Below, piece after piece: positions 1 to 64,000 of a stretch of 64,000 nt of DNA (within the stretch, counting starts at the first letter, position 1; every line of letters starts with the position of its first letter). The translations under genes were made by a program, and so were the position numbers. Below the pieces are notes generated by a model, which had not been told where the DNA came from, searched no databases, and was given only the letters and a program-made list of their open reading frames with translations. This DNA is from Pseudoflavonifractor sp. Marseille-P3106 (GTDB taxonomy: Bacteria > Bacillota > Clostridia > Oscillospirales > Oscillospiraceae): the NCBI GenBank assembly GCA_900169975.1, contig LT827126.1:1-64000 (forward strand), given 5' to 3'.

Positions 1-561
1 ACCCCCACTACCGTCCAGAGTGTGATCGCTGCCCTGAGCCGCCTGGAGAGCTATTCCCGCACCGTTACCACCACTCTGGCGGGGATCTCCGTCAGTGCCC
101 GGGTCTGGGTGGACGGGGGCTGGACCCGGACCGATCTCACTCTGCCTGCCGGGCGGGGAGCTCACACCATCGTTGGAGACGGCAAGGTCTGGCGCTGGTA
201 TGACGGGGATCGGGAGGCCCGCGTCTGGAGCGCAGACGGAGGCTCTGCCGACGTGGAAGGGCAGCGTATTCCCACCTATGAGGACGTGCTTGACCTGGAG
301 CCGGAGAGTATCACTGCCGCGGGATATGAGGAAAAAAACGGCATGGACTGCGTCTTTGTAAGTGTGGAGGTGGCAGAGCCGGCCCAGGTGGAGCGCTATT
401 GGGTCTCCGCCGACAACGGGCTGCTGGTGGCCGCTGAGACCGAGAGCGGGGGCGAGGTGGTCTGGTCCATGACGGCCACTGTGCCGGAGATCCCTGTTTC
501 GGCCTCCGCGTCCTTTGCCCTCCCGGACGGCACCGTGCTCCACACTGTGGGCGGGGGATAG
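1..561 (+). CDS. Partial lipoprotein/LolA-like protein (C-terminal part)
   Basis: The reading frame is open from the first base to the TAG at 559-561, so the N-terminus lies outside the window; an internal GTG at 22 is not needed as a start. The visible part is about 186 residues, rich in beta-strand-like alternation with several W/Y residues, and lacks membrane segments. The pattern (Leu-Glu-Ser-Tyr helix, then strands about a residue being measured, ending in a plasma-like beta sheet) resembles LolA/GerS-like lipoproteins of Clostridia, which act at the cell envelope and in spore germination. That family call is a guess from overall character only. It converges with a minus-strand operon that ends 5 bp away. 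Confidence 0.6.
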   Translation, partial: TPTTVQSVIAALSRLESYSRTVTTTLAGISVSARVWVDGGWTRTDLTLPAGRGAHTIVGDGKVWRWYDGDREARVWSADGGSADVEGQRIPTYEDVLDLEPESITAAGYEEKNGMDCVFVSVEVAEPAQVERYWVSADNGLLVAAETESGGEVVWSMTATVPEIPVSASASFALPDGTVLHTVGGG

Positions 562-566
562 GTCCG

Positions 567-800
567 TCACAGCAGGAGCATCAGTCCCAGAGTGATGAGC
601 AGTTCCAGATTGTCCTCCCGGTCATCCAGAAAGAGGAACAGGAGGATGAGAAGGATGAGCACATCTCCCGTGTCCAGATCGTCCAGTTTCAGGCTTTTCA
701 GAAGCCCAGACAGCCCCTTTTTCTCCGCCTTTTCTTTCTCAGAAGCCTGCGGCGGCTGCGGGGGGGCGGGCTCTGTGTGGCTCAGATAAGGATTATACAT
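567..800 (-). CDS. Small hydrophobic-tail protein, unknown
   Basis: A 77-residue protein. The first 30 residues are Pro/Lys/Glu-rich, followed by a Lys/Asp-rich helix and two very Leu/Ile-rich stretches split by an acidic Asp-Asp-Arg-Glu-Asp segment near residues 58-62. The hydrophobic stretches could be two short membrane helices. I start it at the ATG at 800 because GAGGAGGG lies 9 bases upstream; a GTG at 806 is too close to that site. It overlaps the stop of the upstream gene by 8 bp, so it is the last gene of a three-gene unit. I have the impression that this sort of small protein is common in Oscillospiraceae, but know no function. Confidence 0.65.
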   Translation of the reverse strand: MYNPYLSHTEPAPPQPPQASEKEKAEKKGLSGLLKSLKLDDLDTGDVLILLILLFLFLDDREDNLELLITLGLMLLL

Positions 801-1269
801 CTTCACTGCCCTCCTCTCGCAGCAGTTGGAGGGCCACCCGCACCACCCGGGAGAGCCGGGCGATCCCGGCGGCCTTTTCCAGCTTTTCCCGCCGCTCTTC
901 CCGCAGGAAGGGCTTGAGGGAGTTTAGAAGGGCAACCTTTTCATCGTCCTGGGCGCTGTATTCGGAGTAGACTCGCAGAGCGATTCGGATGAGTTTGGGG
1001 TCGATCTGGGGTGCATTCCCCCCGCCCAGGAGGGACAGAAGGGCGGACAGATCCGGGACGTCTCCGCCGCCCGGGGATCCGGGAGCCGGAGACGTTTCGT
1101 CCTCCACCGGGATGTAATCCACATCCTGCACCGCTCCGGGTGTTTCCGGGGCAGGATCGGCCTGAGGCTGCGGTCCTCCGCCGGTGAGGGCTTTTGCTAT
1201 GGCAGTGATCTGCCCCATGGCCTCCGGGTTTCCCAGAATGGCCTGCAGCTGTTCTTGCAGATCCGCCAT
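793..1269 (-). CDS. Small acidic protein, unknown (MADLQEQLQ start)
   Basis: A 158-residue protein with three parts: an N-terminal helix (residues 1-30) that reads like 'AILGNPEAMGQI', a Pro/Asp/Glu/Gly-rich low-complexity linker (about 32-75), and a C-terminal charged helical region (about 85-158) with many Arg/Glu/Leu. No signal peptide or membrane helix. The ATG at 1269 has AGGAGAGG just upstream. The N-terminal helix shares its 'LLGNPSA/ILGNPEA' pattern with the next upstream gene, so the two may be related by duplication. It is the middle gene of the three-gene unit 1578-567. Function not recognised. Confidence 0.65.
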   Translation of the reverse strand: MADLQEQLQAILGNPEAMGQITAIAKALTGGGPQPQADPAPETPGAVQDVDYIPVEDETSPAPGSPGGGDVPDLSALLSLLGGGNAPQIDPKLIRIALRVYSEYSAQDDEKVALLNSLKPFLREERREKLEKAAGIARLSRVVRVALQLLREEGSEDV

Positions 1270-1299
1270 GACCTCTCCTCCTCTCCGGCGGGCAAACGG

Positions 1300-1578
1300 T
1301 TATTTTTGCGTTTTTTTCTTCAGACCTTCGATGGTCTCCGCACCCTCCGTGCTCTTCATGACCTGGTTGAGAATGCCGATGAGGGCGTCTGGCTTGCCCT
1401 GTGCGGCGGCCTGTGCGGCCGTCTGGAGCCCGTTTCCCGCCTGCTGGTTGAGCAGATTCATCAGCTTTTGGGTCTCAGGGGCCGAAAGCAGGGATTTGAG
1501 GGCGCTGGGATTGCCGAGAAGCTGTGCGGCCTGGGGATCTTTCGTCAGGGCGTCCAGGTTGGGGTTCTTTGGATTCAT
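1300..1578 (-). CDS. Small helical protein, unknown (MNPKNPNLDAL start)
   Basis: A 92-residue, probably all-helical, soluble protein. It contains the run Leu-Leu-Gly-Asn-Pro-Ser-Ala near residue 22 and a Gln/Ala-rich middle, and ends in a Lys-rich tail. I chose the ATG at 1578 because GGAGGGAAG lies upstream; a GTG at 1593 in the same frame has no such site. It is the first gene of the minus-strand unit and is divergent from the phosphoesterase gene at 1648. The similarity of its helix to that of the following gene suggests a shared origin. Function unknown. Confidence 0.65.
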   Translation of the reverse strand: MNPKNPNLDALTKDPQAAQLLGNPSALKSLLSAPETQKLMNLLNQQAGNGLQTAAQAAAQGKPDALIGILNQVMKSTEGAETIEGLKKKTQK

Positions 1579-1647
1579 ACTGCTTCCCTCCACTATTTAT
1601 AGTCGTTTTCTCTTTAGTATATGTGCCGGGAAAAAGAAGGTGACAGG

Positions 1648-2118
1648 ATGAAACTTTTGGTCTGCTCCGATTCCCACGGAAATTTGGAGGATCTGCGTCA
1701 GGCAGTGGAGCGGGAACAGCCCGACCAGGTGCTCCATCTGGGTGATGTAGTATGGGACGGCCAGAGGCTTCGGGAGTTTTATCCCGGTCTTGTGCTGGAG
1801 CAGGTGCGAGGCAACTGTGACGGCTGCGGAGACGGTTTTCCCGAGGAGAAGGAACTTCTGGTGGGCGGAAAGAGGATCTGGATGCTTCACGGCCACACCT
1901 ACCGGGTGAAGCTGGGCGTCTCTCTGGTGGCCGAGGAGGCCCGGGTCCGGGGCGTGGACGCGGTAGTGTTTGGACACACGCACCAGCCGCTGTGCTATCT
2001 GGACGGGAATCTGTGGGTGATGAATCCCGGCACCATCAGCGGGTTTCCCAAGGCGACTTATGGGCTCATTGAGCTGAAAGACGGAAGCATCAACTGCCGG
2101 ACGGCAGAAATCAAATGA
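1648..2118 (+). CDS. Metallophosphoesterase, YfcE/MJ0936 type
   Basis: A 156-residue calcineurin-like phosphoesterase. All metal-binding blocks are present: D8-x-H10 (SDSHGN), GD at 32-33, GNCD at 55-58, HGH at 81-83 and GHTH at 109-112. Family members hydrolyse phosphodiesters with Mn2+ or Ni2+ in the cytoplasm; the physiological substrate is usually unknown. The ATG at 1648 follows GAAGGTGAC; an in-frame ATG at 1621 is upstream of that site and would give a 9-residue extension without conservation. The stop overlaps the region just before coaX, so both genes are probably one transcript. Confidence 0.88.
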   Translation: MKLLVCSDSHGNLEDLRQAVEREQPDQVLHLGDVVWDGQRLREFYPGLVLEQVRGNCDGCGDGFPEEKELLVGGKRIWMLHGHTYRVKLGVSLVAEEARVRGVDAVVFGHTHQPLCYLDGNLWVMNPGTISGFPKATYGLIELKDGSINCRTAEIK

Positions 2119-2129
2119 GGGGGAATCCT

Positions 2130-2906
2130 ATGTTACTGGCAATCGACGTGGGCAACACCAACATCTGTTTCGGCATCTATGAAGGAGCGGAGCTTTTGGG
2201 GACCTTTCGGCTGAAAACCGACCCGGACCGCACCTCTGACGAGATCGGGCTGTTTGCCTGTGAGTATTTCCGGCGCTTCGACCTGTCTCCGGAGGCGGTG
2301 GAGGACGTCATCATCGCCTCGGTGGTGCCCCATGTGATGTACACCCTCACCAATGCCGTCATGAAGTATTTCGGCAGGCGGCCGATGATTATCGACGACG
2401 GGGTGGATCCCGGACTCGCCATGGGCGTGTCGGGTGATGAGCGTCTGGGCCCCGACCGCTCGGTGGCCTGCGTGGCGGCCATCGAAAAGTATCACGCCCC
2501 CTGCATTGTGCTGGACTTCGGCACTGCCACCACTCTGGACGCGCTCAATGCGAAAGGGGAGTACATGGGCGGATGCATCACCGCCGGGCTGCGGGTCTCG
2601 GCGGATGCCCTGACCGGTCGGGCCTCCCTGCTGCCCCGGGTGGAACTGGCACGGCCGGAGAAGGTGCTCAACACCACGGCCGTGGGTCACATCCAGGCGG
2701 GGATCGTGCTGGGCTACATAGGCGCCACAGAGCATCTGGTCCGTCTGGCCAGGGAGGAACTGGGCGTTCCCGACTGCAAGGTGATCGCCACCGGAGGACT
2801 GGCCCGGCTGGTGGCCGACAATTCAGAGCTCATCCAGGTGGTGGACAGGGATCTGGTGCTGGACGGCCTGCGGATGGTATATCAGCGGGAAAAGGGCCCG
2901 CGATAA
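2130..2906 (+). CDS. coaX: Type III pantothenate kinase
   Basis: A 258-residue CoaX enzyme, which makes 4'-phosphopantothenate in the first step of coenzyme A synthesis and belongs to the ASKHA fold. The phosphate-binding DVGNTN is at 6-11, GPDR at 107-110 and the second phosphate loop DFGTATT at 129-135. Length is normal for the family. The ATG at 2130 is preceded by GAGGGGG at a 7-base spacing; an earlier ATG at 2115 overlaps the previous stop and adds five residues. Another CoA-pathway gene, coaE, lies at 23.9 kb but is not linked. A strong bidirectional terminator follows. Confidence 0.95.
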   Translation: MLLAIDVGNTNICFGIYEGAELLGTFRLKTDPDRTSDEIGLFACEYFRRFDLSPEAVEDVIIASVVPHVMYTLTNAVMKYFGRRPMIIDDGVDPGLAMGVSGDERLGPDRSVACVAAIEKYHAPCIVLDFGTATTLDALNAKGEYMGGCITAGLRVSADALTGRASLLPRVELARPEKVLNTTAVGHIQAGIVLGYIGATEHLVRLAREELGVPDCKVIATGGLARLVADNSELIQVVDRDLVLDGLRMVYQREKGPR

Positions 2907-2916
2907 GGCGTGGAGC

Positions 2917-2958
2917 AAAAAAGGATCTCTGTTCTTCCAAGAACAGAGATCCTTTTTT
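2917..2958. terminator. Bidirectional intrinsic terminator
   Basis: A 20-bp stem (GGATCTCTGTTCTT core) with a 2-base loop, flanked by six A on the left and six T on the right. It ends coaX on the plus strand and the SDR gene on the minus strand. Confidence 0.92.
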
Positions 2959-2977
2959 AATTGTTTCAGGCAGATAT

Positions 2978-3724
2978 TCAGCTGCGGGCCAGGCCGTCCA
3001 CGCTGAGGACCACGCCGGTGATGTAGCTGGCCATGTCGCTGGCCAGAAACACGAAGGCGTTGGCGATATCCTCCGGCTCTCCGATGCGTCGCAGGGGGAT
3101 CTTGGCCACCATGGGGGCAATGTGCTCCTTGGGTACGGCCCGCATCATATCGGTGTTGGTGATGCCGGGAGCCACGGCGTTGACCCGAATGCCGTCTGGG
3201 CCCAGTTCCCGGGCCAGAGAGAGGGTCATGCCGTTGACGGCAAATTTGCTGGTGGGATAGGCCACACCGGCGGGCTGCCCGGTAATGGAGACCATGCTGC
3301 TGGTATTGATGATGCAGCCGCCGTGCCGGGCTTTCATCCCGTCCGTCACGGCCCGGGTACAGTTGAATACGGCGTTCACATTGAGGTCCATGGTTTTCTG
3401 GAAAAGCTCCGGGGTGTAGGAGCTGAAAGGCTCAGAGGCCGAGACACCCGCGTTGTTGGCCAGAATGTCGATCCGGCCGTACTTGGCGGCCACGGCGTCG
3501 AAAGCGGCTTTTACCGAGGAGTAGTCGGTGAGCCTGGGACTGATACCCTCCACATTCCAGGCGGGATTTTCCGCCTTCAGCTTGTCCACGGCCTCCTGTG
3601 CGGTTTCAGGCCGGGAGCCGCACAGGATCACGGTGGCACCGTTCTGGAGATAGGCGCGGACGATGGCGTAGCCGATGCCCCGGGTCCCTCCGGTGACAAT
3701 GGCGATCTTATCTTTCAGCAGCAT
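2978..3724 (-). CDS. SDR-family oxidoreductase (FabG-like)
   Basis: A 248-residue classical short-chain dehydrogenase. The NAD(P)-binding TGGTRGIG is at 11-18, NNAG at 90-93, the catalytic Ser at about 142-143 and the YPTSK motif with Y156/K160. The substrate cannot be read from the sequence; FabG-type 3-oxoacyl reduction or a secondary alcohol/sugar oxidation are both possible. It stands alone, so it is probably not the fatty-acid FabG. The ATG at 3724 has AGGAGG 8 bases upstream; the longer open frame to 3964 runs through the promoter and into brnQ and is not used. A minus-strand promoter lies at 3773-3800. Confidence 0.9.
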   Translation of the reverse strand: MLLKDKIAIVTGGTRGIGYAIVRAYLQNGATVILCGSRPETAQEAVDKLKAENPAWNVEGISPRLTDYSSVKAAFDAVAAKYGRIDILANNAGVSASEPFSSYTPELFQKTMDLNVNAVFNCTRAVTDGMKARHGGCIINTSSMVSITGQPAGVAYPTSKFAVNGMTLSLARELGPDGIRVNAVAPGITNTDMMRAVPKEHIAPMVAKIPLRRIGEPEDIANAFVFLASDMASYITGVVLSVDGLARS

Positions 3725-3772
3725 AGGGATCGTTCCTCCTGTCATATGTGAATCACGTGTCTGGACACAGAC

Positions 3773-3800
3773 AGTATAACACTCTTTGGGGAAAAAGCAA
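3773..3800 (-). promoter_or_regulatory. Promoter of the SDR gene
   Basis: On the minus strand TTGCTT (3795-3800) and TATACT (3773-3778) with a 16-bp spacer. A GTGTC-TG-GACAC inverted repeat sits just downstream near 3757-3770 and may be an operator. Confidence 0.55.
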
Positions 3801-3825
3801 TCAAAAACCAAATCGGCCACCTTGG

Positions 3826-3863
3826 AAAGTCCAATGGACTTTTTCCTCCAAATACGATATAAT
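3826..3863 (+). promoter_or_regulatory. brnQ promoter with palindromic operator
   Basis: -35 TGGACT (3835-3840) and a perfect -10 TATAAT (3858-3863) with a 17-bp spacer. The -35 box is inside a perfect palindrome, AAAGTCCAATGGACTTT (3826-3842, 8-bp arms, 1-base centre). A protein bound there would cover the -35 element, which suggests repression. Confidence 0.65.
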
Positions 3864-3908
3864 TCATAATGTCCAAACAAAACTATGCCGATGGGGGCGT
3901 TTTTGAAG

Positions 3909-5177
3909 ATGAATCGACTTTCCGGGCGTGACCAGCTGTTGGTGGGCGTGACGCTCTTTTCCATGTTTTTCGGGGCGGGAAACCTGATTTTTCCGCCCTA
4001 CCTGGGGGCTCAGGCGGGGGGAGCTGCCTGGATCGCACTGGTGGGAATGGCGATCAGCGCCGTGGGCCTGCCGGTGTTGGGGGTGGTGGCGGTGGCCCAG
4101 GCAGGCGGACTCCCGCCGCTGGCCGGGCGGGTCCACCCCAAATTTGCGGTGACATTTACCCTCCTGATCTATCTTTCCATCGGCCCCTGTCTGGCCATTC
4201 CCCGTACTGCCACCACTTCATTTGAGATGGCGGTCACTCCCTTCCTGGGAGAGACGTCCCTTTGGGTGCGGGCTGGGTATTCTCTTGTGTTTTTCGCTGC
4301 CGCGCTGGCGGTGGCGCTGAAGCCGGACAAGCTCACGGACAAGCTGGGCAAGATCACCGGCCCAGCCCTGCTGACCCTCATCCTCGTTCTGGTGGTGGGG
4401 TGCCTGGTGAAGGCCCCGGGAGGTTACGGCCCGGCGACGGCAGGCTTTGTGGAGCGTCCGGGGATCCAGGGCTTTCTGGACGGCTACCAGACCATGGACA
4501 CCATCGCCGCACTGAATTTCGGCATCATCATCGCCCTGAACATCCGGGCGCGGGGGGTGACGGAGGACCGGCAGGTGGTGAGGGCGACCATCCGGGCGGG
4601 CTGGATCGCCGGCGGGGTGCTGCTGGTGGTTTATGCGGCGCTGACCCATGTGGGGGCGGTGTCCGGCGGGGCGTTCCCGGGCGCGGAGAACGGGGCGCAG
4701 GTACTCACCCGGCTGGTGTCCTGGATGTTTGGCCCGGCGGGCAATCTCCTCTTGGGCGCGGTGTTCGTCATCGCCTGTTTCAACACCTGCACCGGCCTCA
4801 TCAGCTGCTGCAGCGAGTATTTTTCCACCCAGTTCCCCCGCCTGAACTATCGGGCCTGGGCGGTGGTCTTTGCCGCGGCCAGCTTCCTTATTTCCATCGC
4901 GGGGCTCAACGCCATCCTTTCGGTCTCCGTGCCCGTGCTGGGGGCCATCTACCCGGTGGCCATTGTGCTCATCGTCCTGGGCCTGACCCACCGCTGGGTG
5001 GGGAGTCTGCGGCTGACCTACCCCATGACCGTCCTCTTTACCGGCGTAGCCAGTGTGGCGGGGGCGCTGGGGGTGAAACTGCCCATTCCTCTGACCCAAA
5101 TGGGCCTGGGGTGGGTTTTGCCTGCCCTGGCAGGCTTTGTTCTGGGCGTGGTCCTTTCCCTGATCCGGGGCGAATAG
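3909..5177 (+). CDS. brnQ: Branched-chain amino acid Na+ symporter (LIVCS family)
   Basis: A 422-residue, very hydrophobic protein with about 12 predicted membrane helices. The N-terminal signature LFSMFFGAGNLIFPP (about residues 14-28) is typical of BrnQ, which imports leucine, isoleucine and valine with Na+. I start at the ATG at 3909, which fits the usual family start (Met-x-x-Leu-Ser-x-x-Asp-x-Leu); ATGs at 3885 and 3891 would add 6-8 residues. The promoter overlaps a perfect palindrome, so expression is probably controlled, perhaps in response to amino acid supply. The branched-chain biosynthesis gene ilvD and threonine deaminase ilvA are elsewhere in the window. Confidence 0.92.
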   Translation: MNRLSGRDQLLVGVTLFSMFFGAGNLIFPPYLGAQAGGAAWIALVGMAISAVGLPVLGVVAVAQAGGLPPLAGRVHPKFAVTFTLLIYLSIGPCLAIPRTATTSFEMAVTPFLGETSLWVRAGYSLVFFAAALAVALKPDKLTDKLGKITGPALLTLILVLVVGCLVKAPGGYGPATAGFVERPGIQGFLDGYQTMDTIAALNFGIIIALNIRARGVTEDRQVVRATIRAGWIAGGVLLVVYAALTHVGAVSGGAFPGAENGAQVLTRLVSWMFGPAGNLLLGAVFVIACFNTCTGLISCCSEYFSTQFPRLNYRAWAVVFAAASFLISIAGLNAILSVSVPVLGAIYPVAIVLIVLGLTHRWVGSLRLTYPMTVLFTGVASVAGALGVKLPIPLTQMGLGWVLPALAGFVLGVVLSLIRGE

Positions 5178-5217
5178 CCCTCCAAAGAGAATTCTAATTT
5201 ATTTTGAGGTGATACGC

Positions 5218-5496
5218 ATGGAATTTCAACATGAAAAAGAGCGGATCTTTGCCTTGGACGAGAGCGGAAAGCTGATTGCCGAGGTGACCTTTCCCACGAT
5301 GGACGGTGTTGCCACCATCGACCACACCTTTGTAGACGATTCCCTGCGGGGCCAGGGGGTGGCCGGGCAGCTGCTGCGGGCCGCCACGGAGCAGCTCCGC
5401 GCGGATGGCGTGCAGATCAGGCCTACCTGTTCTTATGCCGTCCGGTGGTTTGGCGAACACCCCGAGAACGGGGATCTCCTTTTAGGACGGGACTGA
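5218..5496 (+). CDS. GNAT-like N-acetyltransferase (YjdJ/COG2388 type)
   Basis: A 92-residue protein of the compact YjdJ-type acetyltransferase-like family. It has an N-terminal beta pair (residues 1-25), the HTFVDDSLRGQGVAGQLL block around 37-54 that binds acetyl-CoA, and a C-terminal CSYAVRWF strand-helix. Members are shorter than normal GNATs and their substrates are unknown. The ATG at 5218 has GAGGTG six bases upstream; the GTG at 5209 is part of that site. It follows brnQ by 40 bp and is followed by a terminator. Confidence 0.85.
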   Translation: MEFQHEKERIFALDESGKLIAEVTFPTMDGVATIDHTFVDDSLRGQGVAGQLLRAATEQLRADGVQIRPTCSYAVRWFGEHPENGDLLLGRD

Positions 5497-5509
5497 GTTG
5501 CTCTTGAAG

Positions 5510-5548
5510 ATCCGACGTCTCCGGTTTGACCGGGGCGTCGGATTTTTT
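5510..5548 (+). terminator. Intrinsic terminator
   Basis: Stem ATCCGACG/CGTCGGAT with an inner CCGG/CCGG helix, followed by TTTTTT (5543-5548). Confidence 0.8.
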
Positions 5549-5634
5549 AACAATTTTTTCATGGGGCATAGTGAATTGCCCGCCGGGGGATACTGAGAGC
5601 GGAATTGTCCGGAGAAAAAGGAGTGTATCAACAC

Positions 5635-6060
5635 ATGGAAGAGGAAGAAGAACTTCTGCAATATATTTACAAGTCCGCCGACATGGGCTGCGAGGGGATC
5701 AGGACGGTACTGGACTATGTGGAGGACGAGAAGCTGAAAAAGACGCTGCGGGAGCAGCTGGGAACCTATCAAAATTTGGAACAGGAGGCAGGGCGGCTTC
5801 TGGAAGAACGGGGGAAAGAGGCTGGCGGTGTGGGTCCGGTGGCCCGGGCATCCACCGAGGTGCTGTCGGCAGGAAAGCTGCTGATGGATCACTCCGCTTC
5901 TAAAATAGCGGAAATGACCATCCAGGGAAACAACATGGGTATCAGCAAGACCTTACAGCACATCCACGATTACCACGGCGGCGGTCCGGCCAAGGATCTG
6001 GCGCAGCGGCTGCTCTCCGCGGAGGAAGCGGGCGTGGAGCAGCTCAAGCCTTTTTTATGA
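5635..6060 (+). CDS. Helical-bundle protein, ferritin-like character, unknown
   Basis: A 141-residue, Glu/Leu-rich protein that looks like a four-helix bundle: helices at about 1-25, 30-65, 75-105 and 110-140, with His/Glu residues in several helices (for example HIHDYH near 109-114). Such a layout resembles ferritin-like or DUF2383-like proteins, but no complete di-iron motif (ExxH pair) can be seen, so this is only a fold-level suggestion. The ATG at 5635 is about 11 bases after AAAGGAG; a TTG at 5605 is an alternative. A 58-residue gene follows after 7 bp and is probably cotranscribed. Confidence 0.75.
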   Translation: MEEEEELLQYIYKSADMGCEGIRTVLDYVEDEKLKKTLREQLGTYQNLEQEAGRLLEERGKEAGGVGPVARASTEVLSAGKLLMDHSASKIAEMTIQGNNMGISKTLQHIHDYHGGGPAKDLAQRLLSAEEAGVEQLKPFL

Positions 6061-6067
6061 GGGAAAA

Positions 6068-6244
6068 ATGAATATGGAAACTTACAGCGATCAATACGCG
6101 CCGCTGGGAGACGACCCCAGAGCGGAGGCCTATTTCAACAGCCTTCCCGGTTTTATCCAGGCGCAGATCAACAGCCGGAAGCATCGGCCTGCCACTTATG
6201 AAGAGATGGTCCGGGCTGCGGAAGAGGCACGCAAGGCATTTTGA
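6068..6244 (+). CDS. 58-residue protein, unknown
   Basis: A small open frame starting ATG at 6068 with GAGGG upstream, only 7 bp after the stop of the previous gene. The product is acidic at the N-terminus and basic/helical in the second half (Gln-Ala-Gln-Ile-Asn-Ser-Arg-Lys-His-Arg around residues 31-40, then a Glu/Ala helix). Codon use matches the neighbours (G/C third bases). No membrane helix or signal. The tight spacing to the ferritin-like gene suggests translational coupling and a shared role. I do not recognise a family. Confidence 0.65.
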   Translation: MNMETYSDQYAPLGDDPRAEAYFNSLPGFIQAQINSRKHRPATYEEMVRAAEEARKAF

Positions 6245-6307
6245 ACAGGGAAGCAGCGGGGGGAACAACTGGGAGGACCGGTGTTCTGCCCCGCTGTTGT
6301 ATTGTTC

Positions 6308-6336
6308 TTGCGCTCCCTGTTTGACTGTGCTATGAT
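6308..6336 (+). promoter_or_regulatory. Promoter of the UPF0303 gene
   Basis: TTGCGC (6308-6313), 17-bp spacer, TATGAT (6331-6336), 44 bp ahead of the GTG start. Confidence 0.55.
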
Positions 6337-6379
6337 AAAGAAAACATCGGACAAATTAAAAAAATAGGGAGCGAACGAT

Positions 6380-6865
6380 GTGTACACAAAAGAGACCTTG
6401 GAGGCCCTGAAGCGGGCGGAGCGGACATTTGTGTTTGAAAAATTCGATCTGGAGGATGCTCACACGTTGGGGGAGCGCCTTTGGAGAGACGGGCAGACAG
6501 AGTCCAAACCCATCGCCATTCGGATCGTTCTGGATGACCTTATCGTCTACCAGGCATTCCTGCCCGGGACCGGTGAGGACAATAACGGCTGGATGGGCCG
6601 CAAATGTGCCACCGTGAACCGGACCCACCATTGTTCCCTGACGGCGGGCGTGGAGCGGGAACTTTTCGGAGCCCGGGAGGTTTGGCAGAACGACGAGGAG
6701 CACTACGCCTTCAAGGGAGGAGCTTTCCCCATCGTGGTGAAGGGGGAATACCGGGGGATCATCACTATTTCCGGCCTGCCCCATCTTCAGGACCACCGGC
6801 GACTGACACAGACGCTGGCTGAGTTCCTGGGCAAGGAGCCGATCCTCATTCCGGTGGAGGAGTAA
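6380..6865 (+). CDS. UPF0303 / haem-degrading-domain protein
   Basis: A 161-residue protein of the UPF0303 family (Haem_degrading/HbpS-like alpha-beta fold). Visible family features are the WMGRKCATVNRTHHCS block (about residues 73-88) and the GGAFPIVVKGEYRGIITISGLPH block (about 113-135), close to the usual length. Relatives have been linked to haem or cofactor binding and the oxidative stress response; the role here is not established. Start is GTG at 6380 after GGGAGCGA. It is monocistronic, with its own promoter and a strong terminator. Confidence 0.88.
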   Translation: MYTKETLEALKRAERTFVFEKFDLEDAHTLGERLWRDGQTESKPIAIRIVLDDLIVYQAFLPGTGEDNNGWMGRKCATVNRTHHCSLTAGVERELFGAREVWQNDEEHYAFKGGAFPIVVKGEYRGIITISGLPHLQDHRRLTQTLAEFLGKEPILIPVEE

Positions 6866-6884
6866 AGGTCATACTAATTCGATG

Positions 6885-6926
6885 AAACAGGGCACATCCC
6901 ACTGTATTGGGATGTGCCCTGTTTTT
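6885..6926. terminator. Bidirectional intrinsic terminator
   Basis: A 16-bp perfect stem (AAACAGGGCACATCCC) with an 8-base loop and T-run 6922-6926; serves the UPF0303 gene and, on the minus strand, the rRNA methyltransferase gene. Confidence 0.9.
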
Positions 6927-6928
6927 GG

Positions 6929-8158
6929 TCAGACCACCTGAAACAGATAGAATTTTAAATAGCCGGTCTCGGGGACACCCCAGAGAATGGGGTGGTCGGG
7001 GGCCTGCTGCCGGGCCTCGATCTGCCGCAGCTGTACGCCGGCATCCCGGGCGGCGGCCACCACACCAACAAAGCGGTGATCCTCCATGAAGTGGGAACAG
7101 GAACAGGTGGCCAGGTAGCCGCCCCGGGGGAGCAGCTTCATGGCCCGGTAGTTGATCTCCTTGTAGCCACGGGCCGCCTGATCGGCAGTGCGGCGGGACT
7201 TGGTGAAGGCGGGCGGGTCCAGGATGATGAAGTCGTAGTCCCGGCATTTTTCCGCGGCCAGCCGGGGGAGCAGGTCGAAGACGTCGGCAGCCATGCAGGT
7301 CATCCGGCTGTCCAGCCCGTTGAGAACGGAATTTTGACGGGCCATTTCCACCGCGGCTTCCGACACATCTACGGCGGTGACGTGCTCTGCGCCGCCCAAG
7401 GCGGCGTTGAGAGCGAAGGAGCCGGTGTGGGTGAAGCAGTCCAGCACCCGCTTGCCCCGGGCCAACCGGGCCACCGCCTGACGGTTGTACTTTTGGTCCA
7501 GGAAAAAGCCGGTCTTTTGTCCGTTTTCAAAGTCCACCCGGTAGGTGACGCCGTTTTCCACGATCTGGGTAACGGTTTCGGCGGGAAGCGCTTCCCCGGA
7601 GAGGGGGAAGAAGCCCTTGCCCTGGGCCAGACCCTCCTTGTCCCGGAGCGTCTCATCGTTGCGCTCGTAGAGGCAGCGAATCTTTTGCCCGTCTTCCCGG
7701 AGGGCCTGCACCAGCAGGGGGAAGAGCCGGGCCTTGCGCTGTTCCATGCCGAAGGAGAGGGTCTGAACCACCAGCACATCCCCAAAGCGGTCCACCGTGA
7801 GTCCCGGCAGAGAATCCGCCTCGCCAAAGACTGCCCGGCAGCAGGTCAGCTCTTCGGGGCGCAGCACGCTCTTCCGGTAGGCCCAGGCGTAGCGGAACCG
7901 GCGCAGCCAGAAGGCGTCGTCAAAGACGTCGTTGGCGTTGCGGGAGAGGAGCCGCACCCGGATGAGGGAGCAAAGGCTCAAAAGCCCCGCGCCCAGCCAG
8001 TTTCCCTTTTCTCCCAGCACGTCCACGATGCAGCCGTTTTCCGCGCCGGCGGGGCAGGAGAGAACCTCGCCCTCGTAGACCCAGGGGTGGCCGCTTTCCA
8101 GGGCGCGCTGGCCCTTCTTGGTGATGGTGACAATGGGGTAGTTCCGCTGTTGCTTCAT
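6929..8158 (-). CDS. rlmI: RlmI-type class I SAM-dependent rRNA methyltransferase
   Basis: A 409-residue protein with an N-terminal PUA RNA-binding domain (about 8-85), a central EEHEE-like domain containing FGEADSLPGLTVDRF (111-125), and a C-terminal Rossmann methyltransferase domain. The SAM motif is CFTHTGSFALNAALGG (241-256), motif IV is LDPPAFTKS (313-321), and the catalytic Cys is in TCSCSH (351-356). This set is that of 23S rRNA m5C1962 methyltransferase RlmI/YccW; the precise position methylated in Firmicutes relatives is inferred. It lies 7 bp behind the CofE-like gene, so the two are probably one transcript. Confidence 0.88.
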   Translation of the reverse strand: MKQQRNYPIVTITKKGQRALESGHPWVYEGEVLSCPAGAENGCIVDVLGEKGNWLGAGLLSLCSLIRVRLLSRNANDVFDDAFWLRRFRYAWAYRKSVLRPEELTCCRAVFGEADSLPGLTVDRFGDVLVVQTLSFGMEQRKARLFPLLVQALREDGQKIRCLYERNDETLRDKEGLAQGKGFFPLSGEALPAETVTQIVENGVTYRVDFENGQKTGFFLDQKYNRQAVARLARGKRVLDCFTHTGSFALNAALGGAEHVTAVDVSEAAVEMARQNSVLNGLDSRMTCMAADVFDLLPRLAAEKCRDYDFIILDPPAFTKSRRTADQAARGYKEINYRAMKLLPRGGYLATCSCSHFMEDHRFVGVVAAARDAGVQLRQIEARQQAPDHPILWGVPETGYLKFYLFQVV

Positions 8159-8165
8159 CTTTGTC

Positions 8166-9359
8166 TCACTCCGTGGTGTAGTTGTCGAAGTAGCCCTGGA
8201 TGTGGACGATGGGGGTTCCTTTGTCGCCGGAACCGGAGGTCAGGTCGCACAGGGAACCGATGAGGTCGGTGAGGCGGCGTGGGGTGGTGCCCTCGGAGGC
8301 CATCTGGCCCTTCAGGTCCCCGTCCTTCTTGCGGATGGCCCCGGAAATGGCGTCCCGGAGGTCGGCTCCGGAGAGGTCGGCAAAGTCGTTGTCGGCCAGA
8401 TACTTGAGCTTGAGTTCGTTGGGGGTGCCCTCCAGCCCGGCGGTGTAGGCGGGGGAGACCACCGGGTCTGCCAGCTCCCAGATCTTGCCCACCGGGTCCT
8501 TGAAGGCTCCGTCGCCGTAGACCATGACCTCCACATGCTTCCCGGTCTCCTCCAGGAACCGGGACTGGATCTTCTCCACCAGGGCCTTGGGGTTCCGGGG
8601 GAAGAGTTTTACCTTCTCCTCGGTGGCCTTGTTGGAGCCCAGCAGTCCGTAAGACTCATTGCAGCCGCTGCCGTTCACCGGCGCGGTGAGAATGTCGTCC
8701 AGACCCAGGACGCGCTCGGCCCCGGCGGCCTTCAGCAGCCGCTTGGAGCGGGCGCGGGAGTGGATGTCGCAGGTGAGCACATCCTTGGTGTAGGGGAGGA
8801 CGGCCCGGGGGTCGTTGGCGAAAAGGATTTCCACCTCGGCCCCGCTCTCCCGGATCAGATTTTCGTAGTATTCCACATAGTCCACGCCGGTGAAAGGGTG
8901 CTTCTCATAGCCGAACAGGGCGCGGTAGCGCTCCAAGGTGAGTACGTCGGTGTATGGGTTCACGCCCTTGGCATCCAGATCGTCCAGGGAGATGAGGTGG
9001 TTGCCAACCTCGTCGGAGGGATAGGACAGGACCAGAACCACCTTCCCGCAGCCCTTGGCAATGCCCTTGAGGCACACGGCAAAGCGGTTGCGGCTCAAGA
9101 TGGGAAAGAGCACGCCCACGGTGCCGCCGCCCAGCTTGGCGCGGACGTCGGCGGCAATGTCGTCCACGGTGGCATAGTTGCCCTGAGCCCGGGCTACGAT
9201 GGCCTCGGTCATGGCGACGATATCCCGGTCGCGAAGCTCGTAGCCGCCCTCCCGGGCGGCATCCAGGACGGACTGGGTGACGATGGCGGCGAGGTCGTCT
9301 CCCTCGCGGATAATGGGGGCGCGGACACCCCGGGATACGGTTCCGATGGTCCGGTTCAT
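8166..9359 (-). CDS. Coenzyme F420-0:L-glutamate ligase-like protein (CofE family)
   Basis: A 397-residue protein whose first 250 or so residues match the CofE/FbiB ligase fold (VRAPIIREGDD, then VLFPILSRNRFAVCLKGIAKG around 94-114). In methanogens CofE adds glutamate to F420-0. Here no other F420 gene is visible, and many Clostridia have this protein without F420, so the real substrate is probably different. The C-terminal 130 residues extend beyond plain CofE. Start is ATG at 9359, nine bases after AAGGAA; GTG at 9368 overlaps that site. Confidence 0.82.
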   Translation of the reverse strand: MNRTIGTVSRGVRAPIIREGDDLAAIVTQSVLDAAREGGYELRDRDIVAMTEAIVARAQGNYATVDDIAADVRAKLGGGTVGVLFPILSRNRFAVCLKGIAKGCGKVVLVLSYPSDEVGNHLISLDDLDAKGVNPYTDVLTLERYRALFGYEKHPFTGVDYVEYYENLIRESGAEVEILFANDPRAVLPYTKDVLTCDIHSRARSKRLLKAAGAERVLGLDDILTAPVNGSGCNESYGLLGSNKATEEKVKLFPRNPKALVEKIQSRFLEETGKHVEVMVYGDGAFKDPVGKIWELADPVVSPAYTAGLEGTPNELKLKYLADNDFADLSGADLRDAISGAIRKKDGDLKGQMASEGTTPRRLTDLIGSLCDLTSGSGDKGTPIVHIQGYFDNYTTE

Positions 9360-9479
9360 GAAACGCACTTCCTTATGGTTGGTTTATCAGACGGAACTCG
9401 TCTGTACGCATATGCTTCATTATTATAAAGGAGAGAGGGGAAAATGTAAATAAAAAGGATGGGCCGCACGAATATTTGT

Positions 9480-9519
9480 GAAAAAACCGCGCCGCCGCAA
9501 TCACGTTGCGGCGGCGCGG
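9480..9519 (-). terminator. purA terminator (minus strand)
   Basis: A 14-bp G/C stem (CCGCGCCGCCGCAA) with a 5-base loop; read on the minus strand it is followed by a T-run (complement of 9480-9486). Confidence 0.9.
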
Positions 9520-9527
9520 GGGATGGA

Positions 9528-10805
9528 TCAGTGCAGGTCGATGATCTCGTGGCGCTTGGGGCCGGTGGAGACGATCTTGATGGGAACCTCCAGCTCCTTT
9601 TCGAGGAACTTCACATAGTCCTGGGCCTCCCGGGGCAGCTTGCCGAACTCGGTGACGCCCCGAACATCGCTCTTCCAGCCGGGGAGGGTGGTATATACCG
9701 GCTTGGCCCGGTCCAGCTGGGCGGAGACGGGGAAGTCCCGGAGGATCTGGCCGTCCACCTCATAGCCCACACAGACCTTGATCTCATCCAGGTAGCCCAG
9801 GCAGTCGATGGCGGTGAGGGCGATCTCGGTGGCGCCCTGAACCATCGCGCCGTAACGGCTGGCCACGGCGTCGTACCAGCCCACCCGGCGGGGACGGCCG
9901 GTGGTGGCGCCGAACTCGCCCTTGTCGCCGCCCCGGCGGCGCAGCTCGTCGGCCTCAGGGCCGAACAGCTCGGAGACAAAAGCGCCCGCGCCCACAGAGG
10001 AGGAGTAGGCCTTGGACACGCATACCACGTCCTGGAAGGCCGTGGGAGGCACGCCGCCGCCCACGCAGCCGAAGCCGGCCAGAGTGTGGGAGGAGGTGGT
10101 GAAGGGATAGATGCCCAGATCCGGGTCCTTCATAGAGCCCAGTTGACCCTCCAGCAGGACGGTCTTGCCTGCCTTGAGAGCCTGGTGGACAAAGGTGACG
10201 GTGTCGCCCACAAAGGGGGCGATGGACTCCCGATAGCCCATGAGCTGATCGAAGATGGCCTTGGGCTCCAGAGGATCCTTGTGGTAGAGGTGGACCCACA
10301 GCACATTTTTCAGCTCACACACATGCTCCAGCCGCTCCATGAGCCGGGCTTCGTCAAAGAGGTCGGCGATCTGGATGCCGATCTTGGCATACTTGTCCGA
10401 GTAGAAGGGGGCGATGCCCGATTTGGTGGAGCCGAACGCCTTGCCGGCCAGCCGCTCCTCCTCATAGGTGTCCTGCAGGACGTGATAGGGCATCAGCACC
10501 TGGGTCCGCCGGTCCACGATCACATGGGGGACGGGGACGCCGCCGTCCTCCAACTGCTTGAGCTCGGAGAGGAATTTGGGGATGTCCAGTGCCACACCGG
10601 TGCCGATGATGTTGGTGGTGTGGGGGTAGAACACGCCGGAGGGGAGCTGGTGCAGGGCAAATCTGCCGTAATCGCAGATGATGGTATGTCCCGCGTTGGC
10701 CCCGCCCTGAAAGCGGATGACTACGTCGGACTTCTCCGCCAGCAGATCGGTGATCTTACCCTTTCCCTCGTCGCCCCAGTTGGCGCCCACGATCGCTTTC
10801 ACCAT
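9528..10805 (-). CDS. purA: Adenylosuccinate synthetase
   Basis: A 425-residue enzyme joining IMP and aspartate with GTP in the first committed step to AMP. The GTP loop GANWGDEGKGK is at 6-16 and GGANAGHT at about 36-43; length is normal. Start is the ATG at 10805 with GGAGGT seven bases upstream, and this gives the family N-terminus MVKAIVG; the longer frame to 10835 is not used. It has its own promoter (10892-10920, minus strand) and terminator. A possible imperfect repeat AATGAT/ATCATT lies between promoter and gene. Confidence 0.96.
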   Translation of the reverse strand: MVKAIVGANWGDEGKGKITDLLAEKSDVVIRFQGGANAGHTIICDYGRFALHQLPSGVFYPHTTNIIGTGVALDIPKFLSELKQLEDGGVPVPHVIVDRRTQVLMPYHVLQDTYEEERLAGKAFGSTKSGIAPFYSDKYAKIGIQIADLFDEARLMERLEHVCELKNVLWVHLYHKDPLEPKAIFDQLMGYRESIAPFVGDTVTFVHQALKAGKTVLLEGQLGSMKDPDLGIYPFTTSSHTLAGFGCVGGGVPPTAFQDVVCVSKAYSSSVGAGAFVSELFGPEADELRRRGGDKGEFGATTGRPRRVGWYDAVASRYGAMVQGATEIALTAIDCLGYLDEIKVCVGYEVDGQILRDFPVSAQLDRAKPVYTTLPGWKSDVRGVTEFGKLPREAQDYVKFLEKELEVPIKIVSTGPKRHEIIDLH

Positions 10806-10891
10806 TTTCGTTACCTCCATGTCCGGGATTCGCAACCCGAGGCGGGTTTGCCTTTTCCGGGACGCTATAACGAATGATTTTATATATCATT

Positions 10892-10920
10892 ATTATAGTT
10901 CAATCTGCGTTGGGACGCAA
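10892..10920 (-). promoter_or_regulatory. purA promoter
   Basis: On the minus strand TTGCGT (10915-10920), 17-bp spacer, TATAAT (10892-10897). Confidence 0.7.
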
Positions 10921-10970
10921 GAATTTTTTGCGCGGGGGACGGCTTCGACGGCTTCCCCGTTTAAAATGTG

Positions 10971-10999
10971 TTGACAGTTTTCCCGGCGGCACATATAAT
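10971..10999 (+). promoter_or_regulatory. Perfect consensus sigma-A promoter
   Basis: TTGACA (10971-10976), 17-bp spacer, TATAAT (10994-10999). Both hexamers and the spacing are perfect, which is rare, and the first thing downstream is a structured non-coding segment with its own terminator. Confidence 0.85.
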
Positions 11000-11005
11000 A
11001 TGGGG

Positions 11006-11173
11006 CAATCTCTTTGCACTGCATTACATTCCCAAAGCGGGATGCGAGATCACCAGTACAAACTGAGCAGGCGATGCCCGGAAGGGCGTGGGGCCGGGCC
11101 GCCCAGCGAGCGGCAGCAGAGTGTGTTTGAGGCACCTGCGGGACAGTGGTATGTTCCGCAGGTGTCTTTTTTT
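11006..11173 (+). ncRNA. Structured small RNA, possibly 6S RNA
   Basis: From the expected start about 7 bases after the -10 box to a 15-bp terminator there are roughly 168 nt without a convincing gene. The segment can fold: TCTC and CACT near the 5' end pair with AGTG and GAGG near 11120-11131; CATTCCC/GGGATG (11027-11045) and ATGCCC-GGAA-GGGCGT (about 11074-11089) form hairpins. A weak closing stem, an AAGCGGG segment and a GAGCGGCAGCAGAG-like 3' arm recall the layout of 6S RNA, which binds the sigma-70/sigma-A holoenzyme. I cannot confirm the family. The next gene is a P-type ATPase 90 bp further on; a metal-sensing leader is the alternative. Confidence 0.5.
11131..11173 (+). terminator. 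Terminator of the small RNA
   Basis: 15-bp stem (core CACCTGCGG/CCGCAGGTG) with loop GTGGTA, then TTTTTTT (11167-11173). Confidence 0.88.
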
Positions 11174-11263
11174 ACCCTTGCGGAGCGGTGAACCCTCACT
11201 GGAGTGCCATAGGAGAAATCAAGACACTGCCGCCATCTGCGGCAGGAAACGGAGGATTCTTTT

Positions 11264-13786
<2,523 letters not shown>

Positions 13787-13851
13787 GTCGGCCCGAGGGA
13801 AGAAATTGGAACAAAATTGCCGTGGATTAGGGGTTCCTTTCCCGGCAAACC

Positions 13852-13880
13852 TTGTCATTCCCGAATGATTGTGCTACAAT
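13852..13880 (+). promoter_or_regulatory. Promoter of the ddl-murF operon
   Basis: TTGTCA (13852-13857), 17-bp spacer, TACAAT (13875-13880). The leader to the ddl start is about 150 nt; I see no known riboswitch in it. Confidence 0.65.
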
Positions 13881-14034
13881 ATATCGTCAAGCTGTGCGCT
13901 TTTCGGGAGAAAAGGAGCGTTTTGCTTCCCGTCATCCCGGGAAAAAAGCGAAAAACCGGCGGCTGAGTGCTGTGAAAAGACCGCCGGGCATAGAGATGTT
14001 GATAGATTGCAGCTAAATTTGGGAGGTCTGTCCC

Positions 14035-15087
14035 TTGAAAATCGTCGTATTGGCCGGCGGCCTGTCGCCGGAACGCAACGTGTCCCGCTCCTCCGGGACC
14101 AAGATCGCGGAGGCCCTTCGGAGCTTGGGCCATCAGGCGGCCCTGGTGGATCTGTTCTTCGGGCTGGAGGATTATCCCGGGCTGACCGGGGAGGAACTCT
14201 ACGCCGCTCCGGTTCCGGAAAGCTGGCGGCAGGTGGACCGGACCGCCCCTGATCTCTCCGCGGTGCGGGCCAGCCGCCGCTGGGAAGGGAAGGGCGACTT
14301 CGGCCCCGGAGTGCTGGAGCTGTGCCAGGGCGCGGACATCGTGTTCCTGGCCCTCCACGGCCAGTGCGGGGAGGACGGCCGGATCCAGGCCGCCTTCGAC
14401 CTGCTGGATATTCCCTATACCGGCTCGGGCTACCTGGGCAGCGCCATCGCCATGGATAAGGACATGACCAAGCGCCTGGTGGCCGAGCGGGTGGACACTC
14501 CCGCGTGGAGCTGCGCTGAGTACACCGAAAAGGACGTGGACCGGCTCACCAGCAAGACACCGGTGCCCTGTGTGGTCAAGCCGGTGGACTCCGGCTCCTC
14601 CATCGGTGTGTCCATTGCCCACGACAGGAAGGAACTCCACGAAGCCCTCACCGACGGCCTGCGCTTCGGCGGCCGGTGCGTGCTGGAGCGGTATGTCTCC
14701 GGCCGGGAGATCCAGGTGGGCGTACTGGACGGAAAGGCTCTGCCTGCCATCGAGATCATCCCCAAAACGGGTTTCTACGATTATGAGAACAAATATCAGC
14801 CCGGCGCGGCAGAGGAAGTCTGCCCCGCCCCCATCACCCCGGAGCAGGCCGCAGACGTGGCCCGCCGGGCCGAAGCGGTGTACGAGGCGCTGGGCCTGAC
14901 GGTCTACTCCCGGGCCGACTTCATCCTGGACGGCGAGGGGACGTTCTGGTTCCTGGAGATCAACACGCTTCCGGGCATGACGCCCACCAGCCTCATGCCC
15001 CAGGAGGCGGCGGCGGTTGGGATCGATTACCCCACGCTCTGTCAGCGCATCATCGACTCTTCGCTGCGCCAGCGGCGAAAACCCTGA
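14035..15087 (+). CDS. ddl: D-alanine--D-alanine ligase
   Basis: A 350-residue ATP-grasp enzyme that makes D-Ala-D-Ala for peptidoglycan. Family features include the N-terminal GGLSPERNVS (8-17), LHGQCGEDGRIQAAFDLLDIPYTGSG (about 105-130), the omega loop FYDYENKYQ (about 247-255) and EINTLPGMT (about 315-323). The omega loop with Tyr-Asp-Tyr is that of D-Ala ligases rather than VanA-type D-lactate ligases. The start is a TTG at 14035 with GGGAGG upstream; no ATG is available near it. It is followed after 16 bp by murF, which uses its product. Confidence 0.93.
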   Translation: MKIVVLAGGLSPERNVSRSSGTKIAEALRSLGHQAALVDLFFGLEDYPGLTGEELYAAPVPESWRQVDRTAPDLSAVRASRRWEGKGDFGPGVLELCQGADIVFLALHGQCGEDGRIQAAFDLLDIPYTGSGYLGSAIAMDKDMTKRLVAERVDTPAWSCAEYTEKDVDRLTSKTPVPCVVKPVDSGSSIGVSIAHDRKELHEALTDGLRFGGRCVLERYVSGREIQVGVLDGKALPAIEIIPKTGFYDYENKYQPGAAEEVCPAPITPEQAADVARRAEAVYEALGLTVYSRADFILDGEGTFWFLEINTLPGMTPTSLMPQEAAAVGIDYPTLCQRIIDSSLRQRRKP

Positions 15088-15103
15088 AGGAGGCCGTTCA
15101 CCC

Positions 15104-16495
15104 ATGGAAGCTCTGACCATTCGGGAAATTCTGGAGGCGGTCCACGGCCGCCTGCTGGGGGATTTTTCTGATCTGGAGGCCGCCGTTACCCGGGTGGAGA
15201 CCGACAGCCGGACCATCAGCCCCGGCGCCCTCTTTCTGCCCCTCAACGGGGAGCGGTTCGACGGCCACGCCTATATCAACGCCGCCCTGGAGGCGGGGGC
15301 CGCGGGCTGCCTGACTCAGCGGGAGCGGGAGAGCTATCTGCCCGGCAAATTTTATATCAAAGTGGACTCCACCCACCGGGCCCTCCGGGACCTGGCGGTG
15401 TGGTACAAGGCGCGGTTCGACATCCCCGTGGTGGCCATCACCGGCAGCGTGGGAAAGACCACCACCAAAGACATGGTGGCCGCCGTTCTCAGCGAGAAGT
15501 TTCAGGTCCTCAAGACCGAGGGAAACAAGAATAACGACATCGGCCTGCCCCTGACCCTGCTGCGGCTGGAGAAAAAGCACCAGATTGCAGTGCTGGAGCT
15601 GGGGATGAACCATGCCGGAGAGCTGGACTATCTCTCCGGCATCGCCCAGCCCGACGTGGTGCTCATCACCAATATCGGAGACTCCCATATCGAAAACTTC
15701 GGCAGCCGGGAGAAGATCTTCGAGGCCAAGTGCGAGATCTTCCACCACGCCAAGCAGGGGGCCTGTGCCGTGCTCAACGGCGACGACCCCCTGCTGGCCA
15801 CTCTCCGGGGCAAGACCCCGGGGGACGCGGTGTTCTGTGGATCGGGGGCGGGGCTGAACTACCGGGCCAGCGATCTGGAGAGCGACTGGCGGAGCCAGGT
15901 GAGCTGCCGGGTGGACACCCCCAGGGGATTCTGCCGAATGGATATCCCCGCCCTGGGGGAGCATATGATCTATCCCACCCTCATGGCCGCCGCCGTGGGA
16001 GAGCGCTTCGGCATGACCCTGGAGGAGATCGCCGCCGGAGTGCGGAATTTCGCCCCCACCAAGATGCGGATGAACATTTTGAACCGGGGGGAAAACATCA
16101 CCATTCTGGACGACGCCTACAACGCCAACCCCCAGTCCATGCGGGCGGCCATCGAGGTGCTGGACGGCTATACCGGGGATTACAAGGTGGCGGTGCTGGG
16201 GGACATGTTCGAGCTGGGGCCTTTGGCCTCGGCGCTCCACGCCGGCGTGGGCGAATTCCTGGGCCGCAGCCATGTGGACTGCCTGGTGGCGGTGGGAGAG
16301 CTGGCCCGGGGCATCTATGACGCCGCGGCGGCCTCGGATGTGCCCGAGTGTCACTACTGCGCCACCAAGGAGGAGGCTCTCCCCGTCCTGGCGGGACTGC
16401 TGCGCCCCGGCACCACCGTGCTGGTCAAGGCGTCGAGAGGGATGGCTTTTGAGAGCATCACCGGCTATTTGAAGGAAATCACAAAAGAGCAGTGA
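15104..16495 (+). CDS. murF: UDP-MurNAc-tripeptide--D-alanyl-D-alanine ligase
   Basis: A 464-residue Mur ligase that adds the D-Ala-D-Ala dipeptide to UDP-MurNAc-tripeptide. The ATP loop GSVGKTTTK is at 114-122, the ENFGSREKIFEAKCEIF block at about 195-211 and DDAYNANP at about 343-350. Start is ATG at 15104 with AAGGAGG upstream; the longer frame from 15017 overlaps ddl. The ddl-murF order fits their successive reactions. After the stop there is an 8-bp GTGAAAAG/CTTTTCAC inverted repeat (16492-16526) but no T-run. Confidence 0.95.
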   Translation: MEALTIREILEAVHGRLLGDFSDLEAAVTRVETDSRTISPGALFLPLNGERFDGHAYINAALEAGAAGCLTQRERESYLPGKFYIKVDSTHRALRDLAVWYKARFDIPVVAITGSVGKTTTKDMVAAVLSEKFQVLKTEGNKNNDIGLPLTLLRLEKKHQIAVLELGMNHAGELDYLSGIAQPDVVLITNIGDSHIENFGSREKIFEAKCEIFHHAKQGACAVLNGDDPLLATLRGKTPGDAVFCGSGAGLNYRASDLESDWRSQVSCRVDTPRGFCRMDIPALGEHMIYPTLMAAAVGERFGMTLEEIAAGVRNFAPTKMRMNILNRGENITILDDAYNANPQSMRAAIEVLDGYTGDYKVAVLGDMFELGPLASALHAGVGEFLGRSHVDCLVAVGELARGIYDAAAASDVPECHYCATKEEALPVLAGLLRPGTTVLVKASRGMAFESITGYLKEITKEQ

Positions 16496-16550
16496 AAAGG
16501 GGTTTCTCCGGGCAGGGACTTTTCACGTTTCGCGTCATCGAGAGGACACT

Positions 16551-18449
16551 ATGATCGACATATCTGTCTCCGGCCTCAGCAAGGAGTTTGAGGTCGGTAA
16601 GAAAATACTGGATGGGCTCACCTTTCAGGTGGACCAGGGAGAGCGGGTGGGCTTGCTGGGCCGCAACGGCGCCGGAAAGACCACCCTCTTCCGGATCCTG
16701 ACGGGGGAACTGGAGCCCGACGAGGGCGAGGCCCGCGTCGCCCCCGGCAAGGGGGTGGGGCTGATTTCCCAGATCCCCGTCTATCCGCCGGAGTATACGG
16801 TGGAGGACGTGCTGGGCACCGCCTTCGACCATCTGCGGGCGATGGAAGAAGAATTGACCCGGCTGGCCGAGGATATGGAGCACGCCGACGCAGCGGCCCT
16901 GAGGCGTTACGATGCCCTGAGCGCCGCCTTCGAGTCCGGGGGCGGGTACGACCGGGAGATCAATCTCAACAAGGTCTGCAACGGCCTGGAACTCTCTCCG
17001 GCCATGCGTCGGCAAATGTTCAGCGCGCTTTCCGGCGGGGAAAAGACCCGGGTCAACCTGGCCCGCCTCATCCTCCGGGACACCGAGATCCTGCTGCTGG
17101 ACGAGCCCACCAACCACCTGGACCTCCATGCCACCGAATGGCTGGAGGACTATCTCTCCCACTACAAGGGAACGGTCCTGGCCATCTCCCACGACCGGTG
17201 GTTCCTGGACCGGGTGGTCACCCGGTGTGTGGAGATTCAGGACGGCAGGGCGGAATTTTATTCCGGCAATTACAGCTTTTATGTGGAGGAGAAGGAGCGC
17301 CGCTTCCAGGAGAAGCTGAAGCAGTACGAAAAGGAACAGGCCAAGGTGGAGCAGCTCCAGGCCGCCGCCGAAAAGCTGCGCCTGTGGGCCTTCCTGGGCA
17401 ACGACAAGCTCTACAAGCGGGCCTTCTCCATGGAAAAACGCATCGGCCGGCTCCAGACCACCGACCGGCCGACCAAGGAGCGCAAGCTCTCCGTGGGCTT
17501 TGGGGAGCGGGAGTTCCGGGGGGATGAGGTGCTGGTGACCAAGGACCTGGGGATGGCCTTCGACGGGCGCACCCTCTTTTCGGGGGTCGATCTGGAGGTG
17601 ACGGGGGGAGAGCGTATCGCCCTGCTGGGGGACAACGGCACGGGCAAGTCCACCTTCGTCAAGCTCCTGCTGGGGGAGCTGGAGCCCACCGAGGGGAAGC
17701 TCCGCTTCGGCCCCACGGTGCGGGTGGGCTATCTGCCCCAGATGGTGACCTTCGACCACCCGGAGCGCAATTTGGTGGACACTCTTCTCTGGGAGCTCAA
17801 CTGCACGCCCCAGGAAGCCCGGGACAGGCTGGCCGCCTTCAACTTTCGGGGAGAGGACGTCTTGAAAGAGGTGTCCACCCTCTCCGGCGGGGAGCGCAGC
17901 CGCCTGAAGCTGTGCATGCTCATGTCCCAGCAGATCAACCTGTTGATTTTGGACGAGCCCACCAACCACCTGGATGTGGACAGCCGGGACTGGATCGAGG
18001 GGGCGGTGTCCCGGTACGAGGGGAATCTGCTCTTTGTCTCCCATGACCGGTATTTTATCAACCAGTTTGCCGGGCGGGTATGGATGCTGGAAAATCAGAA
18101 GATCAGCGATTTTCGGGGGACCTATCAGGAATATCTGGCCTGGAAGGACCGCCAGAAGGCCTTTGCCAAGGGCACGCCGCCTCCGGCGAGGGAGGAGCCC
18201 AAAAAGGAAAAGCCCCGGCGCAGCGGCGGGACCAAGGAGCTGGAGAAGCAGGTCAACGCCGCCGAGCGGGCGGTGGCCCGGGCCGAAGAGCGGCAGTACG
18301 AGCTGGCCCAGCGGGCCGAGGAGGTCGCCTCCAACTATCTGGAGCTGCAAAAGGTCTGCGAGGAGCAGAAGGCGCTGGAGGAGGAGATCGCCCACCTCTA
18401 CACCCGATGGGAAGCATTGGCCGCCGAGCTGGAGGAGGCGAGGGGATGA
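16551..18449 (+). CDS. ABC-F family ATPase (ribosome-associated)
   Basis: A 632-residue soluble protein with two ABC ATPase domains and no membrane helices. Walker A1 is GRNGAGKTT (37-45), signature LSGGEKTRVNLA at about 161-172; Walker A2 GDNGTGKST near 360 and signature LSGGERSRLKL near 445. The interdomain linker (about 240-320) is charged and helical, as in ABC-F proteins that act on the ribosomal E site. The C-terminal 90 residues are a coiled coil, as in Uup-like members. Antibiotic resistance cannot be inferred. It starts at ATG 16551 and overlaps the next gene by 4 bp. Confidence 0.92.
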   Translation: MIDISVSGLSKEFEVGKKILDGLTFQVDQGERVGLLGRNGAGKTTLFRILTGELEPDEGEARVAPGKGVGLISQIPVYPPEYTVEDVLGTAFDHLRAMEEELTRLAEDMEHADAAALRRYDALSAAFESGGGYDREINLNKVCNGLELSPAMRRQMFSALSGGEKTRVNLARLILRDTEILLLDEPTNHLDLHATEWLEDYLSHYKGTVLAISHDRWFLDRVVTRCVEIQDGRAEFYSGNYSFYVEEKERRFQEKLKQYEKEQAKVEQLQAAAEKLRLWAFLGNDKLYKRAFSMEKRIGRLQTTDRPTKERKLSVGFGEREFRGDEVLVTKDLGMAFDGRTLFSGVDLEVTGGERIALLGDNGTGKSTFVKLLLGELEPTEGKLRFGPTVRVGYLPQMVTFDHPERNLVDTLLWELNCTPQEARDRLAAFNFRGEDVLKEVSTLSGGERSRLKLCMLMSQQINLLILDEPTNHLDVDSRDWIEGAVSRYEGNLLFVSHDRYFINQFAGRVWMLENQKISDFRGTYQEYLAWKDRQKAFAKGTPPPAREEPKKEKPRRSGGTKELEKQVNAAERAVARAEERQYELAQRAEEVASNYLELQKVCEEQKALEEEIAHLYTRWEALAAELEEARG

Positions 18450-19075
18450 AAATGTGGGACGGCCGGAGCGGCTATTCCGGCAGGCACCGCGGCCTGCGCG
18501 GCGCGCTGCTGCTTCTGCTGGCTGCGGCGATCCTCTTTTTTGCCGCTGTGGAGACCGGTATCGTTGTTCACGGCAGGACACGGATGAGCAAAACGCCGGA
18601 GATCCTGGTGATCTTCGGCTGCAAGGTGGAATCGTGGGGGCCGTCCGTGCTGCTGCGGGATCGGCTTGATACGGCATTGGAGTATCTGGACGGCCACCCG
18701 GGCGTCACTGTGGTGGTCACCGGAGGCAAGGGAGACGACGAGCGCCAGTCCGAGGCCCAGTGTATGTACGACTACCTCACCGCCCACGGAGTGGACGGGG
18801 AGACGATCTTGATGGAGGATGCCTCCCGCAACACCTGGCAGAACGTGAACTACACCCTGGACCTGTTGGCCGGCAAGGGGTATTCCACGGACGGCACCGT
18901 GGCGGCGGTGTCCAGTGGATTTCATTTACAGCGGATCGAGATGCTGTGGGAGCGCGCCGGAGGCGGGACTCTGGCGGGCACACTGGCGGCGCCTGTGTCC
19001 CACAAGCCCTCCGCCGTGCAGATGTTCTTCCGGGAGCCGCTGGCCCTGGTGAAATCTTTCGTTTTTGACCGATAA
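18446..19075 (+). CDS. YdcF/DUF218-family membrane-anchored protein
   Basis: A 209-residue protein with one N-terminal membrane helix (about 20-41) and a DUF218 domain: VIFGCKV (about 53-59), VVTGGKGDDERQSEA (about 86-100), SRNTWQNVNYT (about 122-132) and VSSGFHLQR (about 150-158). DUF218 proteins such as SanA and YdcF affect envelope integrity; their chemistry is not settled. The start ATG at 18446 overlaps the stop of the ABC-F gene (ATGA), and prfA begins 12 bp after the stop, so all three are likely cotranscribed. Confidence 0.88.
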   Translation: MKMWDGRSGYSGRHRGLRGALLLLLAAAILFFAAVETGIVVHGRTRMSKTPEILVIFGCKVESWGPSVLLRDRLDTALEYLDGHPGVTVVVTGGKGDDERQSEAQCMYDYLTAHGVDGETILMEDASRNTWQNVNYTLDLLAGKGYSTDGTVAAVSSGFHLQRIEMLWERAGGGTLAGTLAAPVSHKPSAVQMFFREPLALVKSFVFDR

Positions 19076-19086
19076 AAGGGGATATT

Positions 19087-20148
19087 ATGCTGGATAAGCT
19101 GAAAACCATTGAACAGCGCTATCAGGAGGTGGAGGCCCGGCTGGCCGACCCCGCCACCTACGGCGACCCCGCCCTGGCGGCCAGGCTCAACAAGGAGCGG
19201 GCCGAGCTGGCCCCGCTGATGGAGGCCTACCGGGACTGCGAAAAAGCCCGGGCCGAGCTGGCCGAGGCGGAGAGCCTGCTCTCCGACCCGGAGCTGGGGG
19301 AGATAGCCCGGGAGGAGTATGCCGCCGCCAGGGAGGCGCTGCCCGCGCTGGAGGATAAGCTGAAGATCCTGCTGCTCCCCCGGGACCCCAACGACGGCAA
19401 AAACGTCATCGTGGAGATCCGGGCAGGGGTGGGGGGGGAGGAGGCCGCCCTCTTTGCCGCCTCGCTCTACCGGATGTACGCCATGTACGCGGAGGCCAGG
19501 CGCTGGAGCGTAGAGGTGGACAGCGTCAGCGAGACCGAGCTTGGCGGGATCAAGGAGATCTGCTTTACCATCCAGGGGGATGGGGCCTTCTCCCGGCTGA
19601 AATTTGAAAGCGGCGTCCACCGGGTCCAGCGGGTGCCCGAGACCGAGTCCGGCGGGCGGGTCCACACCTCCACCGCCACGGTGGCGGTGCTGCCCGAGAT
19701 GGAAGAGGTGGATGTCAAGCTGGATCCCGCCGACATCGAGATGCAGGTGTTCCGCTCCTCCGGCGCGGGGGGGCAGCACATCAACAAGACCTCCTCCGCC
19801 GTCCGGCTCATCCACAAGCCCAGCGGCATGGTGGTGGAGTGCCAGCAGGAGCGCAGCCAGTTCCAGAATCGGGAGAAGGCCATGCGCATCCTGGCCTCCC
19901 GGCTCTACGAGCAGGAGCGGGAGCGGGTGGAGGGCGCCCACGCGGCCCAGCGCCGGAGCCAGGTGGGCTCCGGGATGCGCAACGAGCGGGTGCGGACCTA
20001 CAACTTTCCCCAGGGGAGGCTCACCGACCACCGGGTGGGATTGACCCTCTACAAGCTGGACGCGGTGATGAACGGCGACCTGGATGAGATCCTGGACGCG
20101 CTCATCACGGCCGACCAGGCCGAGCGGCTGGAGCGGGAGACCCAGTGA
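19087..20148 (+). CDS. prfA: Peptide chain release factor 1
   Basis: A 353-residue RF1, which recognises UAA and UAG stops. The GGQ motif, which triggers peptide release and is normally methylated, lies at about residues 228-230 in GAGGQHINKTSSAVR. Full length. Start ATG 19087 after AAAAGGGG. It lies in a run of translation-related genes (ABC-F, RF1, then TsaC/Sua5). A PrmC methylase gene, often its neighbour, is not in the immediate surroundings. Confidence 0.96.
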   Translation: MLDKLKTIEQRYQEVEARLADPATYGDPALAARLNKERAELAPLMEAYRDCEKARAELAEAESLLSDPELGEIAREEYAAAREALPALEDKLKILLLPRDPNDGKNVIVEIRAGVGGEEAALFAASLYRMYAMYAEARRWSVEVDSVSETELGGIKEICFTIQGDGAFSRLKFESGVHRVQRVPETESGGRVHTSTATVAVLPEMEEVDVKLDPADIEMQVFRSSGAGGQHINKTSSAVRLIHKPSGMVVECQQERSQFQNREKAMRILASRLYEQERERVEGAHAAQRRSQVGSGMRNERVRTYNFPQGRLTDHRVGLTLYKLDAVMNGDLDEILDALITADQAERLERETQ

Positions 20149-20210
20149 GGGAAACCTTCCTTCCGGAACGGCGAATGAAACGAAACAATGAAAAGGGAGA
20201 CAGAAGAACG

Positions 20211-20480
20211 ATGGAACTGCGCATTGATTTTCCGGAACTGCCCGGAGAGATGGACCTGGCGGCGCTGCGGCGTGGCCTGGACGAGGTGCTGGAGGACGAC
20301 GGCTGGCTGCTGGCCTCCGGGCAGGAAGGGGAGCGCGGCTTTGTGGAGCTGGAGCTGGAGGATGAGAAGATCAACCCCAAGTACGGCATCATGGCGGTGA
20401 AGGCCTATCTCCAGCGGGCCGGGTTTGACCCCAAGACCACCATCGAGCTGGCGGGGACGCCGGTGGGTATCTACGAATAA
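20211..20480 (+). CDS. Small acidic protein, unknown
   Basis: An 89-residue acidic protein between prfA and the TsaC/Sua5 gene. The pattern (strand, acidic helix Leu-Arg-Arg-Gly-Leu-Asp-Glu-Val, strands, helix Ala-Val-Lys-Ala-Tyr-Leu-Gln-Arg) is that of a compact alpha-beta protein. No signal or membrane segment. The ATG at 20211 follows AAGGGAGA at 11 bases; an ATG at 20175 would add 12 residues. It is 19 bp from the next gene. No family recognised. Confidence 0.6.
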   Translation: MELRIDFPELPGEMDLAALRRGLDEVLEDDGWLLASGQEGERGFVELELEDEKINPKYGIMAVKAYLQRAGFDPKTTIELAGTPVGIYE

Positions 20481-20499
20481 GAGAGATCAGGTGACAACC

Positions 20500-21516
20500 A
20501 TGGAAACCAAGCGTCTGACCCCGGCCGACGCCTCCGACGCGGCCCGGGTGATCCGGTGCGGCGGGCTGCTGGGCATTCCCACAGAGACCGTTTACGGCCT
20601 GGGGGCCAACGGGCTGGACCCGGCGGCGGTGGGGCGGATTTTTACGGCCAAGGGCCGCCCCCAGGACAATCCCCTCATCCTGCACATCCCCTCCGCCGAC
20701 TGGCTGGAGCGCTTCTGCGAGGATATCCCGCCCCAGGCCAAAACGCTGGCCGACCGCTTCTGGCCGGGGCCGCTGACCATGATCCTGAAGCGGAAGGCCA
20801 TCGTCCCGGGCGCCGCCACCGCGGGGCTGGACACGGTGGGGATGCGCTGTCCCGACTGCGCCGTTACCCGGGAGATCATCGCCCTGGCCGACGTGCCGGT
20901 GGCCGCCCCCTCGGGCAACACCTCCGGCCGCCCCAGCCCCACCACGGCGGCGGCCATGCTGGAGGATATGGATGGAAAGATTCAGGCCATCGTGGACGCG
21001 GGCCCCTGCGCGGTGGGGGTGGAGTCCCCCATCGTCGACCTCACCGTGACCCCGCCCCGGCTTCTCCGCCCCGGCGGGGTGACATTGGAGGAGCTGGAGG
21101 ACGCCCTGGGGGAGGTGGCGGTGGATGAGGCTGTCCGCCGCCTCATGGCCCCCGGAGAACACCCCAAAGCCCCCGGCATGAAGTACCGCCACTACGCCCC
21201 CAAGGCCCCTGTCACCGTGGTGAAGGGGGATCCGGACGAGACGGCGGGCTACATCGCAGCCCGGATGGGGGAGGCCAGCGGCGTCATCTGTTTTGACGAG
21301 TACCGGGGGTATTTCCGGGGCCATCCGGTGGAGACCATCGGCCCGGCGGCCGATCAGGCGGAGCAGGCCCGGCGCATTTTCGACGCCCTGCGGGCCTTTG
21401 ACCATTTGCCGGTGACCGACATCTGGGCCCAGTCCCCCGACGACAGCGGCATCGGGTTGGCGGTGACCAACCGCCTGAACAAGGCGGCCGGATTCCACAT
21501 TATCGAACTGGGGTGA
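20500..21516 (+). CDS. L-threonylcarbamoyladenylate synthase (TsaC/Sua5/YwlC type)
   Basis: A 338-residue two-domain Sua5-type enzyme. The YrdC domain covers about residues 10-195, with GLLGIPTETVYGLGANGLD (24-42), the substrate motif RPQDNPLI (about 53-60) and APSGNTSGRPSPT (about 137-149). The C-terminal Sua5 domain (about 215-330) includes SPGM-like APGMKYRHYAP. It makes threonylcarbamoyl-AMP for t6A37 of ANN-decoding tRNAs. Start ATG 20500 after AGGTGAC. It overlaps the next gene by 4 bp. Confidence 0.93.
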   Translation: METKRLTPADASDAARVIRCGGLLGIPTETVYGLGANGLDPAAVGRIFTAKGRPQDNPLILHIPSADWLERFCEDIPPQAKTLADRFWPGPLTMILKRKAIVPGAATAGLDTVGMRCPDCAVTREIIALADVPVAAPSGNTSGRPSPTTAAAMLEDMDGKIQAIVDAGPCAVGVESPIVDLTVTPPRLLRPGGVTLEELEDALGEVAVDEAVRRLMAPGEHPKAPGMKYRHYAPKAPVTVVKGDPDETAGYIAARMGEASGVICFDEYRGYFRGHPVETIGPAADQAEQARRIFDALRAFDHLPVTDIWAQSPDDSGIGLAVTNRLNKAAGFHIIELG

Positions 21517-22004
21517 GTCAAGTGCAGATCAGAACAGCCACACTGGAGGACCTGGACCGGGTGAGCGAGGTGGAGGCGCGCTGCTTTCCGCCGGCGGAGG
21601 CGGCCACCCGGGCGGAGTTCCGGGAGCGGCTGGCCTGTTATCCCGGCCACTTCTGGCTGCTGGAGGAAGAGGGGCGCCTGGTCAGCTTTGTCAACGGAAT
21701 GGTCACCGATGAGCCCCACCTCACCGATGAGATGTACGCCCGGGCCACGCTCCACCGGGAAAGCGGAGCGTGGCAGATGATCTTTGGCGTCAACACCCTG
21801 CCGGAGTTCCGGCGGCGGGGCCTGGCCGGACTACTGCTGCGCCGGGCCATTTCGGACGCCCGGGCGCAGGGGCGCAAGGGGCTGGTTCTGACCTGCAAAG
21901 AGGCGCTGGTGTCTTATTACGGCGGCTTCGGTTTTGTGGACGAGGGACTGTCTCCCTCGGAGCACGGGGGCGCAGTCTGGCATGAGATGCGATTGACCTT
22001 TTGA
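21513..22004 (+). CDS. GNAT family N-acetyltransferase (AANAT-like)
   Basis: A 163-residue acetyltransferase. The acetyl-CoA loop is VNTLPEFRRRGLAGLLLRRAI (about 91-111, RRxGLA core), and the C-terminal YYGGFGFVDEG is a typical GNAT strand-helix. The N-terminal VEARCFPPAEAAT resembles arylalkylamine acetyltransferase relatives that act on small amines; the substrate is unknown. The start is a GTG, either at 21513 (overlapping the stop of the TsaC/Sua5 gene) or at 21522. It continues the same transcript. Confidence 0.87.
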   Translation: MSQVQIRTATLEDLDRVSEVEARCFPPAEAATRAEFRERLACYPGHFWLLEEEGRLVSFVNGMVTDEPHLTDEMYARATLHRESGAWQMIFGVNTLPEFRRRGLAGLLLRRAISDARAQGRKGLVLTCKEALVSYYGGFGFVDEGLSPSEHGGAVWHEMRLTF

Positions 22005-22073
22005 GCTGAGGAAACGGGCAACCGGCTTCGAAGAGGGGCGGACCCTAAAAAATAGAGAATGGGAGTGGCATGC

Positions 22074-22673
22074 ATGTCCGTACTGACGGCGGGTCTCAGC
22101 CGGGATGAGGCCCTGAAACTGTTGAAAACTTACAATTCCGACCCCTTCCATCTCCGCCACGGGCTGACGGTCAGCGCGGTGATGGAGTGGATGGCGGGGG
22201 ACCTGGGCCGCGCCGATGAGGCGGAGTTCTGGGCTCTGGTCGGGCTGCTCCATGATGTGGACTTTGAGCAGTGGCCCGAGGAGCACTGCGTCAAGGCGGC
22301 GGAGCTGCTGGGGGACGCCGGATGCACCCCGGAGTTCATCCACGCCGTGGCCTGTCACGGCTGGGGCATGACGGGCACTGACGCCAGGCCCGAGGCGGAG
22401 ATGGAGAAGGTGCTCTTCGCCTGCGACGAGCTCACCGGGCTCATCGGCGCCGCGGCGCTGATGCGGCCCTCCAAGTCCACCAGGGATATGGAGCTCAAGA
22501 GCTTGAAAAAGAAGTTCAAGGACCGGAAATTTGCCGCCGGCTGCTCCCGGGACACCATCGCCCAGGGGGCCGAACTGCTGGGCTGGGAACTGGACGCCCT
22601 GCTGGAAAAGACCCTGAAGGCCATGCAGGAGAGCGAAGACGCCATCGAGGCGGCGGTGGCCGCCAACACCTGA
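22074..22673 (+). CDS. HD-domain hydrolase
   Basis: A 199-residue HD-superfamily protein. The metal ligands would be His in FHLRHG (about 26-31), LLHDVDFE (about 59-66, His-Asp pair) and the later ACHGWG (about 98-103). Such proteins are phosphohydrolases; this subgroup (tolerated in many Clostridia) has no established substrate. The start is ATG 22074 after GGGAGTGG; an ATG at 22059 is also in frame. The next gene starts on the same bases as its stop (TGATG). Confidence 0.85.
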   Translation: MSVLTAGLSRDEALKLLKTYNSDPFHLRHGLTVSAVMEWMAGDLGRADEAEFWALVGLLHDVDFEQWPEEHCVKAAELLGDAGCTPEFIHAVACHGWGMTGTDARPEAEMEKVLFACDELTGLIGAAALMRPSKSTRDMELKSLKKKFKDRKFAAGCSRDTIAQGAELLGWELDALLEKTLKAMQESEDAIEAAVAANT

Positions 22674-23401
22674 TGGCCGCCCTGCTGGGGGCCCTGACCC
22701 TTCTTGCGCTGGCGGGGCTTGACTGGAAGGGGAAGATCAGTCTGACCCACCCCGTAGGACTGATCGTGACGGGCGTTCTCTATTTGACGGCGGTGGTCTA
22801 CGCAGCGGCCCTGGTTCTGGCGGCGTTGGTGGAGACGGCAGGTGGAACGCCCCGCCTGAGTACGTGGGTGGGGGCGGGGGTTCTGGCCCTTGTCGGAAAC
22901 CTGTTCGCGCTCTATGTCGTGGGGAAGGCCCACCTGTGCCCGCTGGGCCGAAAGAAAGGCGGAACGTCGGACAAAGCGGCCCGGCTTCTGGCCGACGGAC
23001 TGGCTCTGGGCCTGCCGCTGCAAATATTGTTGATTGGGGGATATGCGGCGGCATCTCTAGCCCTTCAGCAGGTATTTGAGGGGCCGTTTTGGATGGTTCC
23101 TCTTTATCCTCTGGCGGTGGCGGCGCTCTGGCCCATGTGCCATTTGGTGTTCCACGTGGCACTGGTGGCCTGGATGCTGGACCCGGTCATCCTGCTGGCC
23201 GCCTGGGTCATCGGCCTGTTCTGGACCGCACAGTCTCTCTTTCTGCTCCACGGCGTCCTGCGGAGCGCGGCGGTTCAAAGGACGTCCCCGGGGAAAACGG
23301 TACTGTGGGGGATCCTCTGCTTTTTCCCCGTGGTGAATCTGATCCTGGCGGCTGCCATTCGAAAAGCGCTGAAAACAGCAGGTAAGGAGGCAGCGGTGTG
23401 A
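22673..23401 (+). CDS. Multi-pass membrane protein, unknown
   Basis: A 242-residue protein with about six or seven membrane helices (roughly 2-18, 28-55, 64-86, 108-130, 140-160, 165-195, 205-230). There is no transporter motif I can name. Start ATG 22673 overlaps the HD gene stop, and its own stop overlaps the GTG of the next membrane protein, so these genes are translationally coupled. The pairing suggests a two-subunit membrane complex, which is inference only. Confidence 0.72.
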   Translation: MAALLGALTLLALAGLDWKGKISLTHPVGLIVTGVLYLTAVVYAAALVLAALVETAGGTPRLSTWVGAGVLALVGNLFALYVVGKAHLCPLGRKKGGTSDKAARLLADGLALGLPLQILLIGGYAAASLALQQVFEGPFWMVPLYPLAVAALWPMCHLVFHVALVAWMLDPVILLAAWVIGLFWTAQSLFLLHGVLRSAAVQRTSPGKTVLWGILCFFPVVNLILAAAIRKALKTAGKEAAV

Positions 23402-23880
23402 GAAAGAGCGTCTGGAAGCTGCTGCTGCTGTCCCTGGCGCCTCCGGCGGTGGGCTGGCTCTTCAACGCCTCCATTCTGGTCTGGAGCGAGATCCCCCTGC
23501 TGAGCGGCCTCGTTTGGTACGGCCTGCCGCTGGCCGAGCTGTTCTTCTGGTATCAGGCGGGGCGGAAGTGCCGGGCCAAGGCGCTGGGGTATCTGCCCTC
23601 CCTGGCGCTGACCCACTGGGTGGTGGCGGCCGAGGCGGCGGTCTACCTGTGGCAGTTCCTCTTTGTGAGCAGTGAGGCGCGGAGCGCGGCGCTGGCGGGC
23701 TTCAGCCAGATGTTCAACATCTTTGTGATCTATACCGCCCGGCTTGCCCCGCTGTTCGAGACCCGGCCCAACTACTTTGGCCAGGCCACCTTCCTGGGGA
23801 TGGAGCTGATGGGGCTCGTCCTGCTGGCTGGGGCCTTTTCCGCGGGATACCTATGGCCGCCGAAGGAGCTGAACGAGTGA
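23398..23880 (+). CDS. Multi-pass membrane protein, unknown
   Basis: A 160-residue protein with about four membrane helices (7-30, 36-52, 65-90, 130-152). Start is GTG at 23398 with AAGGAGGCAG upstream and a 4-bp overlap with the preceding gene. The last 4 bp overlap the start of coaE. No family recognised. Confidence 0.7.
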   Translation: MRKSVWKLLLLSLAPPAVGWLFNASILVWSEIPLLSGLVWYGLPLAELFFWYQAGRKCRAKALGYLPSLALTHWVVAAEAAVYLWQFLFVSSEARSAALAGFSQMFNIFVIYTARLAPLFETRPNYFGQATFLGMELMGLVLLAGAFSAGYLWPPKELNE

Positions 23881-24467
23881 AGATTTTTGGCATTACCGGC
23901 CCCACGGGGGCGGGAAAGACCACGGCGCTGAACGCCCTGCGGGCTTTGGGAGCCGAGGTGCTGGACGCCGACGCCGTGTATCACGGACTGCTTTTGGAGA
24001 ACGAAGGCATGAAAGAGGCCCTGGTGTCTGCCTTCGGGACGGATATTTTGGCCGAACAGGGCAAAATAGACCGGCGGAAGCTGGCCGGAGCGGTCTATCC
24101 GGACCGGCTGGGAGAGCTCAATGAGCTTACCCACCCCTACATCATGGCTGAGCTGGACCGGCGGATCGAGCTGGCCCGGCGGGAAGGGCGGCCCGCCGCC
24201 GCCATCGATGCCATTGCCCTTGTGGAAAGCGGTGCGGGGGAAAAGTGTGACGCGGTGGTGTCTGTGCTGGCCCCGGAGCCGCTGCGGGTCAAGCGTATTA
24301 TGGCCCGGGACGGGATTGACGAGGCCTATGCCCTTCGCCGGGTCCGGGCCCAGCCCTCCAATGAATTTTTCCGCAGCCACAGCGACTATGTGCTGGAAAA
24401 CACCGAAATGGACACCCCGGAGACCTTTGCCTCCCGGGCAAAGGCGCTCTTTGAGCAGCTCCTGTGA
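23877..24467 (+). CDS. coaE: Dephospho-CoA kinase
   Basis: A 196-residue P-loop kinase carrying out the last step of CoA synthesis. The P-loop GPTGAGKT is at 8-15, and the DADAVYH motif near 34-40 is the CoA-binding signature. Sequence APEPLRVKRIMARDGIDEAYALRRVRAQPSNEFF near 136-169 is the lid. I chose the GTG at 23877 because GAAGGAG lies nine bases upstream and it gives the family N-terminus (V/MKIFGITG); an ATG at 23853 would overlap the previous gene by 28 bp. Confidence 0.93.
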   Translation: MKIFGITGPTGAGKTTALNALRALGAEVLDADAVYHGLLLENEGMKEALVSAFGTDILAEQGKIDRRKLAGAVYPDRLGELNELTHPYIMAELDRRIELARREGRPAAAIDAIALVESGAGEKCDAVVSVLAPEPLRVKRIMARDGIDEAYALRRVRAQPSNEFFRSHSDYVLENTEMDTPETFASRAKALFEQLL

Positions 24468-24560
24468 CAGCCCGGGTCGGAGAATTTTCCTTCCGCAGTA
24501 GAAATGTTCATAATTGCATGCTATTTTGGAGACAGTGAAATTGACAAGGAGGTAATTGTC

Positions 24561-25970
24561 ATGGAAGAAAAGGAAAAGACCCCTGCCCAGCTCCGCCAGG
24601 AGGCTCTGCTGGACGATCGAAAGAACGGCTACGACCGGCTCACCCCCGAGGACGAGGCGGCCATGCAGTCCTACTGTGAGGACTATAAGAAGTTCCTGGA
24701 TGCCGCCAAGACCGAGCGGGAGGCGGTGGACGAGGTGGTGCGGCTGGCCCAGGCCAAGGGATTTGTGCCCTTCACCCGGGGCATGTCCGCCAACCCCGGC
24801 GACAAGTTCTACCGGGTGAACCGGGGCAAGGCCATCATGCTGGCCGTCATTGGAGACAAGCCCCTGGCCGACGGCGTGTCCATCGGCGCGGCCCACATCG
24901 ACTCCCCACGCCTGGATCTGAAGCCCGAGCCTCTCTATGAGGACAGTGAGATGGCCTTCCTCAAGACCCACTACTACGGCGGAATTCGGAAGTATCAGTG
25001 GGTGACCATCCCTCTGGAGCTCCACGGCGTCATCGTGAAGAAGGACGGCTCCACCGTGAAGGTGGCCATCGGCACCTGCCCGGGAGATCCCCTGTTCACC
25101 GTAGACGACCTGCTTCCCCACCTGGGGGCCGAGCAGTCCAAGAAGCCCCTGGGAGAGGCCATCCCCGGCGAGAGCCTGAATATTCTGGTGGGCTCCCGTC
25201 CCTTCAAGGATGACGACGGCTCGGATCGGGTGAAGCTGGCCATTCTGGATATCCTCAATCAGAAGTACGGCCTGGTGGAGGCCGACTTTATCTCCGCCGA
25301 GCTGGAGGCCGTGCCCGCCTTCCGGGCCAGCGACATCGGCTTTGACCGCTCCCTCATCGGGGCCTACGGCCAGGACGACCGGGTGTGCGCCTATGCCTCC
25401 CTGGCGGCCCTGCTGGAGACCGAGCGCCCCGCCCACACTGCGGTGTGCATGCTGGCGGACAAGGAGGAGATCGGCTCTGAGGGTGTGTCCGGCATGAAGT
25501 CCGCGGCCTTCGACACCTTTATGAGCGATCTCTGCGACGCCCAGCGGGTGGCGCTGAAGGTCTGCTACGAGCACTCCTTCTGTCTCTCTTCCGACGTGAC
25601 GGCAGCTTACGATCCCAACTTCGCTTCGGTCTACGACAAGTACAACGCCGCCCGGGTGAACTACGGCATGGGCTTCTGCAAATACACCGGTGCGCGGGGC
25701 AAGTCGGGCGCGTCCGACGCTTCCGCCGAGGTGGTTGGCTTTGTCCGCCGCACCCTGGACGACGCCGGAGTGATCTGGCAGATGTCCGAGCTGGGCGCGG
25801 TGGACGCCGGCGGCGGCGGTACCGTGGCGGTCTATATGGCCGAGCGGGACATCGACACACTGGACGCGGGCGTGCCTGTGCTGAGCATGCACTCTCCCTT
25901 TGAGACCACCGGAAAGCTGGACTGCTACATGACCTACAAGGGCATGAAGGCGGTCTATCAGGCCCACTGA
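24561..25970 (+). CDS. M18-family aminopeptidase
   Basis: A 469-residue zinc aminopeptidase of the M18 family (aminopeptidase I/ApeB), cytosolic and specific for acidic or neutral N-terminal residues. The metal-binding AAHIDSPRLDLK has His112 and Asp114; the catalytic DKEEIGSEG lies at about 300-308; MHSPFE near the C-terminus carries the last His. Start is ATG 24561 with AAGGAGGT seven bases upstream. After the stop there is a structured intergenic element instead of a simple terminator. Confidence 0.93.
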   Translation: MEEKEKTPAQLRQEALLDDRKNGYDRLTPEDEAAMQSYCEDYKKFLDAAKTEREAVDEVVRLAQAKGFVPFTRGMSANPGDKFYRVNRGKAIMLAVIGDKPLADGVSIGAAHIDSPRLDLKPEPLYEDSEMAFLKTHYYGGIRKYQWVTIPLELHGVIVKKDGSTVKVAIGTCPGDPLFTVDDLLPHLGAEQSKKPLGEAIPGESLNILVGSRPFKDDDGSDRVKLAILDILNQKYGLVEADFISAELEAVPAFRASDIGFDRSLIGAYGQDDRVCAYASLAALLETERPAHTAVCMLADKEEIGSEGVSGMKSAAFDTFMSDLCDAQRVALKVCYEHSFCLSSDVTAAYDPNFASVYDKYNAARVNYGMGFCKYTGARGKSGASDASAEVVGFVRRTLDDAGVIWQMSELGAVDAGGGGTVAVYMAERDIDTLDAGVPVLSMHSPFETTGKLDCYMTYKGMKAVYQAH

Positions 25971-25980
25971 GCCTGCCTGG

Positions 25981-26013
25981 AAATCCCGCCTCCCGTTTTG
26001 GGGGGCGGGATTT
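25981..26013. repeat. Left copy of a 33-bp hairpin repeat
   Basis: AAATCCCGCC/GGCGGGATTT stem. It is 30/33 identical to 26216-26248 and in the same orientation. Either copy could be the terminator of the aminopeptidase gene. Confidence 0.85.
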
Positions 26014-26215
26014 CAGCCTGTCGAAAAAGCCTCGCAGAGTTTCGCGCCCGCAGGCGCGAAAGCGGTGGGATCCGTTTTCTGCCGCGGCGTGTACGTGGCA
26101 GAAAACACATTTCGGCCTGTAAGTGTGCGCATGGTCCGCCAAAGGCGACCATGCGTGCGCGCGACGGGCTGCATCCTGCTCGGAAAAGTGGCGAAGCCAC
26201 TTTTTCGACAGCCTC
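26014..26215. mobile_element. Possible non-autonomous element with four internal hairpins
   Basis: About 200 bp without a gene, bounded by CTGTCGAAAAAG (26018-26029) and its inverse CTTTTTCGACAG (26200-26211). Inside are four hairpins: TTTCGCGCC/GGCGCGAAA (26040-26061, 4-base loop), TTTTCTGCC/GGCAGAAAA (26075-26105), CGCATGGT(c)CGCC/GGCGACCATGCG (26129-26154) and AAAAGTGGC/GCCACTTTT (26184-26204). Flanking 33-bp near-identical direct copies lie on both sides. Layout fits a MITE or a REP-like repeat; a structured RNA is an alternative. Confidence 0.6.
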
Positions 26216-26248
26216 AAATCCCGTCTCCCGTTTGAGGGGGCGGGATTT
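26216..26248. repeat. Right copy of the 33-bp hairpin repeat
   Basis: Second copy (30/33 identical to 25981-26013). It is followed by TTTTCTTT and can end transcription on the plus strand. Confidence 0.82.
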
Positions 26249-26255
26249 TCTTTCG

Positions 26256-26295
26256 TTGCCAGGCGTCGAAAAATGTGATATGATACCATATCATA
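26256..26295 (+). promoter_or_regulatory. Promoter with overlapping inverted repeat
   Basis: TTGCCA (26256-26261), 17-bp spacer, TATGAT (26279-26284). TATGAT-ACCAT-ATCATA (26279-26295) is an inverted repeat that includes the -10 box, so it may be an operator. Confidence 0.5.
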
Positions 26296-26319
26296 ATCTG
26301 GAATCAGGGAGGAACCTCC

Positions 26320-27000
26320 ATGAGTGAGACAGAGTTGCAGTTCCGCACGGCGGCGTTCGGCGGATTCCAAAAGCAGGATGTGCTGGCCTATCTGGAGACC
26401 AGCGCCAGGGACCACGCTGAGAAGCTCTCCGCCCTTCAGCGGGAGCTGGAGGAGGCCCGGCAGGCCCGGGCCGGCGCCGAGGCGCAGGCGGCGGAGCGGG
26501 AGGAGAAGCTGACCGCTCTGGAGGAGGAGAACCGCCGGCTGGCGGCCGATCTGGCCGCCCGGTCTGAGACCCTTGCCCGGGAGAGCGCTCAGCGCGCTGA
26601 GCTGGCGGGGCAGGTGGAGGCGCTCAATGGGGAGATCCGGAAGCTCACCCCTGCCGCCGCGGCTTACGCCGGGCTGAAGGACCGCACCGCCGGGATCGAG
26701 CTGGAGGCCCACAGCCGGGCCCAGGCCATCGAGGCGGAGGCCAAGGCCAAGGTCAAGCAGACCAAGGCGGAGCTGGAGAGCTGGTTCGATCAGCTCCAAA
26801 AGGCCTATGACGGCCTGCGTGCCGATTTGAACGCGTCGGTGGAACAGGTGTCCGGAGAGCTGGAGCAGGCGGCTCGGACGCTGAAGGGCCGTCCGGCCGA
26901 GCTGGCGGCCCGGGATGCGGAACTGAAGGCCCTGCGGGAGAGCCTGGGAAAGCTGACCGGACCCAAGGCCCCCCAGCCCCTTCCTTTGGAGCGCAGATGA
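26320..27000 (+). CDS. DivIVA-like coiled-coil protein
   Basis: A 226-residue protein with an N-terminal FGGFQKQDVLAYLE element (about 12-26), which is the DivIVA/GpsB-type lipid-binding start, followed by a long coiled coil (about 30-110) and a second helical region (about 125-215). DivIVA-like proteins mark curved membranes or link to cell wall synthesis. No membrane helix is seen. Start ATG 26320 after GGGAGG. It overlaps the next gene by 4 bp, an unusual partner. Confidence 0.75.
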   Translation: MSETELQFRTAAFGGFQKQDVLAYLETSARDHAEKLSALQRELEEARQARAGAEAQAAEREEKLTALEEENRRLAADLAARSETLARESAQRAELAGQVEALNGEIRKLTPAAAAYAGLKDRTAGIELEAHSRAQAIEAEAKAKVKQTKAELESWFDQLQKAYDGLRADLNASVEQVSGELEQAARTLKGRPAELAARDAELKALRESLGKLTGPKAPQPLPLERR

Positions 27001-27554
27001 GCGGCGAGGTGAAGCGCCTGGAGAGCGGCGGCCTCCGCCAGGCGATGGGAACCCTGCGGGCCGGAGACCGGGTGCTCCTCTCCGGGGTGATCTACACGGC
27101 CCGGGACGCCGCCCACAAGCGATTTTTTGAGCTGCTGGACCGGGGCGAGTCCCTGCCGATCCCGCTGCGGGACGCGGTGATCTATTACGCCGGACCCACC
27201 CCCGGACAGCAGGGAATGGCGGTGGGAGCCTGCGGTCCCACCACCTCCGGCCGGATGGACGCCTTTGCCCCCCGGCTGCTGGACTTGGGGCTGGCGGCCA
27301 TGATCGGCAAGGGAGAGCGGAGCCCGGCAGTGGCGGAGGCCATCGTCCGCAACGGCGCGGCCTACTTTGCCGCAGTGGGGGGGGCGGGGGCCCTCATTGC
27401 CAGGTGTATCCGCTCGGCGGAGGTGGTGGCCTTCGATGAGCTGGGCTGTGAGTCGGTGAAAAAGATGGTGGTGGAGGATCTGCCCCTCACCGTAGCCATC
27501 GACGCCCAGGGGAACGACCTCTATCGGATCGGCCGGAAGCAGTACCGGCGTTGA
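26997..27554 (+). CDS. Fe-S hydro-lyase beta subunit (fumarase/tartrate dehydratase type)
   Basis: A 185-residue protein matching the class I fumarase C-terminal (beta) domain: GDRVLLSGVIYTARDAAHKR (about 21-40), YYAGPTP (about 63-69) and the signature GPTTSGRMD (about 79-87), then GGAGAL (about 126-131) and DELG (about 144-147). The two-subunit enzyme reversibly hydrates fumarate (or dehydrates tartrate). No alpha subunit with the cluster-binding Cys is adjacent, so it may be encoded elsewhere. Start ATG 26997 overlaps the DivIVA-like gene stop. Confidence 0.86.
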   Translation: MSGEVKRLESGGLRQAMGTLRAGDRVLLSGVIYTARDAAHKRFFELLDRGESLPIPLRDAVIYYAGPTPGQQGMAVGACGPTTSGRMDAFAPRLLDLGLAAMIGKGERSPAVAEAIVRNGAAYFAAVGGAGALIARCIRSAEVVAFDELGCESVKKMVVEDLPLTVAIDAQGNDLYRIGRKQYRR

Positions 27555-27621
27555 GGAAAAAATTCTTGCGAGAAAGCACGAAGTGTGGTATAAATAATGT
27601 TTGAAAGACCGCACAATTGAA

Positions 27622-27712
27622 TCTGGGGGGGCCGGGGCAACCGGCTGAGATTTGGGCTGATACCGCCCATGACCCATGGAACCTGTTGGGTAATGCCATC
27701 GTAGGGAGAGTC
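27622..27712 (+). promoter_or_regulatory. TPP (thiamin pyrophosphate) riboswitch
   Basis: The conserved THI-box segments are present: GGGGCAACCGGCTGAGA (27634-27650), the ACCC-GGAACCTG part (27672-27685) and GGGTAATGCCATCGTAGGGA (27688-27707). It precedes a terminator hairpin and thiamin-precursor uptake genes, so TPP binding would stop transcription. Confidence 0.95.
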
Positions 27713-27732
27713 GCGCGGATTTGTTTTTGCGC

Positions 27733-27773
27733 ATAAAAGTCGCTCAGCGAAGGCTGTGCGGCTTTTATTTTTT
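27733..27773 (+). terminator. TPP-riboswitch-controlled terminator
   Basis: 11-bp stem (AAAAGTCGC/GCGGCTTTT with AT extension) followed by six T (27768-27773). It lies 18 bp before the start of the first gene. Confidence 0.85.
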
Positions 27774-27791
27774 GCAAGGAGGAAAACAAGC

Positions 27792-28409
27792 GTGAAAACA
27801 AAGAAGCAATGGGAACTCAAGGACGTCATCCTGATGGCCATTCTGGGGGTGGTGTTCTCGGCGGTGTATCTGGCGGTGTTTCAGGGCGGCCTGGTGCTGT
27901 CCACCGCACTGACCCCGCTGGGACTGTCCAACTTCGCCTTTGAGCTCATCTACGGAGTGTGGTTCATGGCCGCCACTCTGGCCGCCTATCTCATCCGCAA
28001 ACCCGGCGTGGCCCTCATTACCGAGGTGCTGGCCGCCGCGGTGGAGCTGCTCATGGGCAACGCCGGGGGCCTGACCGTGGTGCTTACCGGCGTCATCCAG
28101 GGACTGGGAGCCGAGCTTGCCTTCGCCCTGTTCCGTTACAAAAAGTGGGATCTGGGCTCCATGTCCCTGGCGGGGATTTTCTCCGCGGTGTTCATCTTCT
28201 GCTATGAGCTCTACTACCTCAGTTACTATCTGCTCTCTCCCGCCCTCCTGGCGGCCCAGCTGGCCGTGCGCTTTCTCAGCGCGGTGCTCTTCTCCGGGGT
28301 GCTCTGCAAACTGGTGGGCGACGCCCTGGCCCGCACCGGTGCAGTAAAGAGCTATGCCATTGGAGCCACCGCCCGGATCGGGACCATCTACGATGAGGAG
28401 GACTCATAA
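27792..28409 (+). CDS. ykoE: ECF transporter S component, YkoE family (HMP/thiamin)
   Basis: A 205-residue, six-helix membrane protein. It matches YkoE, the substrate-binding S component for hydroxymethylpyrimidine (HMP) or thiamin: LKDVILMAILGVVFSAVYLAVFQ at residues 8-30, FELIYGVWFMAATLAAYLIRKPG (about 48-70) and GAELAFALFRYK (about 106-117). Start is GTG at 27792 after CAAGGAGG. It is the first gene downstream of the TPP riboswitch and is followed by a ThiY-like protein, a double ATPase (YkoD) and the T component (YkoC). Confidence 0.9.
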   Translation: MKTKKQWELKDVILMAILGVVFSAVYLAVFQGGLVLSTALTPLGLSNFAFELIYGVWFMAATLAAYLIRKPGVALITEVLAAAVELLMGNAGGLTVVLTGVIQGLGAELAFALFRYKKWDLGSMSLAGIFSAVFIFCYELYYLSYYLLSPALLAAQLAVRFLSAVLFSGVLCKLVGDALARTGAVKSYAIGATARIGTIYDEEDS

Positions 28410-28410
28410 T

Positions 28411-29289
28411 ATGGAACATTTGAAGGTTGTTCTGGACTGGTTCCCCAACACCAATCACACCGGCTATCTGCTGGCGCAGAAGCGGGGCTGGTTCCGGGCG
28501 GCGGGATTGGATGTGGAGATCGACGGAGAGGTCCACGGCTCCATGGAGCTCCACGGGGCCGACTTTGTGTGCGGTCCGGAGATCGCCATGCTGGAGTGTC
28601 TGGAACGGGGGATCGGGCTCACCGGCGTGGCGGTGATGACCCAGAAGTGTGATTCGGGCATCGTCTCTCTGAAGGAGGCGGGCATCACCCGCCCCCGGGA
28701 GCTGGAGGGCAAGCGCCTGACCCACTGGACCCCCGCCTGGTTCCACGCCGCCATCCGCCGGGTGGTGGAGAAGGACGGCGGCGATTACGATAAAATTCAA
28801 CTGGTCAACCTGGATGTGGGCGACATCACCGCCACTCTGGGGTCGGTGGCCGACGCCACGTGGGTCTACGAAAATTGGGAAAATCAAGTCCTGCTGGAGG
28901 CGGGGAAGGAGATCAACTATTTCAATCTGGGGGATGTGGATCCCATCTTCGATTTCTGCGCCCCGGCCATGGCTGCCACCCATCAGGTGCTCCGGGAGCG
29001 GCCCGCGGCGGTGCGGACCTTCCTGTCCGTGCTGGACCGGGCCTATCGGGAGGTGGCCTGCGACCCGGAGGGCACCGTCCTGGAGGTGCGGGATCTCCTG
29101 CCTGCCGATGCCTCCGACGCACTGCTGACCCGCAGCCAGAAGCACCTGGCTCCCATTTTGCTGGACGATCAGGGCCGCTGGGGACGGATCGCCCCTCAGC
29201 GCTGGGATCGAATGGCCGATTTCCTGGTGGAGGCGGGGGTGATCTCCCGGCGCCGGGACGGCGAGTTTACCAACGCCTATTTCTCATGA
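28411..29289 (+). CDS. NMT1/THI5-like (ThiY-type) protein without signal peptide
   Basis: A 292-residue protein of the NMT1/THI5-like periplasmic-binding fold: LDWFPNTNHTGYLLAQKRGWFR (about 8-29), HGADFVCGPEIAMLECLERG (about 48-67), DITATLGSVADATWVYENWENQ (about 133-154). ThiY binds N-formyl-aminopyrimidine/HMP outside the cell and is normally a lipoprotein. Here the start ATG 28411 (after GAGGAGG) leads straight into the mature fold, with no signal peptide or lipobox, so the protein would stay in the cytoplasm. A cytoplasmic HMP-binding or THI5-like enzyme role is possible; yeast THI5 makes HMP-P from PLP. It overlaps the ykoD gene by 4 bp. Confidence 0.85.
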   Translation: MEHLKVVLDWFPNTNHTGYLLAQKRGWFRAAGLDVEIDGEVHGSMELHGADFVCGPEIAMLECLERGIGLTGVAVMTQKCDSGIVSLKEAGITRPRELEGKRLTHWTPAWFHAAIRRVVEKDGGDYDKIQLVNLDVGDITATLGSVADATWVYENWENQVLLEAGKEINYFNLGDVDPIFDFCAPAMAATHQVLRERPAAVRTFLSVLDRAYREVACDPEGTVLEVRDLLPADASDALLTRSQKHLAPILLDDQGRWGRIAPQRWDRMADFLVEAGVISRRRDGEFTNAYFS

Positions 29290-30713
29290 GCATCCGGTTT
29301 GAAGATCTGGAGTTTTCTTATTTCGCAGACCGCCGGGCCGTGCTCCCGGGCCTGACGGCGGAGTTTGACGCGGAGGAGATCACGGTGCTCACCGGGGCCT
29401 CGGGCTGCGGGAAATCCACCCTGCTCTATCTCGCCGCCGGGGCCTATCCTCACAGCGCCGGCGTGGTGCGGCGGGGGCGGGTGACCGTGGACGGGGAGGA
29501 GCCGGGGGCGCTGGCACCGCCGGAGCGGTGCAGGCGGGTGGGGATGATGTTTCAAAACCCAGAGCTCCAGTTCTGCATGGACACCGTGAAGAACGAGCTG
29601 GTGTTCTGCCTGGAAAACATCCGCACGCCGCCGGAGAAGATCGAAGCCCGTCTGGATGAGGCACTGGAGTTCTGTGGGATTCCGCATCTGAAGGAGCGGG
29701 CCCTGCTGAGCCTGTCCGGGGGGGAGCGGCAGAAGGTGATGCTGGCCTGCCTGACGGCATTGGAGCCACGGTGGCTCCTGTTGGACGAGCCCTTTGCCAA
29801 CATCGACGACGCCTCCGCCCGGGCCATCGCCGCCAAGCTGCGTCAGCTCCACCGGGAGCGGGGGATGGGGATCCTGGCGGTGGATCACCGGCTGGACAAC
29901 TGGCTGGCGGTGGCCGACACCGTGCGGGTCATGGAGGGCGGCCTTTTGAGGCCGGAGCGGATGGAACCCGCCGGCCTGACCCCCGAGACGCTGGAGGCGC
30001 TGGGCGTCATCGTCCCCGGCCGTTCCTATGCCCCGGCGCTCGCCCCGGCCGAGCCGGGGGAGGTGGTCCTGGAGCTGCGGGGGCTGACCCTCTCCCACGG
30101 GCAGAACGCCATTTTAAAAGGGGTGAACGCAGCCTTCCGCGCCGGGTGCATTTATGCGGTGGTGGGGGAGAGCGGCTGCGGAAAGAGCAGTCTGTTCGGG
30201 GCCCTTTCCGGCCTTTATCCCTACAAGGGCCAGGCGCTCTTGGAAGGGCGGGAGCTGCGGCGTCTGCGCCGGGCCGACCTGGGCAAAGTGGGCTTTGTCA
30301 CCCAAAATCCGCAGGATCAGTTCGTCAGCGACACCGTTCGGGAGGAGATCACCGTGGGACTGCGCGGGGATCCCCGCGCGGGGGAGCAGAGCGAGGCCAT
30401 TCTGCGGAAGATCGGCCTTTGGCGCTATCGGGACATCTCCCCCTACCTGCTCAGCCAGGGCCAGCAGCGGCGGCTGGGGGTGGCGGCGCTGATGGCGTAT
30501 CCCTGCAAGGCCCTGATCTGCGACGAGCCCACCTACGCCCAGGACCGGAACAACACCCGGGCCATCATGGACGCTTTGTGCAGGCAGGCCCGGGAACACG
30601 GCGTGGCGCTGGTGTTCTCCACCCACGACCGGCAGCTGGCGGAGGACTATGCCGACGAAATTTGGGAACTGAGGGAGGGAGCGCTGCATGCGTACGCTGG
30701 ATCCGGCCTGTAA
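29286..30713 (+). CDS. ykoD: ECF transporter double ATPase (YkoD-like)
   Basis: A 475-residue ATPase with two ABC domains. Walker A1 is GASGCGKST near 38-46, with signature LSLSGGERQKV near 141-151; Walker A2 is GESGCGKSS near 295-303 (Ser replaces the last Thr) with signature LLSQGQQRRL near 387-396. Fused EcfA-type pairs are typical for YkoD, which powers HMP/thiamin uptake with YkoE and YkoC. The true start is ATG 29286, overlapping the upstream stop; it overlaps the ykoC gene by 26 bp. Confidence 0.92.
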   Translation: MSIRFEDLEFSYFADRRAVLPGLTAEFDAEEITVLTGASGCGKSTLLYLAAGAYPHSAGVVRRGRVTVDGEEPGALAPPERCRRVGMMFQNPELQFCMDTVKNELVFCLENIRTPPEKIEARLDEALEFCGIPHLKERALLSLSGGERQKVMLACLTALEPRWLLLDEPFANIDDASARAIAAKLRQLHRERGMGILAVDHRLDNWLAVADTVRVMEGGLLRPERMEPAGLTPETLEALGVIVPGRSYAPALAPAEPGEVVLELRGLTLSHGQNAILKGVNAAFRAGCIYAVVGESGCGKSSLFGALSGLYPYKGQALLEGRELRRLRRADLGKVGFVTQNPQDQFVSDTVREEITVGLRGDPRAGEQSEAILRKIGLWRYRDISPYLLSQGQQRRLGVAALMAYPCKALICDEPTYAQDRNNTRAIMDALCRQAREHGVALVFSTHDRQLAEDYADEIWELREGALHAYAGSGL

Positions 30714-31392
30714 GTTTGTCTCCCTGCTGTGCGCTACCTTTGTGCTGGCCGCCCGGCACGACCCGGTGTGGAATCTGGCGGCCTTCTTTCTGGCGGTGGG
30801 CTGGATGCTGATCTCCCGGGTGCGGGGAAAAACGATGGGGCTCCTGCTCCTGCCGGTCCTGCTGACGGCGGCGGGCATGTTTTTTACCGGTTACCGCTTT
30901 TCCGCCGACGGAGCGCTGCCCTTCCGGGCAGAGACCCTGCACATTGGGGACAGCGCGCTCTGGAACGGCCTCACCCTGTCCAGCCGGGTGCTGGCCTATG
31001 CGGGCCTGGGCCTTCTCTTTGCCCTCACCACCGACCGGGTGGACATGGTGCGCTCCTTTCAGCGGCGGTTCCGACTGCCCCAGGTGTTCGCCTACGGCCT
31101 TCTGGCGGCCTGGGGCATCTTTCCCCAGGCCGCCCGGGAATACCGCCGCACGAAAGCGGCCTTCCGGGCCCGGGGCATTCGGGTGGCTCCCATGTCCCCC
31201 GCGCTTTTAAAGCCCCTGTTGGTCAAGGCGGTGCGCTGGTCGGAGGAGCTGTCGGTCGCCATGGAGTCCAAGGGTTTTTCCAGCGGGGCGGAGCGGTCGG
31301 AGTTTGCCCGGTCCCGGCTGCGCCGCCGGGACTGGGCTGCGCTGCTCTGCGGCTGTGTGCTGCTGCCGCTGGCGGCGGCACTGTGGAAGTAG
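30688..31392 (+). CDS. ykoC: ECF transporter T component (YkoC/EcfT)
   Basis: A 234-residue membrane protein with about five or six helices (roughly 8-26, 30-45, 48-66, 95-115, 133-150, 210-231). It has the EcfT coupling motifs AxxARG: KAAFRARGI (about 155-163), and a second MESKGF (about 192-197). It links YkoE to the YkoD ATPases. The ATG at 30688 lies inside the end of the ATPase gene. A terminator follows at 31408. Confidence 0.9.
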   Translation: MRTLDPACKFVSLLCATFVLAARHDPVWNLAAFFLAVGWMLISRVRGKTMGLLLLPVLLTAAGMFFTGYRFSADGALPFRAETLHIGDSALWNGLTLSSRVLAYAGLGLLFALTTDRVDMVRSFQRRFRLPQVFAYGLLAAWGIFPQAAREYRRTKAAFRARGIRVAPMSPALLKPLLVKAVRWSEELSVAMESKGFSSGAERSEFARSRLRRRDWAALLCGCVLLPLAAALWK

Positions 31393-31407
31393 CAAAGGAT
31401 GCGGAAA

Positions 31408-31447
31408 AGGAACGTCTCATTCCTGGAATGGGGCGTTCCTCTTTTTT
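31408..31447 (+). terminator. Intrinsic terminator of the HMP/thiamin operon
   Basis: 14-bp stem (core AGGAACG/CGTTCCT, three G-T pairs) with a 5-base loop, followed by CTTTTTT (31441-31447). Confidence 0.88.
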
Positions 31448-31506
31448 GCAGGAGGCGTTGAGCGGGGGCCTGCCCGCTTGCGGCATTACGAATTTTGGAA
31501 AAAAGA

Positions 31507-31542
31507 TTGACAATCATCAATGTAATGCATATATTATTACAT
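31507..31542 (+). promoter_or_regulatory. Promoter and ArsR-type operator
   Basis: TTGACA (31507-31512), 17-bp spacer, TATATT (31530-31535). The inverted repeat ATGTAAT (31520-31526)/ATTACAT (31536-31542) covers spacer and -10 and fits autorepression by the ArsR-family protein encoded just downstream. Confidence 0.75.
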
Positions 31543-31569
31543 AGACTATTGTGAATGTGAGGGATATCA

Positions 31570-31881
31570 ATGAGTTCCATGGATGTGGCGCTGCTCTGTC
31601 GGGCGCTGGGAGACAGCAACCGCCTGCAGATCATACAGATGCTGTCCGGCGGGGAGAAGTGTGCCTGCAAACTGCTGGAGCGGTTTGAGATCACTCAGCC
31701 GACCCTCTCCCACCACATGAAGATCCTGTGTGAGTGCGGATTGGTGGAAGTTCGGAGGGAGGGGCGGTGGAGCCATTACTCCCTCAACGGGGAGACGCTG
31801 GGGGAACTGAAGCATTTTTTTGAGGGACTCTCCTGTGAACAGGGAGAAGAGGGGGACGGATGTCTGTGCTCTGGGATTTGA
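31570..31881 (+). CDS. arsR: ArsR-family metalloregulator
   Basis: A 103-residue winged-helix repressor. The core is the FKALGDSNRLQII-like start (here residues about 9-23), then KCACKLLERFEITQPTLSHHMKIL (about 30-53). ELCVC-type metal site: Cys31 and Cys33 in the Lys-Cys-Ala-Cys segment, in the alpha-3 helix, as in As(III)-binding ArsR. A Cys-rich tail (C92, C100, C102-type positions) may add ligands. The ATG at 31570 follows GTGAGGG; it overlaps the next gene by 22 bp. Regulates the downstream permease and arsC. Confidence 0.9.
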   Translation: MSSMDVALLCRALGDSNRLQIIQMLSGGEKCACKLLERFEITQPTLSHHMKILCECGLVEVRREGRWSHYSLNGETLGELKHFFEGLSCEQGEEGDGCLCSGI

Positions 31882-32864
31882 TCCAAAACCAGGTGCTGGG
31901 GATGAAATGGCTCAACGCGCTGGTAGGCCAACTGCTGACCTTCCTTGGGCTGGACGTCACCGGCCGGCTGGGCGGCAGCGTACAATTTTTCCTCTACGAC
32001 GTGCTGAAAATTACCATTCTGCTGTGCTGCCTGATCTTTTTGATCTCTTATATTCAAAGCTATTTCCCGCCGGAGCGGAGTAAAAAGATCATGGGGCGAT
32101 TTCACGGGGTGTGGGCCAACGGTATGGCGGCGCTGCTGGGAACGGTGACCCCCTTCTGCTCCTGCTCCTCGATCCCGCTGTTTATCGGCTTCACCAGTGC
32201 GGGGCTGCCGCTGGGGGTGACGTTTTCGTTTTTGATCTCGTCCCCCATGGTGGATCTGGGAAGTCTGGTTTTACTCATGAGCATTTTCGGCACCCGGGTG
32301 GCGCTGGTCTACGTGGCGGTAGGACTTGTGGTGGCGGTGGCGGGCGGAACGCTCATCGAGAGGCTGCATATGGAGCCCTATGTGGAGGATTTTATCCGCA
32401 GCGCCGGTGCGGTGGAGATCGACTCGCCTGATCTGACCCGCAGAGAGCGGCTGGAGTATGCCCGGGATCAGGTGAGTTCCACGTTTCGAAAGGTGCTGAC
32501 CTACCTTCTGGTGGGGGTGGGCATTGGGGCAGTCATTCACAACTGGATCCCGGAAAGCTGGATCGAGGCCGTGCTGGGCAGCCGGAATCCCTTCGGAGTC
32601 ATTCTGGCTACGCTGATCGGTGTCCCCATGTATGCGGATATCTTTGGTACCATACCGGTGGCGGAGGCGCTGCTCTACAAAGGCGCACAGCTGGGTACCA
32701 TCCTGTCCTTCATGATGGCGGTCACCACATTGTCTCTGCCGTCTATCATTATGCTGCGCAAGGCGGTCAAACCGAAACTCCTGGGCCTTTTTATCGGTAT
32801 CTGCACCGCCGGCATCATCCTGGTGGGCTACCTGTTCAATGCGGTTCAATTTTTGCTCATTTAA
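31860..32864 (+). CDS. Permease of the ArsP/DUF318 family
   Basis: A 334-residue membrane permease with about eight helices. It carries the family block GTVTPFCSCSSIPLFIGFTSAGLPLG (about residues 92-117, with CSCS), and a second GVPMYADIFGTIPVAEALL (about 254-272). The family includes ArsP, which exports trivalent organoarsenicals such as methylarsenite, and YraQ-like transporters. It sits in an ArsR/ArsC cluster that lacks ArsB or Acr3, so it may be the main exporter here. Start ATG 31860 overlaps arsR by 22 bp. Confidence 0.85.
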   Translation: MSVLWDLIQNQVLGMKWLNALVGQLLTFLGLDVTGRLGGSVQFFLYDVLKITILLCCLIFLISYIQSYFPPERSKKIMGRFHGVWANGMAALLGTVTPFCSCSSIPLFIGFTSAGLPLGVTFSFLISSPMVDLGSLVLLMSIFGTRVALVYVAVGLVVAVAGGTLIERLHMEPYVEDFIRSAGAVEIDSPDLTRRERLEYARDQVSSTFRKVLTYLLVGVGIGAVIHNWIPESWIEAVLGSRNPFGVILATLIGVPMYADIFGTIPVAEALLYKGAQLGTILSFMMAVTTLSLPSIIMLRKAVKPKLLGLFIGICTAGIILVGYLFNAVQFLLI

Positions 32865-32876
32865 GGAGGAAAAGCC

Positions 32877-33215
32877 ATGAGACTGTTTCCAATCAAGAAA
32901 GCGGAAAAGCCGGGGGCCTGCTGCTGCGGGAAGATCGCCCGGGAAAAAATGACTCAGCCCTCGGAGAGCGGCATTCGGGTCCTGGGTTCCGGCTGCGCCA
33001 AGTGTAATGCGCTGGAAGCGGCGGTGAAGGAGGCGATGGCGGAGCTGGAGATCGCGGAGGAAGTTGAGCATGTGACGGATTTTTCTCAAATCGCCGCATA
33101 CGGCGTGATGAGTACTCCTGCGCTGGTGGTGGACGGCAAAGTGGTCTCTTACGGCAAGGTGCTGAAAAAGGATGAGGCGGCGCGGCTTCTTCGGAAGGCC
33201 CGGGAGAAGGCATGA
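32877..33215 (+). CDS. Small thioredoxin-like protein (CAKC)
   Basis: A 112-residue protein. After a Cys-rich N-terminus (GACCCGK at about 13-19) comes a thioredoxin-fold domain with active site GCAKC near 39-43 and the cis-Pro segment MSTPALVVDGKVV near 78-90. It belongs to the short 'redox-active disulfide' thioredoxin group often found next to DUF318 permeases. It may supply electrons to ArsC or the permease. Start ATG 32877 after AAGGAGGAAA; it overlaps arsC by 4 bp. Confidence 0.86.
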   Translation: MRLFPIKKAEKPGACCCGKIAREKMTQPSESGIRVLGSGCAKCNALEAAVKEAMAELEIAEEVEHVTDFSQIAAYGVMSTPALVVDGKVVSYGKVLKKDEAARLLRKAREKA

Positions 33216-33643
33216 GAAAACCCAGGGTGGCGTTTCTCTGCGTCCATAACGCCTGCCGCAGTCAGATCGCTGAGGCGCTGGGCAGGTATTACGCACGGGA
33301 TGTGTTTGAAAGCTGGTCTGCCGGGACGGTTGTCAAGGCCGGGATCGATCCGGACGCGGTGCGGGTGATGAAGCAGCTCTACGGGATCGATATGGAGGAG
33401 ACCCAGAAGCCAAAGCTGTTGTCTGCGCTGCCGCAGGTGGATGCGGCGGTCACGATGGGCTGCAATGTGGAGTGTCCGGACGTTCCCTGCCGGTTCCGGG
33501 AGGACTGGGGCATAGAGGATCCCACCGGCAGGGGGGAGGAAGAACTGGTCCGTACCATACGCCGGATTGAGCAGAAGATCCTGGAGCTGAGGGACCGCCT
33601 TTCCCAAGGGGAGCAGGGGCGGCTCCCGCAGTCCGGGGATTGA
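33212..33643 (+). CDS. arsC: Arsenate reductase, LMW-PTPase type
   Basis: A 143-residue enzyme. The phosphatase-like loop CVHNACRS (residues 10-17) holds the nucleophilic Cys, and the redox cysteines lie in MGCNVECPDVPC (about 85-96). The family reduces arsenate to arsenite with thioredoxin, after which an exporter removes it. The adjacent thioredoxin-like gene fits this. Start ATG 33212 overlaps the thioredoxin stop. It is 14 bp upstream of the msr gene, which may share the transcript. Confidence 0.93.
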   Translation: MRKPRVAFLCVHNACRSQIAEALGRYYARDVFESWSAGTVVKAGIDPDAVRVMKQLYGIDMEETQKPKLLSALPQVDAAVTMGCNVECPDVPCRFREDWGIEDPTGRGEEELVRTIRRIEQKILELRDRLSQGEQGRLPQSGD

Positions 33644-33657
33644 AGAGGGAGGAACCT

Positions 33658-34113
33658 ATGACAGATTACAAACTGCTGACCGAGCAGCTGCGCGCCCTTT
33701 GCGAGGAGGAGCCTTTTTATGTTCCGCTGCTGGCCAACGCCTCGGCGCTGCTATGGGAGGCCCTGCCGGACATCAACTGGGCCGGTTTCTATTTCATGCG
33801 GGGCGGGGCGCTTGTACTGGGGCCCTTTCAAGGAAAGCCCGCCTGCATTCGGATCGCGGTGGGCCGTGGTGTGTGTGGCGCGGCGGTGCGGGAAAATCAG
33901 GTGCAGCGGGTGGCGGACGTCCATCGTTTTCCTGGGCATATCGCCTGCGACTGCGCTTCTAACGCGGAGATCGTGGTACCCATCCGTAAAAACGGAGCAG
34001 TGGTGGCGGTGCTGGATCTCGACAGCCCGATACCGGACCGTTTTAGCCACAAGGATGAGGAAGGGCTGACCGCCTTTGTTGAGACCCTGGAGCGGTATCT
34101 TACCTTTGACTGA
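33658..34113 (+). CDS. Free methionine-(R)-sulfoxide reductase (GAF domain)
   Basis: A 151-residue GAF-type fRMsr (YtsP/YebR). The three catalytic-site Cys are found in GVCGAA (about 78-83) and IACDCAS (about 100-106), and the rest covers the GAF sheet (INWAGFYFM, 37-45). It reduces free methionine R-sulfoxide and so protects against oxidation. The ATG at 33658 has GGGAGG upstream; a start at 33640 in the same frame overlaps arsC. Probably in one unit with the ars genes, as both respond to redox stress. Confidence 0.9.
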   Translation: MTDYKLLTEQLRALCEEEPFYVPLLANASALLWEALPDINWAGFYFMRGGALVLGPFQGKPACIRIAVGRGVCGAAVRENQVQRVADVHRFPGHIACDCASNAEIVVPIRKNGAVVAVLDLDSPIPDRFSHKDEEGLTAFVETLERYLTFD

Positions 34114-34152
34114 GCCGGTGTGAGCCGGGAACGGGGAAAGCGGCTGTGGTTT

Positions 34153-34590
34153 TTAGCGCGAAAAATTATTTTTTTGGAGCTGCCGGATGAGCAGCTCCAA
34201 ATTTTTTATGGTGTTTTCATTTAAAAAATGCTCGATCTTCTCAACCTGTTCCAGTTCATTTTCCGTGTGATTCAGGAAACACAGAAACCGCTGGAGCACA
34301 TCGTGCCGATGGAGCAGATAGCTGCCGGCCGTGCGGCCTTTCTCCGTCAGGGAGATATCCCCGTATTTCTCAGTCTGTAAATATCCGGCCTGGGCCAGGT
34401 GCTGCACCATTTTGGTCACGGAAGGGGATTTGACGTGCAGCATTTTTGAAAGGTCGTTCACCCGGATCCGCCTGCCCTCCAGCGAGAGGCGGGAGATCAT
34501 CTCCAGGTAGTCCTCCATGGCATTTGTCATCTCTCCCTTCTCCTGAAGGGAGTAGCCCTTCAGGGTGTAAAACCCATCGGTCTCCTTCAT
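34153..34590 (-). CDS. DtxR/MntR-family metal-dependent regulator
   Basis: A 145-residue regulator. The N-terminal winged helix (about 22-85) contains the MEDYLEMI pattern and RVNDLSKMLHVKSPSVTKMVQHLAQAGYL, and the dimerisation domain (about 90-140) has HRHDVLQRF and EKIEHFL, with His/Glu positions that bind Mn2+ or Fe2+. It is divergent from feoA-feoB, so Fe2+-responsive control of these is likely. Start ATG 34590 after AAAGGTGA; a GTG at 34599 lies in that site. Confidence 0.88.
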   Translation of the reverse strand: MKETDGFYTLKGYSLQEKGEMTNAMEDYLEMISRLSLEGRRIRVNDLSKMLHVKSPSVTKMVQHLAQAGYLQTEKYGDISLTEKGRTAGSYLLHRHDVLQRFLCFLNHTENELEQVEKIEHFLNENTIKNLELLIRQLQKNNFSR

Positions 34591-34615
34591 AGCGCTCACC
34601 TTTTTTTCCGTATGG

Positions 34616-34665
34616 AATAGTATGATGACGGGAAGTTTCCTTCACCTAAAACTATTCGAAAGGTG
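34616..34665. promoter_or_regulatory. Divergent regulatory region dtxR-like/feoA
   Basis: The 83-bp gap between the regulator and feoA contains the inverted repeats AATAGT (34616-34621)/ACTATT (34651-34656) and CACCT (34643-34647)/AGGTG (34661-34665). One may be the regulator's operator; neither is a classic DtxR or MntR box, so this is tentative. Confidence 0.4.
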
Positions 34666-34673
34666 CTTATGTT

Positions 34674-34910
34674 ATGAGTCAGCATATTTGTCTGAATGAT
34701 ATAAAACCAGGTCAACACGCCGTTGTTGCCGCGCTGCGCTCCACTGGGAGCATGCGGCGCAGGCTGCTGGATATCGGTCTGATTGAAAATACGGAGGTGG
34801 AGTGCCTGGGAAGAAGCCCCGGCGGCGATCCGTCCGCATTTCTGATTCGGGGAGCAGTCATCGCCATCCGCTCGGAGGACTGCGGCAACATTTTAATTCA
34901 CGCGTCATAA
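34674..34910 (+). CDS. feoA: FeoA-domain protein
   Basis: A 78-residue SH3-like FeoA domain: the start LNDIKPGQHAVVAAL, then GSMRRRLLDIGLIENTEVECLGRSPGGDP (about 25-53) and RGAVIAIRSED. FeoA binds FeoB and tunes ferrous iron uptake. Start ATG 34674. It lies 13 bp upstream of feoB. Confidence 0.92.
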   Translation: MSQHICLNDIKPGQHAVVAALRSTGSMRRRLLDIGLIENTEVECLGRSPGGDPSAFLIRGAVIAIRSEDCGNILIHAS

Positions 34911-34923
34911 GCGGGGTGACGGA

Positions 34924-37071
34924 ATGGGGCTGACAAACAGTTCTGTCGGGATCAAAGCGGTGGATTCCGGCCTGGTGATTCAAAAGCAGACTCCGGAGGA
35001 TCAAGTGGTCGCGTTGGCGGGAAATCCCAATGTGGGAAAAAGCACCGTGTTCAACAGCCTGACCGGAATGAATCAGCACACAGGAAACTGGCCCGGGAAA
35101 ACGGTTGCCAACGCGCAGGGCTACTGCGCCACAAAGAGGCAGTCCTACGTCATGGTGGATATCCCGGGGACATACTCGCTGATGGCCCATTCCGCGGAGG
35201 AGGAGGTGGCGCGAAACTTCATCTGCTTCGGCGCACCGGACGCCGTAGTGGTCGTGTGCGATGCCACCTGCCTGGAGCGCAACCTCAATCTGGTTTTACA
35301 GACCCTCGAGATCTCGGACCGTGTGGTGGTCTGCGTCAATCTGATGGATGAGGCCAAACGAAAAAATATCCGAATCGATCTGCCGCTGCTGTCTCAAAGG
35401 CTGGGGGTCCCGGTGGTTGGGGCCACCGCGCACAAGAAGAAAAGCCTGTCTCAGCTGATGGAGGCCCTGGACGATGTGGTCTCAGACGGCGGGGGCGGCA
35501 CGCCGCTGCGCGTTCGCTACCCGGAGAGCATTGAGTCGTCTGTGGCCCTGCTGGAGCCGGTCGTCAAGGAAAAGTGCGGCGGAAAACTGAACAGCAGATG
35601 GCTCAGTCTAAAGCTGCTGGATCAGGACGAATCCCTGATCCGCGAGATCAACGCGTACTTAGGAACTGCGTTTTTGCAGGATCAGGAGCTTTCGGATGCT
35701 CTGGCGGAGGCAAAGGCGCAGCTGGCCCGACAGGGCGTTGAAACCGGAGACCAGTTCAAGGATCGGATCGTCTCCTCCCTGGTGAAAAGTGCGGAGGAGG
35801 TCTGCCGCGGGGCGATCATCTTTGAAAACCGCCAATATGCAGCCTCCGACCGCAGACTGGATCACATCCTGACCAGCAAGCTCACGGGGTATCCCGTCAT
35901 GCTGGCCCTTCTGGCCCTGATCTTCTGGCTCACGATCACGGGGGCCAACTATCCGTCTCAGATCCTGTCCGACGGCCTGTTTTGGGTGCAGGACAGACTG
36001 ACGGAGCTTTTCACCTATCTGCATGCGCCGGAATGGCTTCACGGTGTGCTGGTGCTGGGTGTCTATCGGGTCCTGGCGTGGGTGGTGTCCGTCATGCTGC
36101 CGCCCATGGCCATATTTTTCCCGCTCTTTACCCTTCTTGAGGATGCGGGATACCTGCCGCGGGTGGCGTATAATCTGGATCAGCCGTTTAAAAAATGCTG
36201 TGCGTGCGGCAAACAGGCGCTGTCTATGTGTATGGGATTTGGCTGCAATGCGGCTGGAATCATCGGCTGCCGGATCATCGACTCCCCGCGGGAGCGGCTT
36301 TTGGCGATCCTCACAAACAACTTTGTGCCATGTAACGGGAGATTTCCCACCTTGATCGCCATTCTCACCATGTTTTTTGTGGGGACGGGGGGCGGGGCAC
36401 TTACATCGCTCTTGTCTGCGCTGCTTTTGACAATGATTATCGTACTTGGTGTGGCGACGACTTTTGCGGTGACAAAGGCACTGTCAAAAACGCTGCTCAA
36501 AGGGATCCCGTCCTCCTTTACGCTGGAGCTCCCGCCGTATCGGAAGCCGCAGATCGGCAGGGTCATTGTCCACTCTATTTTCGACAGGACGCTTTTTGTG
36601 CTCGGGCGCGCCGTTTCGGTGGCGGCCCCCGCCGGGCTTGTGATTTGGCTTATGGCCAACATTGTGATTGGCGACGCCAGCATCCTCCGCCACTGCGCCG
36701 CATTTCTGGACCCATTTGCCCGTTTGATGGGGCTGGACGGGGTTATTCTCATCGCGTTTATTTTGGGTTTCCCTGCAAATGAGATCGTTGTTCCTATTAT
36801 TATCATGGCGTACATGGCCCAGGGGAGTATTCTGGAACTCGACAGTCTCGCCCAGATGAAGACCCTGTTTGTGGAAAACGGCTGGACCTGGATCACCGCA
36901 GTGAGCATGATGCTGTTTTCCCTCAACCACTGGCCCTGTTCCACCACGCTGCTCACCATTAAAAAGGAGACGGGAAGCTGGAAATGGACGGCGCTCGCGG
37001 CCGCGATCCCGACAGGGGTCGGGATCGTCCTGTGCGTTGTGTTCACCGCCGCGGCAAGGGTATTTGCCTGA
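34924..37071 (+). CDS. feoB: Ferrous iron transport protein B
   Basis: A 715-residue GTP-dependent Fe2+ transporter. The G domain has G1 GNPNVGKST (about 33-41), G3 DIPGTYSL (about 79-86) and G4 NLMDEAK (about 139-145). The membrane part starts near 315 and has about nine helices with the two Gate motifs, including GCNAAGI (about 440-446) and the C-terminal half LNHWPCSTT (about 664-672). It forms an operon with feoA. A FeoC partner is not recognised. Confidence 0.95.
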   Translation: MGLTNSSVGIKAVDSGLVIQKQTPEDQVVALAGNPNVGKSTVFNSLTGMNQHTGNWPGKTVANAQGYCATKRQSYVMVDIPGTYSLMAHSAEEEVARNFICFGAPDAVVVVCDATCLERNLNLVLQTLEISDRVVVCVNLMDEAKRKNIRIDLPLLSQRLGVPVVGATAHKKKSLSQLMEALDDVVSDGGGGTPLRVRYPESIESSVALLEPVVKEKCGGKLNSRWLSLKLLDQDESLIREINAYLGTAFLQDQELSDALAEAKAQLARQGVETGDQFKDRIVSSLVKSAEEVCRGAIIFENRQYAASDRRLDHILTSKLTGYPVMLALLALIFWLTITGANYPSQILSDGLFWVQDRLTELFTYLHAPEWLHGVLVLGVYRVLAWVVSVMLPPMAIFFPLFTLLEDAGYLPRVAYNLDQPFKKCCACGKQALSMCMGFGCNAAGIIGCRIIDSPRERLLAILTNNFVPCNGRFPTLIAILTMFFVGTGGGALTSLLSALLLTMIIVLGVATTFAVTKALSKTLLKGIPSSFTLELPPYRKPQIGRVIVHSIFDRTLFVLGRAVSVAAPAGLVIWLMANIVIGDASILRHCAAFLDPFARLMGLDGVILIAFILGFPANEIVVPIIIMAYMAQGSILELDSLAQMKTLFVENGWTWITAVSMMLFSLNHWPCSTTLLTIKKETGSWKWTALAAAIPTGVGIVLCVVFTAAARVFA

Positions 37072-37164
37072 GCTGTGCCCGGAGAGAGCGGCGAGGAGCG
37101 GTGCGGATGCATATCGTGCCGTGGCCCTCATTTGAAATCCGGCTGGAGAGAGGGGCTGGAAACC

Positions 37165-37470
37165 TTGGAGGACACAGATGCCGGGGATTTCCCCAATCAG
37201 GACGCCGACCAACTGCTGAAGGCACTGAGGAACCGTTTGAACCTCGACTATATTTCAGACATTCCGGGTGCGGTCGGGGGAAAAACACTGCCGCAGCTCC
37301 AGAGATATTTACCTGGGCAGAGCGATTCCCCCGAGGTATGGGAAAAAGCAGCCCATTATATTGCAATATCCCGGCGGGGGCATCTTTGGCGGAGCGTTGG
37401 AGTCTGCCGCAACCTGGGCCCGGTGAGTTTATCAGCAGACGTGATCCACGAAAGCGGCTTTCTGCCGTGA
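37165..37470 (+). CDS. Small protein downstream of feoB, uncertain
   Basis: A possible 101-residue product with TTG start at 37165, preceded by GAGAGGGG. The core reads like a small soluble domain: a helix with Leu-Leu-Lys-Ala-Leu-Arg, then LDYISDIP, then Gln-Leu-Gln-Arg-Tyr-Leu, and a Trp-containing helix EVWEKAAHYI. I have the impression of similar small proteins (YISDL ... W..A..YL) in gut Clostridia, but cannot verify it. The frame extends upstream to a GTG at 37075. The last 25 residues look like translated non-coding DNA. Confidence 0.4.
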   Translation: MEDTDAGDFPNQDADQLLKALRNRLNLDYISDIPGAVGGKTLPQLQRYLPGQSDSPEVWEKAAHYIAISRRGHLWRSVGVCRNLGPVSLSADVIHESGFLP

Positions 37471-37534
37471 CCGAGAGATCCACCCGAGGGGTGCTGGAAT
37501 ACCGAAATGACTTGAAGCTCCAAGCCATTTCCGG

Positions 37535-37579
37535 GATATTGAAAGCCTGTGGCGGCCATCGCCACAGGCTTTCAATATC
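37535..37579. repeat. Perfect 20-bp inverted repeat (hairpin)
   Basis: Arms 37535-37554 and 37560-37579 with a 5-base loop. The stem begins GATATTGAAAGCC. There is no T-run on either side, so it is not a standard terminator, though it sits between converging genes. Confidence 0.85.
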
Positions 37580-37609
37580 TCGAGCTTGGATTTGCGGTGT
37601 GTTCGCGCT

Positions 37610-38545
37610 TCAGGCCAGCTCCGACATGTCCGGGGGAAGCGGGGAAGTAAAGACCAGACGCTCTCCGGTAAAGGGCTGGGTCAGTGCCAGCCGGGCTGAG
37701 TGGAGCGCGGGGCGGGAGATGAGTTCTGGCCGCTCGGTACCGTAGAGAAAATCTCCCGCCAGCGGGTGGCCCAGATAGGCCATATGGACCCGGATCTGAT
37801 GGGTGCGCCCGGTGTCCAGAACCAGCCGCACCAGGGAAAAGGGAGATCCCGGCCGGAGGATCTCGTAGTGGGTGCGGGCCGGTTTTCCGTCGGGGCGGAC
37901 CACCTGACGGAGGAAGGAGTCCTCCGACCGGCCCAGGGGGGCGTCGATCACCCCGGAGGGCGGGACAGGCGTCCCCTCGCACACTGCCAGATATTCCCGA
38001 TAAAACGCTCCCGAGTGGAGCGCGGAAGTGAGGGCGTGCTGAGCGGCGGGGTGTTTGGCCACCGCCATCAGGCCGGAGGTGCCTTTGTCCAGGCGGTGGA
38101 CCGGATGAAAGCCGGCGGAGAGGCCGATGCGGCGATAATAGGCCACCAGCCGGGCCCCCAGAGAATCCTCCCAGTTTCCGGCGCAGGGATGGACGGTGAG
38201 CCCGGCAGGCTTGTCCACCACCAGCAGGTCGTCATCCTCCCAGCGGATGTCCACAGGGCCGTCAAAGGGGACGATGTCGGAGGGGGCTTTGTCGTCGGCC
38301 AGGATGGAGACGGTCTGTCCGGCGTGGACCGGATAGCTGGTGTAGATGTCCTCCCCATCCACCAGAAGCCCCCGGGGGCGGTGCTTGGCGCGGCGTACGG
38401 CGGAGGTGGACAGGCCATGATGGCGGAGAATGGCATCCACCCGGCGGCCCTCCTCCTCAGGCGTGACGGTAAAATCGAGGTAGCGCAGGGTGTCTCTCTC
38501 CTTTCCTGCCCATGGCAGCGGGTACGGGATGTAAAGGTATATCAT
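37610..38545 (-). CDS. RluD-family pseudouridine synthase
   Basis: A 311-residue pseudouridine synthase: N-terminal S4 domain (about 12-80, with RRVDAILRHHGLS), and a catalytic domain with the Asp in HPVHRLDKGTSGLMAVAKH (about 146-164), where Arg-Leu-Asp is invariant. The YREYLAVCEG block follows. It modifies 23S rRNA uridines, but the site cannot be told. No RBS precedes the ATG at 38545, while AAAGGAG stands upstream of a CTG at 38488, which would give 292 residues. The promoter's -10 box ends 5 bp before the ATG. Confidence 0.88.
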   Translation of the reverse strand: MIYLYIPYPLPWAGKERDTLRYLDFTVTPEEEGRRVDAILRHHGLSTSAVRRAKHRPRGLLVDGEDIYTSYPVHAGQTVSILADDKAPSDIVPFDGPVDIRWEDDDLLVVDKPAGLTVHPCAGNWEDSLGARLVAYYRRIGLSAGFHPVHRLDKGTSGLMAVAKHPAAQHALTSALHSGAFYREYLAVCEGTPVPPSGVIDAPLGRSEDSFLRQVVRPDGKPARTHYEILRPGSPFSLVRLVLDTGRTHQIRVHMAYLGHPLAGDFLYGTERPELISRPALHSARLALTQPFTGERLVFTSPLPPDMSELA

Positions 38546-38549
38546 TTTT

Positions 38550-38578
38550 ATTATATCACAAAACGAAAAAAATGACAT
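38550..38578 (-). promoter_or_regulatory. Promoter of the RluD-type gene
   Basis: On the minus strand ATGTCA (38573-38578), 17-bp spacer, TATAAT (38550-38555). The expected transcription start is at about 38543-38545. Confidence 0.55.
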
Positions 38579-38605
38579 CTCGCCGGTACCGGTAAGGAAA
38601 AGCTC

Positions 38606-38634
38606 TTTCCAAGCGGCCGAAAAAAGAGTATAAT
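38606..38634 (+). promoter_or_regulatory. hemW promoter
   Basis: TTTCCA (38606-38611), 17-bp spacer, TATAAT (38629-38634), 73 bp ahead of the start. Confidence 0.55.
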
Positions 38635-38706
38635 ATTTTCATTCAGTCGGCCGGAAACGGCCTTTGTGCGCGGCGGGGCCGTGCGCACGAAAACGAGGTG
38701 ATTTCA

Positions 38707-39912
38707 ATGGGGGAAAAATTGGGGATCTACATCCATATCCCATTTTGCCGCGCCAAGTGCGATTATTGTGATTTTTACTCTCTGCCGGATCGGGAGTCGG
38801 TCATGGATGACTATCTGAAGGCTGTGGCAGCCCACATCAAAGAGACAGCCCCTCTCACCAGAGGCTGGCAGGTGGACACGGTATACATCGGCGGAGGCAC
38901 GCCCACGGTGTTCGGGGCCAAGCGACTTACAGCGCTGCTGCGGGAGGTGCGCCGCCGTTTCGACCTGACCCGGGACGCCGAGATCACCTGCGAGGCAAAC
39001 CCGGAGAGCGCGGGAGCGCCGCTGCTGGGGGCGCTCCGCAGGGTCGGGGTAAACCGGCTGTCTCTGGGGATGCAGTCGGCATGCGACGGAGAACTGGCCG
39101 CCGTCCACCGTCTCCACAACTTCTCTGAGGTCACCGGAGCGGTGACCGCGGCCCGGAAAGCCCGGATCAAGAATCTCTCTCTCGATCTGATCTATGGCCT
39201 GCCCGGACAGGATCAGGAGAGCTGGCGCCGGAGCGTGGAGGCTGCGCTGGCCCTCCGGCCGGAACACCTGTCCTGCTACGGGCTGAAGGTGGAGCCGGGC
39301 ACGCCTCTGGACGGCCGGGTGACCCGGGGAGAGGTTCTCCCAGATGACGACGCCCAGGCCGACATGTACCTGTGGATGGTGGATCGCCTGACCCAGGCGG
39401 GCTATGTCCAGTACGAGATCTCCAATTTCGCCAAGCCCGGTTTTCAATCCAGACACAACCTGAAATACTGGATGGGGCGGCCCTATGTCGGCTTTGGCCC
39501 GGGTGCGCACTCCGATTTCGGAGGGCGGCGCTACTCCTTTGTGCGAAATCTGGACCGCTATGTCTCCGGTATTCTGGGGGGCGGTCCGGTCATTGACGAG
39601 TCGGAGCTCATTCCCCGGCGGGAGCGGGGCAGCGAATACCTCATGCTGCGGCTGCGGACCACCCGCGGCATTGAGGAGTGGGAGTATCGCCGGGAGTTCT
39701 CTCTCAACTTCGACCCCCTGGAGCAGAAGCTGGAGGAGTATGAGCGCCAGGGCTGGGCGGCCCGGCGGGACCGGCGGTGGTACCTGACGCCCAAGGGGTT
39801 TCTGGTCTCCAACCAGCTGATTGGAGATCTGCTCACCATTCAGGAGGCGGCCACTTTGCAGACCACTCTGCCCCGGCTGCGGGCGGAGGGGAAACTTCTG
39901 AAGGAAAAATAA
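38707..39912 (+). CDS. hemW: HemW-like radical SAM protein
   Basis: A 401-residue radical SAM protein. The [4Fe-4S]/SAM motif is CRAKCDYC (about 14-21), preceded by GIYIHIPF; the YIGGGTPT loop is near 62-69. It is annotated in many genomes as coproporphyrinogen III oxidase, but lacks the extra Cys of HemN (CxxxCxxC followed by Asp-Phe, not Cys), so HemW, a haem chaperone, is the more likely name. Start ATG 38707 after GAGGTG. After the stop a 12-bp GC hairpin (39928-39959) has no T-run. Confidence 0.9.
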   Translation: MGEKLGIYIHIPFCRAKCDYCDFYSLPDRESVMDDYLKAVAAHIKETAPLTRGWQVDTVYIGGGTPTVFGAKRLTALLREVRRRFDLTRDAEITCEANPESAGAPLLGALRRVGVNRLSLGMQSACDGELAAVHRLHNFSEVTGAVTAARKARIKNLSLDLIYGLPGQDQESWRRSVEAALALRPEHLSCYGLKVEPGTPLDGRVTRGEVLPDDDAQADMYLWMVDRLTQAGYVQYEISNFAKPGFQSRHNLKYWMGRPYVGFGPGAHSDFGGRRYSFVRNLDRYVSGILGGGPVIDESELIPRRERGSEYLMLRLRTTRGIEEWEYRREFSLNFDPLEQKLEEYERQGWAARRDRRWYLTPKGFLVSNQLIGDLLTIQEAATLQTTLPRLRAEGKLLKEK

Positions 39913-40027
39913 CATTTTGTTCCAGAGGGCCCGGAGCGGTTTACACCCGCTCCGGGCCGTGATATGATAGGACATACCGGGCGCACGTCCGGCACGCCCC
40001 TTTGACACGGAGAAAATAGGAGGAAGC

Positions 40028-43000
40028 ATGAAGCACTGGATGAAGCAGATTACCGCGGCGGCAATGGCGCTGTCGCTCAGCATAGGACAGGCTGCCCTGG
40101 CCTCCGATGCCCTGGGGCACGACCTCCACGCGGGGACCACGGCCCTCTCTCAGGGGGCCGCGCTCACTCAGGGGTATTTCTGGAGCGATACATATTCCGA
40201 TCTGCGCACGGAGCGCTATGTGACCTATACACCCAATGAGAACGTGACTCCCACTGTAGCCTACGGCACCAACGTGCTCCAGCGGGCGACCCTCTCCACC
40301 ATGGCCCGGCAGTTGGAAAGTCGGGGCAAACGGGTGGTGGGAGGCACCAACGGCGACTTCTATGTTCTCTCCACGGGGCAGCCGCTGGGCCTGGTGGTCA
40401 CCGACGGCGTGCTGCGCTCTTCGGCATCTTACCACTATGGGGTGGGATTCCGCTCCGACGGCACCGCTTTTGTGGGCACACCCAATCTGACCATCACCGC
40501 CACTATGCTGGGGGAGCGGGTCACTGTGTTCGGAGGGGTGAATAAGATCCGCCAGGTCCGCACGGTCGACGGCGGTGGACTGACCCTGCTCACCGGCGAC
40601 TTCGGCAGCACCACACAGAACACCGCTCCCGGAGTGGACGTGGTGCTGCGCCCTGTGACAGAAAATGTGGGGGAGACACTCCCCGCCGGAGAGAACGGCT
40701 CGGGTTACGACCTGGTGCTGTCCGATCAGCTCCGGATCGGCGGGCGGGTCCGCTGCACGGTGGATCAGGTGGTGGAGGCCGCCGGCGCCAACGCCATCCC
40801 GGCAGGCTGCTTTATTTTGACCATGAACGCCAAAGATGACGCGGGGACGCTGAATATGCTCCGCTCCCTCCAGCCGGGGGATGAGGTGTCCATTGACGTC
40901 ACCAGCGCCGACCCCCGCTGGGGCGAGGCCACAGAGGCCCTGGGGGCCATGTACCTCCTGCTGCAGAACGGCCAGGTGGGTTCTGCCCTGAGTGCCGAGC
41001 GGACCGCCCGCACCGCCGTCGGGATTAAGGCCGACGGTTCCGTCCTCTTTTATACACTGGACGGCAAGCAGGAGGGGATCAGCGTGGGCGCTACCTGCGC
41101 ACAGGTGGCCCAGCGCCTGAAGGAGCTGGGCTGTGTAGAGGCGGTGGGCCTGGACGGCGGCGGCTCCACCACCATCGGCGTCACTTATCCGGACAAAAAC
41201 TCCATGCAGGTGGTCAACAGCCCTTCCGACGGAGCCGAGCGGGCCAACTCCACTGCCATGTTCCTCACCACAGAGCTGAAGGCCACGGGTGTGCCGGGCT
41301 CCCTGATGCTGAGTCCGGGGGACACCCTGGCTCTGGCCGGGGCACAGGTGCCCTTTTCGGCCCAGACCGTAGATACGGCCTATTACGCCATGGGGGCTGC
41401 CTCAGGGGTGGCCTACACGGCTTCCGGGGCGGGGAGCGTGACCGATGACGGGCTCTTCACCGCAGGCGCCTCTGCCGGGTCGGCTGTCGTCACCGGGCAG
41501 GCCAACGGAGTTTCCGGCAGCGCAAATGTGACGGTGGTGGCCACGCCCAGCCAGATCAACATCACCAACGAATCCACCGGAGGCTCGGTACAGGCCCTTT
41601 CCCTGGAGCCGGGGGAGAGCGTCCCGCTCTCGGCGTCCAGTATCTGGAAAAATCTGAATCTCCGCTCTCAGGATACCTGCTACACCTGGACCTGCGACGA
41701 GGCGGTGGGAACTGTGACGGCAGACGGAACATTCACTGCCGGGAGCAAGAGTTCGTCCGGGAATCTCACGGTCTCTGCCGGAGGCAGGCAGGTGACGATC
41801 CCAGTCAATGTGGCCGGGCATATCTATCTGCTGGAGGATATGGAAGGGGACAACTCCGCGTTCGTCTCCGCGGAGGGGGCTCGTGCCGGGACCGAGGCCG
41901 ATCTGTCCAAGGTCCGCACCGGACGTCAGAGCCTGCGTCTGGAGTATGACGCCGGGGAAAGCGGCACTGCTCAGCTGAATACCTCCATTGCCATCTCTGC
42001 CGGGGAACGCTATCTGGGACTGTGGGTGTACGGCGACGGCTCCGGGAACAATCTCACCGCCGTGGTGGCCGACGCCGCCGGGAACGAGTCCATCGTGCCG
42101 GTGACCGGCCTGAGCTTTACCGGCTGGAAGCATGTCCTGGTGCCTCTGACGGACGGAGCCGTCCGGCTCACCGCTCTGCGGGTGGTCTACGGCGGCGGCA
42201 ACAGCCGCACGGGGACCCTTTGGCTGGATCAGCTCACCAGTGCCAATGAGGATCTGGAGGACTTCACCCCCCCCACGGTGAGCATCAAGGTGGCGGGCAC
42301 CAAATTCACCGCCACAGTCAGCGACAATGTCGACCGCAGTCTCACCGCGGGTGCGGTCATCCTGCAGTATGACGGAGCGGTCCTCACCGGAACCTGGAAT
42401 GAAAAGACAGGCACCCTCTCGGCCAATCTGCCCGCGCCCGGCGCGGCCGGGCACCGGGTGACGGTGACGGCGGTGGACGCCAGCGGCAACTTGGGCCGCG
42501 CCTCCCGGGAGGTGGGCGAGGGCGCCACCCTCATCTTTGCCGATCTGGAGGATCACTGGGCGGCCTCTTATGCCGACTACCTCTACGAGCAGGGGATCAC
42601 CAAGGGCGTGTCTCAGGGGACAACGCTTTATTATCAGCCGGACGCCAACATTACCCGGGCGGAGTTCTTCACTATGGCCGCCCGGTGGATGGGGCTGGAT
42701 CTGAGCAAATACGCCGGCGTGTCGCTCCCCTTTGCCGATGCGCAGGAGATCCCGGCCTGGGCAGTGTCCGCAGTAAAAGCCATGTATGCCGAAGGCATCG
42801 TCAAGGGCAGTCAGGATCGCGGCGGGCTCTATGCCTACCCCATGTCCAGCATCAACCGCGCCGAGGCGATGACCATTCTGGGCCGGACGCAGATGCGGGG
42901 CTATCCGGAGGCAGAGCTGAACAGCTTTACCGATTCCGCCAGTGTGCCGGCCTGGGCGGAGGCCTACGTCCGCAGCCTGGTGGGCCAGGGAGTGGTCAAC

Positions 43001-43081
43001 GGCTATGAGGACGGGACCCTTCGTCCCGGAGCTTCTATGTCCCGGGGCCAGGTGGCCAAGGTGCTCTATACACTGCGATAA
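40028..43081 (+). CDS. Phosphodiester glycosidase (NAGPA) protein with three SLH domains
   Basis: A 1017-residue exported protein. It has a signal peptide (1-26), a NAGPA/phosphodiester glycosidase domain (about 60-420) with GTNGDFY (about 106-112) and GLDGGGSTTIG (about 378-388), Ig-like/BIG2-type repeats (about 430-610), a carbohydrate-binding-like domain (about 615-740), a short Ig-like domain and three SLH repeats (about 838-890, 900-955, 963-1017). SLH domains bind pyruvylated cell wall polymer, so it sits on the surface. The NAGPA domain splits GlcNAc-1-phosphodiesters such as those in wall polymers. Start ATG 40028 after AGGAAGC. Confidence 0.88.
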   Translation: MKHWMKQITAAAMALSLSIGQAALASDALGHDLHAGTTALSQGAALTQGYFWSDTYSDLRTERYVTYTPNENVTPTVAYGTNVLQRATLSTMARQLESRGKRVVGGTNGDFYVLSTGQPLGLVVTDGVLRSSASYHYGVGFRSDGTAFVGTPNLTITATMLGERVTVFGGVNKIRQVRTVDGGGLTLLTGDFGSTTQNTAPGVDVVLRPVTENVGETLPAGENGSGYDLVLSDQLRIGGRVRCTVDQVVEAAGANAIPAGCFILTMNAKDDAGTLNMLRSLQPGDEVSIDVTSADPRWGEATEALGAMYLLLQNGQVGSALSAERTARTAVGIKADGSVLFYTLDGKQEGISVGATCAQVAQRLKELGCVEAVGLDGGGSTTIGVTYPDKNSMQVVNSPSDGAERANSTAMFLTTELKATGVPGSLMLSPGDTLALAGAQVPFSAQTVDTAYYAMGAASGVAYTASGAGSVTDDGLFTAGASAGSAVVTGQANGVSGSANVTVVATPSQINITNESTGGSVQALSLEPGESVPLSASSIWKNLNLRSQDTCYTWTCDEAVGTVTADGTFTAGSKSSSGNLTVSAGGRQVTIPVNVAGHIYLLEDMEGDNSAFVSAEGARAGTEADLSKVRTGRQSLRLEYDAGESGTAQLNTSIAISAGERYLGLWVYGDGSGNNLTAVVADAAGNESIVPVTGLSFTGWKHVLVPLTDGAVRLTALRVVYGGGNSRTGTLWLDQLTSANEDLEDFTPPTVSIKVAGTKFTATVSDNVDRSLTAGAVILQYDGAVLTGTWNEKTGTLSANLPAPGAAGHRVTVTAVDASGNLGRASREVGEGATLIFADLEDHWAASYADYLYEQGITKGVSQGTTLYYQPDANITRAEFFTMAARWMGLDLSKYAGVSLPFADAQEIPAWAVSAVKAMYAEGIVKGSQDRGGLYAYPMSSINRAEAMTILGRTQMRGYPEAELNSFTDSASVPAWAEAYVRSLVGQGVVNGYEDGTLRPGASMSRGQVAKVLYTLR

Positions 43082-43097
43082 CCGCTGAAAAGATTCA

Positions 43098-43140
43098 ACA
43101 GCCCCCGTCCCGCCTTTTGGAAAGGCGGGACGGGGGCTGT
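43098..43140. terminator. Perfect 20-bp hairpin after the SLH gene
   Basis: Arms 43098-43117 and 43121-43140, exact complement, loop TGG. It lacks a downstream T-run (CTGTGCTTCC follows), so terminator function is likely but not standard. Confidence 0.7.
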
Positions 43141-43237
43141 CTGTGCTTCCTGGGAAACATTCTGCGGAGCATGGGAAAAATCCATCGAAATGGGTCCCAC
43201 GATAAAAAATATAGAGACACCCGCCCCAGTATGAAAG

Positions 43238-43279
43238 CTCCCGCCGAGGAAATACTGAAATCAGTATTTTAGGCGGGAG
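43238..43279 (+). promoter_or_regulatory. sigG leader hairpin covering the ribosome binding site
   Basis: CTCCCGCC (43238-43245) pairs with GGCGGGAG (43272-43279), enclosing a 9-bp inner stem AAATACTGA (43250-43258)/TCAGTATTT (43261-43269) with an AA loop. The 3' arm overlaps the GGGAGG Shine-Dalgarno of sigG, so the site is hidden when folded. Confidence 0.7.
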
Positions 43280-43288
43280 GGATCACAG

Positions 43289-44059
43289 TTGCAGGGGAAA
43301 GTAGAGATCTGCGGAGTCAACACCTCCAAACTGAAGGTACTGAAAAACGAGGAGACCATGGAACTGCTCCGGCGCACGAAGGGGGGGGACATGAACGCCA
43401 GGGAGCAGCTCATCGCGGGCAATTTGCGGCTGGTGCTGTCGGTCATTCAGAAATTCGACCGCCGGGGAGAAAACGCCGACGATCTCTTTCAGGTGGGGTG
43501 CATCGGCCTCATCAAGGCCATCGACAACTTCAACATTGATTTGGATGTGCGGTTTTCCACTTACGGAGTGCCTATGATCGTGGGGGAGATCCGCCGTTAT
43601 CTCCGGGACAACAGCGCCATGCGGGTGTCCCGCTCCATGCGGGACACGGCGTATAAGGTCCTTCAGGCCAAGGAAAAATTCATCGCGCAGAACCAGCGGG
43701 AACCCACCATTGAGGAGATCGCCAAGATGCTGGAGGCCAAGCGGGAGGATGTGGTCTTTGCCCTGGAGGCCATCACCGACCCGGTGAGCCTCTACGAGCC
43801 GGTCTACTCCGACAACGGCGATGCGGTGTGCGTGATGGATCAGGTCAAGGATGGCCGCAACACCGACGAGAGCTGGCTCAACCGCATCGCGCTGAAGGAC
43901 GCGGTGGACAAGCTGCCCGAGCGGGAAAAGCGCATCCTGGCCCTGCGGTTCTTTCAGGGCAAGACCCAGATGGAGGTCTCCGCTGAGGTCGGGATCTCCC
44001 AGGCCCAGGTCTCACGGCTGGAAAAGAGCGCGCTGGAGCAGGTCCGGAAGAATATTTAA
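43289..44059 (+). CDS. sigG: RNA polymerase sporulation sigma factor SigG
   Basis: A 256-residue sigma-70 factor of the SigF/SigG group. The N-terminus KVEICGVNTSKLKVLKNEE is the SigG signature (the part that binds CsfB/SpoIIAB and core). Region 2 is ARE-QLIAGNLRLVLSVIQKFDRRGENADDLFQVGCIGLIKAIDNFN (about 36-80), and region 4 is ALRFFQGKTQMEVSAEVGISQAQVSRLE (about 218-245). It directs late forespore genes, which shows a spore former. Start is TTG at 43289 with GGGAGG 9 bases away inside a hairpin, so translation is probably dampened. Confidence 0.94.
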   Translation: MQGKVEICGVNTSKLKVLKNEETMELLRRTKGGDMNAREQLIAGNLRLVLSVIQKFDRRGENADDLFQVGCIGLIKAIDNFNIDLDVRFSTYGVPMIVGEIRRYLRDNSAMRVSRSMRDTAYKVLQAKEKFIAQNQREPTIEEIAKMLEAKREDVVFALEAITDPVSLYEPVYSDNGDAVCVMDQVKDGRNTDESWLNRIALKDAVDKLPEREKRILALRFFQGKTQMEVSAEVGISQAQVSRLEKSALEQVRKNI

Positions 44060-44060
44060 C

Positions 44061-44101
44061 AAAAAAACAGCCTTTCCGCCAGGGTACGGAAAGGCTGTTT
44101 T
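44061..44101. terminator. Bidirectional intrinsic terminator sigG/rsmA
   Basis: 15-bp stem (AAAACAGCCTTTCCG) with loop CCAGGGTA; A-run on the left, TTTT on the right. It separates the converging sigG and rsmA. Confidence 0.9.
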
Positions 44102-44956
44102 CTAGGGAAGCCGGGCCTGAAGCTCGTCGGACAGGCGGGCGAACTCCGCTATACTCAGCCGCTCCCCCCGCACGTCGGCGGGGAGGCCCGCCCGGTCGAT
44201 GCACTCCCGCAGTTCCTCTTTGGAGAGGGGAAAGGCGGAGGAGAGGGCGTTTAAAAGGGTTTTCCGCCGCTGGGAGAAGGCCCCGGCGATCACCCGGAAA
44301 AAAAATTCTTCATCGTGGACGCAGGCGGGCGCGGGGTGGGGCGTCAGGCGCAGTACGGCGGAGGTGACCTTGGGGGCAGGGAGGAAACACTCCTTGGGCA
44401 CATCGAAAAGCAGCTCGGTGTCGGCGTGGTACTGGCAGAAGATGGAGAAGGCGCCGTAGTTCCCCTTTCCGGGGGCAGAACAGATCCGCTGGGCCACCTC
44501 CTTTTGGACCAGCACGGTGATGGCGGCAAAGAGGCCGCTCTCCAGCAGGGCGGTGAGCACCGGCGTGGTGATGTTGTAGGGGAGGTTGGCACAGACCAGC
44601 GGGGTGAGGCCATGGAAGTGCTCGGCCGCCAGGGCGGCCAGATCCAGCTTCATCACATCCGCGGAGATGACGGAGACGTTGGGACAATCGGCCAGCGTCT
44701 CCGTCAGGATGGGAAGCAGCGACCGGTCCAGCTCCACTGCCACCACCTTGTCCGCCCGCCGGGCCAGATTTGCGGTGAGGGGGCCGATGCCGGGGCCGAT
44801 CTCCAGTACGCCGGTGCCCGGCCCCGCGCCGGAGGCCTCCACCACATCCCGGGGGACCCAACTCTCAATGAGAAAGTTTTGCCCCATGGACCGGGAGAAG
44901 CGAAAGCCGTGCCGGGCCAGCAGGGCTTTGATGTCGTTGATGTTGTAAAAATCCAT
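44102..44956 (-). CDS. rsmA: 16S rRNA dimethyladenosine transferase
   Basis: A 284-residue KsgA/RsmA enzyme. The SAM loop is GVLEIGPGIGPLTANL (about 49-64), the DVMKLDL block follows near 100-106 and the catalytic NLPYNI is at about 123-128. It dimethylates A1518 and A1519 of 16S rRNA. Start ATG 44956 after CGAGGTG. The C-terminal domain (about 200-284) is normal. Confidence 0.95.
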   Translation of the reverse strand: MDFYNINDIKALLARHGFRFSRSMGQNFLIESWVPRDVVEASGAGPGTGVLEIGPGIGPLTANLARRADKVVAVELDRSLLPILTETLADCPNVSVISADVMKLDLAALAAEHFHGLTPLVCANLPYNITTPVLTALLESGLFAAITVLVQKEVAQRICSAPGKGNYGAFSIFCQYHADTELLFDVPKECFLPAPKVTSAVLRLTPHPAPACVHDEEFFFRVIAGAFSQRRKTLLNALSSAFPLSKEELRECIDRAGLPADVRGERLSIAEFARLSDELQARLP

Positions 44957-45053
44957 ATGAGCACCTCGTCAGCGGAATGGGCCGGAAAAACGCCGGCAGG
45001 AAAACGCCGGAAAATCAGTATATCAGTTTTCCCGAAAAAAGGCAAACCCAATC

Positions 45054-45101
45054 AAAAGGCCGGACAAGACGCAGGCGCTTCGCCTGCCGTCTTATCCGGC
45101 C
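45054..45101 (-). terminator. Terminator of the sigma/DUF4179 operon (minus strand)
   Basis: Long hairpin with outer stem GGCCGGACAAGACG/CGTCTTATCCGGCC and inner AGGCG/CGCCT. On the minus strand it is followed by TTTT. Confidence 0.75.
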
Positions 45102-45202
45102 AACACACCGTTCAAAACCCGCATGGACGGGGTCTTGCAAGAACAGGATTATTGTATCAATTTTGCGGAAAATGTCAAGCGGGAGTTTGAAGGTGCGGCG
45201 GA

Positions 45203-46636
45203 TCATTTCAGCGCCGCCGTCACCGGCTGATCCAGGGTGAACCTTCGGCTCTGAAGCATCTCCAGGGTCAGGGTACTGTGGGGATAGCCTGTCATCAGGC
45301 AGGTCTCCTCAAAGTAGCCCTCCGGAGTTTGGAAGGTGGCGCCGCCGATCTGATCTATCCCGCCCGCGGAGCTCTGCATGCTGTCAAAGCTCCACTCGCT
45401 GCCGTCGGGGCCCCAGCAGGTCCAGCCCGCCAGCTGATAGGCGTGCAGGTCGGTATCGGAGTCACCCTCGAGGGTGCGTCCGTAGAGGACCACCGCCGTG
45501 TTGGTTCCCCGGCGGACGGCGCCGCCCAGCAGAATGCCCTCGGGGAGGGGATCCTTGGTGGTCCCGGTGTCCAGATCTACCGTAACAAAGCGCTGATCTT
45601 TGTCCAGCCACTGCCCGCCGGTAATGTAGAGGTTCAGATGGCGGGAGTTCCAGAAAAAGCTGCTCTCCTGGTAGAAGGCGCTCATGGCGGGGCTGTTCGT
45701 GGTGCCGGAGGCGGTAATGCCGTTGGTGATGGGGTCGTTGCGCCGCCCGGTCTCATCCTCAATGTAGAAGTCCAGGGACTTGAGCCAGGCGGTGTTGGCC
45801 GGGTCGCCCTCCAGCTCCACCCGCAGGTTGGTGGGGTAGATCTCCACGGTTTTCAGCAGAATGCGCTGCCCGTCCAGCTCTACCCACTCATTGAGGTCGT
45901 AGGAGAGACCCTGGGAGCGGTATTCCTCGTTCAGCTCCAGATCAAAGGAAAAGGTGAACAGCGCCTCGGGCGTGGCAGGCTTTTCCCAGGGGTCGTATTC
46001 TTCCACGGGAACGTCCGGCTCCGGCCCCTGTTCCGTGCCGTTTTCCAGATGCTCGATCCGATAGAGAAAGCGCAGTGCCGGGGGCGTTTCAGACAGCTCT
46101 CCGCCGTCTCCGAAGGAGACAGAGACCTGGTGGATCTCCCCGGAGGCCTCCGCCAGTCCGCCGCCGGAGTAGGAGCAGGAGAGGCGCTCCCCGGCCGGAT
46201 CCCGAAGCTCCGGCGAGCCGGAGAGGGAGGAGAAGTCTCCGGTAAAGTGGTAGAAGATGTTGACCTGCTTTTTGTCCAGGATAAGGTAGTCCACCGTCAT
46301 GGTCAGGCCGTTGACCGTCTGGCTCTGCCCCACCGGCTGGACATAGTCGTTCTCCACCGCAGCTTTCAGGCTGGAGGAGAGGGCCACGGCGGCAGCCATC
46401 TCCTTGAGAATTGGGATGCGCCCGCAGGCCAGCGCAAAGGGGAGCGACAGGTTCACCGCCAGGGCGAAGGCGGCGGCTGCTCCGCCCAGGGAGGCCAGGA
46501 CCGCGCCCCAGTCCCGGCCCAAGCGGCGGCGGTGAGCCCGTTTCCGGGCACGGCCCACACAGCTGTCCAGGGCGGGAGGAAGCGGGGTTTCATTCCATGC
46601 TTCCAACAGCTTTTCGTATTCTTCTCTGCGTTCCAT
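45203..46636 (-). CDS. DUF4179-domain protein, probable anti-sigma factor
   Basis: A 477-residue membrane protein: a short cytoplasmic N-terminus (1-43), one membrane helix (about 46-66), and a large external region. Its N-terminal helices (ESYEKLLEAWNETPLPP, then Arg-rich) sit where ECF anti-sigma domains lie, and the DUF4179 part (about 60-200) is found in such proteins. The external part (about 210-470) has beta-rich repeats. The ATG at 46636 (GAGGAGGG upstream) overlaps the stop of the ECF sigma gene, and this coupling supports an anti-sigma role. Confidence 0.82.
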   Translation of the reverse strand: MERREEYEKLLEAWNETPLPPALDSCVGRARKRAHRRRLGRDWGAVLASLGGAAAAFALAVNLSLPFALACGRIPILKEMAAAVALSSSLKAAVENDYVQPVGQSQTVNGLTMTVDYLILDKKQVNIFYHFTGDFSSLSGSPELRDPAGERLSCSYSGGGLAEASGEIHQVSVSFGDGGELSETPPALRFLYRIEHLENGTEQGPEPDVPVEEYDPWEKPATPEALFTFSFDLELNEEYRSQGLSYDLNEWVELDGQRILLKTVEIYPTNLRVELEGDPANTAWLKSLDFYIEDETGRRNDPITNGITASGTTNSPAMSAFYQESSFFWNSRHLNLYITGGQWLDKDQRFVTVDLDTGTTKDPLPEGILLGGAVRRGTNTAVVLYGRTLEGDSDTDLHAYQLAGWTCWGPDGSEWSFDSMQSSAGGIDQIGGATFQTPEGYFEETCLMTGYPHSTLTLEMLQSRRFTLDQPVTAALK

Positions 46637-47109
46637 CAAAATCCCTCCTCTTCCAGATCAAGCCGGAGCAGAGCAAGCCCCTTCCGTTGGCGGGTGGAGA
46701 CCGTCCCGGGCGGGATGCCCAGGCTCTCGGCGGTCTCGGCCAGGGTCAGGCCGGTAAAATACCGCAGGACGATGACCGCCCGCACCTCGTCGGGGAGGCG
46801 CTCCACCGCCGTACGCAGGGGGAGCGGGTCATAGTCCTCGGCGGCGGGCTCCGGCAGGTCCTCCCAGGCGGTTTCCCGCTTGCGGCGTCGCAGCTCGTCG
46901 CAGCAGACATTCATCAAAATGCGGGTCATCCAGGTGGAGAAGAACTCCGGCTGACGGAGCTTCTTCCGATTCAGAAATCCCCGGTAGACCGTCTCGGCCA
47001 CCGACTCGGCGGCGGGAGCCTCCCCGCCCAGATACAGCAGGGCGGTGCGGTACAGCCGGGGCTGGAGCGCCTCGGCCCGTTGAGCGAATTCCGCTTCCTC
47101 CAAAGTCAT
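46636..47109 (-). CDS. ECF-type RNA polymerase sigma factor
   Basis: A 157-residue sigma factor. Region 2 is the QRAEALQPRLYRTALLYLG segment with FFSTWMTRILMNVCCDELRRRK (about 55-76); region 4 is LPDEVRAVIVLRYFTGLTLAETAESLGIPPGTVSTRQRKGLALL (about 105-149). Start ATG 47109 after GAGGGAGGCG; a longer frame to 47169 runs through the promoter. It is coupled to the DUF4179 gene, its likely anti-sigma factor. Confidence 0.9.
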   Translation of the reverse strand: MTLEEAEFAQRAEALQPRLYRTALLYLGGEAPAAESVAETVYRGFLNRKKLRQPEFFSTWMTRILMNVCCDELRRRKRETAWEDLPEPAAEDYDPLPLRTAVERLPDEVRAVIVLRYFTGLTLAETAESLGIPPGTVSTRQRKGLALLRLDLEEEGF

Positions 47110-47181
47110 CGCCTCCCTCTCTTTGCCCGTTAGACGGGTTTGACACCCGATTTCATTTTCCAGTTTCACAATTATTTTTCA

Positions 47182-47222
47182 AAAGAAAAGCCTCCGGACA
47201 GGGGGGAAGCCTGTCCGGAGGC
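47182..47222 (-). terminator. recR terminator (minus strand)
   Basis: 13-bp stem GCCTCCGGACAGG/CCTGTCCGGAGGC; read on the minus strand it is followed by TTTTCTTTT. Confidence 0.85.
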
Positions 47223-47238
47223 AGAAAAGAAGGCTCAT

Positions 47239-47841
47239 TCACATTTCCCGGCGGCCCTCCAGGGCCCGGCCAAGGGTGGCATCGTCGGCAAATTCCAGCT
47301 GGCCGCCCACGGGAACTCCGTAGGCCAGCCGGGTCACCCGGACGCCGAAGGGCTTGAGCAGCCGGGAGAGGTACATGGCGGTGGCCTCTCCCTCGGTGGT
47401 GGGGTTGGTGGCCATGATGACCTCCCGGATGTCTCCGGTTGACACACGATCCAGCAGCTCCTTGATGTGCAGATCGTCGGGGCCCACATGATTCATGGGG
47501 GAGATCACCCCGTGGAGCACGTGGTAGCGCCCGGCATATTCCCGGGAGCGCTCCAGCGCCACCACATCCTTGGGATCGGCCACCACGCAGATGGTGGACT
47601 CATCCCGCTTGGAGCTGGCACAGATGGGGCAGGGCCCCTCTCCCTCTGTGAAGTTGCGGCACACCGGGCACAGGGCGATGGAGCCTTTGGCGGAGACAAT
47701 GGCGTCGGCAAAGGCGCGCGCCTCATCGTCCGGGAGGCCCAGCACGAAAAAAGCCAGCCGCTGGGCGGACTTTTTGCCCACGCCGGGCAGGCGGGCGAAC
47801 TGTTCCACCAGTGCTTCGAGAGCGGGGGGAAAGTATTCCAT
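47239..47841 (-). CDS. recR: Recombination protein RecR
   Basis: A 200-residue RecR. It has the helix-hairpin-helix LPGVGKKSAQRLAFFVL (about 18-34), the zinc-finger Cys4 in CPVCRNF...CPICAS (about 58-75) and a Toprim domain with VVADPKDVVALE (about 85-96) and MATNPTTEGEATAMYL (about 143-158). It acts with RecF/RecO in gap repair. Start ATG 47841. It is 15 bp downstream of rpe, and a dnaX neighbour, common in other genomes, is missing. Confidence 0.95.
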   Translation of the reverse strand: MEYFPPALEALVEQFARLPGVGKKSAQRLAFFVLGLPDDEARAFADAIVSAKGSIALCPVCRNFTEGEGPCPICASSKRDESTICVVADPKDVVALERSREYAGRYHVLHGVISPMNHVGPDDLHIKELLDRVSTGDIREVIMATNPTTEGEATAMYLSRLLKPFGVRVTRLAYGVPVGGQLEFADDATLGRALEGRREM

Positions 47842-47856
47842 GTCTGTCTCCTCCGC

Positions 47857-48504
47857 TCAGCCCCGGAGGGCGGCGATGGCGGCGGGGATGTCCGCCGCAC
47901 CGTAGACGGCGGAGCCGGCCACCAGCACGTCGGCCCCGGCGGCCACACAGCTTCCGGCGGTCTGGGTGTTGACACCGCCGTCCACTTCCAGGTGGCAGGC
48001 AGGGCAGTAGCGGTCGATATAGGTTCGGATGGCGGCGATCTTGGGGAGCTGGTCGGCCATGAAGGACTGCCCGCCGAAGCCGGGCTCCACCGTCATCACC
48101 AATACCAGATCGATCCCCCGCTGCAGATAGGGGATCACCGCCTCGGCCGCGGTGATGGGGCGCAGGACGATGCCCTTCTGGACCCCCAGGTCCTCCATCC
48201 GGTCCAGGGCGGCGTGGAGCGCGGGGGGCATGTCGGCCTCCAGGTGGATGGACAGGAGGTCGGCCCCCGCCTTGGCGAAGGCGTCCACATACCGGCCGGG
48301 CTTCTCCACCATCAGGTGGGTGTCCAGGAACATGCCGGTGTGCTTACGGATAGACTGGACCACCGGCACGCCGATGGAGATGTTGGGGACGAACATGCCG
48401 TCCATCACATCCACATGGAGCCAGTCGGCGGAGGAGACCTTCTGAATGTCCCGCTCCAGGTTGCAGAAATCGGCAGAGAGAATGGAGGGTGCGATCTTGA
48501 CCAT
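47857..48504 (-). CDS. rpe: Ribulose-phosphate 3-epimerase
   Basis: A 216-residue TIM barrel. The start MVKIAPSILSADF is typical; LHVDVMDGMFVPN (about 29-41) carries the His-Asp metal ligands, and DLVLVMTVEPGFGGQSF (about 132-148) and EVDGGV (about 173-178) are also typical. It converts ribulose-5-phosphate to xylulose-5-phosphate. Start ATG 48504 after AAAGGA. A 230-bp segment with long-range pairing lies upstream, before ilvA. Confidence 0.95.
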   Translation of the reverse strand: MVKIAPSILSADFCNLERDIQKVSSADWLHVDVMDGMFVPNISIGVPVVQSIRKHTGMFLDTHLMVEKPGRYVDAFAKAGADLLSIHLEADMPPALHAALDRMEDLGVQKGIVLRPITAAEAVIPYLQRGIDLVLVMTVEPGFGGQSFMADQLPKIAAIRTYIDRYCPACHLEVDGGVNTQTAGSCVAAGADVLVAGSAVYGAADIPAAIAALRG

Positions 48505-48736
48505 GAGAACCGTCCTTTCGTGGCAGCAGAAAAATGTTGGCGCCAAGCCGGTGACCGGGAAGAGTCCCCGGACATAGGATACACCAAGCGGATGACCGAT
48601 GGGTCGCCGCCGGTCTCCCCAGAGCTCGCTCGCCCCACGGAGCCGGCCCCGGCGGATCGGATGCGTCGGCTCCGCATGATATAGCCGCTGGCCGGGGCCT
48701 GTGCCCCGACCGGCGGCAATGGCTATCTGGAGAAGG
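48505..48736 (-). ncRNA. Possible structured RNA between ilvA and rpe
   Basis: A 232-bp gap with strong pairing potential on the minus strand. GCCGCCGGTC (minus, 48717-48708) pairs perfectly with GACCGGCGGC (48615-48606). Between them lie hairpins GGGGC/GCCCC, ATGCG/CGCAT and GAGC-GA-GCTC. Downstream CCGGG/CCCGG (48540s-48550s) forms another. The frame reads through without stop in phase with rpe, but its composition and start are poor and I take it as non-coding. Could be an rpe leader or an ilvA 3' end. Confidence 0.45.
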
Positions 48737-49960
48737 TCAGAAACCGGTGGTGTCGATCTCCCGGGCGGCGTAGCCCGCCGCCTGCATGGCGGCCATGATC
48801 TGGTGCTTATGGTCGTGGCCGAAGGCCTCCAGGGTGACCTTGAGCTCCACGCCGGCCTGCCGGTTGAGGTTGACGAACTGGTTGTGCTCCAGCTTGATGA
48901 TGTTGCCGTTTTCACAGGCCACGATGTCGGCCACCCGCAGCAGCTCGCCGGGGCGGTCGGGGAGGATCACCGAGAAGGTGAACACCCGTCCGCGGCCCAT
49001 CAGTCCGTGCTGGACCAGAGAGGAGACGGTGATGACGTCCATATTGCCGCCGGAGAGGACAGGCACCACGTTCTTGCCCTCGGCCTTCAGGTGGCTCAGC
49101 GCGGCCACCGTGAGGAGGCCGGCGTTTTCCACGATCATCTTGTGCTTTTCCATCATGTCCAGGAAGGCGTCCACCAGCTCGCTGTCGTCAATGGTGAGGA
49201 TCTCATCTACGTTTTCCTGAACGAAGGGGAAGACCAGATCACCGGGGGTCTTGACGGCCACACCGTCGGCGATGGTGTCCACCCGGGGGAGAGTGACCAC
49301 CTTGCCCGCCTGACGGCTGGCGTACATGCTGGCCGCCCCGGTGGGTTCCACGCCGATGACCTTCACCTTGGGATTGAGAAGCTTGGCCAGCGTGGACACG
49401 CCGGCGGCCAGTCCGCCGCCGCCGATGGGGATGAGGATGATGTCCACATCGGGCAGATCGGAGAAGATCTCATAGGAGATCGTGCCCTGGCCGGTGGCCA
49501 CGGTAAGATCGTTGAAGGGGGGGATATAGGTGTAGCCCTTTTCCTCCACCAGGCGCTGGGCCTCGGCAGCGGCGTCGTCGAAGGTCTCGCCGTGGAGGAT
49601 GACGGTGGCTCCGTAGTCCTTGGTGTTGTTGACCTTTACCAGCGGAGTGGTGGTGGGCATGACGATGGTGGCGGCCACCCCGGCATGCTGGGCGGCGTAG
49701 GCCACGCCCTGGGCGTGGTTTCCGGCGGAAGCGGTGATGAGTCCTTTGGATTTCTGTTCCTCGGAGAGGGTGCTGATCTTAAAATAGGCGCCGCGGAGCT
49801 TGTAGGCGCCGGTAATCTGCATATTTTCCGGCTTCAGATAGACGTGGTTGCCGGTCGCCTTGGAAAAAGCAGGGCTGGGGACCAGGTGGGTGGGGGCGAT
49901 CACACCGTCCAAAACCTTTCGGGCGGCTTTGAAATCTTCCAGGGTCATCATGGGGACCAT
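48737..49960 (-). CDS. ilvA: Threonine ammonia-lyase (catabolic-type, ACT domain)
   Basis: A 407-residue PLP enzyme. The PLP-Lys is in the GAYKLRGAYFKI segment (about 50-61), the Gly-rich loop IPIGGGGLAAGVS is near 176-188, and an ACT domain (about 325-407) with VFTFSVILPDRPGELLRV (about 330-347) gives feedback sensing. It makes 2-oxobutyrate from threonine, for isoleucine or catabolism. The ATG at 49960 begins MVPMMT; starts at 49951 and 49948 are alternatives. It converges with nothing and is divergent from the XpaC gene. Confidence 0.92.
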   Translation of the reverse strand: MVPMMTLEDFKAARKVLDGVIAPTHLVPSPAFSKATGNHVYLKPENMQITGAYKLRGAYFKISTLSEEQKSKGLITASAGNHAQGVAYAAQHAGVAATIVMPTTTPLVKVNNTKDYGATVILHGETFDDAAAEAQRLVEEKGYTYIPPFNDLTVATGQGTISYEIFSDLPDVDIILIPIGGGGLAAGVSTLAKLLNPKVKVIGVEPTGAASMYASRQAGKVVTLPRVDTIADGVAVKTPGDLVFPFVQENVDEILTIDDSELVDAFLDMMEKHKMIVENAGLLTVAALSHLKAEGKNVVPVLSGGNMDVITVSSLVQHGLMGRGRVFTFSVILPDRPGELLRVADIVACENGNIIKLEHNQFVNLNRQAGVELKVTLEAFGHDHKHQIMAAMQAAGYAAREIDTTGF

Positions 49961-50157
49961 CTTCTTTCCGTTGGTATTTCTCACTATGATATATTTTTTC
50001 CTGCTGAAAGTCAACGCCGGAGCGGAGAAAAATAAGAACAAACGAGAAAACGCAAACTTTTAAAGGAAGTGTGAATTCCACCCGGTTTCCTTGACAGGGG
50101 AAAACGGAGAAGGTAAAATGATTTGCGGGGTGTCGGCCCCGGACAGGAGGAAGTGCC

Positions 50158-50811
50158 GTGGCAAAGGTGGTCAAACGCTCTCCCGCCCCGCTCTATCTGG
50201 CGGCGGCGGTGTGGGTGGTCTGGGCGCTGTTCTTTCCGCTTTACAAGCTTACCCACTTTCTCCTCGTCATTGCCGTCTCCTTCGGCGCGGCTCTGGCGGG
50301 GAAAAAGCTCTTTCCGGACAAGGTGTTTGAGATGCCGGATCCTGTGGAGCCGGAGACCACCGGGAATCCCCAGCTGGACGCCCTGAGCGCCGAGCGGGAC
50401 AGGGCGCTGGCCGAAATGCGCCGGCTCAACGACAACATCCCCGGGGAGAAGATCTCCGCCCAGATCGACCGGCTGGAGGAGGACACCCGAAAGATCATCA
50501 CCCATGTGGTCTCCCACCCTGAAAAACTGGGTCAGATTCGCAAGTTTATGAACTACTATCTCCCCACCACGCTGAAGCTGCTCAATGCGTATGACCGCAT
50601 GGGCGAGGCCGGGGTGTCAGGAGCGAACATCAACGGGGCCCGGGGCAAGATCGAGACTATGATGGACACCATCGTCTCGGCTTTTGACAAGCAGCTTGAC
50701 GCCCTCTTTGCCGATGAGGCGCTGGACATCTCCACCGACATCACCGTGATGGAGAATCTGCTCAAACAGGAGGGGCTGCAGGAGGAGAAGCCCTTCTCCA
50801 TGGGCGGCTGA
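50158..50811 (+). CDS. xpaC: XpaC-like (5-bromo-4-chloroindolyl phosphate hydrolysis) protein
   Basis: A 217-residue protein with two membrane helices at the N-terminus (about 13-28 and 32-46), then a charged helical domain. The family XpaC lies next to TelA in many Firmicutes, as here; it has no proven biochemical role. Start is GTG 50158 after AGGAGGAAG. First gene of a five-gene unit 50158-54556. Confidence 0.88.
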   Translation: MAKVVKRSPAPLYLAAAVWVVWALFFPLYKLTHFLLVIAVSFGAALAGKKLFPDKVFEMPDPVEPETTGNPQLDALSAERDRALAEMRRLNDNIPGEKISAQIDRLEEDTRKIITHVVSHPEKLGQIRKFMNYYLPTTLKLLNAYDRMGEAGVSGANINGARGKIETMMDTIVSAFDKQLDALFADEALDISTDITVMENLLKQEGLQEEKPFSMGG

Positions 50812-50867
50812 ATACGAGGAAAACAAGGGGCGCGCCCTGAAGGCGGCCCGGGAAAGGATGTAGCTGT

Positions 50868-52067
50868 ATGTCTGAGAACACTGAGTTTATGCCGGAACTG
50901 ACCCTGACCCCCAATGAGGGCGCTGCGGCGCAGGCCGCGGCGCCGGAAGCTCCCGGCCTGACCCTGGAGCCCACCGCCTCGGAGACCGCCGTTCAGCAGG
51001 CCGATCAGGCCGCCCGGGATGCCAACGCCGTCAAGCTCGACGAGTCTATGCTCTCTGAGCCGGAGCGGAAGATGGTGGATGACTTTGCCCAGAAGATCGA
51101 CATCCGGGACTCCAACGTGGTGCTCCAGTACGGCGCGGCCGCCCAGAAGAACATCGCGGGCTTTTCCGAGAGTGCCCTCAGCAAGGTCCGTACCAAGGAT
51201 CTGGGGGAGGTGGGCGACGCTCTGGCCGGACTGGTGGGGGAACTCCAGAACTTCGGTCAGCAGGAGGAGAAGGGGGGCATCCTCGGCTTCTTCCAGAAGA
51301 AGAAAAACGACATCCGGGCCATGAAGGCCCAGTACAGCAAGGCGGAGACCAACGTCAACCAGATCGTGGAGGTCCTGGAGGGCCACCAGGTGACCCTGAT
51401 GAAGGACGTGGCCATGCTGGACCAGATGTATGAGCTGAATACCAAGTACTACAAGGAGCTCACCATGTACATTCTGGCGGGCAAAAAGAAGCTGGAGGCT
51501 ACCCGGGCCGGAGAGCTGGAGGAGCTGCGGAAAAAGGCCACTGCCTCCGGCAAGCAGGAGGATGCCCAGGCCTACAACGACCTGGCCAACCTGTGCGGCC
51601 GCTTTGAGAAGAAGCTCCATGACTTGGAGCTGACCCGCATGGTCTCCATCCAGATGGGGCCCCAGGTGCGGCTCATCCAGAACAATGATGCCCTCATGCT
51701 GGAGAAGCTCCAGTCCTCTCTGGTGAACACCATTCCCCTCTGGAAGAGCCAGATGGTGCTGGCTCTGGGCATGGAGAATTCCCGTCAGGCCACCGCGGCC
51801 CAGAGTGCCGTCACCAACATGACCAACGACCTGCTCCGGAAGAACGCCGACCTTCTCAAGATGGGCACCATCAAGACCGCCCGGGAGGCTGAAAAGAGCG
51901 TGGTGAGCATCGAGGCCCTCCAGCACACCAACCAGCAGCTGATCTCCACCCTGGATGAGATGATGAAGATCCAGACAGAGGGCGCCCAAAAGCGCAAGGA
52001 GGCCGAGGCGGAGCTGGGGCGCATCGAGGGCGAGCTGAAAAAGAAGCTGCTGGAATTGAGAGGTTAA
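50868..52067 (+). CDS. telA: TelA-family toxic anion resistance protein
   Basis: A 399-residue soluble, mostly helical protein. The family core includes KMVDDFAQKIDIRDSNVVLQYGAAAQKNIAGFSESALSKVRTKDLGEVG-like text at about 65-115, and TNQQLISTLDEMM (about 365-377). TelA gives tellurite and some antibiotic tolerance in other bacteria; the mechanism is unknown. The order XpaC-TelA is typical. Start ATG 50868. Confidence 0.9.
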   Translation: MSENTEFMPELTLTPNEGAAAQAAAPEAPGLTLEPTASETAVQQADQAARDANAVKLDESMLSEPERKMVDDFAQKIDIRDSNVVLQYGAAAQKNIAGFSESALSKVRTKDLGEVGDALAGLVGELQNFGQQEEKGGILGFFQKKKNDIRAMKAQYSKAETNVNQIVEVLEGHQVTLMKDVAMLDQMYELNTKYYKELTMYILAGKKKLEATRAGELEELRKKATASGKQEDAQAYNDLANLCGRFEKKLHDLELTRMVSIQMGPQVRLIQNNDALMLEKLQSSLVNTIPLWKSQMVLALGMENSRQATAAQSAVTNMTNDLLRKNADLLKMGTIKTAREAEKSVVSIEALQHTNQQLISTLDEMMKIQTEGAQKRKEAEAELGRIEGELKKKLLELRG

Positions 52068-52102
52068 ACCGGCCGCTGTTTTAATGGAAAGGGGGTCTCC
52101 CC

Positions 52103-52648
52103 GTGAGCTTTTTCAAATCCCGGAAGGGCGGGGCAGTCGTGCTGGCCGCCGCCGTCCTCTTCGGCGCCTTTTTCGGTTCTCACCGTTCCCTGGCGGCGGT
52201 GCGGAACGACGCATGGAACGTCTGTGTGAACGGAGCCAACGGCGACGGCCGCTCGGTGAGCAACGATCTGTTCACCCGGTTCAATACCGCCAGCAACCTC
52301 TGCTCCGTGGCGGAACGGTATCCCGACGCGCCGGGGGTCCGGGAACAGGCAGAGAGGCTCCAGACGTTCCTGATGGACCCCATTGCCCCCGAAGAGGCGG
52401 AGCGCTATGGGACGATCGACACCGAGGCAAGGGCGCTCATTGAAAAGCTGGAGGCGGCACAGCTGTCGGAACAGGATGCGAAATACGTTTCCGGCTTCCG
52501 GGCCCAGCTGGATTCCCTGGAATTTACCATCGCCCACGACCCATACAACAACTTGGCGGAGGAGTTCAACACCCGCGTCCTGGGCGGCTTTCCCGCCAGC
52601 CTGATAGGGCCGCTGACCGGCGTGAAAGAACTGCCCATCTACCGCTGA
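52103..52648 (+). CDS. LemA-family protein
   Basis: A 181-residue protein with an N-terminal membrane helix (about 12-32) acting as anchor, then the LemA helical bundle, with VSNDLFTRFNTASNLCSVAERYP-like and EFNTRVLGGFPASLIG (about 152-167) near the C-terminus, a position where LemA has YNxxxxxFPxNL. Start GTG 52103 after AAAGGGGG. It is next to the TPM-domain gene, a common pairing of LemA. Confidence 0.82.
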   Translation: MSFFKSRKGGAVVLAAAVLFGAFFGSHRSLAAVRNDAWNVCVNGANGDGRSVSNDLFTRFNTASNLCSVAERYPDAPGVREQAERLQTFLMDPIAPEEAERYGTIDTEARALIEKLEAAQLSEQDAKYVSGFRAQLDSLEFTIAHDPYNNLAEEFNTRVLGGFPASLIGPLTGVKELPIYR

Positions 52649-52659
52649 GGAGAGACGAT

Positions 52660-53661
52660 ATGAAAAAAATTGTATCCGCCCTGACGGCACTGGCGCTGGG
52701 AACACTGCTGACGGTTCCCGCCCTTGCTATCGTGGACGCCCCCGCCAACACCTATGTGGGGGACTATGCCGACGTCCTCTCGGCGGAGACCGAGCGGCAT
52801 ATCATTGACCAGAACGACAAGCTCAGCCGGGCCACCGGCGGCGCCGTCGTGGTGGTCACAGTGGACTTTATGGACGGCATGGACTCCGCCGACTACGCCT
52901 ATGAGTGCTTCAACACCTGGGGCATCGGCGACAAGGAGCGAAACAACGGTCTGCTGCTGGTCTATGCGGTCGGGGAGAACAAGGTCCGGGCTCTCCAGGG
53001 CAGCGGCATCGAGGACTCCCTTACCTCCGCCAAGCTGGAGAACATGCTGGAGGACTGTTTTTACGACGACTATGACGCTGGGAAGTACGACTCGGCCACC
53101 CTGGCTTTCTTCGACGCTGCCTACGACTGGTATGACAGCTACTACGGCGGGATCGACGCCGCACTTCAAAGCGGTGTGGTAGCGGATCCGGCTCCCGTTC
53201 AGGGGGGGGCTTACGGTCCCGGGCCGGAGCATGGCTACTATGAGTCCTACCATCCGGGGGCCGGAATGTTTAAGACGATGTTCCTTATTATCCTGATCGT
53301 AGTGGTGCTGGTGGCGCTGGATGCCGCCCGGTATGGCCGTTATCGCCGGCGCTATCTGGGACCGGGGATGCCCCCGCCCCCCATCTACTATCCCATTTTC
53401 TTTGGACGTCCCCATCGTCATTATCATCATCCGCCTCATGACCACTGGGACGACCACCGCGGGGGCCCTGGCGGCTTTGGCGGCGGCTTTGGCGGCGGCG
53501 GCTTCGGCGGCGGCGGCTTCGGCGGCGGAAGCAGCAGAGGCGGCGGCGCGGGCCGGGGCGGTGGTTCTTTTGGCGGCGGGTTCGGCGGCTTCGGTGGCGG
53601 CGGATTTTCCGGCGGCGGTTTTGGGGGCGGCGGCTCCCGGGGCGGCGGCGCGGGTCGCTGA
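52660..53661 (+). CDS. TPM-domain membrane protein with Gly-rich tail
   Basis: A 333-residue protein. Signal peptide 1-23; TPM_phosphatase (YgcG-like) domain at about 30-170, with GDYADVLS and WGIGDKERNNGLLLVYA; a membrane helix at about 205-226; a His-rich segment (about 245-262) and a Gly-rich tail with repeated GGFGGG (about 267-333). The tail is similar to that of YgcG relatives. Partners are often LemA proteins. Start ATG 52660. The tail is low-complexity coding DNA. Confidence 0.88.
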   Translation: MKKIVSALTALALGTLLTVPALAIVDAPANTYVGDYADVLSAETERHIIDQNDKLSRATGGAVVVVTVDFMDGMDSADYAYECFNTWGIGDKERNNGLLLVYAVGENKVRALQGSGIEDSLTSAKLENMLEDCFYDDYDAGKYDSATLAFFDAAYDWYDSYYGGIDAALQSGVVADPAPVQGGAYGPGPEHGYYESYHPGAGMFKTMFLIILIVVVLVALDAARYGRYRRRYLGPGMPPPPIYYPIFFGRPHRHYHHPPHDHWDDHRGGPGGFGGGFGGGGFGGGGFGGGSSRGGGAGRGGGSFGGGFGGFGGGGFSGGGFGGGGSRGGGAGR

Positions 53662-53698
53662 CCACTGATCGCGTTTCAGAGGGAAATGAGGAGAAAAC

Positions 53699-54556
53699 AT
53701 GGGATTTAACCGATTTGAAGCGAAGATGGCGGCGAAAAACAGTATGCGCCGGACTCGGCCGAATCCGCTTTGGGTGACGCTGGTGTTCATCCTGCTGACC
53801 ACTGCCGTGAATGGGATCACACTGCGCATTGTGGGTGACCCCTTCGTGGAGGCCATGCAGTACCTTGCCTGGGGCTATGACTGGGAAGAAGTTTTTCAAT
53901 ACGTCTTTTTACGGGATATGGGCAGCGTGGGTATTTTCTCTGTCCTCCAGCTGCTTCTGGCGCTGTACGGGGCTGTCATGAGCTTTGGCTATACCTCCTA
54001 CACGCTGCGTCTGGCACGGAATGAACAGCCCGGTTACCGCAACCTCTTTGACGGATTTGCCAAAGTGGGAAGAGTGCTGTGGATGAACATCCTGATCTGG
54101 GTGTTTGTTTCCCTGTGGGAGCTGCTGGCTATGATCCCGGGAGCCATCCTCCTGACTGTGGGAATTTTGCAGGAAAACGAGGTCCTGCTCACCGTGAGCG
54201 TCGTGCTTTATGTGGCGGCGGGGGTCGTGGGGGTGATGGTATCCTATCGGTACCGTCTGGCCTGCTATTTCCTGCTGGACGATCCGGAATGCACGGCCCG
54301 TCAGGCCATTTCCAGAAGTAAGATCACCATGCGGGGCTGGAAGATGGAGCTCTTTGTTTTGGATCTGTCCTTTTTGGGGTGGCTTCTCCTGGGCGCCTGC
54401 ACCATGGGGGTGCTCTACGTGTGGGTCTCTCCCTACATGGGGGCGGCGGAGGCCAATTTCTACGATTTTGTCTCCGCGGGTGCCCAGCGGCAAAACGGCG
54501 GATATGCCGGACCCAATTATGACAACTTTTCGAATGACGGGCCAAAACCCTTCTGA
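53699..54556 (+). CDS. DUF975-family membrane protein
   Basis: A 285-residue membrane protein with about six helices (roughly 25-45, 80-100, 125-145, 150-175, 180-200, 225-245). The block YTLRLARNEQPGYRNLFDGFAK (about 100-121) and the Ala-Arg-Gln-Ala-Ile-Ser-Arg-Ser stretch (about 201-208) followed by WKMELFVLDLSFLGW are usual for DUF975. No function known. Start ATG 53699 after GAGGAGAAA. It ends the unit, with a terminator right after it. Confidence 0.85.
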   Translation: MGFNRFEAKMAAKNSMRRTRPNPLWVTLVFILLTTAVNGITLRIVGDPFVEAMQYLAWGYDWEEVFQYVFLRDMGSVGIFSVLQLLLALYGAVMSFGYTSYTLRLARNEQPGYRNLFDGFAKVGRVLWMNILIWVFVSLWELLAMIPGAILLTVGILQENEVLLTVSVVLYVAAGVVGVMVSYRYRLACYFLLDDPECTARQAISRSKITMRGWKMELFVLDLSFLGWLLLGACTMGVLYVWVSPYMGAAEANFYDFVSAGAQRQNGGYAGPNYDNFSNDGPKPF

Positions 54557-54563
54557 CAAACCG

Positions 54564-54606
54564 AAAAGCGCCCCTGACGGCTCAGAACCGTCAGGGGCGC
54601 TTTTTT
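54564..54606. terminator. Bidirectional intrinsic terminator
   Basis: 17-bp stem AAAAGCGCCCCTGACGG with loop CTCAGAA; T-run at 54601-54606. Separates converging DUF975 and DUF2812 genes. Confidence 0.92.
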
Positions 54607-54619
54607 AAAAACCATCCAG

Positions 54620-55873
54620 CTAAGCCAGGGCGGCGGAGAGCGGATCGGCGGGAAGGTCACCGTAGTAGGACAGGGTCAGGAGGGTATTTCCACGGCGCAG
54701 CCGGTAGCCGCCGTGTTCGGCGGTATTGCCGGTAAACTGCCAGGTATCGCCCCGGCCCGGTACCGCCACCATGTTGGAAGGCGGTGTGCCGAAGGCCCAG
54801 TCCGCCAGGACGGGGGAGACCCAGGTTTGCGCTTCCACGGTGACGGAGGCCGGATATCCGATTTTGGAGTCGCCCATGTCCGGTCTGGGGAAAAACTCTT
54901 CCCACTTGACATGGCTGCCCAGCAGAGTGTCGGCCCGTGTCTCATTGATCACCCGGGTGTCTGCCAGAACGGGGGAGGGGGGCAGACGTCCGGGGAACGC
55001 ATTTCGGACCGGGCTGTGGAGAAGTATGCACAGAAGGAGGAGAGCCAGGCACCCGGCAGTGCACAGCACCCGCCGAAACAGTCTGGAATTGTCCCGATAG
55101 AGAGAAATGCTGATGGCGCAGCCGATGAGAAGCCCGATGACGTTGGAAAGAGAGATCGCGCCATTGAGCAGCGCGTCCGGAAGCAGAAGCAGGAGCATCA
55201 GGCTCAGGGAGAATTCGCCCAGCAGCTTGAGATTTCCCCACGCTCCGGCCGTTCGGGAAGTGGGAACCGGGAGCTGCCGGCCGTCCTTCACTGCCTGCCG
55301 CCAGCGCAGCAGCCTGCCGGCCAGCAGAGCCAGGTAGGCCAGTCCGCCCGCCAGCCAGAAGGGGAGGCAAAACAGAATGAGGGAGGAGGTAAGGCTGGAG
55401 GAGAGCAAACCGGCTGCGATCTCCTGTGGGGACACGTTGGCGCTGGAGGGGAGAAGAAGCAGGGGCAGGAGGATCAGGGGCGTGACCACAAAGGCAATCA
55501 CCCCGCCCAGCGCCATCCGCCGCAGGGCTTTTTGGCGGAAGCGCCGGTATTCCAGCTCCGAGTCGGTCTGGATGGGAGCGGGGGAGGTCCCCGGCCGGGA
55601 GGCATAAAGATTGAGATAGTCCACAGTCTGTACCGGCTCCCATCCGGCGTCCGAGCAGAGCTGGAGGTAGTCGCTTGTCTCCAGGTATTTTGGGTCGGCC
55701 CAGTCCAGAAAATAGGACAGGTCCGTACGCTCGGTGCGGCGGAATCTGGCAAACAGACCAAAATAGATATGTACCAGTTCCCAGCCGTCTTCGGCCATGC
55801 GGTTCAGCCATGCCTGCGCCGCCCTGTGGTCGATGACCAGATAACAGAAGAGCTTCCAGCAGGTCTCCTTCAA
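54620..55873 (-). CDS. DUF2812-domain membrane protein
   Basis: A 417-residue protein. The N-terminal DUF2812 domain (about 1-95) contains LNRMAEDGWELVHIYFGLFARFRR and the DAGWEPVQ pattern; then come about five membrane helices (about 123-145, 150-175, 208-230, 235-255, 265-285) and an external C-terminal region. DUF2812 genes go with PadR regulators in Firmicutes, as here; the function is unknown. Start ATG 55873 overlaps the PadR stop. Confidence 0.87.
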   Translation of the reverse strand: MKETCWKLFCYLVIDHRAAQAWLNRMAEDGWELVHIYFGLFARFRRTERTDLSYFLDWADPKYLETSDYLQLCSDAGWEPVQTVDYLNLYASRPGTSPAPIQTDSELEYRRFRQKALRRMALGGVIAFVVTPLILLPLLLLPSSANVSPQEIAAGLLSSSLTSSLILFCLPFWLAGGLAYLALLAGRLLRWRQAVKDGRQLPVPTSRTAGAWGNLKLLGEFSLSLMLLLLLPDALLNGAISLSNVIGLLIGCAISISLYRDNSRLFRRVLCTAGCLALLLLCILLHSPVRNAFPGRLPPSPVLADTRVINETRADTLLGSHVKWEEFFPRPDMGDSKIGYPASVTVEAQTWVSPVLADWAFGTPPSNMVAVPGRGDTWQFTGNTAEHGGYRLRRGNTLLTLSYYGDLPADPLSAALA

Positions 55874-56196
55874 GAGAATTCCTCCTTTTCCAAAGCGTCG
55901 GCCCCGTCTGCCACCTGACGGCGGAGCCGGTCGTACTCGTCGCGCAGGATCCGTCTGCCCTCGCCGGTGAACAGATAATACTTCCGCCCTTCCCGGGTGT
56001 CGGTGAGGGCGATGAGTCCTTCCTCCTCAAATCGGGCCAGCAAGGCGTACAGAGTGCCCGCGCCAATATTCACCCGGCCGCCGGTGCGCTGGGAGACGTC
56101 CTGCATGATGCCATAGCCGTGGCGGGGTTCTCCTGCCAGGGAGAGGAGGATGTAGTACATCTGCTCCGTGAGGGTCTCCAGCTTTTTGCGCGCCAC
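55870..56196 (-). CDS. PadR-family transcriptional regulator
   Basis: A 108-residue winged-helix repressor. LETLTEQMYYILLSLAGEPRHGYGIMQDV (about 6-34) and GTLYALLARFEEEGLIAL (about 48-65) are the classical PadR pattern, with a C-terminal dimer helix (about 85-105). Start is GTG 56196 after AAGGAGGCAG. A palindrome stands in its promoter region. It is coupled to the DUF2812 gene, which it probably controls. Confidence 0.92.
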   Translation of the reverse strand: MARKKLETLTEQMYYILLSLAGEPRHGYGIMQDVSQRTGGRVNIGAGTLYALLARFEEEGLIALTDTREGRKYYLFTGEGRRILRDEYDRLRRQVADGADALEKEEFS

Positions 56197-56237
56197 GTTT
56201 CTGCCTCCTTCTTTGCCAATCATTTCTGTCCTTAAAT

Positions 56238-56254
56238 ATATCGATATTCGATAT
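56238..56254 (-). promoter_or_regulatory. PadR operator palindrome
   Basis: ATATCGATATTCGATAT: 7-bp arms with a 3-base centre, 42 bp upstream of the GTG start of the PadR gene. The AT-rich palindrome probably overlaps its -10 region and fits autoregulation. Confidence 0.6.
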
Positions 56255-56265
56255 CCGTCAAAGGG

Positions 56266-56309
56266 AAAAAAACTCCCGCCGCGAAACCTGTGTTTCGCGG
56301 CGGGAGTTT
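56266..56309 (-). terminator. ilvD terminator (minus strand)
   Basis: 18-bp stem AAACTCCCGCCGCGAAAC with loop CTGT; on the minus strand a T-run (complement of 56266-56272) follows. Confidence 0.9.
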
Positions 56310-56322
56310 GACTCGGCGCTGA

Positions 56323-57984
56323 TTACTCCAGTACGGCGCCCCGGGCGGCGGAGGTGACCAGCTTGGCATAGCGGGCCAGGTAGCCGGCGGTGATCCTGGG
56401 GGCGGGGCAGACCCAGGCGGCCTTCCGGGCGGCCAGGGTGGACTCGTCCACCTTCAGCTCAATGGAGTGGTTGGGTATGTCGATGGAGATGAGATCGCCC
56501 TCCTCCACAAAGGCGATGGGACCGCCCAGCGCGGCTTCAGGGGAGACGTGGCCGATGGAGGCTCCCCGGGTGGCGCCGGAGAAGCGGCCGTCGGTGATGA
56601 GCGCCACCTCTTTGTCCAGACCCATGCCGGCGATGGCCGAGGTGGGGTTGAGCATTTCCCGCATGCCGGGGCCGCCCTTGGGCCCCTCGTAGCGGATGAC
56701 CACCACGTCCCCGGCGACGATCTTCCCGCCATAGATGGCGGCGATGGCGTCCTCCTCACTGTCAAAAACCCGGGCGGGGCCGGTGTGGACCATCATCTCG
56801 GGCGCCACGGCGGACTGCTTCACCACGCACCCCTTGGGGGCCAGAGAGCCTTTCAGGACGGCGATCCCGCCGTAGGGGGAATAGGGGTTGTCGATGGGCC
56901 GGATGAGGTGCTCGTCCAGGTTCTCCACCCCCTCCAGATTTTCCGCCACCGTCTTGCCGGTGACGGTGAGGAGGGAGGTGTCCAGCAGGTCCTTTTTGGT
57001 CAGCTCCTTCATCACCGCGTACACGCCGCCTGCCCGGTCCAGATCCTCGATGTAGGTGTCCCCGGCGGGGGCCAGGTGGCAGAGGTTGGGGGTCTGAGAG
57101 CTGATCTGGTTGGCGTAGTCAAAGGAGAGCTCGATCCCGCACTCGTGGGCGATGGCGGGGAGATGGAGCATGGAGTTGGTGGAGCAGCCCAGGGCCATAT
57201 CCAGCGCCTCGGCGTTATGGAAGGCGGCCTCGGTCATGATGTCCCGGGGGCGGATGTCCTTCTCCACCAGCTCCATGATCTTCATGCCGGTGTGCTTGGC
57301 CAGCCGAAGCCGGGCGGAGTAAACGGCGGGGATGGTGCCGTTGCCCCGGAGGGCCATGCCGATGCCCTCGGTGAGGCAGTTCATGGAGTTGGCCGTGTAC
57401 ATGCCGGAGCAGGAGCCGCAGGAGGGGCAGGCGTTCTGCTCATACTCCTCCAGGCCGTCCTCATCCAGCTTTCCAGCCTTGTAGGCGCCCACTGCCTCAA
57501 ACATGTGGGACAGGCAGGTGCGCCGGCCGTCCCGCAGGGTGCCCGCCAGCATGGGTCCGCCGGAGACGAAGATGGCGGGGATGTTCAGCCGGGCGGCGGC
57601 CATGAGAAGGCCGGGGACATTTTTGTCGCAGTTGGGGATCATGACCAGGCCGTCGAACTGGTGAGCCAGCGCCATGGCCTCGGTGGAGTCGGCGATGAGC
57701 TCCCGGGTCACCAGGGAGTATTTCATGCCCACGTGGCCCATGGCGATGCCGTCGCACACAGCGATGGCGGGGAACTCCACCGGCGTTCCGCCCGCCAGCC
57801 GGATGCCCGCCTTCACCGCCTCGGCGATCTTGTCCAGATTCATGTGGCCGGGGACGATCTCGCTCTGGGAGCAGACTACTCCGATGAGGGGGCGCTCCAG
57901 CTCTTCCTTGGTATAGCCCAGGGCGTAGAAAAGGGAGCGGTTGGGGGCGCGCTCGGCGCCCCGGGTCACGTTGTCGCTGCGCAT
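56323..57984 (-). CDS. ilvD: Dihydroxy-acid dehydratase
   Basis: A 553-residue Fe-S dehydratase in valine, isoleucine and pantothenate synthesis. Cluster ligands: Cys in PNCDKNVPG (about 117-125) and [19 protein letters not shown] (about 187-205); [19 protein letters not shown] start is typical. Ends after the Thr/Ser-rich C-terminal part at 553, the normal length. Start ATG 57984 after AAGGAGG. It is divergent from a FadR-type regulator with two similar palindromes between them, so control by that protein is possible. Confidence 0.95.
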
Positions 57985-58005
57985 CAAAACTTCCTCCTTG
58001 AAAAT

Positions 58006-58036
58006 GTGTCTGAACACACTTGAATTGTCTGACAAT
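58006..58036. promoter_or_regulatory. Twin FadR-type operators between ilvD and the regulator
   Basis: Two inverted repeats with a common core: GTGT-CTGA-ACAC (58006-58017) and ATTGTC-T-GACAAT (58024-58036). The second is a FadR/GntR-type box. The spacing between their centres is about two helix turns (18.5 bp). Confidence 0.65.
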
Positions 58037-58082
58037 ATACTATATGATAGAAGAAACAATGTCAAGGAAAAGAGGCGGACCG

Positions 58083-58763
58083 ATGGAGAAAAAAAGTTTG
58101 TCCCAGAGAACGGCGGATCAGCTGTACAGCCGGATCGTGGCCGAGGGGCGCTTTTCCCCGGGGGAGAAGCTGCCCGGGGAGGTGGAGCTGGCGGGGGAGC
58201 TGGGGGTGAGCCGCGCCACGCTGCGGGAGGCGCTGCGTACCCTTGCCGCCCAGGGCGTGGTGGAGATCCGCCGGGGAAAAGGGGCCTTTGTCTCCCGTGA
58301 GGTGGAGGAGCGGGGGGATTTCGGATTCGGCGCGCTGGCCCGGGAGCGGGTGCAGCTGCGGGATCTCTTTGAACTGCGGCGCATTTTTGAGCCGGAGGTG
58401 GCCCGTCTGGCCTGCCGCCGGGCCACCCCGGAGGAGCTGGCGGAGATCGTGGCCCGGGGGGAGGCGGTGAACCGGTGCATTCTGGCGGGGGAGGACCGGA
58501 CCCAGGCTGATCAGGACTTCCACACCGCCATCGTCCGGGCGGCCCACAACGAGTTTTTTTCCCGCCTGATGCCCGTCATCAGCCAGGCTGTGTCGGGGGC
58601 CATCACCTCCGGCGGGCACGCCCGGGAGCTGGCGGAGGACACCCTGCGGGACCACGCCCTTTTGCTGGACTTTTTTCGGAAGCGGGATGAGGCCGGGGCG
58701 GGCTATGCCATGGCCATCCACATGCGCCACGCGGTGGACGTGATGGATCTGGGGGAAAATTAA
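58083..58763 (+). CDS. FadR/GntR-family transcriptional regulator
   Basis: A 226-residue regulator: an N-terminal winged helix (about 6-70: [42 protein letters not shown]) and a C-terminal FCD ligand-binding domain (about 90-215) with metal-site His and Asp in the [26 protein letters not shown] and MRHAVDVM parts. Start ATG 58083 after GAGGCGG. Its binding sites probably are the twin palindromes ahead of ilvD. Ligand unknown (organic acid likely for FCD members). Confidence 0.9.
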
Positions 58764-58858
58764 GACCTCAAGGCACTGGGGGCAAAGGACTCTACCGCCA
58801 GTCGGTTGACGCCGGAGGGCGGGATGGGTTACCCTGGCGTGGAAAAGGAGGCTGTGAA

Positions 58859-59005
58859 ATGGAATCCATTGACAAGGGGCGTTTCGGCGCGTTTGTCAGC
58901 GCGCTGCGAAAAGAGGAGGGACTGACACAGAAGGAGCTTGCCCAGCGTCTTTTCGTCTCCGACAAGGCGGTGAGCAAGTGGGAGCGGGGAGTTTCACATA
59001 GTTAA
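58859..59005 (+). pseudogene. Truncated XRE-family regulator (N-terminal HTH only)
   Basis: ATG 58859 follows AAAAGGAGG. The 48-residue product reads as an intact HTH_3 N-terminus (GRFGAFVSALRKEEGLTQK, ELAQRLFVSDKAVSKWERG) up to residue 44, after which only four unrelated residues precede a TAA. Normal members continue with the rest of the HTH (a -SLPDI- like turn) and a C-terminal domain. The homology ends at about 58990, marking the left edge of inserted or rearranged DNA. Confidence 0.75.
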
Positions 59006-59083
59006 GGATACTTTCACACCAACCACCCAAATCCACGCTTACAGGCGCTTTGCTGAAAATCAAACCTGACGGAGGTTTTCAAC

Positions 59084-59431
59084 ATGGACAATATTATTTC
59101 CTGCGAGTTCAATATCGACACGGGCTGCGTGGAGCTGCTTTTCGCAGACGGCAGCACAATCTCCATCGACTGCACTGCCGTGGAGGACGAAATCACATAC
59201 AGCCGCTTTGACCGCTCTGAGCTGGACTGGCTGATTTACAATAAGCCGCTGGAATACGCCAATCTTGTACTGAACGGCGGCATCGAGGAATACTGCAAGA
59301 ACTCCCGCGAACACACCAGCTTGAGGACTGAAAAATCGACAGGAGGTCATACCCGCCCGCATGGACTGGGTATGACCTCTTTTTTATCTCCGTTTTTTCT
59401 TGCCCTTTCCGTGGGGCTGACACGGTCTTGA
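59084..59431 (+). CDS. DUF6061-family small protein
   Basis: A 115-residue open frame. The first 75 residues fit the DUF6061 pattern common in mobile elements of gut Clostridia: CEFNIDTGCVELLFADGSTISIDCTAVEDE (about 6-35) and ELDWLIYNKPLEYANLVLNGG (about 45-65). The last 35 residues run through a terminator hairpin and are likely not native; the usual stop is near residue 80, and a substitution or rearrangement may have removed it. Start ATG 59084 after ACGGAGG. Confidence 0.75.
   Translation: MDNIISCEFNIDTGCVELLFADGSTISIDCTAVEDEITYSRFDRSELDWLIYNKPLEYANLVLNGGIEEYCKNSREHTSLRTEKSTGGHTRPHGLGMTSFLSPFFLALSVGLTRS
59343..59385 (+). terminator. Terminator inside the tail of the DUF6061 frame
   Basis: 12-bp stem GAGGTCATACCC/GGGTATGACCTC followed by TTTTTT (59380-59385). 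Confidence 0.85.
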
Positions 59432-60232
59432 TCTTCCCCGCTGGCTGATGGGGCTTTTCATGTGTTTGGACAACTTGAGAATGTCAATCAAGGTGACGAA
59501 CTGCTCCTTGGTGAGCTTGTCGTAGTCAATACCAAGGGTCGCAAGGAAGGCCCGCGCCTTCTTTTCCTCGGAGCTGCCCTCGAAACTCATGGCGTCGGCC
59601 AGCCGCTCCTGCACAGCAGCGGCGGAGAGGCCATCGTCAGCCGTGGCAGTATCGTCCCTGTGCGCTTCCCGAATATCCCGCAGAATCGCTTTCAGATCGT
59701 TCGTGACGAGATGCCCGAAATATTCTTCCTCCTGTATCTGCGCCGTTTTCAGCGTGTGCAGGTACAGGTCGCCGCTGTCCTCCCCGCGTTCCAGCAGGAC
59801 CATTTGCCGGGCAGCCTCCAGGACGGTGTTCATATCCTTGATCCGCATATCCGCGATCCGGTCAACGTAAATCTCCGTGTCCAGCATGAGCCGCTGAAAA
59901 GCCTTGTGGCAGATCAGCTCCGACAGCAGCCGGTGATTGAACCTGCCCGCCTTTAATACGTCCACTGCGGCATCACTCAGATGCAGAGCGCCCAGCTCTG
60001 TACCTGGGTGATTTTTATTTTCCGTCACGCACAGCAGATAATCCGTAGAAACGCCCAACTTGTCCGCCAGCCTCGCAATGGCGAACGCGCTGATGTCCTT
60101 GGAATCACCGCTCTCATACTTGCCGATGGCCGATCTGGAAAGCTCCGTCTGCTCCGCAAGCTGTTCCAGCGTCAGGTGCTTTTCTACCCGCAAATCCTTG
60201 ATCCTCTCCGATGTATCGGTCTTTACCTGCAT
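59384..60232 (-). CDS. XRE-family transcriptional regulator, element-type
   Basis: A 282-residue protein: HTH_3 at about 8-65 (RIKDLRVEKHLTLEQLAEQTELSRSAIGKYESG) and a helical C-terminal part of unknown fold (about 75-260); basic tail (Lys-Lys-Lys-Arg-Arg at the end). Start ATG 60232 after GGGAGG; the frame extends to 60352 upstream without RBS. Such regulators are found in integrative elements. It lies 27 bp from the tail of the DUF6061 terminator on the opposite strand. Confidence 0.85.
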   Translation of the reverse strand: MQVKTDTSERIKDLRVEKHLTLEQLAEQTELSRSAIGKYESGDSKDISAFAIARLADKLGVSTDYLLCVTENKNHPGTELGALHLSDAAVDVLKAGRFNHRLLSELICHKAFQRLMLDTEIYVDRIADMRIKDMNTVLEAARQMVLLERGEDSGDLYLHTLKTAQIQEEEYFGHLVTNDLKAILRDIREAHRDDTATADDGLSAAAVQERLADAMSFEGSSEEKKARAFLATLGIDYDKLTKEQFVTLIDILKLSKHMKSPISQRGRSRPCQPHGKGKKKRR

Positions 60233-60492
60233 CGTGTCCTCCCTTCCTTTCCTCATCCATAAGCGTGGAAACCGGCGCTTTTTCGCGCGATTTCCTACCT
60301 TTTGGATATACGGGAAAGGGCCTGTTTTTTCGTTAAACTGTTCCTGTAGCAATCTCTGTTCCTTGCTACGAAAATAGGTAGCGAGGTCGTGTACTTTGAC
60401 AAACAGGTTTTCAACGCCTCATAAAAAACCATCGCAACACAAAAAGCGGCAGGCCAAAACCTGTCGCTGGTCGAAGTATGGAACCGCGAACA

Positions 60493-61731
60493 TCAGTCTG
60501 GTGCAACCACAAAGTATCCCAGTTTTTGCAGTTCGTTCACCATGCGGCCGGCCCGTTTTCGTTCGCTTTGTTTCCTGCGGATCTCAAAACATTCTTCGTT
60601 GTAGGGGGTTCCTGTCTTCAGCATCGTGTAAATCAACGTCAACAGCTTTCGAGCCAAAGCAATCGTTGCCCGTTTTGCTCCCTTGCGCTGCTTGACTCGC
60701 CAGTACCAGCCAGAGAGGTACAGTGTTCGTTTTCCGGAGATGACCCATCCGACTTCGCAGAGCATGCTTTTCAGGTAAGGATCTCCCTTATTGATATGGG
60801 CGCTCTTGCGTTTTCCGGCACTCTCGTTGTTGCCGGGACTCAAACCAGCCCAGGAGCATATGTGCTGGGAATCCGGAAATGCACTCATATCAGTACCAAT
60901 CTCTGCGATGATGGAAGCTGCTGCGGTTACATCAATGCCCGGTATAGAACACAGGAGACTTAATGCCGCTTCATGTTTTACGATTTCTTCCGAAATAGCA
61001 TCTTCCACGGTATGGCGGTGTCGTTCAAGAGATTCCAAGTGTTCAAATATCATACGAAGAAAGGACCGCTGGTGCTCTGAAAGTGAGCCGTTCAAAGCAA
61101 CAAGAATTTCGTCAATGCGTTTCCGAGTCTGTGTTTTCAGACACTTATCCAGAGCCTCCCGCGAGATATCTCCGTATTCCATGAGATGACGGATAATATT
61201 TCGTCCAGAAGCTCCAAATGCGTCCGATAGAAACGCTGTGAAACGGAAGCCGGAGCTTTGCAGAAACTTATCGATGCGGTTCTTTTGGGCGGTTATGTCG
61301 TGAACGATGCTCTTACGATACCGTGTCAGATGCCGCAGTTCCCGAAAAGTCTTATCTGGGATAAAGCTCCCATTTAGCAACCCTGCTCGGAGTAATGTAG
61401 CAATCCATTGCGCATCACGCATATCCGTTTTGCGCCCAGGCACATTCTTCATGTGGCGGGCATTTACCACCAGAATGTTGATCTGACCATCAAAGCAGGG
61501 CTCTAACATCTCATAAATGGGTTGCCAATAAATCCCGGTGCTCTCCATGGCAACATGGCGACACTCTACCTCCAACACCCAGTCCCGTAATTTCCGCATT
61601 TCTGGGATAAGCGTGCTGAAAGAGCGAATCTCAATTTCCGGCTCGGTGCCCAGCTCGCCTCTGGCAAGACAAGCAACGATAACATCGCGGTGAACATCCA
61701 ATCCCATGGCGCAGGTCAATATGTCTTGCAT
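60493..61731 (-). CDS. IS110-family transposase (DEDD recombinase)
   Basis: A 412-residue RuvC-like DEDD transposase. N-terminal domain (about 5-160): MGLDVHRD (Asp about 11), VAMESTGIYWQP (Glu about 61), NARHMKNVPGRKTDMRDAQWIA (Asp residues about 98-103). C-terminal Transposase_20 domain (about 265-380) with SIPGIDVTAAASIIAEIG and AGLSPGNNESAGKRKSAHINKG, where the Ser is the probable nucleophile. Start ATG 61731 after GGGAGGG. Complete and apparently intact. Confidence 0.92.
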   Translation of the reverse strand: MQDILTCAMGLDVHRDVIVACLARGELGTEPEIEIRSFSTLIPEMRKLRDWVLEVECRHVAMESTGIYWQPIYEMLEPCFDGQINILVVNARHMKNVPGRKTDMRDAQWIATLLRAGLLNGSFIPDKTFRELRHLTRYRKSIVHDITAQKNRIDKFLQSSGFRFTAFLSDAFGASGRNIIRHLMEYGDISREALDKCLKTQTRKRIDEILVALNGSLSEHQRSFLRMIFEHLESLERHRHTVEDAISEEIVKHEAALSLLCSIPGIDVTAAASIIAEIGTDMSAFPDSQHICSWAGLSPGNNESAGKRKSAHINKGDPYLKSMLCEVGWVISGKRTLYLSGWYWRVKQRKGAKRATIALARKLLTLIYTMLKTGTPYNEECFEIRRKQSERKRAGRMVNELQKLGYFVVAPD

Positions 61732-61973
61732 CAAATCCCTCCCTGAAATATGCAGGCTGGGAATTGCCCGGGTGGGTATCCGAACTTTGCTACTCGTGCT
61801 CTTCACTTGCGTGATGCAACATACTGCTGTTCTCTTGGGCAATTCGTCCACGTTGAACAAACGGGGTGAAAATCCACCAAGGTACAACCGGACTACGCCT
61901 GCTGACTTCAGTTTAGCAAATCCTGCGGTTAACGCACAGACTATATTTTCATTCTCAGCTGTGATGGCATTTC
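61732..61973 (-). ncRNA. Candidate bridge-RNA region of the IS110 element
   Basis: 242 bp upstream of the transposase start and inside the inverted repeat, without a gene. IS110-family elements encode a roughly 180-nt bridge RNA here, which pairs with the target and the donor DNA. The segment is non-repetitive and has several hairpins (for example GGGCAATTC(C) at about 61758-61765 and 61838-61846, which are inverted). I have not mapped the loops; this is location-based. Confidence 0.5.
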
Positions 61974-61988
61974 ATGAGGCGTTGAAAA

Positions 61989-62398
61989 TTGAACGACCGT
62001 CCGAATGGGATATGTCCTCCGGCGAAGTGACGCATCCAGCGCACCAACGGGGACGAAACGCCGGGAGCAGACCTCCGGGCAGGAACGGCATTCGAGGAGA
62101 GCGGCAAAAGCAAAGCATGTGAAAAGGGTGAAAACCTTCTCCATTCCATACGTCTATCCCTATTGAATCGGGCACCGTCCATCCGCGAACAGCGTTCACC
62201 TACCGGCGTGATGGTTCGCCGTTTCATGCAAACACACACCAAACGACGAAAGCTGGGAGCGCTGTCCACATCCAACGCATCATGGGCGGTATTTCAGCGA
62301 GAAGCCGTGCATGAAAAATCAACGCTCTGCGACAAACTAATATCGCCGTCCGGCGAAACCATTTTACCACAGAGCGCGTAGAAAAACAGGAGAGAATT
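61989..62398. other. 410-bp intergenic region without recognised gene
   Basis: Between the IS and the recombinase operon. I see no coding frame that resembles a protein family. Noticeable are a 14-bp palindrome TCGCCGTCCGGCGA (62343-62356), a near-inverse pair around 62211-62221 and 62351-62362 (TGGTTCGCCG/CGGCGAAACCA), and a CCTCCGG/CCGGGAG group near 62016-62080. These may belong to a regulatory leader or a degraded element. Confidence 0.5.
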
Positions 62399-63255
<857 letters not shown>

Positions 63256-63270
63256 CAGCAGCTATCGCAA

Positions 63271-63429
63271 GGTGTACCTTTTGATAGCCACTTATACATA
63301 AGAAATCATAGCACAACCCCGGCTCGAGAGCAAGCATTTCCGTCATTTTTCTCGGCAGAGTCTGCAACTTTTTCCTGATTACGCCCCAAAAGGGCAAATG
63401 TCAAAAGGTACACATTTTGACACTTATAC
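63271..63429. repeat. Recombination-site-like repeats downstream of the recombinase
   Basis: GTGTACCTTTTGA (63272-63284) and TCAAAAGGTACAC (63401-63413) are 13-bp inverted repeats 116 bp apart. In addition CACTTATAC recurs in direct orientation (63289-63297 and 63421-63429), and TGTCAAAA/TTTTGACA (63399-63422) is a palindrome. The pattern fits a res-type region with subsites or the ends of an invertible segment. Confidence 0.6.
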
Positions 63430-63642
63430 CCATGGAAACATCTGCCGGGAAACGGCAGCCTCGTGGGAAAGGTGGTGATGGGATATATGAATGTGAATGC
63501 GGCAACGCCGCTTAAGGAGCGTCGAAACAAAAATCGCCCGCCTGGAGGCTTTCTCGCAAATTGTATAGGGCTCTCCCAAAACTGCGGCGTCGCCAGAGAG
63601 CACATATTAAATACCCGCTATCTTAACGATGAGGAGGAAAAA

Positions 63643-64000
63643 ATGAAGAAGAGAATGACTAAACTGATGAGTATGCTGCTGTGCTGCGTGATGTTGCTGG
63701 GACTTTTCCCCACCGCAGCATTTGCGGGCGCTATCGGAAGTGGTCGCCAGCGCGATGAAACGGCTCCCAAAGCGCCTGTGCCCGCCATCGACGTGGAGTG
63801 CGAGTACGGCGTCACCTACAGCTATGACAACAGCGTTCCCGCTGAGGTCATGGCCACGCTGCCTACCAACAGCTACACCTACTCCGTCGGCCAGAAGGTC
63901 ACGACGGCGGCAAAGCCCGAGGACGTTGTGGTTGGCGATTACGTCTGGAAGTTCCAGACCTGGCAGCTGAACGGCGTCAATGTTGCCCCCAACACCCAGG
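63643..64000 (+). CDS. Secreted SHIRT-like surface protein (5' part, cut by window end)
   Basis: ATG 63643 has GAGGAGG six bases upstream. The frame is open to the end of the window (119 codons so far). Residues 1-28 are a signal peptide (MKKRMTKLMSMLLCCVMLLG, then Ala-Phe-Ala). From about 50 a domain with ECEYGVTYSYDN, Val-Pro-Ala-Glu-Val, YSVGQKVTT and VWKFQTWQLNG fits SHIRT or similar bacterial adhesin modules. Thus probably an exported or wall-bound adhesin. The frame also runs back in phase to an ATG at 63478, but that part looks non-coding. Confidence 0.78.
   Translation, partial: MKKRMTKLMSMLLCCVMLLGLFPTAAFAGAIGSGRQRDETAPKAPVPAIDVECEYGVTYSYDNSVPAEVMATLPTNSYTYSVGQKVTTAAKPEDVVVGDYVWKFQTWQLNGVNVAPNTQ

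Follow-up and report, generated by a model that had tools for sequence, protein, structure and literature searches.

A 202-bp MITE between two copies of a terminator hairpin in Pseudoflavonifractor sp. Marseille-P3106, with IS1182-family insertion sequences as its likely parents

The hairpin-flanked segment downstream of an aminopeptidase gene

The window, a stretch of 64,000 nucleotides of Pseudoflavonifractor sp. Marseille-P3106, carries an M18 aminopeptidase gene at 24504-25970 on the forward strand (PF02127, 263.5 bits) and a further gene on the same strand at 26320-27000. The aminopeptidase had been named correctly in the original prediction, which was made from the sequence letters. It had also called the downstream gene DivIVA-like, a label that Pfam did not confirm: only two hits were returned for this reading frame, both below the cut-off, so that no confident family can be given. 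The window also holds two riboswitches above the Rfam gathering score, one of the NiCo class at 11053-11148 and one of the TPP class at 27615-27725.

Between the two genes, the 33-mers at 25981-26013 and 26216-26248 were confirmed as direct repeats identical at 30/33 bases, each of them a hairpin, with a start-to-start spacing of 235 bp. They enclose a 202-bp segment at 26014-26215. The first copy, which forms the left half of the target duplication, directly abuts the end of this segment, and the second continues into the T-rich tract TTTTCTTTC. The terminator of the aminopeptidase gene is the likely target. Because the two hairpin copies differ at 3/33 bases, the insertion is judged not to be recent.

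The segment ends in inverted repeats, CAGCCTGTCGAAAAAG at 26014-26029 on the forward strand and the reverse complement of GAGGCTGTCGAAAAAG at 26200-26215 on the reverse strand. Originally put at 12 bp, they extend over 16 bp with 14/16 matches. All open reading frames that overlap the segment are mechanical calls, each crossing one of its ends, and it contains no transposase gene. It is placed here on the reverse strand, the orientation chosen for the family alignment.

Four internal stems, predicted at 9-12 bp, were found with lengths of 9-13 bp, along with a junction helix. From left to right these are hp4 (26040-26061), a 9-bp stem with variants among copies; hp3 (26074-26106), a 13-bp stem at 92% (helix 3 of the alignment described below); hp2 (26128-26155), with an exact 9-bp core (helix 2); and hp1 (26180-26208), a terminal hairpin with a 13-bp stem at 92% that overlaps the right inverted repeat. 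The junction helix (helix 1) encloses hp2, and its 5' arm at 26113-26120 and 3' arm at 26164-26171 were positioned in the window by eye from alignment A2.

Copies in the genome and among relatives

The BLAST search for dispersed copies that had been proposed as a check was productive. Besides the window's copy, the genome contains six more near-full copies that are 87-94% identical to it, and at least two partial copies (L008 and L009). The 202-bp segment is what these copies and those of relatives have in common, and the flanking hairpins are not shared. The version found in this genome was matched in 7 of 59 relatives, the other 52 being without a match. In Flavonifractor sp. An10 (G060) there were 64 matches, and the Vescimonas fastidiosa plasmid record pMM35_01 had 43 along its 861 kb, both figures including short and reverse self-matches. 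Genome G668 has the same coordinates as G060, and the two were treated as one genome. The plasmid search yielded one record with the element, and a query with the Vescimonas version also detected the core elsewhere in the family, in additional genera. Judging by the sequence of its copies here and the dozens in relatives, the element is mobile.

Some relatives carry altered or different elements. In G042, which belongs to another family of the order, the copies L031, L038, L043 and L172-L179 retain the 3' core (hp3, hp4 and CTCTGCGAGG), and their 5' half is replaced by a different set of hairpins, a modular exchange. In G136, also of another family, a different short element with the same end GAGACTGTCGAAAAAG, sometimes beside a hairpin, occurs at L103, L110, L112 and L114; we note in passing that these are further MITE lineages with such ends.

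Duplicated hairpins at the flanks of the copies

The two flanks were compared at 105 distinct copies, which come from a total of seven genomes or records. Flank repeats scoring at least 16 were present in 32 of these copies and in 0 of 400 swapped flank pairs. The set left out L008 and L009, the short and reverse self-matches, the copies of G020, G026 and G034, and L138, which lies at the same place as L090. This wider test is the one quoted throughout; a first test with 70-bp windows had given 33/106 at a score of at least 13 versus 1/600 controls, and two of those 33 (L171 in G033 and L149 in An10) were not hairpins. Among the 32 duplicated units, 29 were at least 60% base-paired, and the hairpin sequence varies between loci. 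Immediately outside 26 of the 32 units there is an A- or T-rich tract, compared with 108 of 1600 random flank windows (7%), as would be expected if the units are rho-independent terminators.

Duplicated flanks were found in four of the seven copies of the window's genome, among them the window copy, and in 16/40 copies of An10, 10/33 of Vescimonas and 2/4 of G036; none were found in G033 (0/7), G042 (0/13) or G004 (0/1). Altogether the duplication is lacking at 73 of the 105 copies, among which are L002, L006 and L007 of the window's genome. A partial right hairpin copy is retained at L006, and at L002 the first bases of the element complete the stop codon of a gene. The repeated hairpins lie at the element ends, except at L051, L084 and L085 and in the L140-L147 group, where between 6 and 119 extra bases separate the element from the hairpin on one or both sides. 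It was also noted that in 7 of 31 hairpin duplications (L004, L081, L083, L088, L141, L147 and L152) one copy better matches the reverse complement of the other, through either loop inversion after insertion or a part of the mechanism itself.

Sites with a single hairpin

Single-hairpin sites without the element, a second check proposed at the outset, were found in An10 and at the rny locus, and the terminators at the window locus proved to be unrelated. In the An10 copies L086-L089, an extra hairpin TTGCCCCTTCGGGGCAA inside hp3 is present once. At L138 of the same genome a second element with terminal inverted repeats, ending in CAGCCTGTCGA and TCGACAGTCTC, lies in that hairpin, and the internal hairpin stands on both sides of the nested element with about 20 bp repeated. 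What sets the L086-L089 subfamily apart is an additional insert in the hp3 loop, about 45 bp long and made up of two hairpins. At the rny locus of Vescimonas we observed a hairpin, the element and then a decayed second hairpin. Visual inspection of 12 rny orthologues showed a single terminator-like hairpin in each, without the element. The remaining 12 of the 24 loci, reversed or misplaced, were judged by BLAST alone, which across all 24 detected nothing of the core except two chance hits of 16 bases.

At the window locus the element was matched in 0/14 same-genus orthologues. Six of these were read downstream, and the single terminator of each is unrelated in sequence. In G013 (L182, read from the other side) about 60-70 bp separate the two genes, and no hairpin was seen there. 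The remaining seven are reversed and were judged only by the absence of an element match. Among the relatives' terminators that were read, none was a true empty allele of the window's own hairpin. By sequence comparison, these orthologues agree with an insertion at the window locus.

That six relatives carry unrelated hairpins at this position indicates that terminator turnover is real, which lends something to the idea that the hairpin pair arose by chance or by tandem duplication of a terminator and that the 202 bp were captured in between later. This idea is contradicted by recurrence: 29 copies, drawn from four genomes or records, and two insertion sequences show the arrangement with different hairpins, all at independent loci, and we consider it exceedingly improbable.

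Insertion sequences with matching ends

The search for a transposase source identified IS1182-family insertion sequences in relatives. One of them (L117, in G328) encodes a 526-aa open reading frame scoring 401 bits to NCBIfam NF033551 against a cut-off of 270. Its right end, when reversed, is CAGCCTGTCGAAAAAG, identical at 16/16 positions to the left end of the window's element, and a hairpin similar to hp1 was seen by eye just within that end. The insertion sequence is flanked by an exact 28-bp stem-loop, CGCCGGGTCACCGATTGGTGACCCGGCG, within a 30-bp direct match. A second one, L119 in An10 (370 bits to NF033551), is flanked by a 36-bp hairpin conserved at 34/36 positions; when aligned to L117, its transposase frame is interrupted by a single stop, so this copy may be inactive. 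The transposases of this type also match PF13751, PF05598 and PF01609, and the reading frames of the parent-type elements span 465-526 aa. Two further elements in G751 (L250 and L259) are cut by contig ends, and a hairpin abuts the visible end of each. The hairpin is thus duplicated in 2/2 matching-end insertion sequences with both ends readable and stands at the end in 4/4 with a readable end; a fifth, L244, lies too near the locus edge for its end to be read. From these ends and flanks, the parents of the window's MITE are likely to be IS1182-family insertion sequences of relatives.

An An10 locus (L261, G060:C11:210185-210574) was found to hold a remnant of an L117-type transposase in which residues 4-99 are joined to 441-479. 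It is an internally deleted insertion sequence and represents a possible step from insertion sequence to MITE.

A parent within the genome itself was considered and rejected. Two IS1182-type transposases occur there, one of them in an intact element; the ends of that element and the other's right end have another sequence, and none with matching ends was found in this genome. Because both belong to elements with different ends, the window copy may now be stranded. The intact one, L058 (358 bits), resembles the proposed parent in transposase family and in its palindromic target GACACTGTGTC; it differs in its ends, GGGGCTGTTGACAAAG, and in duplicating only the central 7 bp, CACTGTG, and not the hairpin. 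In one relative, an IS1182-family element with other ends (L247) has flanks that share only AATAAA, with no hairpin duplication. The exact terminal inverted repeat pattern was matched in 16 of 394 genomes of the order, the window's genome included, and no IS1182-type transposase lay within 1.5 kb of these exact matches. A tblastn search with the L058 transposase against 23 loci with a match returned nothing, and several of the exact matches look like chance coding sequence.

Proposed mechanism of insertion

Taken together, the segment at 26014-26215 is very probably a MITE for which an IS1182-family DDE transposase, recognizing its ends, supplies mobility in trans. The transposase would target a stem-loop, usually a rho-independent terminator, and the anatomy of the duplicated sites suggests that the element is joined to the two 5' feet of the target hairpin and that gap repair then copies the whole stem-loop to either side. 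Because repair would leave a full hairpin on both sides, each neighboring gene would keep a terminator, and the sparing of terminators may be of benefit. The first alternative of the original prediction, a MITE with duplication of the terminator it targeted, is upheld by the dispersed copies, the hairpin duplications tested against controls, the insertion sequences with matching ends and the single-hairpin sites. Three things were observed directly: dispersal, the duplication of a hairpin specific to each locus, and likewise duplicated hairpins around matching-end elements of the IS1182 family.

Conservation of the interior stems

We sought to characterize the interior of the element as well. 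The forward strand of the hairpin-flanked region folds at -166.9 kcal/mol, compared with -107.8 +/- 5.05 kcal/mol for 200 dinucleotide shuffles (z = -11.7), and the reverse strand at z = -8.4; for neither strand was any shuffle as low. Alignment A2 comprises 66 of 106 copies and 5 further loci, or 71 distinct sequences. Copies with inserts, other 5' modules or truncations were excluded, as were all those of G042, G036 and G004, and its pair counts describe the hp2-type only. Across the three helices, 97.5% of 2199 cells are paired, and in 23/31 pairs both partners have changed; hp3 has compensatory changes between copies. The most variable stem is hp2, where for every one of the 11 aligned pairs at least one copy has both bases altered. 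The covariation score of the alignment was 0.488; shuffling lowered it to 0.172 (0/500) and sliding to 0.101 or less. The unpaired segments CTCTGCGAGG and CACACT are nearly invariant and more conserved than the stems.

The balance between G-T and A-C cells hinges on two helix-end pairs, and there are few G-T cells elsewhere. In 29 stem pairs we counted 10 G-T cells versus 1997 Watson-Crick and 31 A-C, and in all 31 pairs 74 G-T versus 31 A-C and 2071 Watson-Crick. A tally of unique stems, which omitted variants with more than 3 mismatches, gave 7 G-T and 15 A-C for hp2 and 6 G-T and 7 A-C for hp3. We would expect more G-T cells of an ordinary RNA, the comparison being with an expectation and not with a control RNA.

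The conserved interior may reflect a DNA fold needed for mobility, a function of the core after insertion, or the correction of palindromes during replication. One reading of the interior is a structured non-coding RNA that serves the host and was packed secondarily between IS1182-type ends, so that its mobility would be incidental. The pairing and covariation in A2 and the near-invariance of several unpaired motifs speak for it, as do observations made by eye in Vescimonas, where many copies keep the core and have lost the right inverted end and where the left-end hairpin changes on both arms together. The scarcity of G-T among the 29 stem pairs and the 52 of 59 relatives without this genome's version count against such an RNA, as does the Rfam result: in gathering-threshold and E-value modes, no family reached its gathering score on the element, and the weak matches, all sub-threshold and to unrelated families, were rejected. 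We therefore regard a host RNA as unlikely. The structured RNA originally offered as an alternative to the MITE thus has partial support from the strong covariation, with G-T scarce outside the two helix-end pairs and no Rfam family at its gathering score.

Template-switch correction of imperfect palindromes in replication could instead keep the stems perfect, in which case the covariation would be mutational and the element junk once inserted. Few G-T intermediates occur in most pairs and both-sided changes are seen between copies within one genome, both as such correction would predict, and it would also yield the loop inversion seen in 7/31 flanking hairpins. It leaves unexplained the stronger conservation of the unpaired CTCTGCGAGG and CACACT relative to the stems, and overall it appears somewhat unlikely. 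A broader proposal is that folded DNA, and not sequence, is the unit of recognition throughout: the transposase would read hairpins both at its target and immediately within the element ends. In several Oscillospiraceae genera, compensatory changes acting on the DNA itself would preserve the multi-helix fold of the MITE interior, most stem positions having few G-T. This we put forward as a speculation that is more doubtful than probable. With its many copies, covarying stems and few G-T, the element offers a test case for separating DNA-level from RNA-level structure.

Comparison with known systems

Integron attC sites are recognized as folded single-stranded DNA, the fold and not the sequence being read; the likeness to the present targets is one of analogy only, and attC sites differ in having another recombinase and no known target duplication. 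REP and BIME sequences likewise are not known to produce target duplications. ISfinder gives direct repeats of 0-60 bp for the IS1182 family. One IS1182 element tabulated in PMC3196728 has short direct repeats. A REP-like repeat, which the original prediction had also named, was rejected, as a 202-bp multi-stem element with target duplication does not fit the 20-40 bp palindromes described in excerpts of PMC3733652.

Bacterial MITEs such as QMITE2 of Coxiella are similar in their length of about 200 bp, inverted ends, lack of a transposase gene, stable secondary structure and many copies (PMC10969869). QMITE2 has direct repeats of 7-9 bp, in contrast to the complete hairpin unit of 24-45 bp duplicated here, and compensatory conservation of several internal stems is not among the traits described for bacterial MITEs in the excerpts of that paper (PMC10969869).

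The closest systems are IS1272, an IS1182-family element of staphylococci that replaces hairpins (Wan et al., PMC5678879), and TnSha1, which partially deletes its hairpin without duplication (PMC4923244). In the available portions of both papers, these elements share with ours an IS1182-family transposase and a target chosen by stem-loop structure and not by sequence, several of the targets being terminators (PMC4923244, PMC5678879). Their hairpins are partly or wholly deleted, however, whereas those described here are fully duplicated. Replacement of the IS1272 type was rejected for the present element, which has whole hairpins on both sides and no deletion. Beyond the two IS1272 papers, neither whole-hairpin duplication by IS1182 elements nor this element appeared among the matches listed for CC-licensed PMC texts, as represented by titles and the beginnings of abstracts.

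The element of the window is thus seen as a probably IS1182-dependent MITE with whole-hairpin target duplication. Terminators could serve as safe insertion sites, each neighbor keeping one. As far as the excerpts of Wan et al. extend, duplication of a whole hairpin is drawn for IS1272 only as a possible pathway b (PMC5678879), and the copies described here provide comparative evidence that IS1182-type transposition can duplicate an entire stem-loop.
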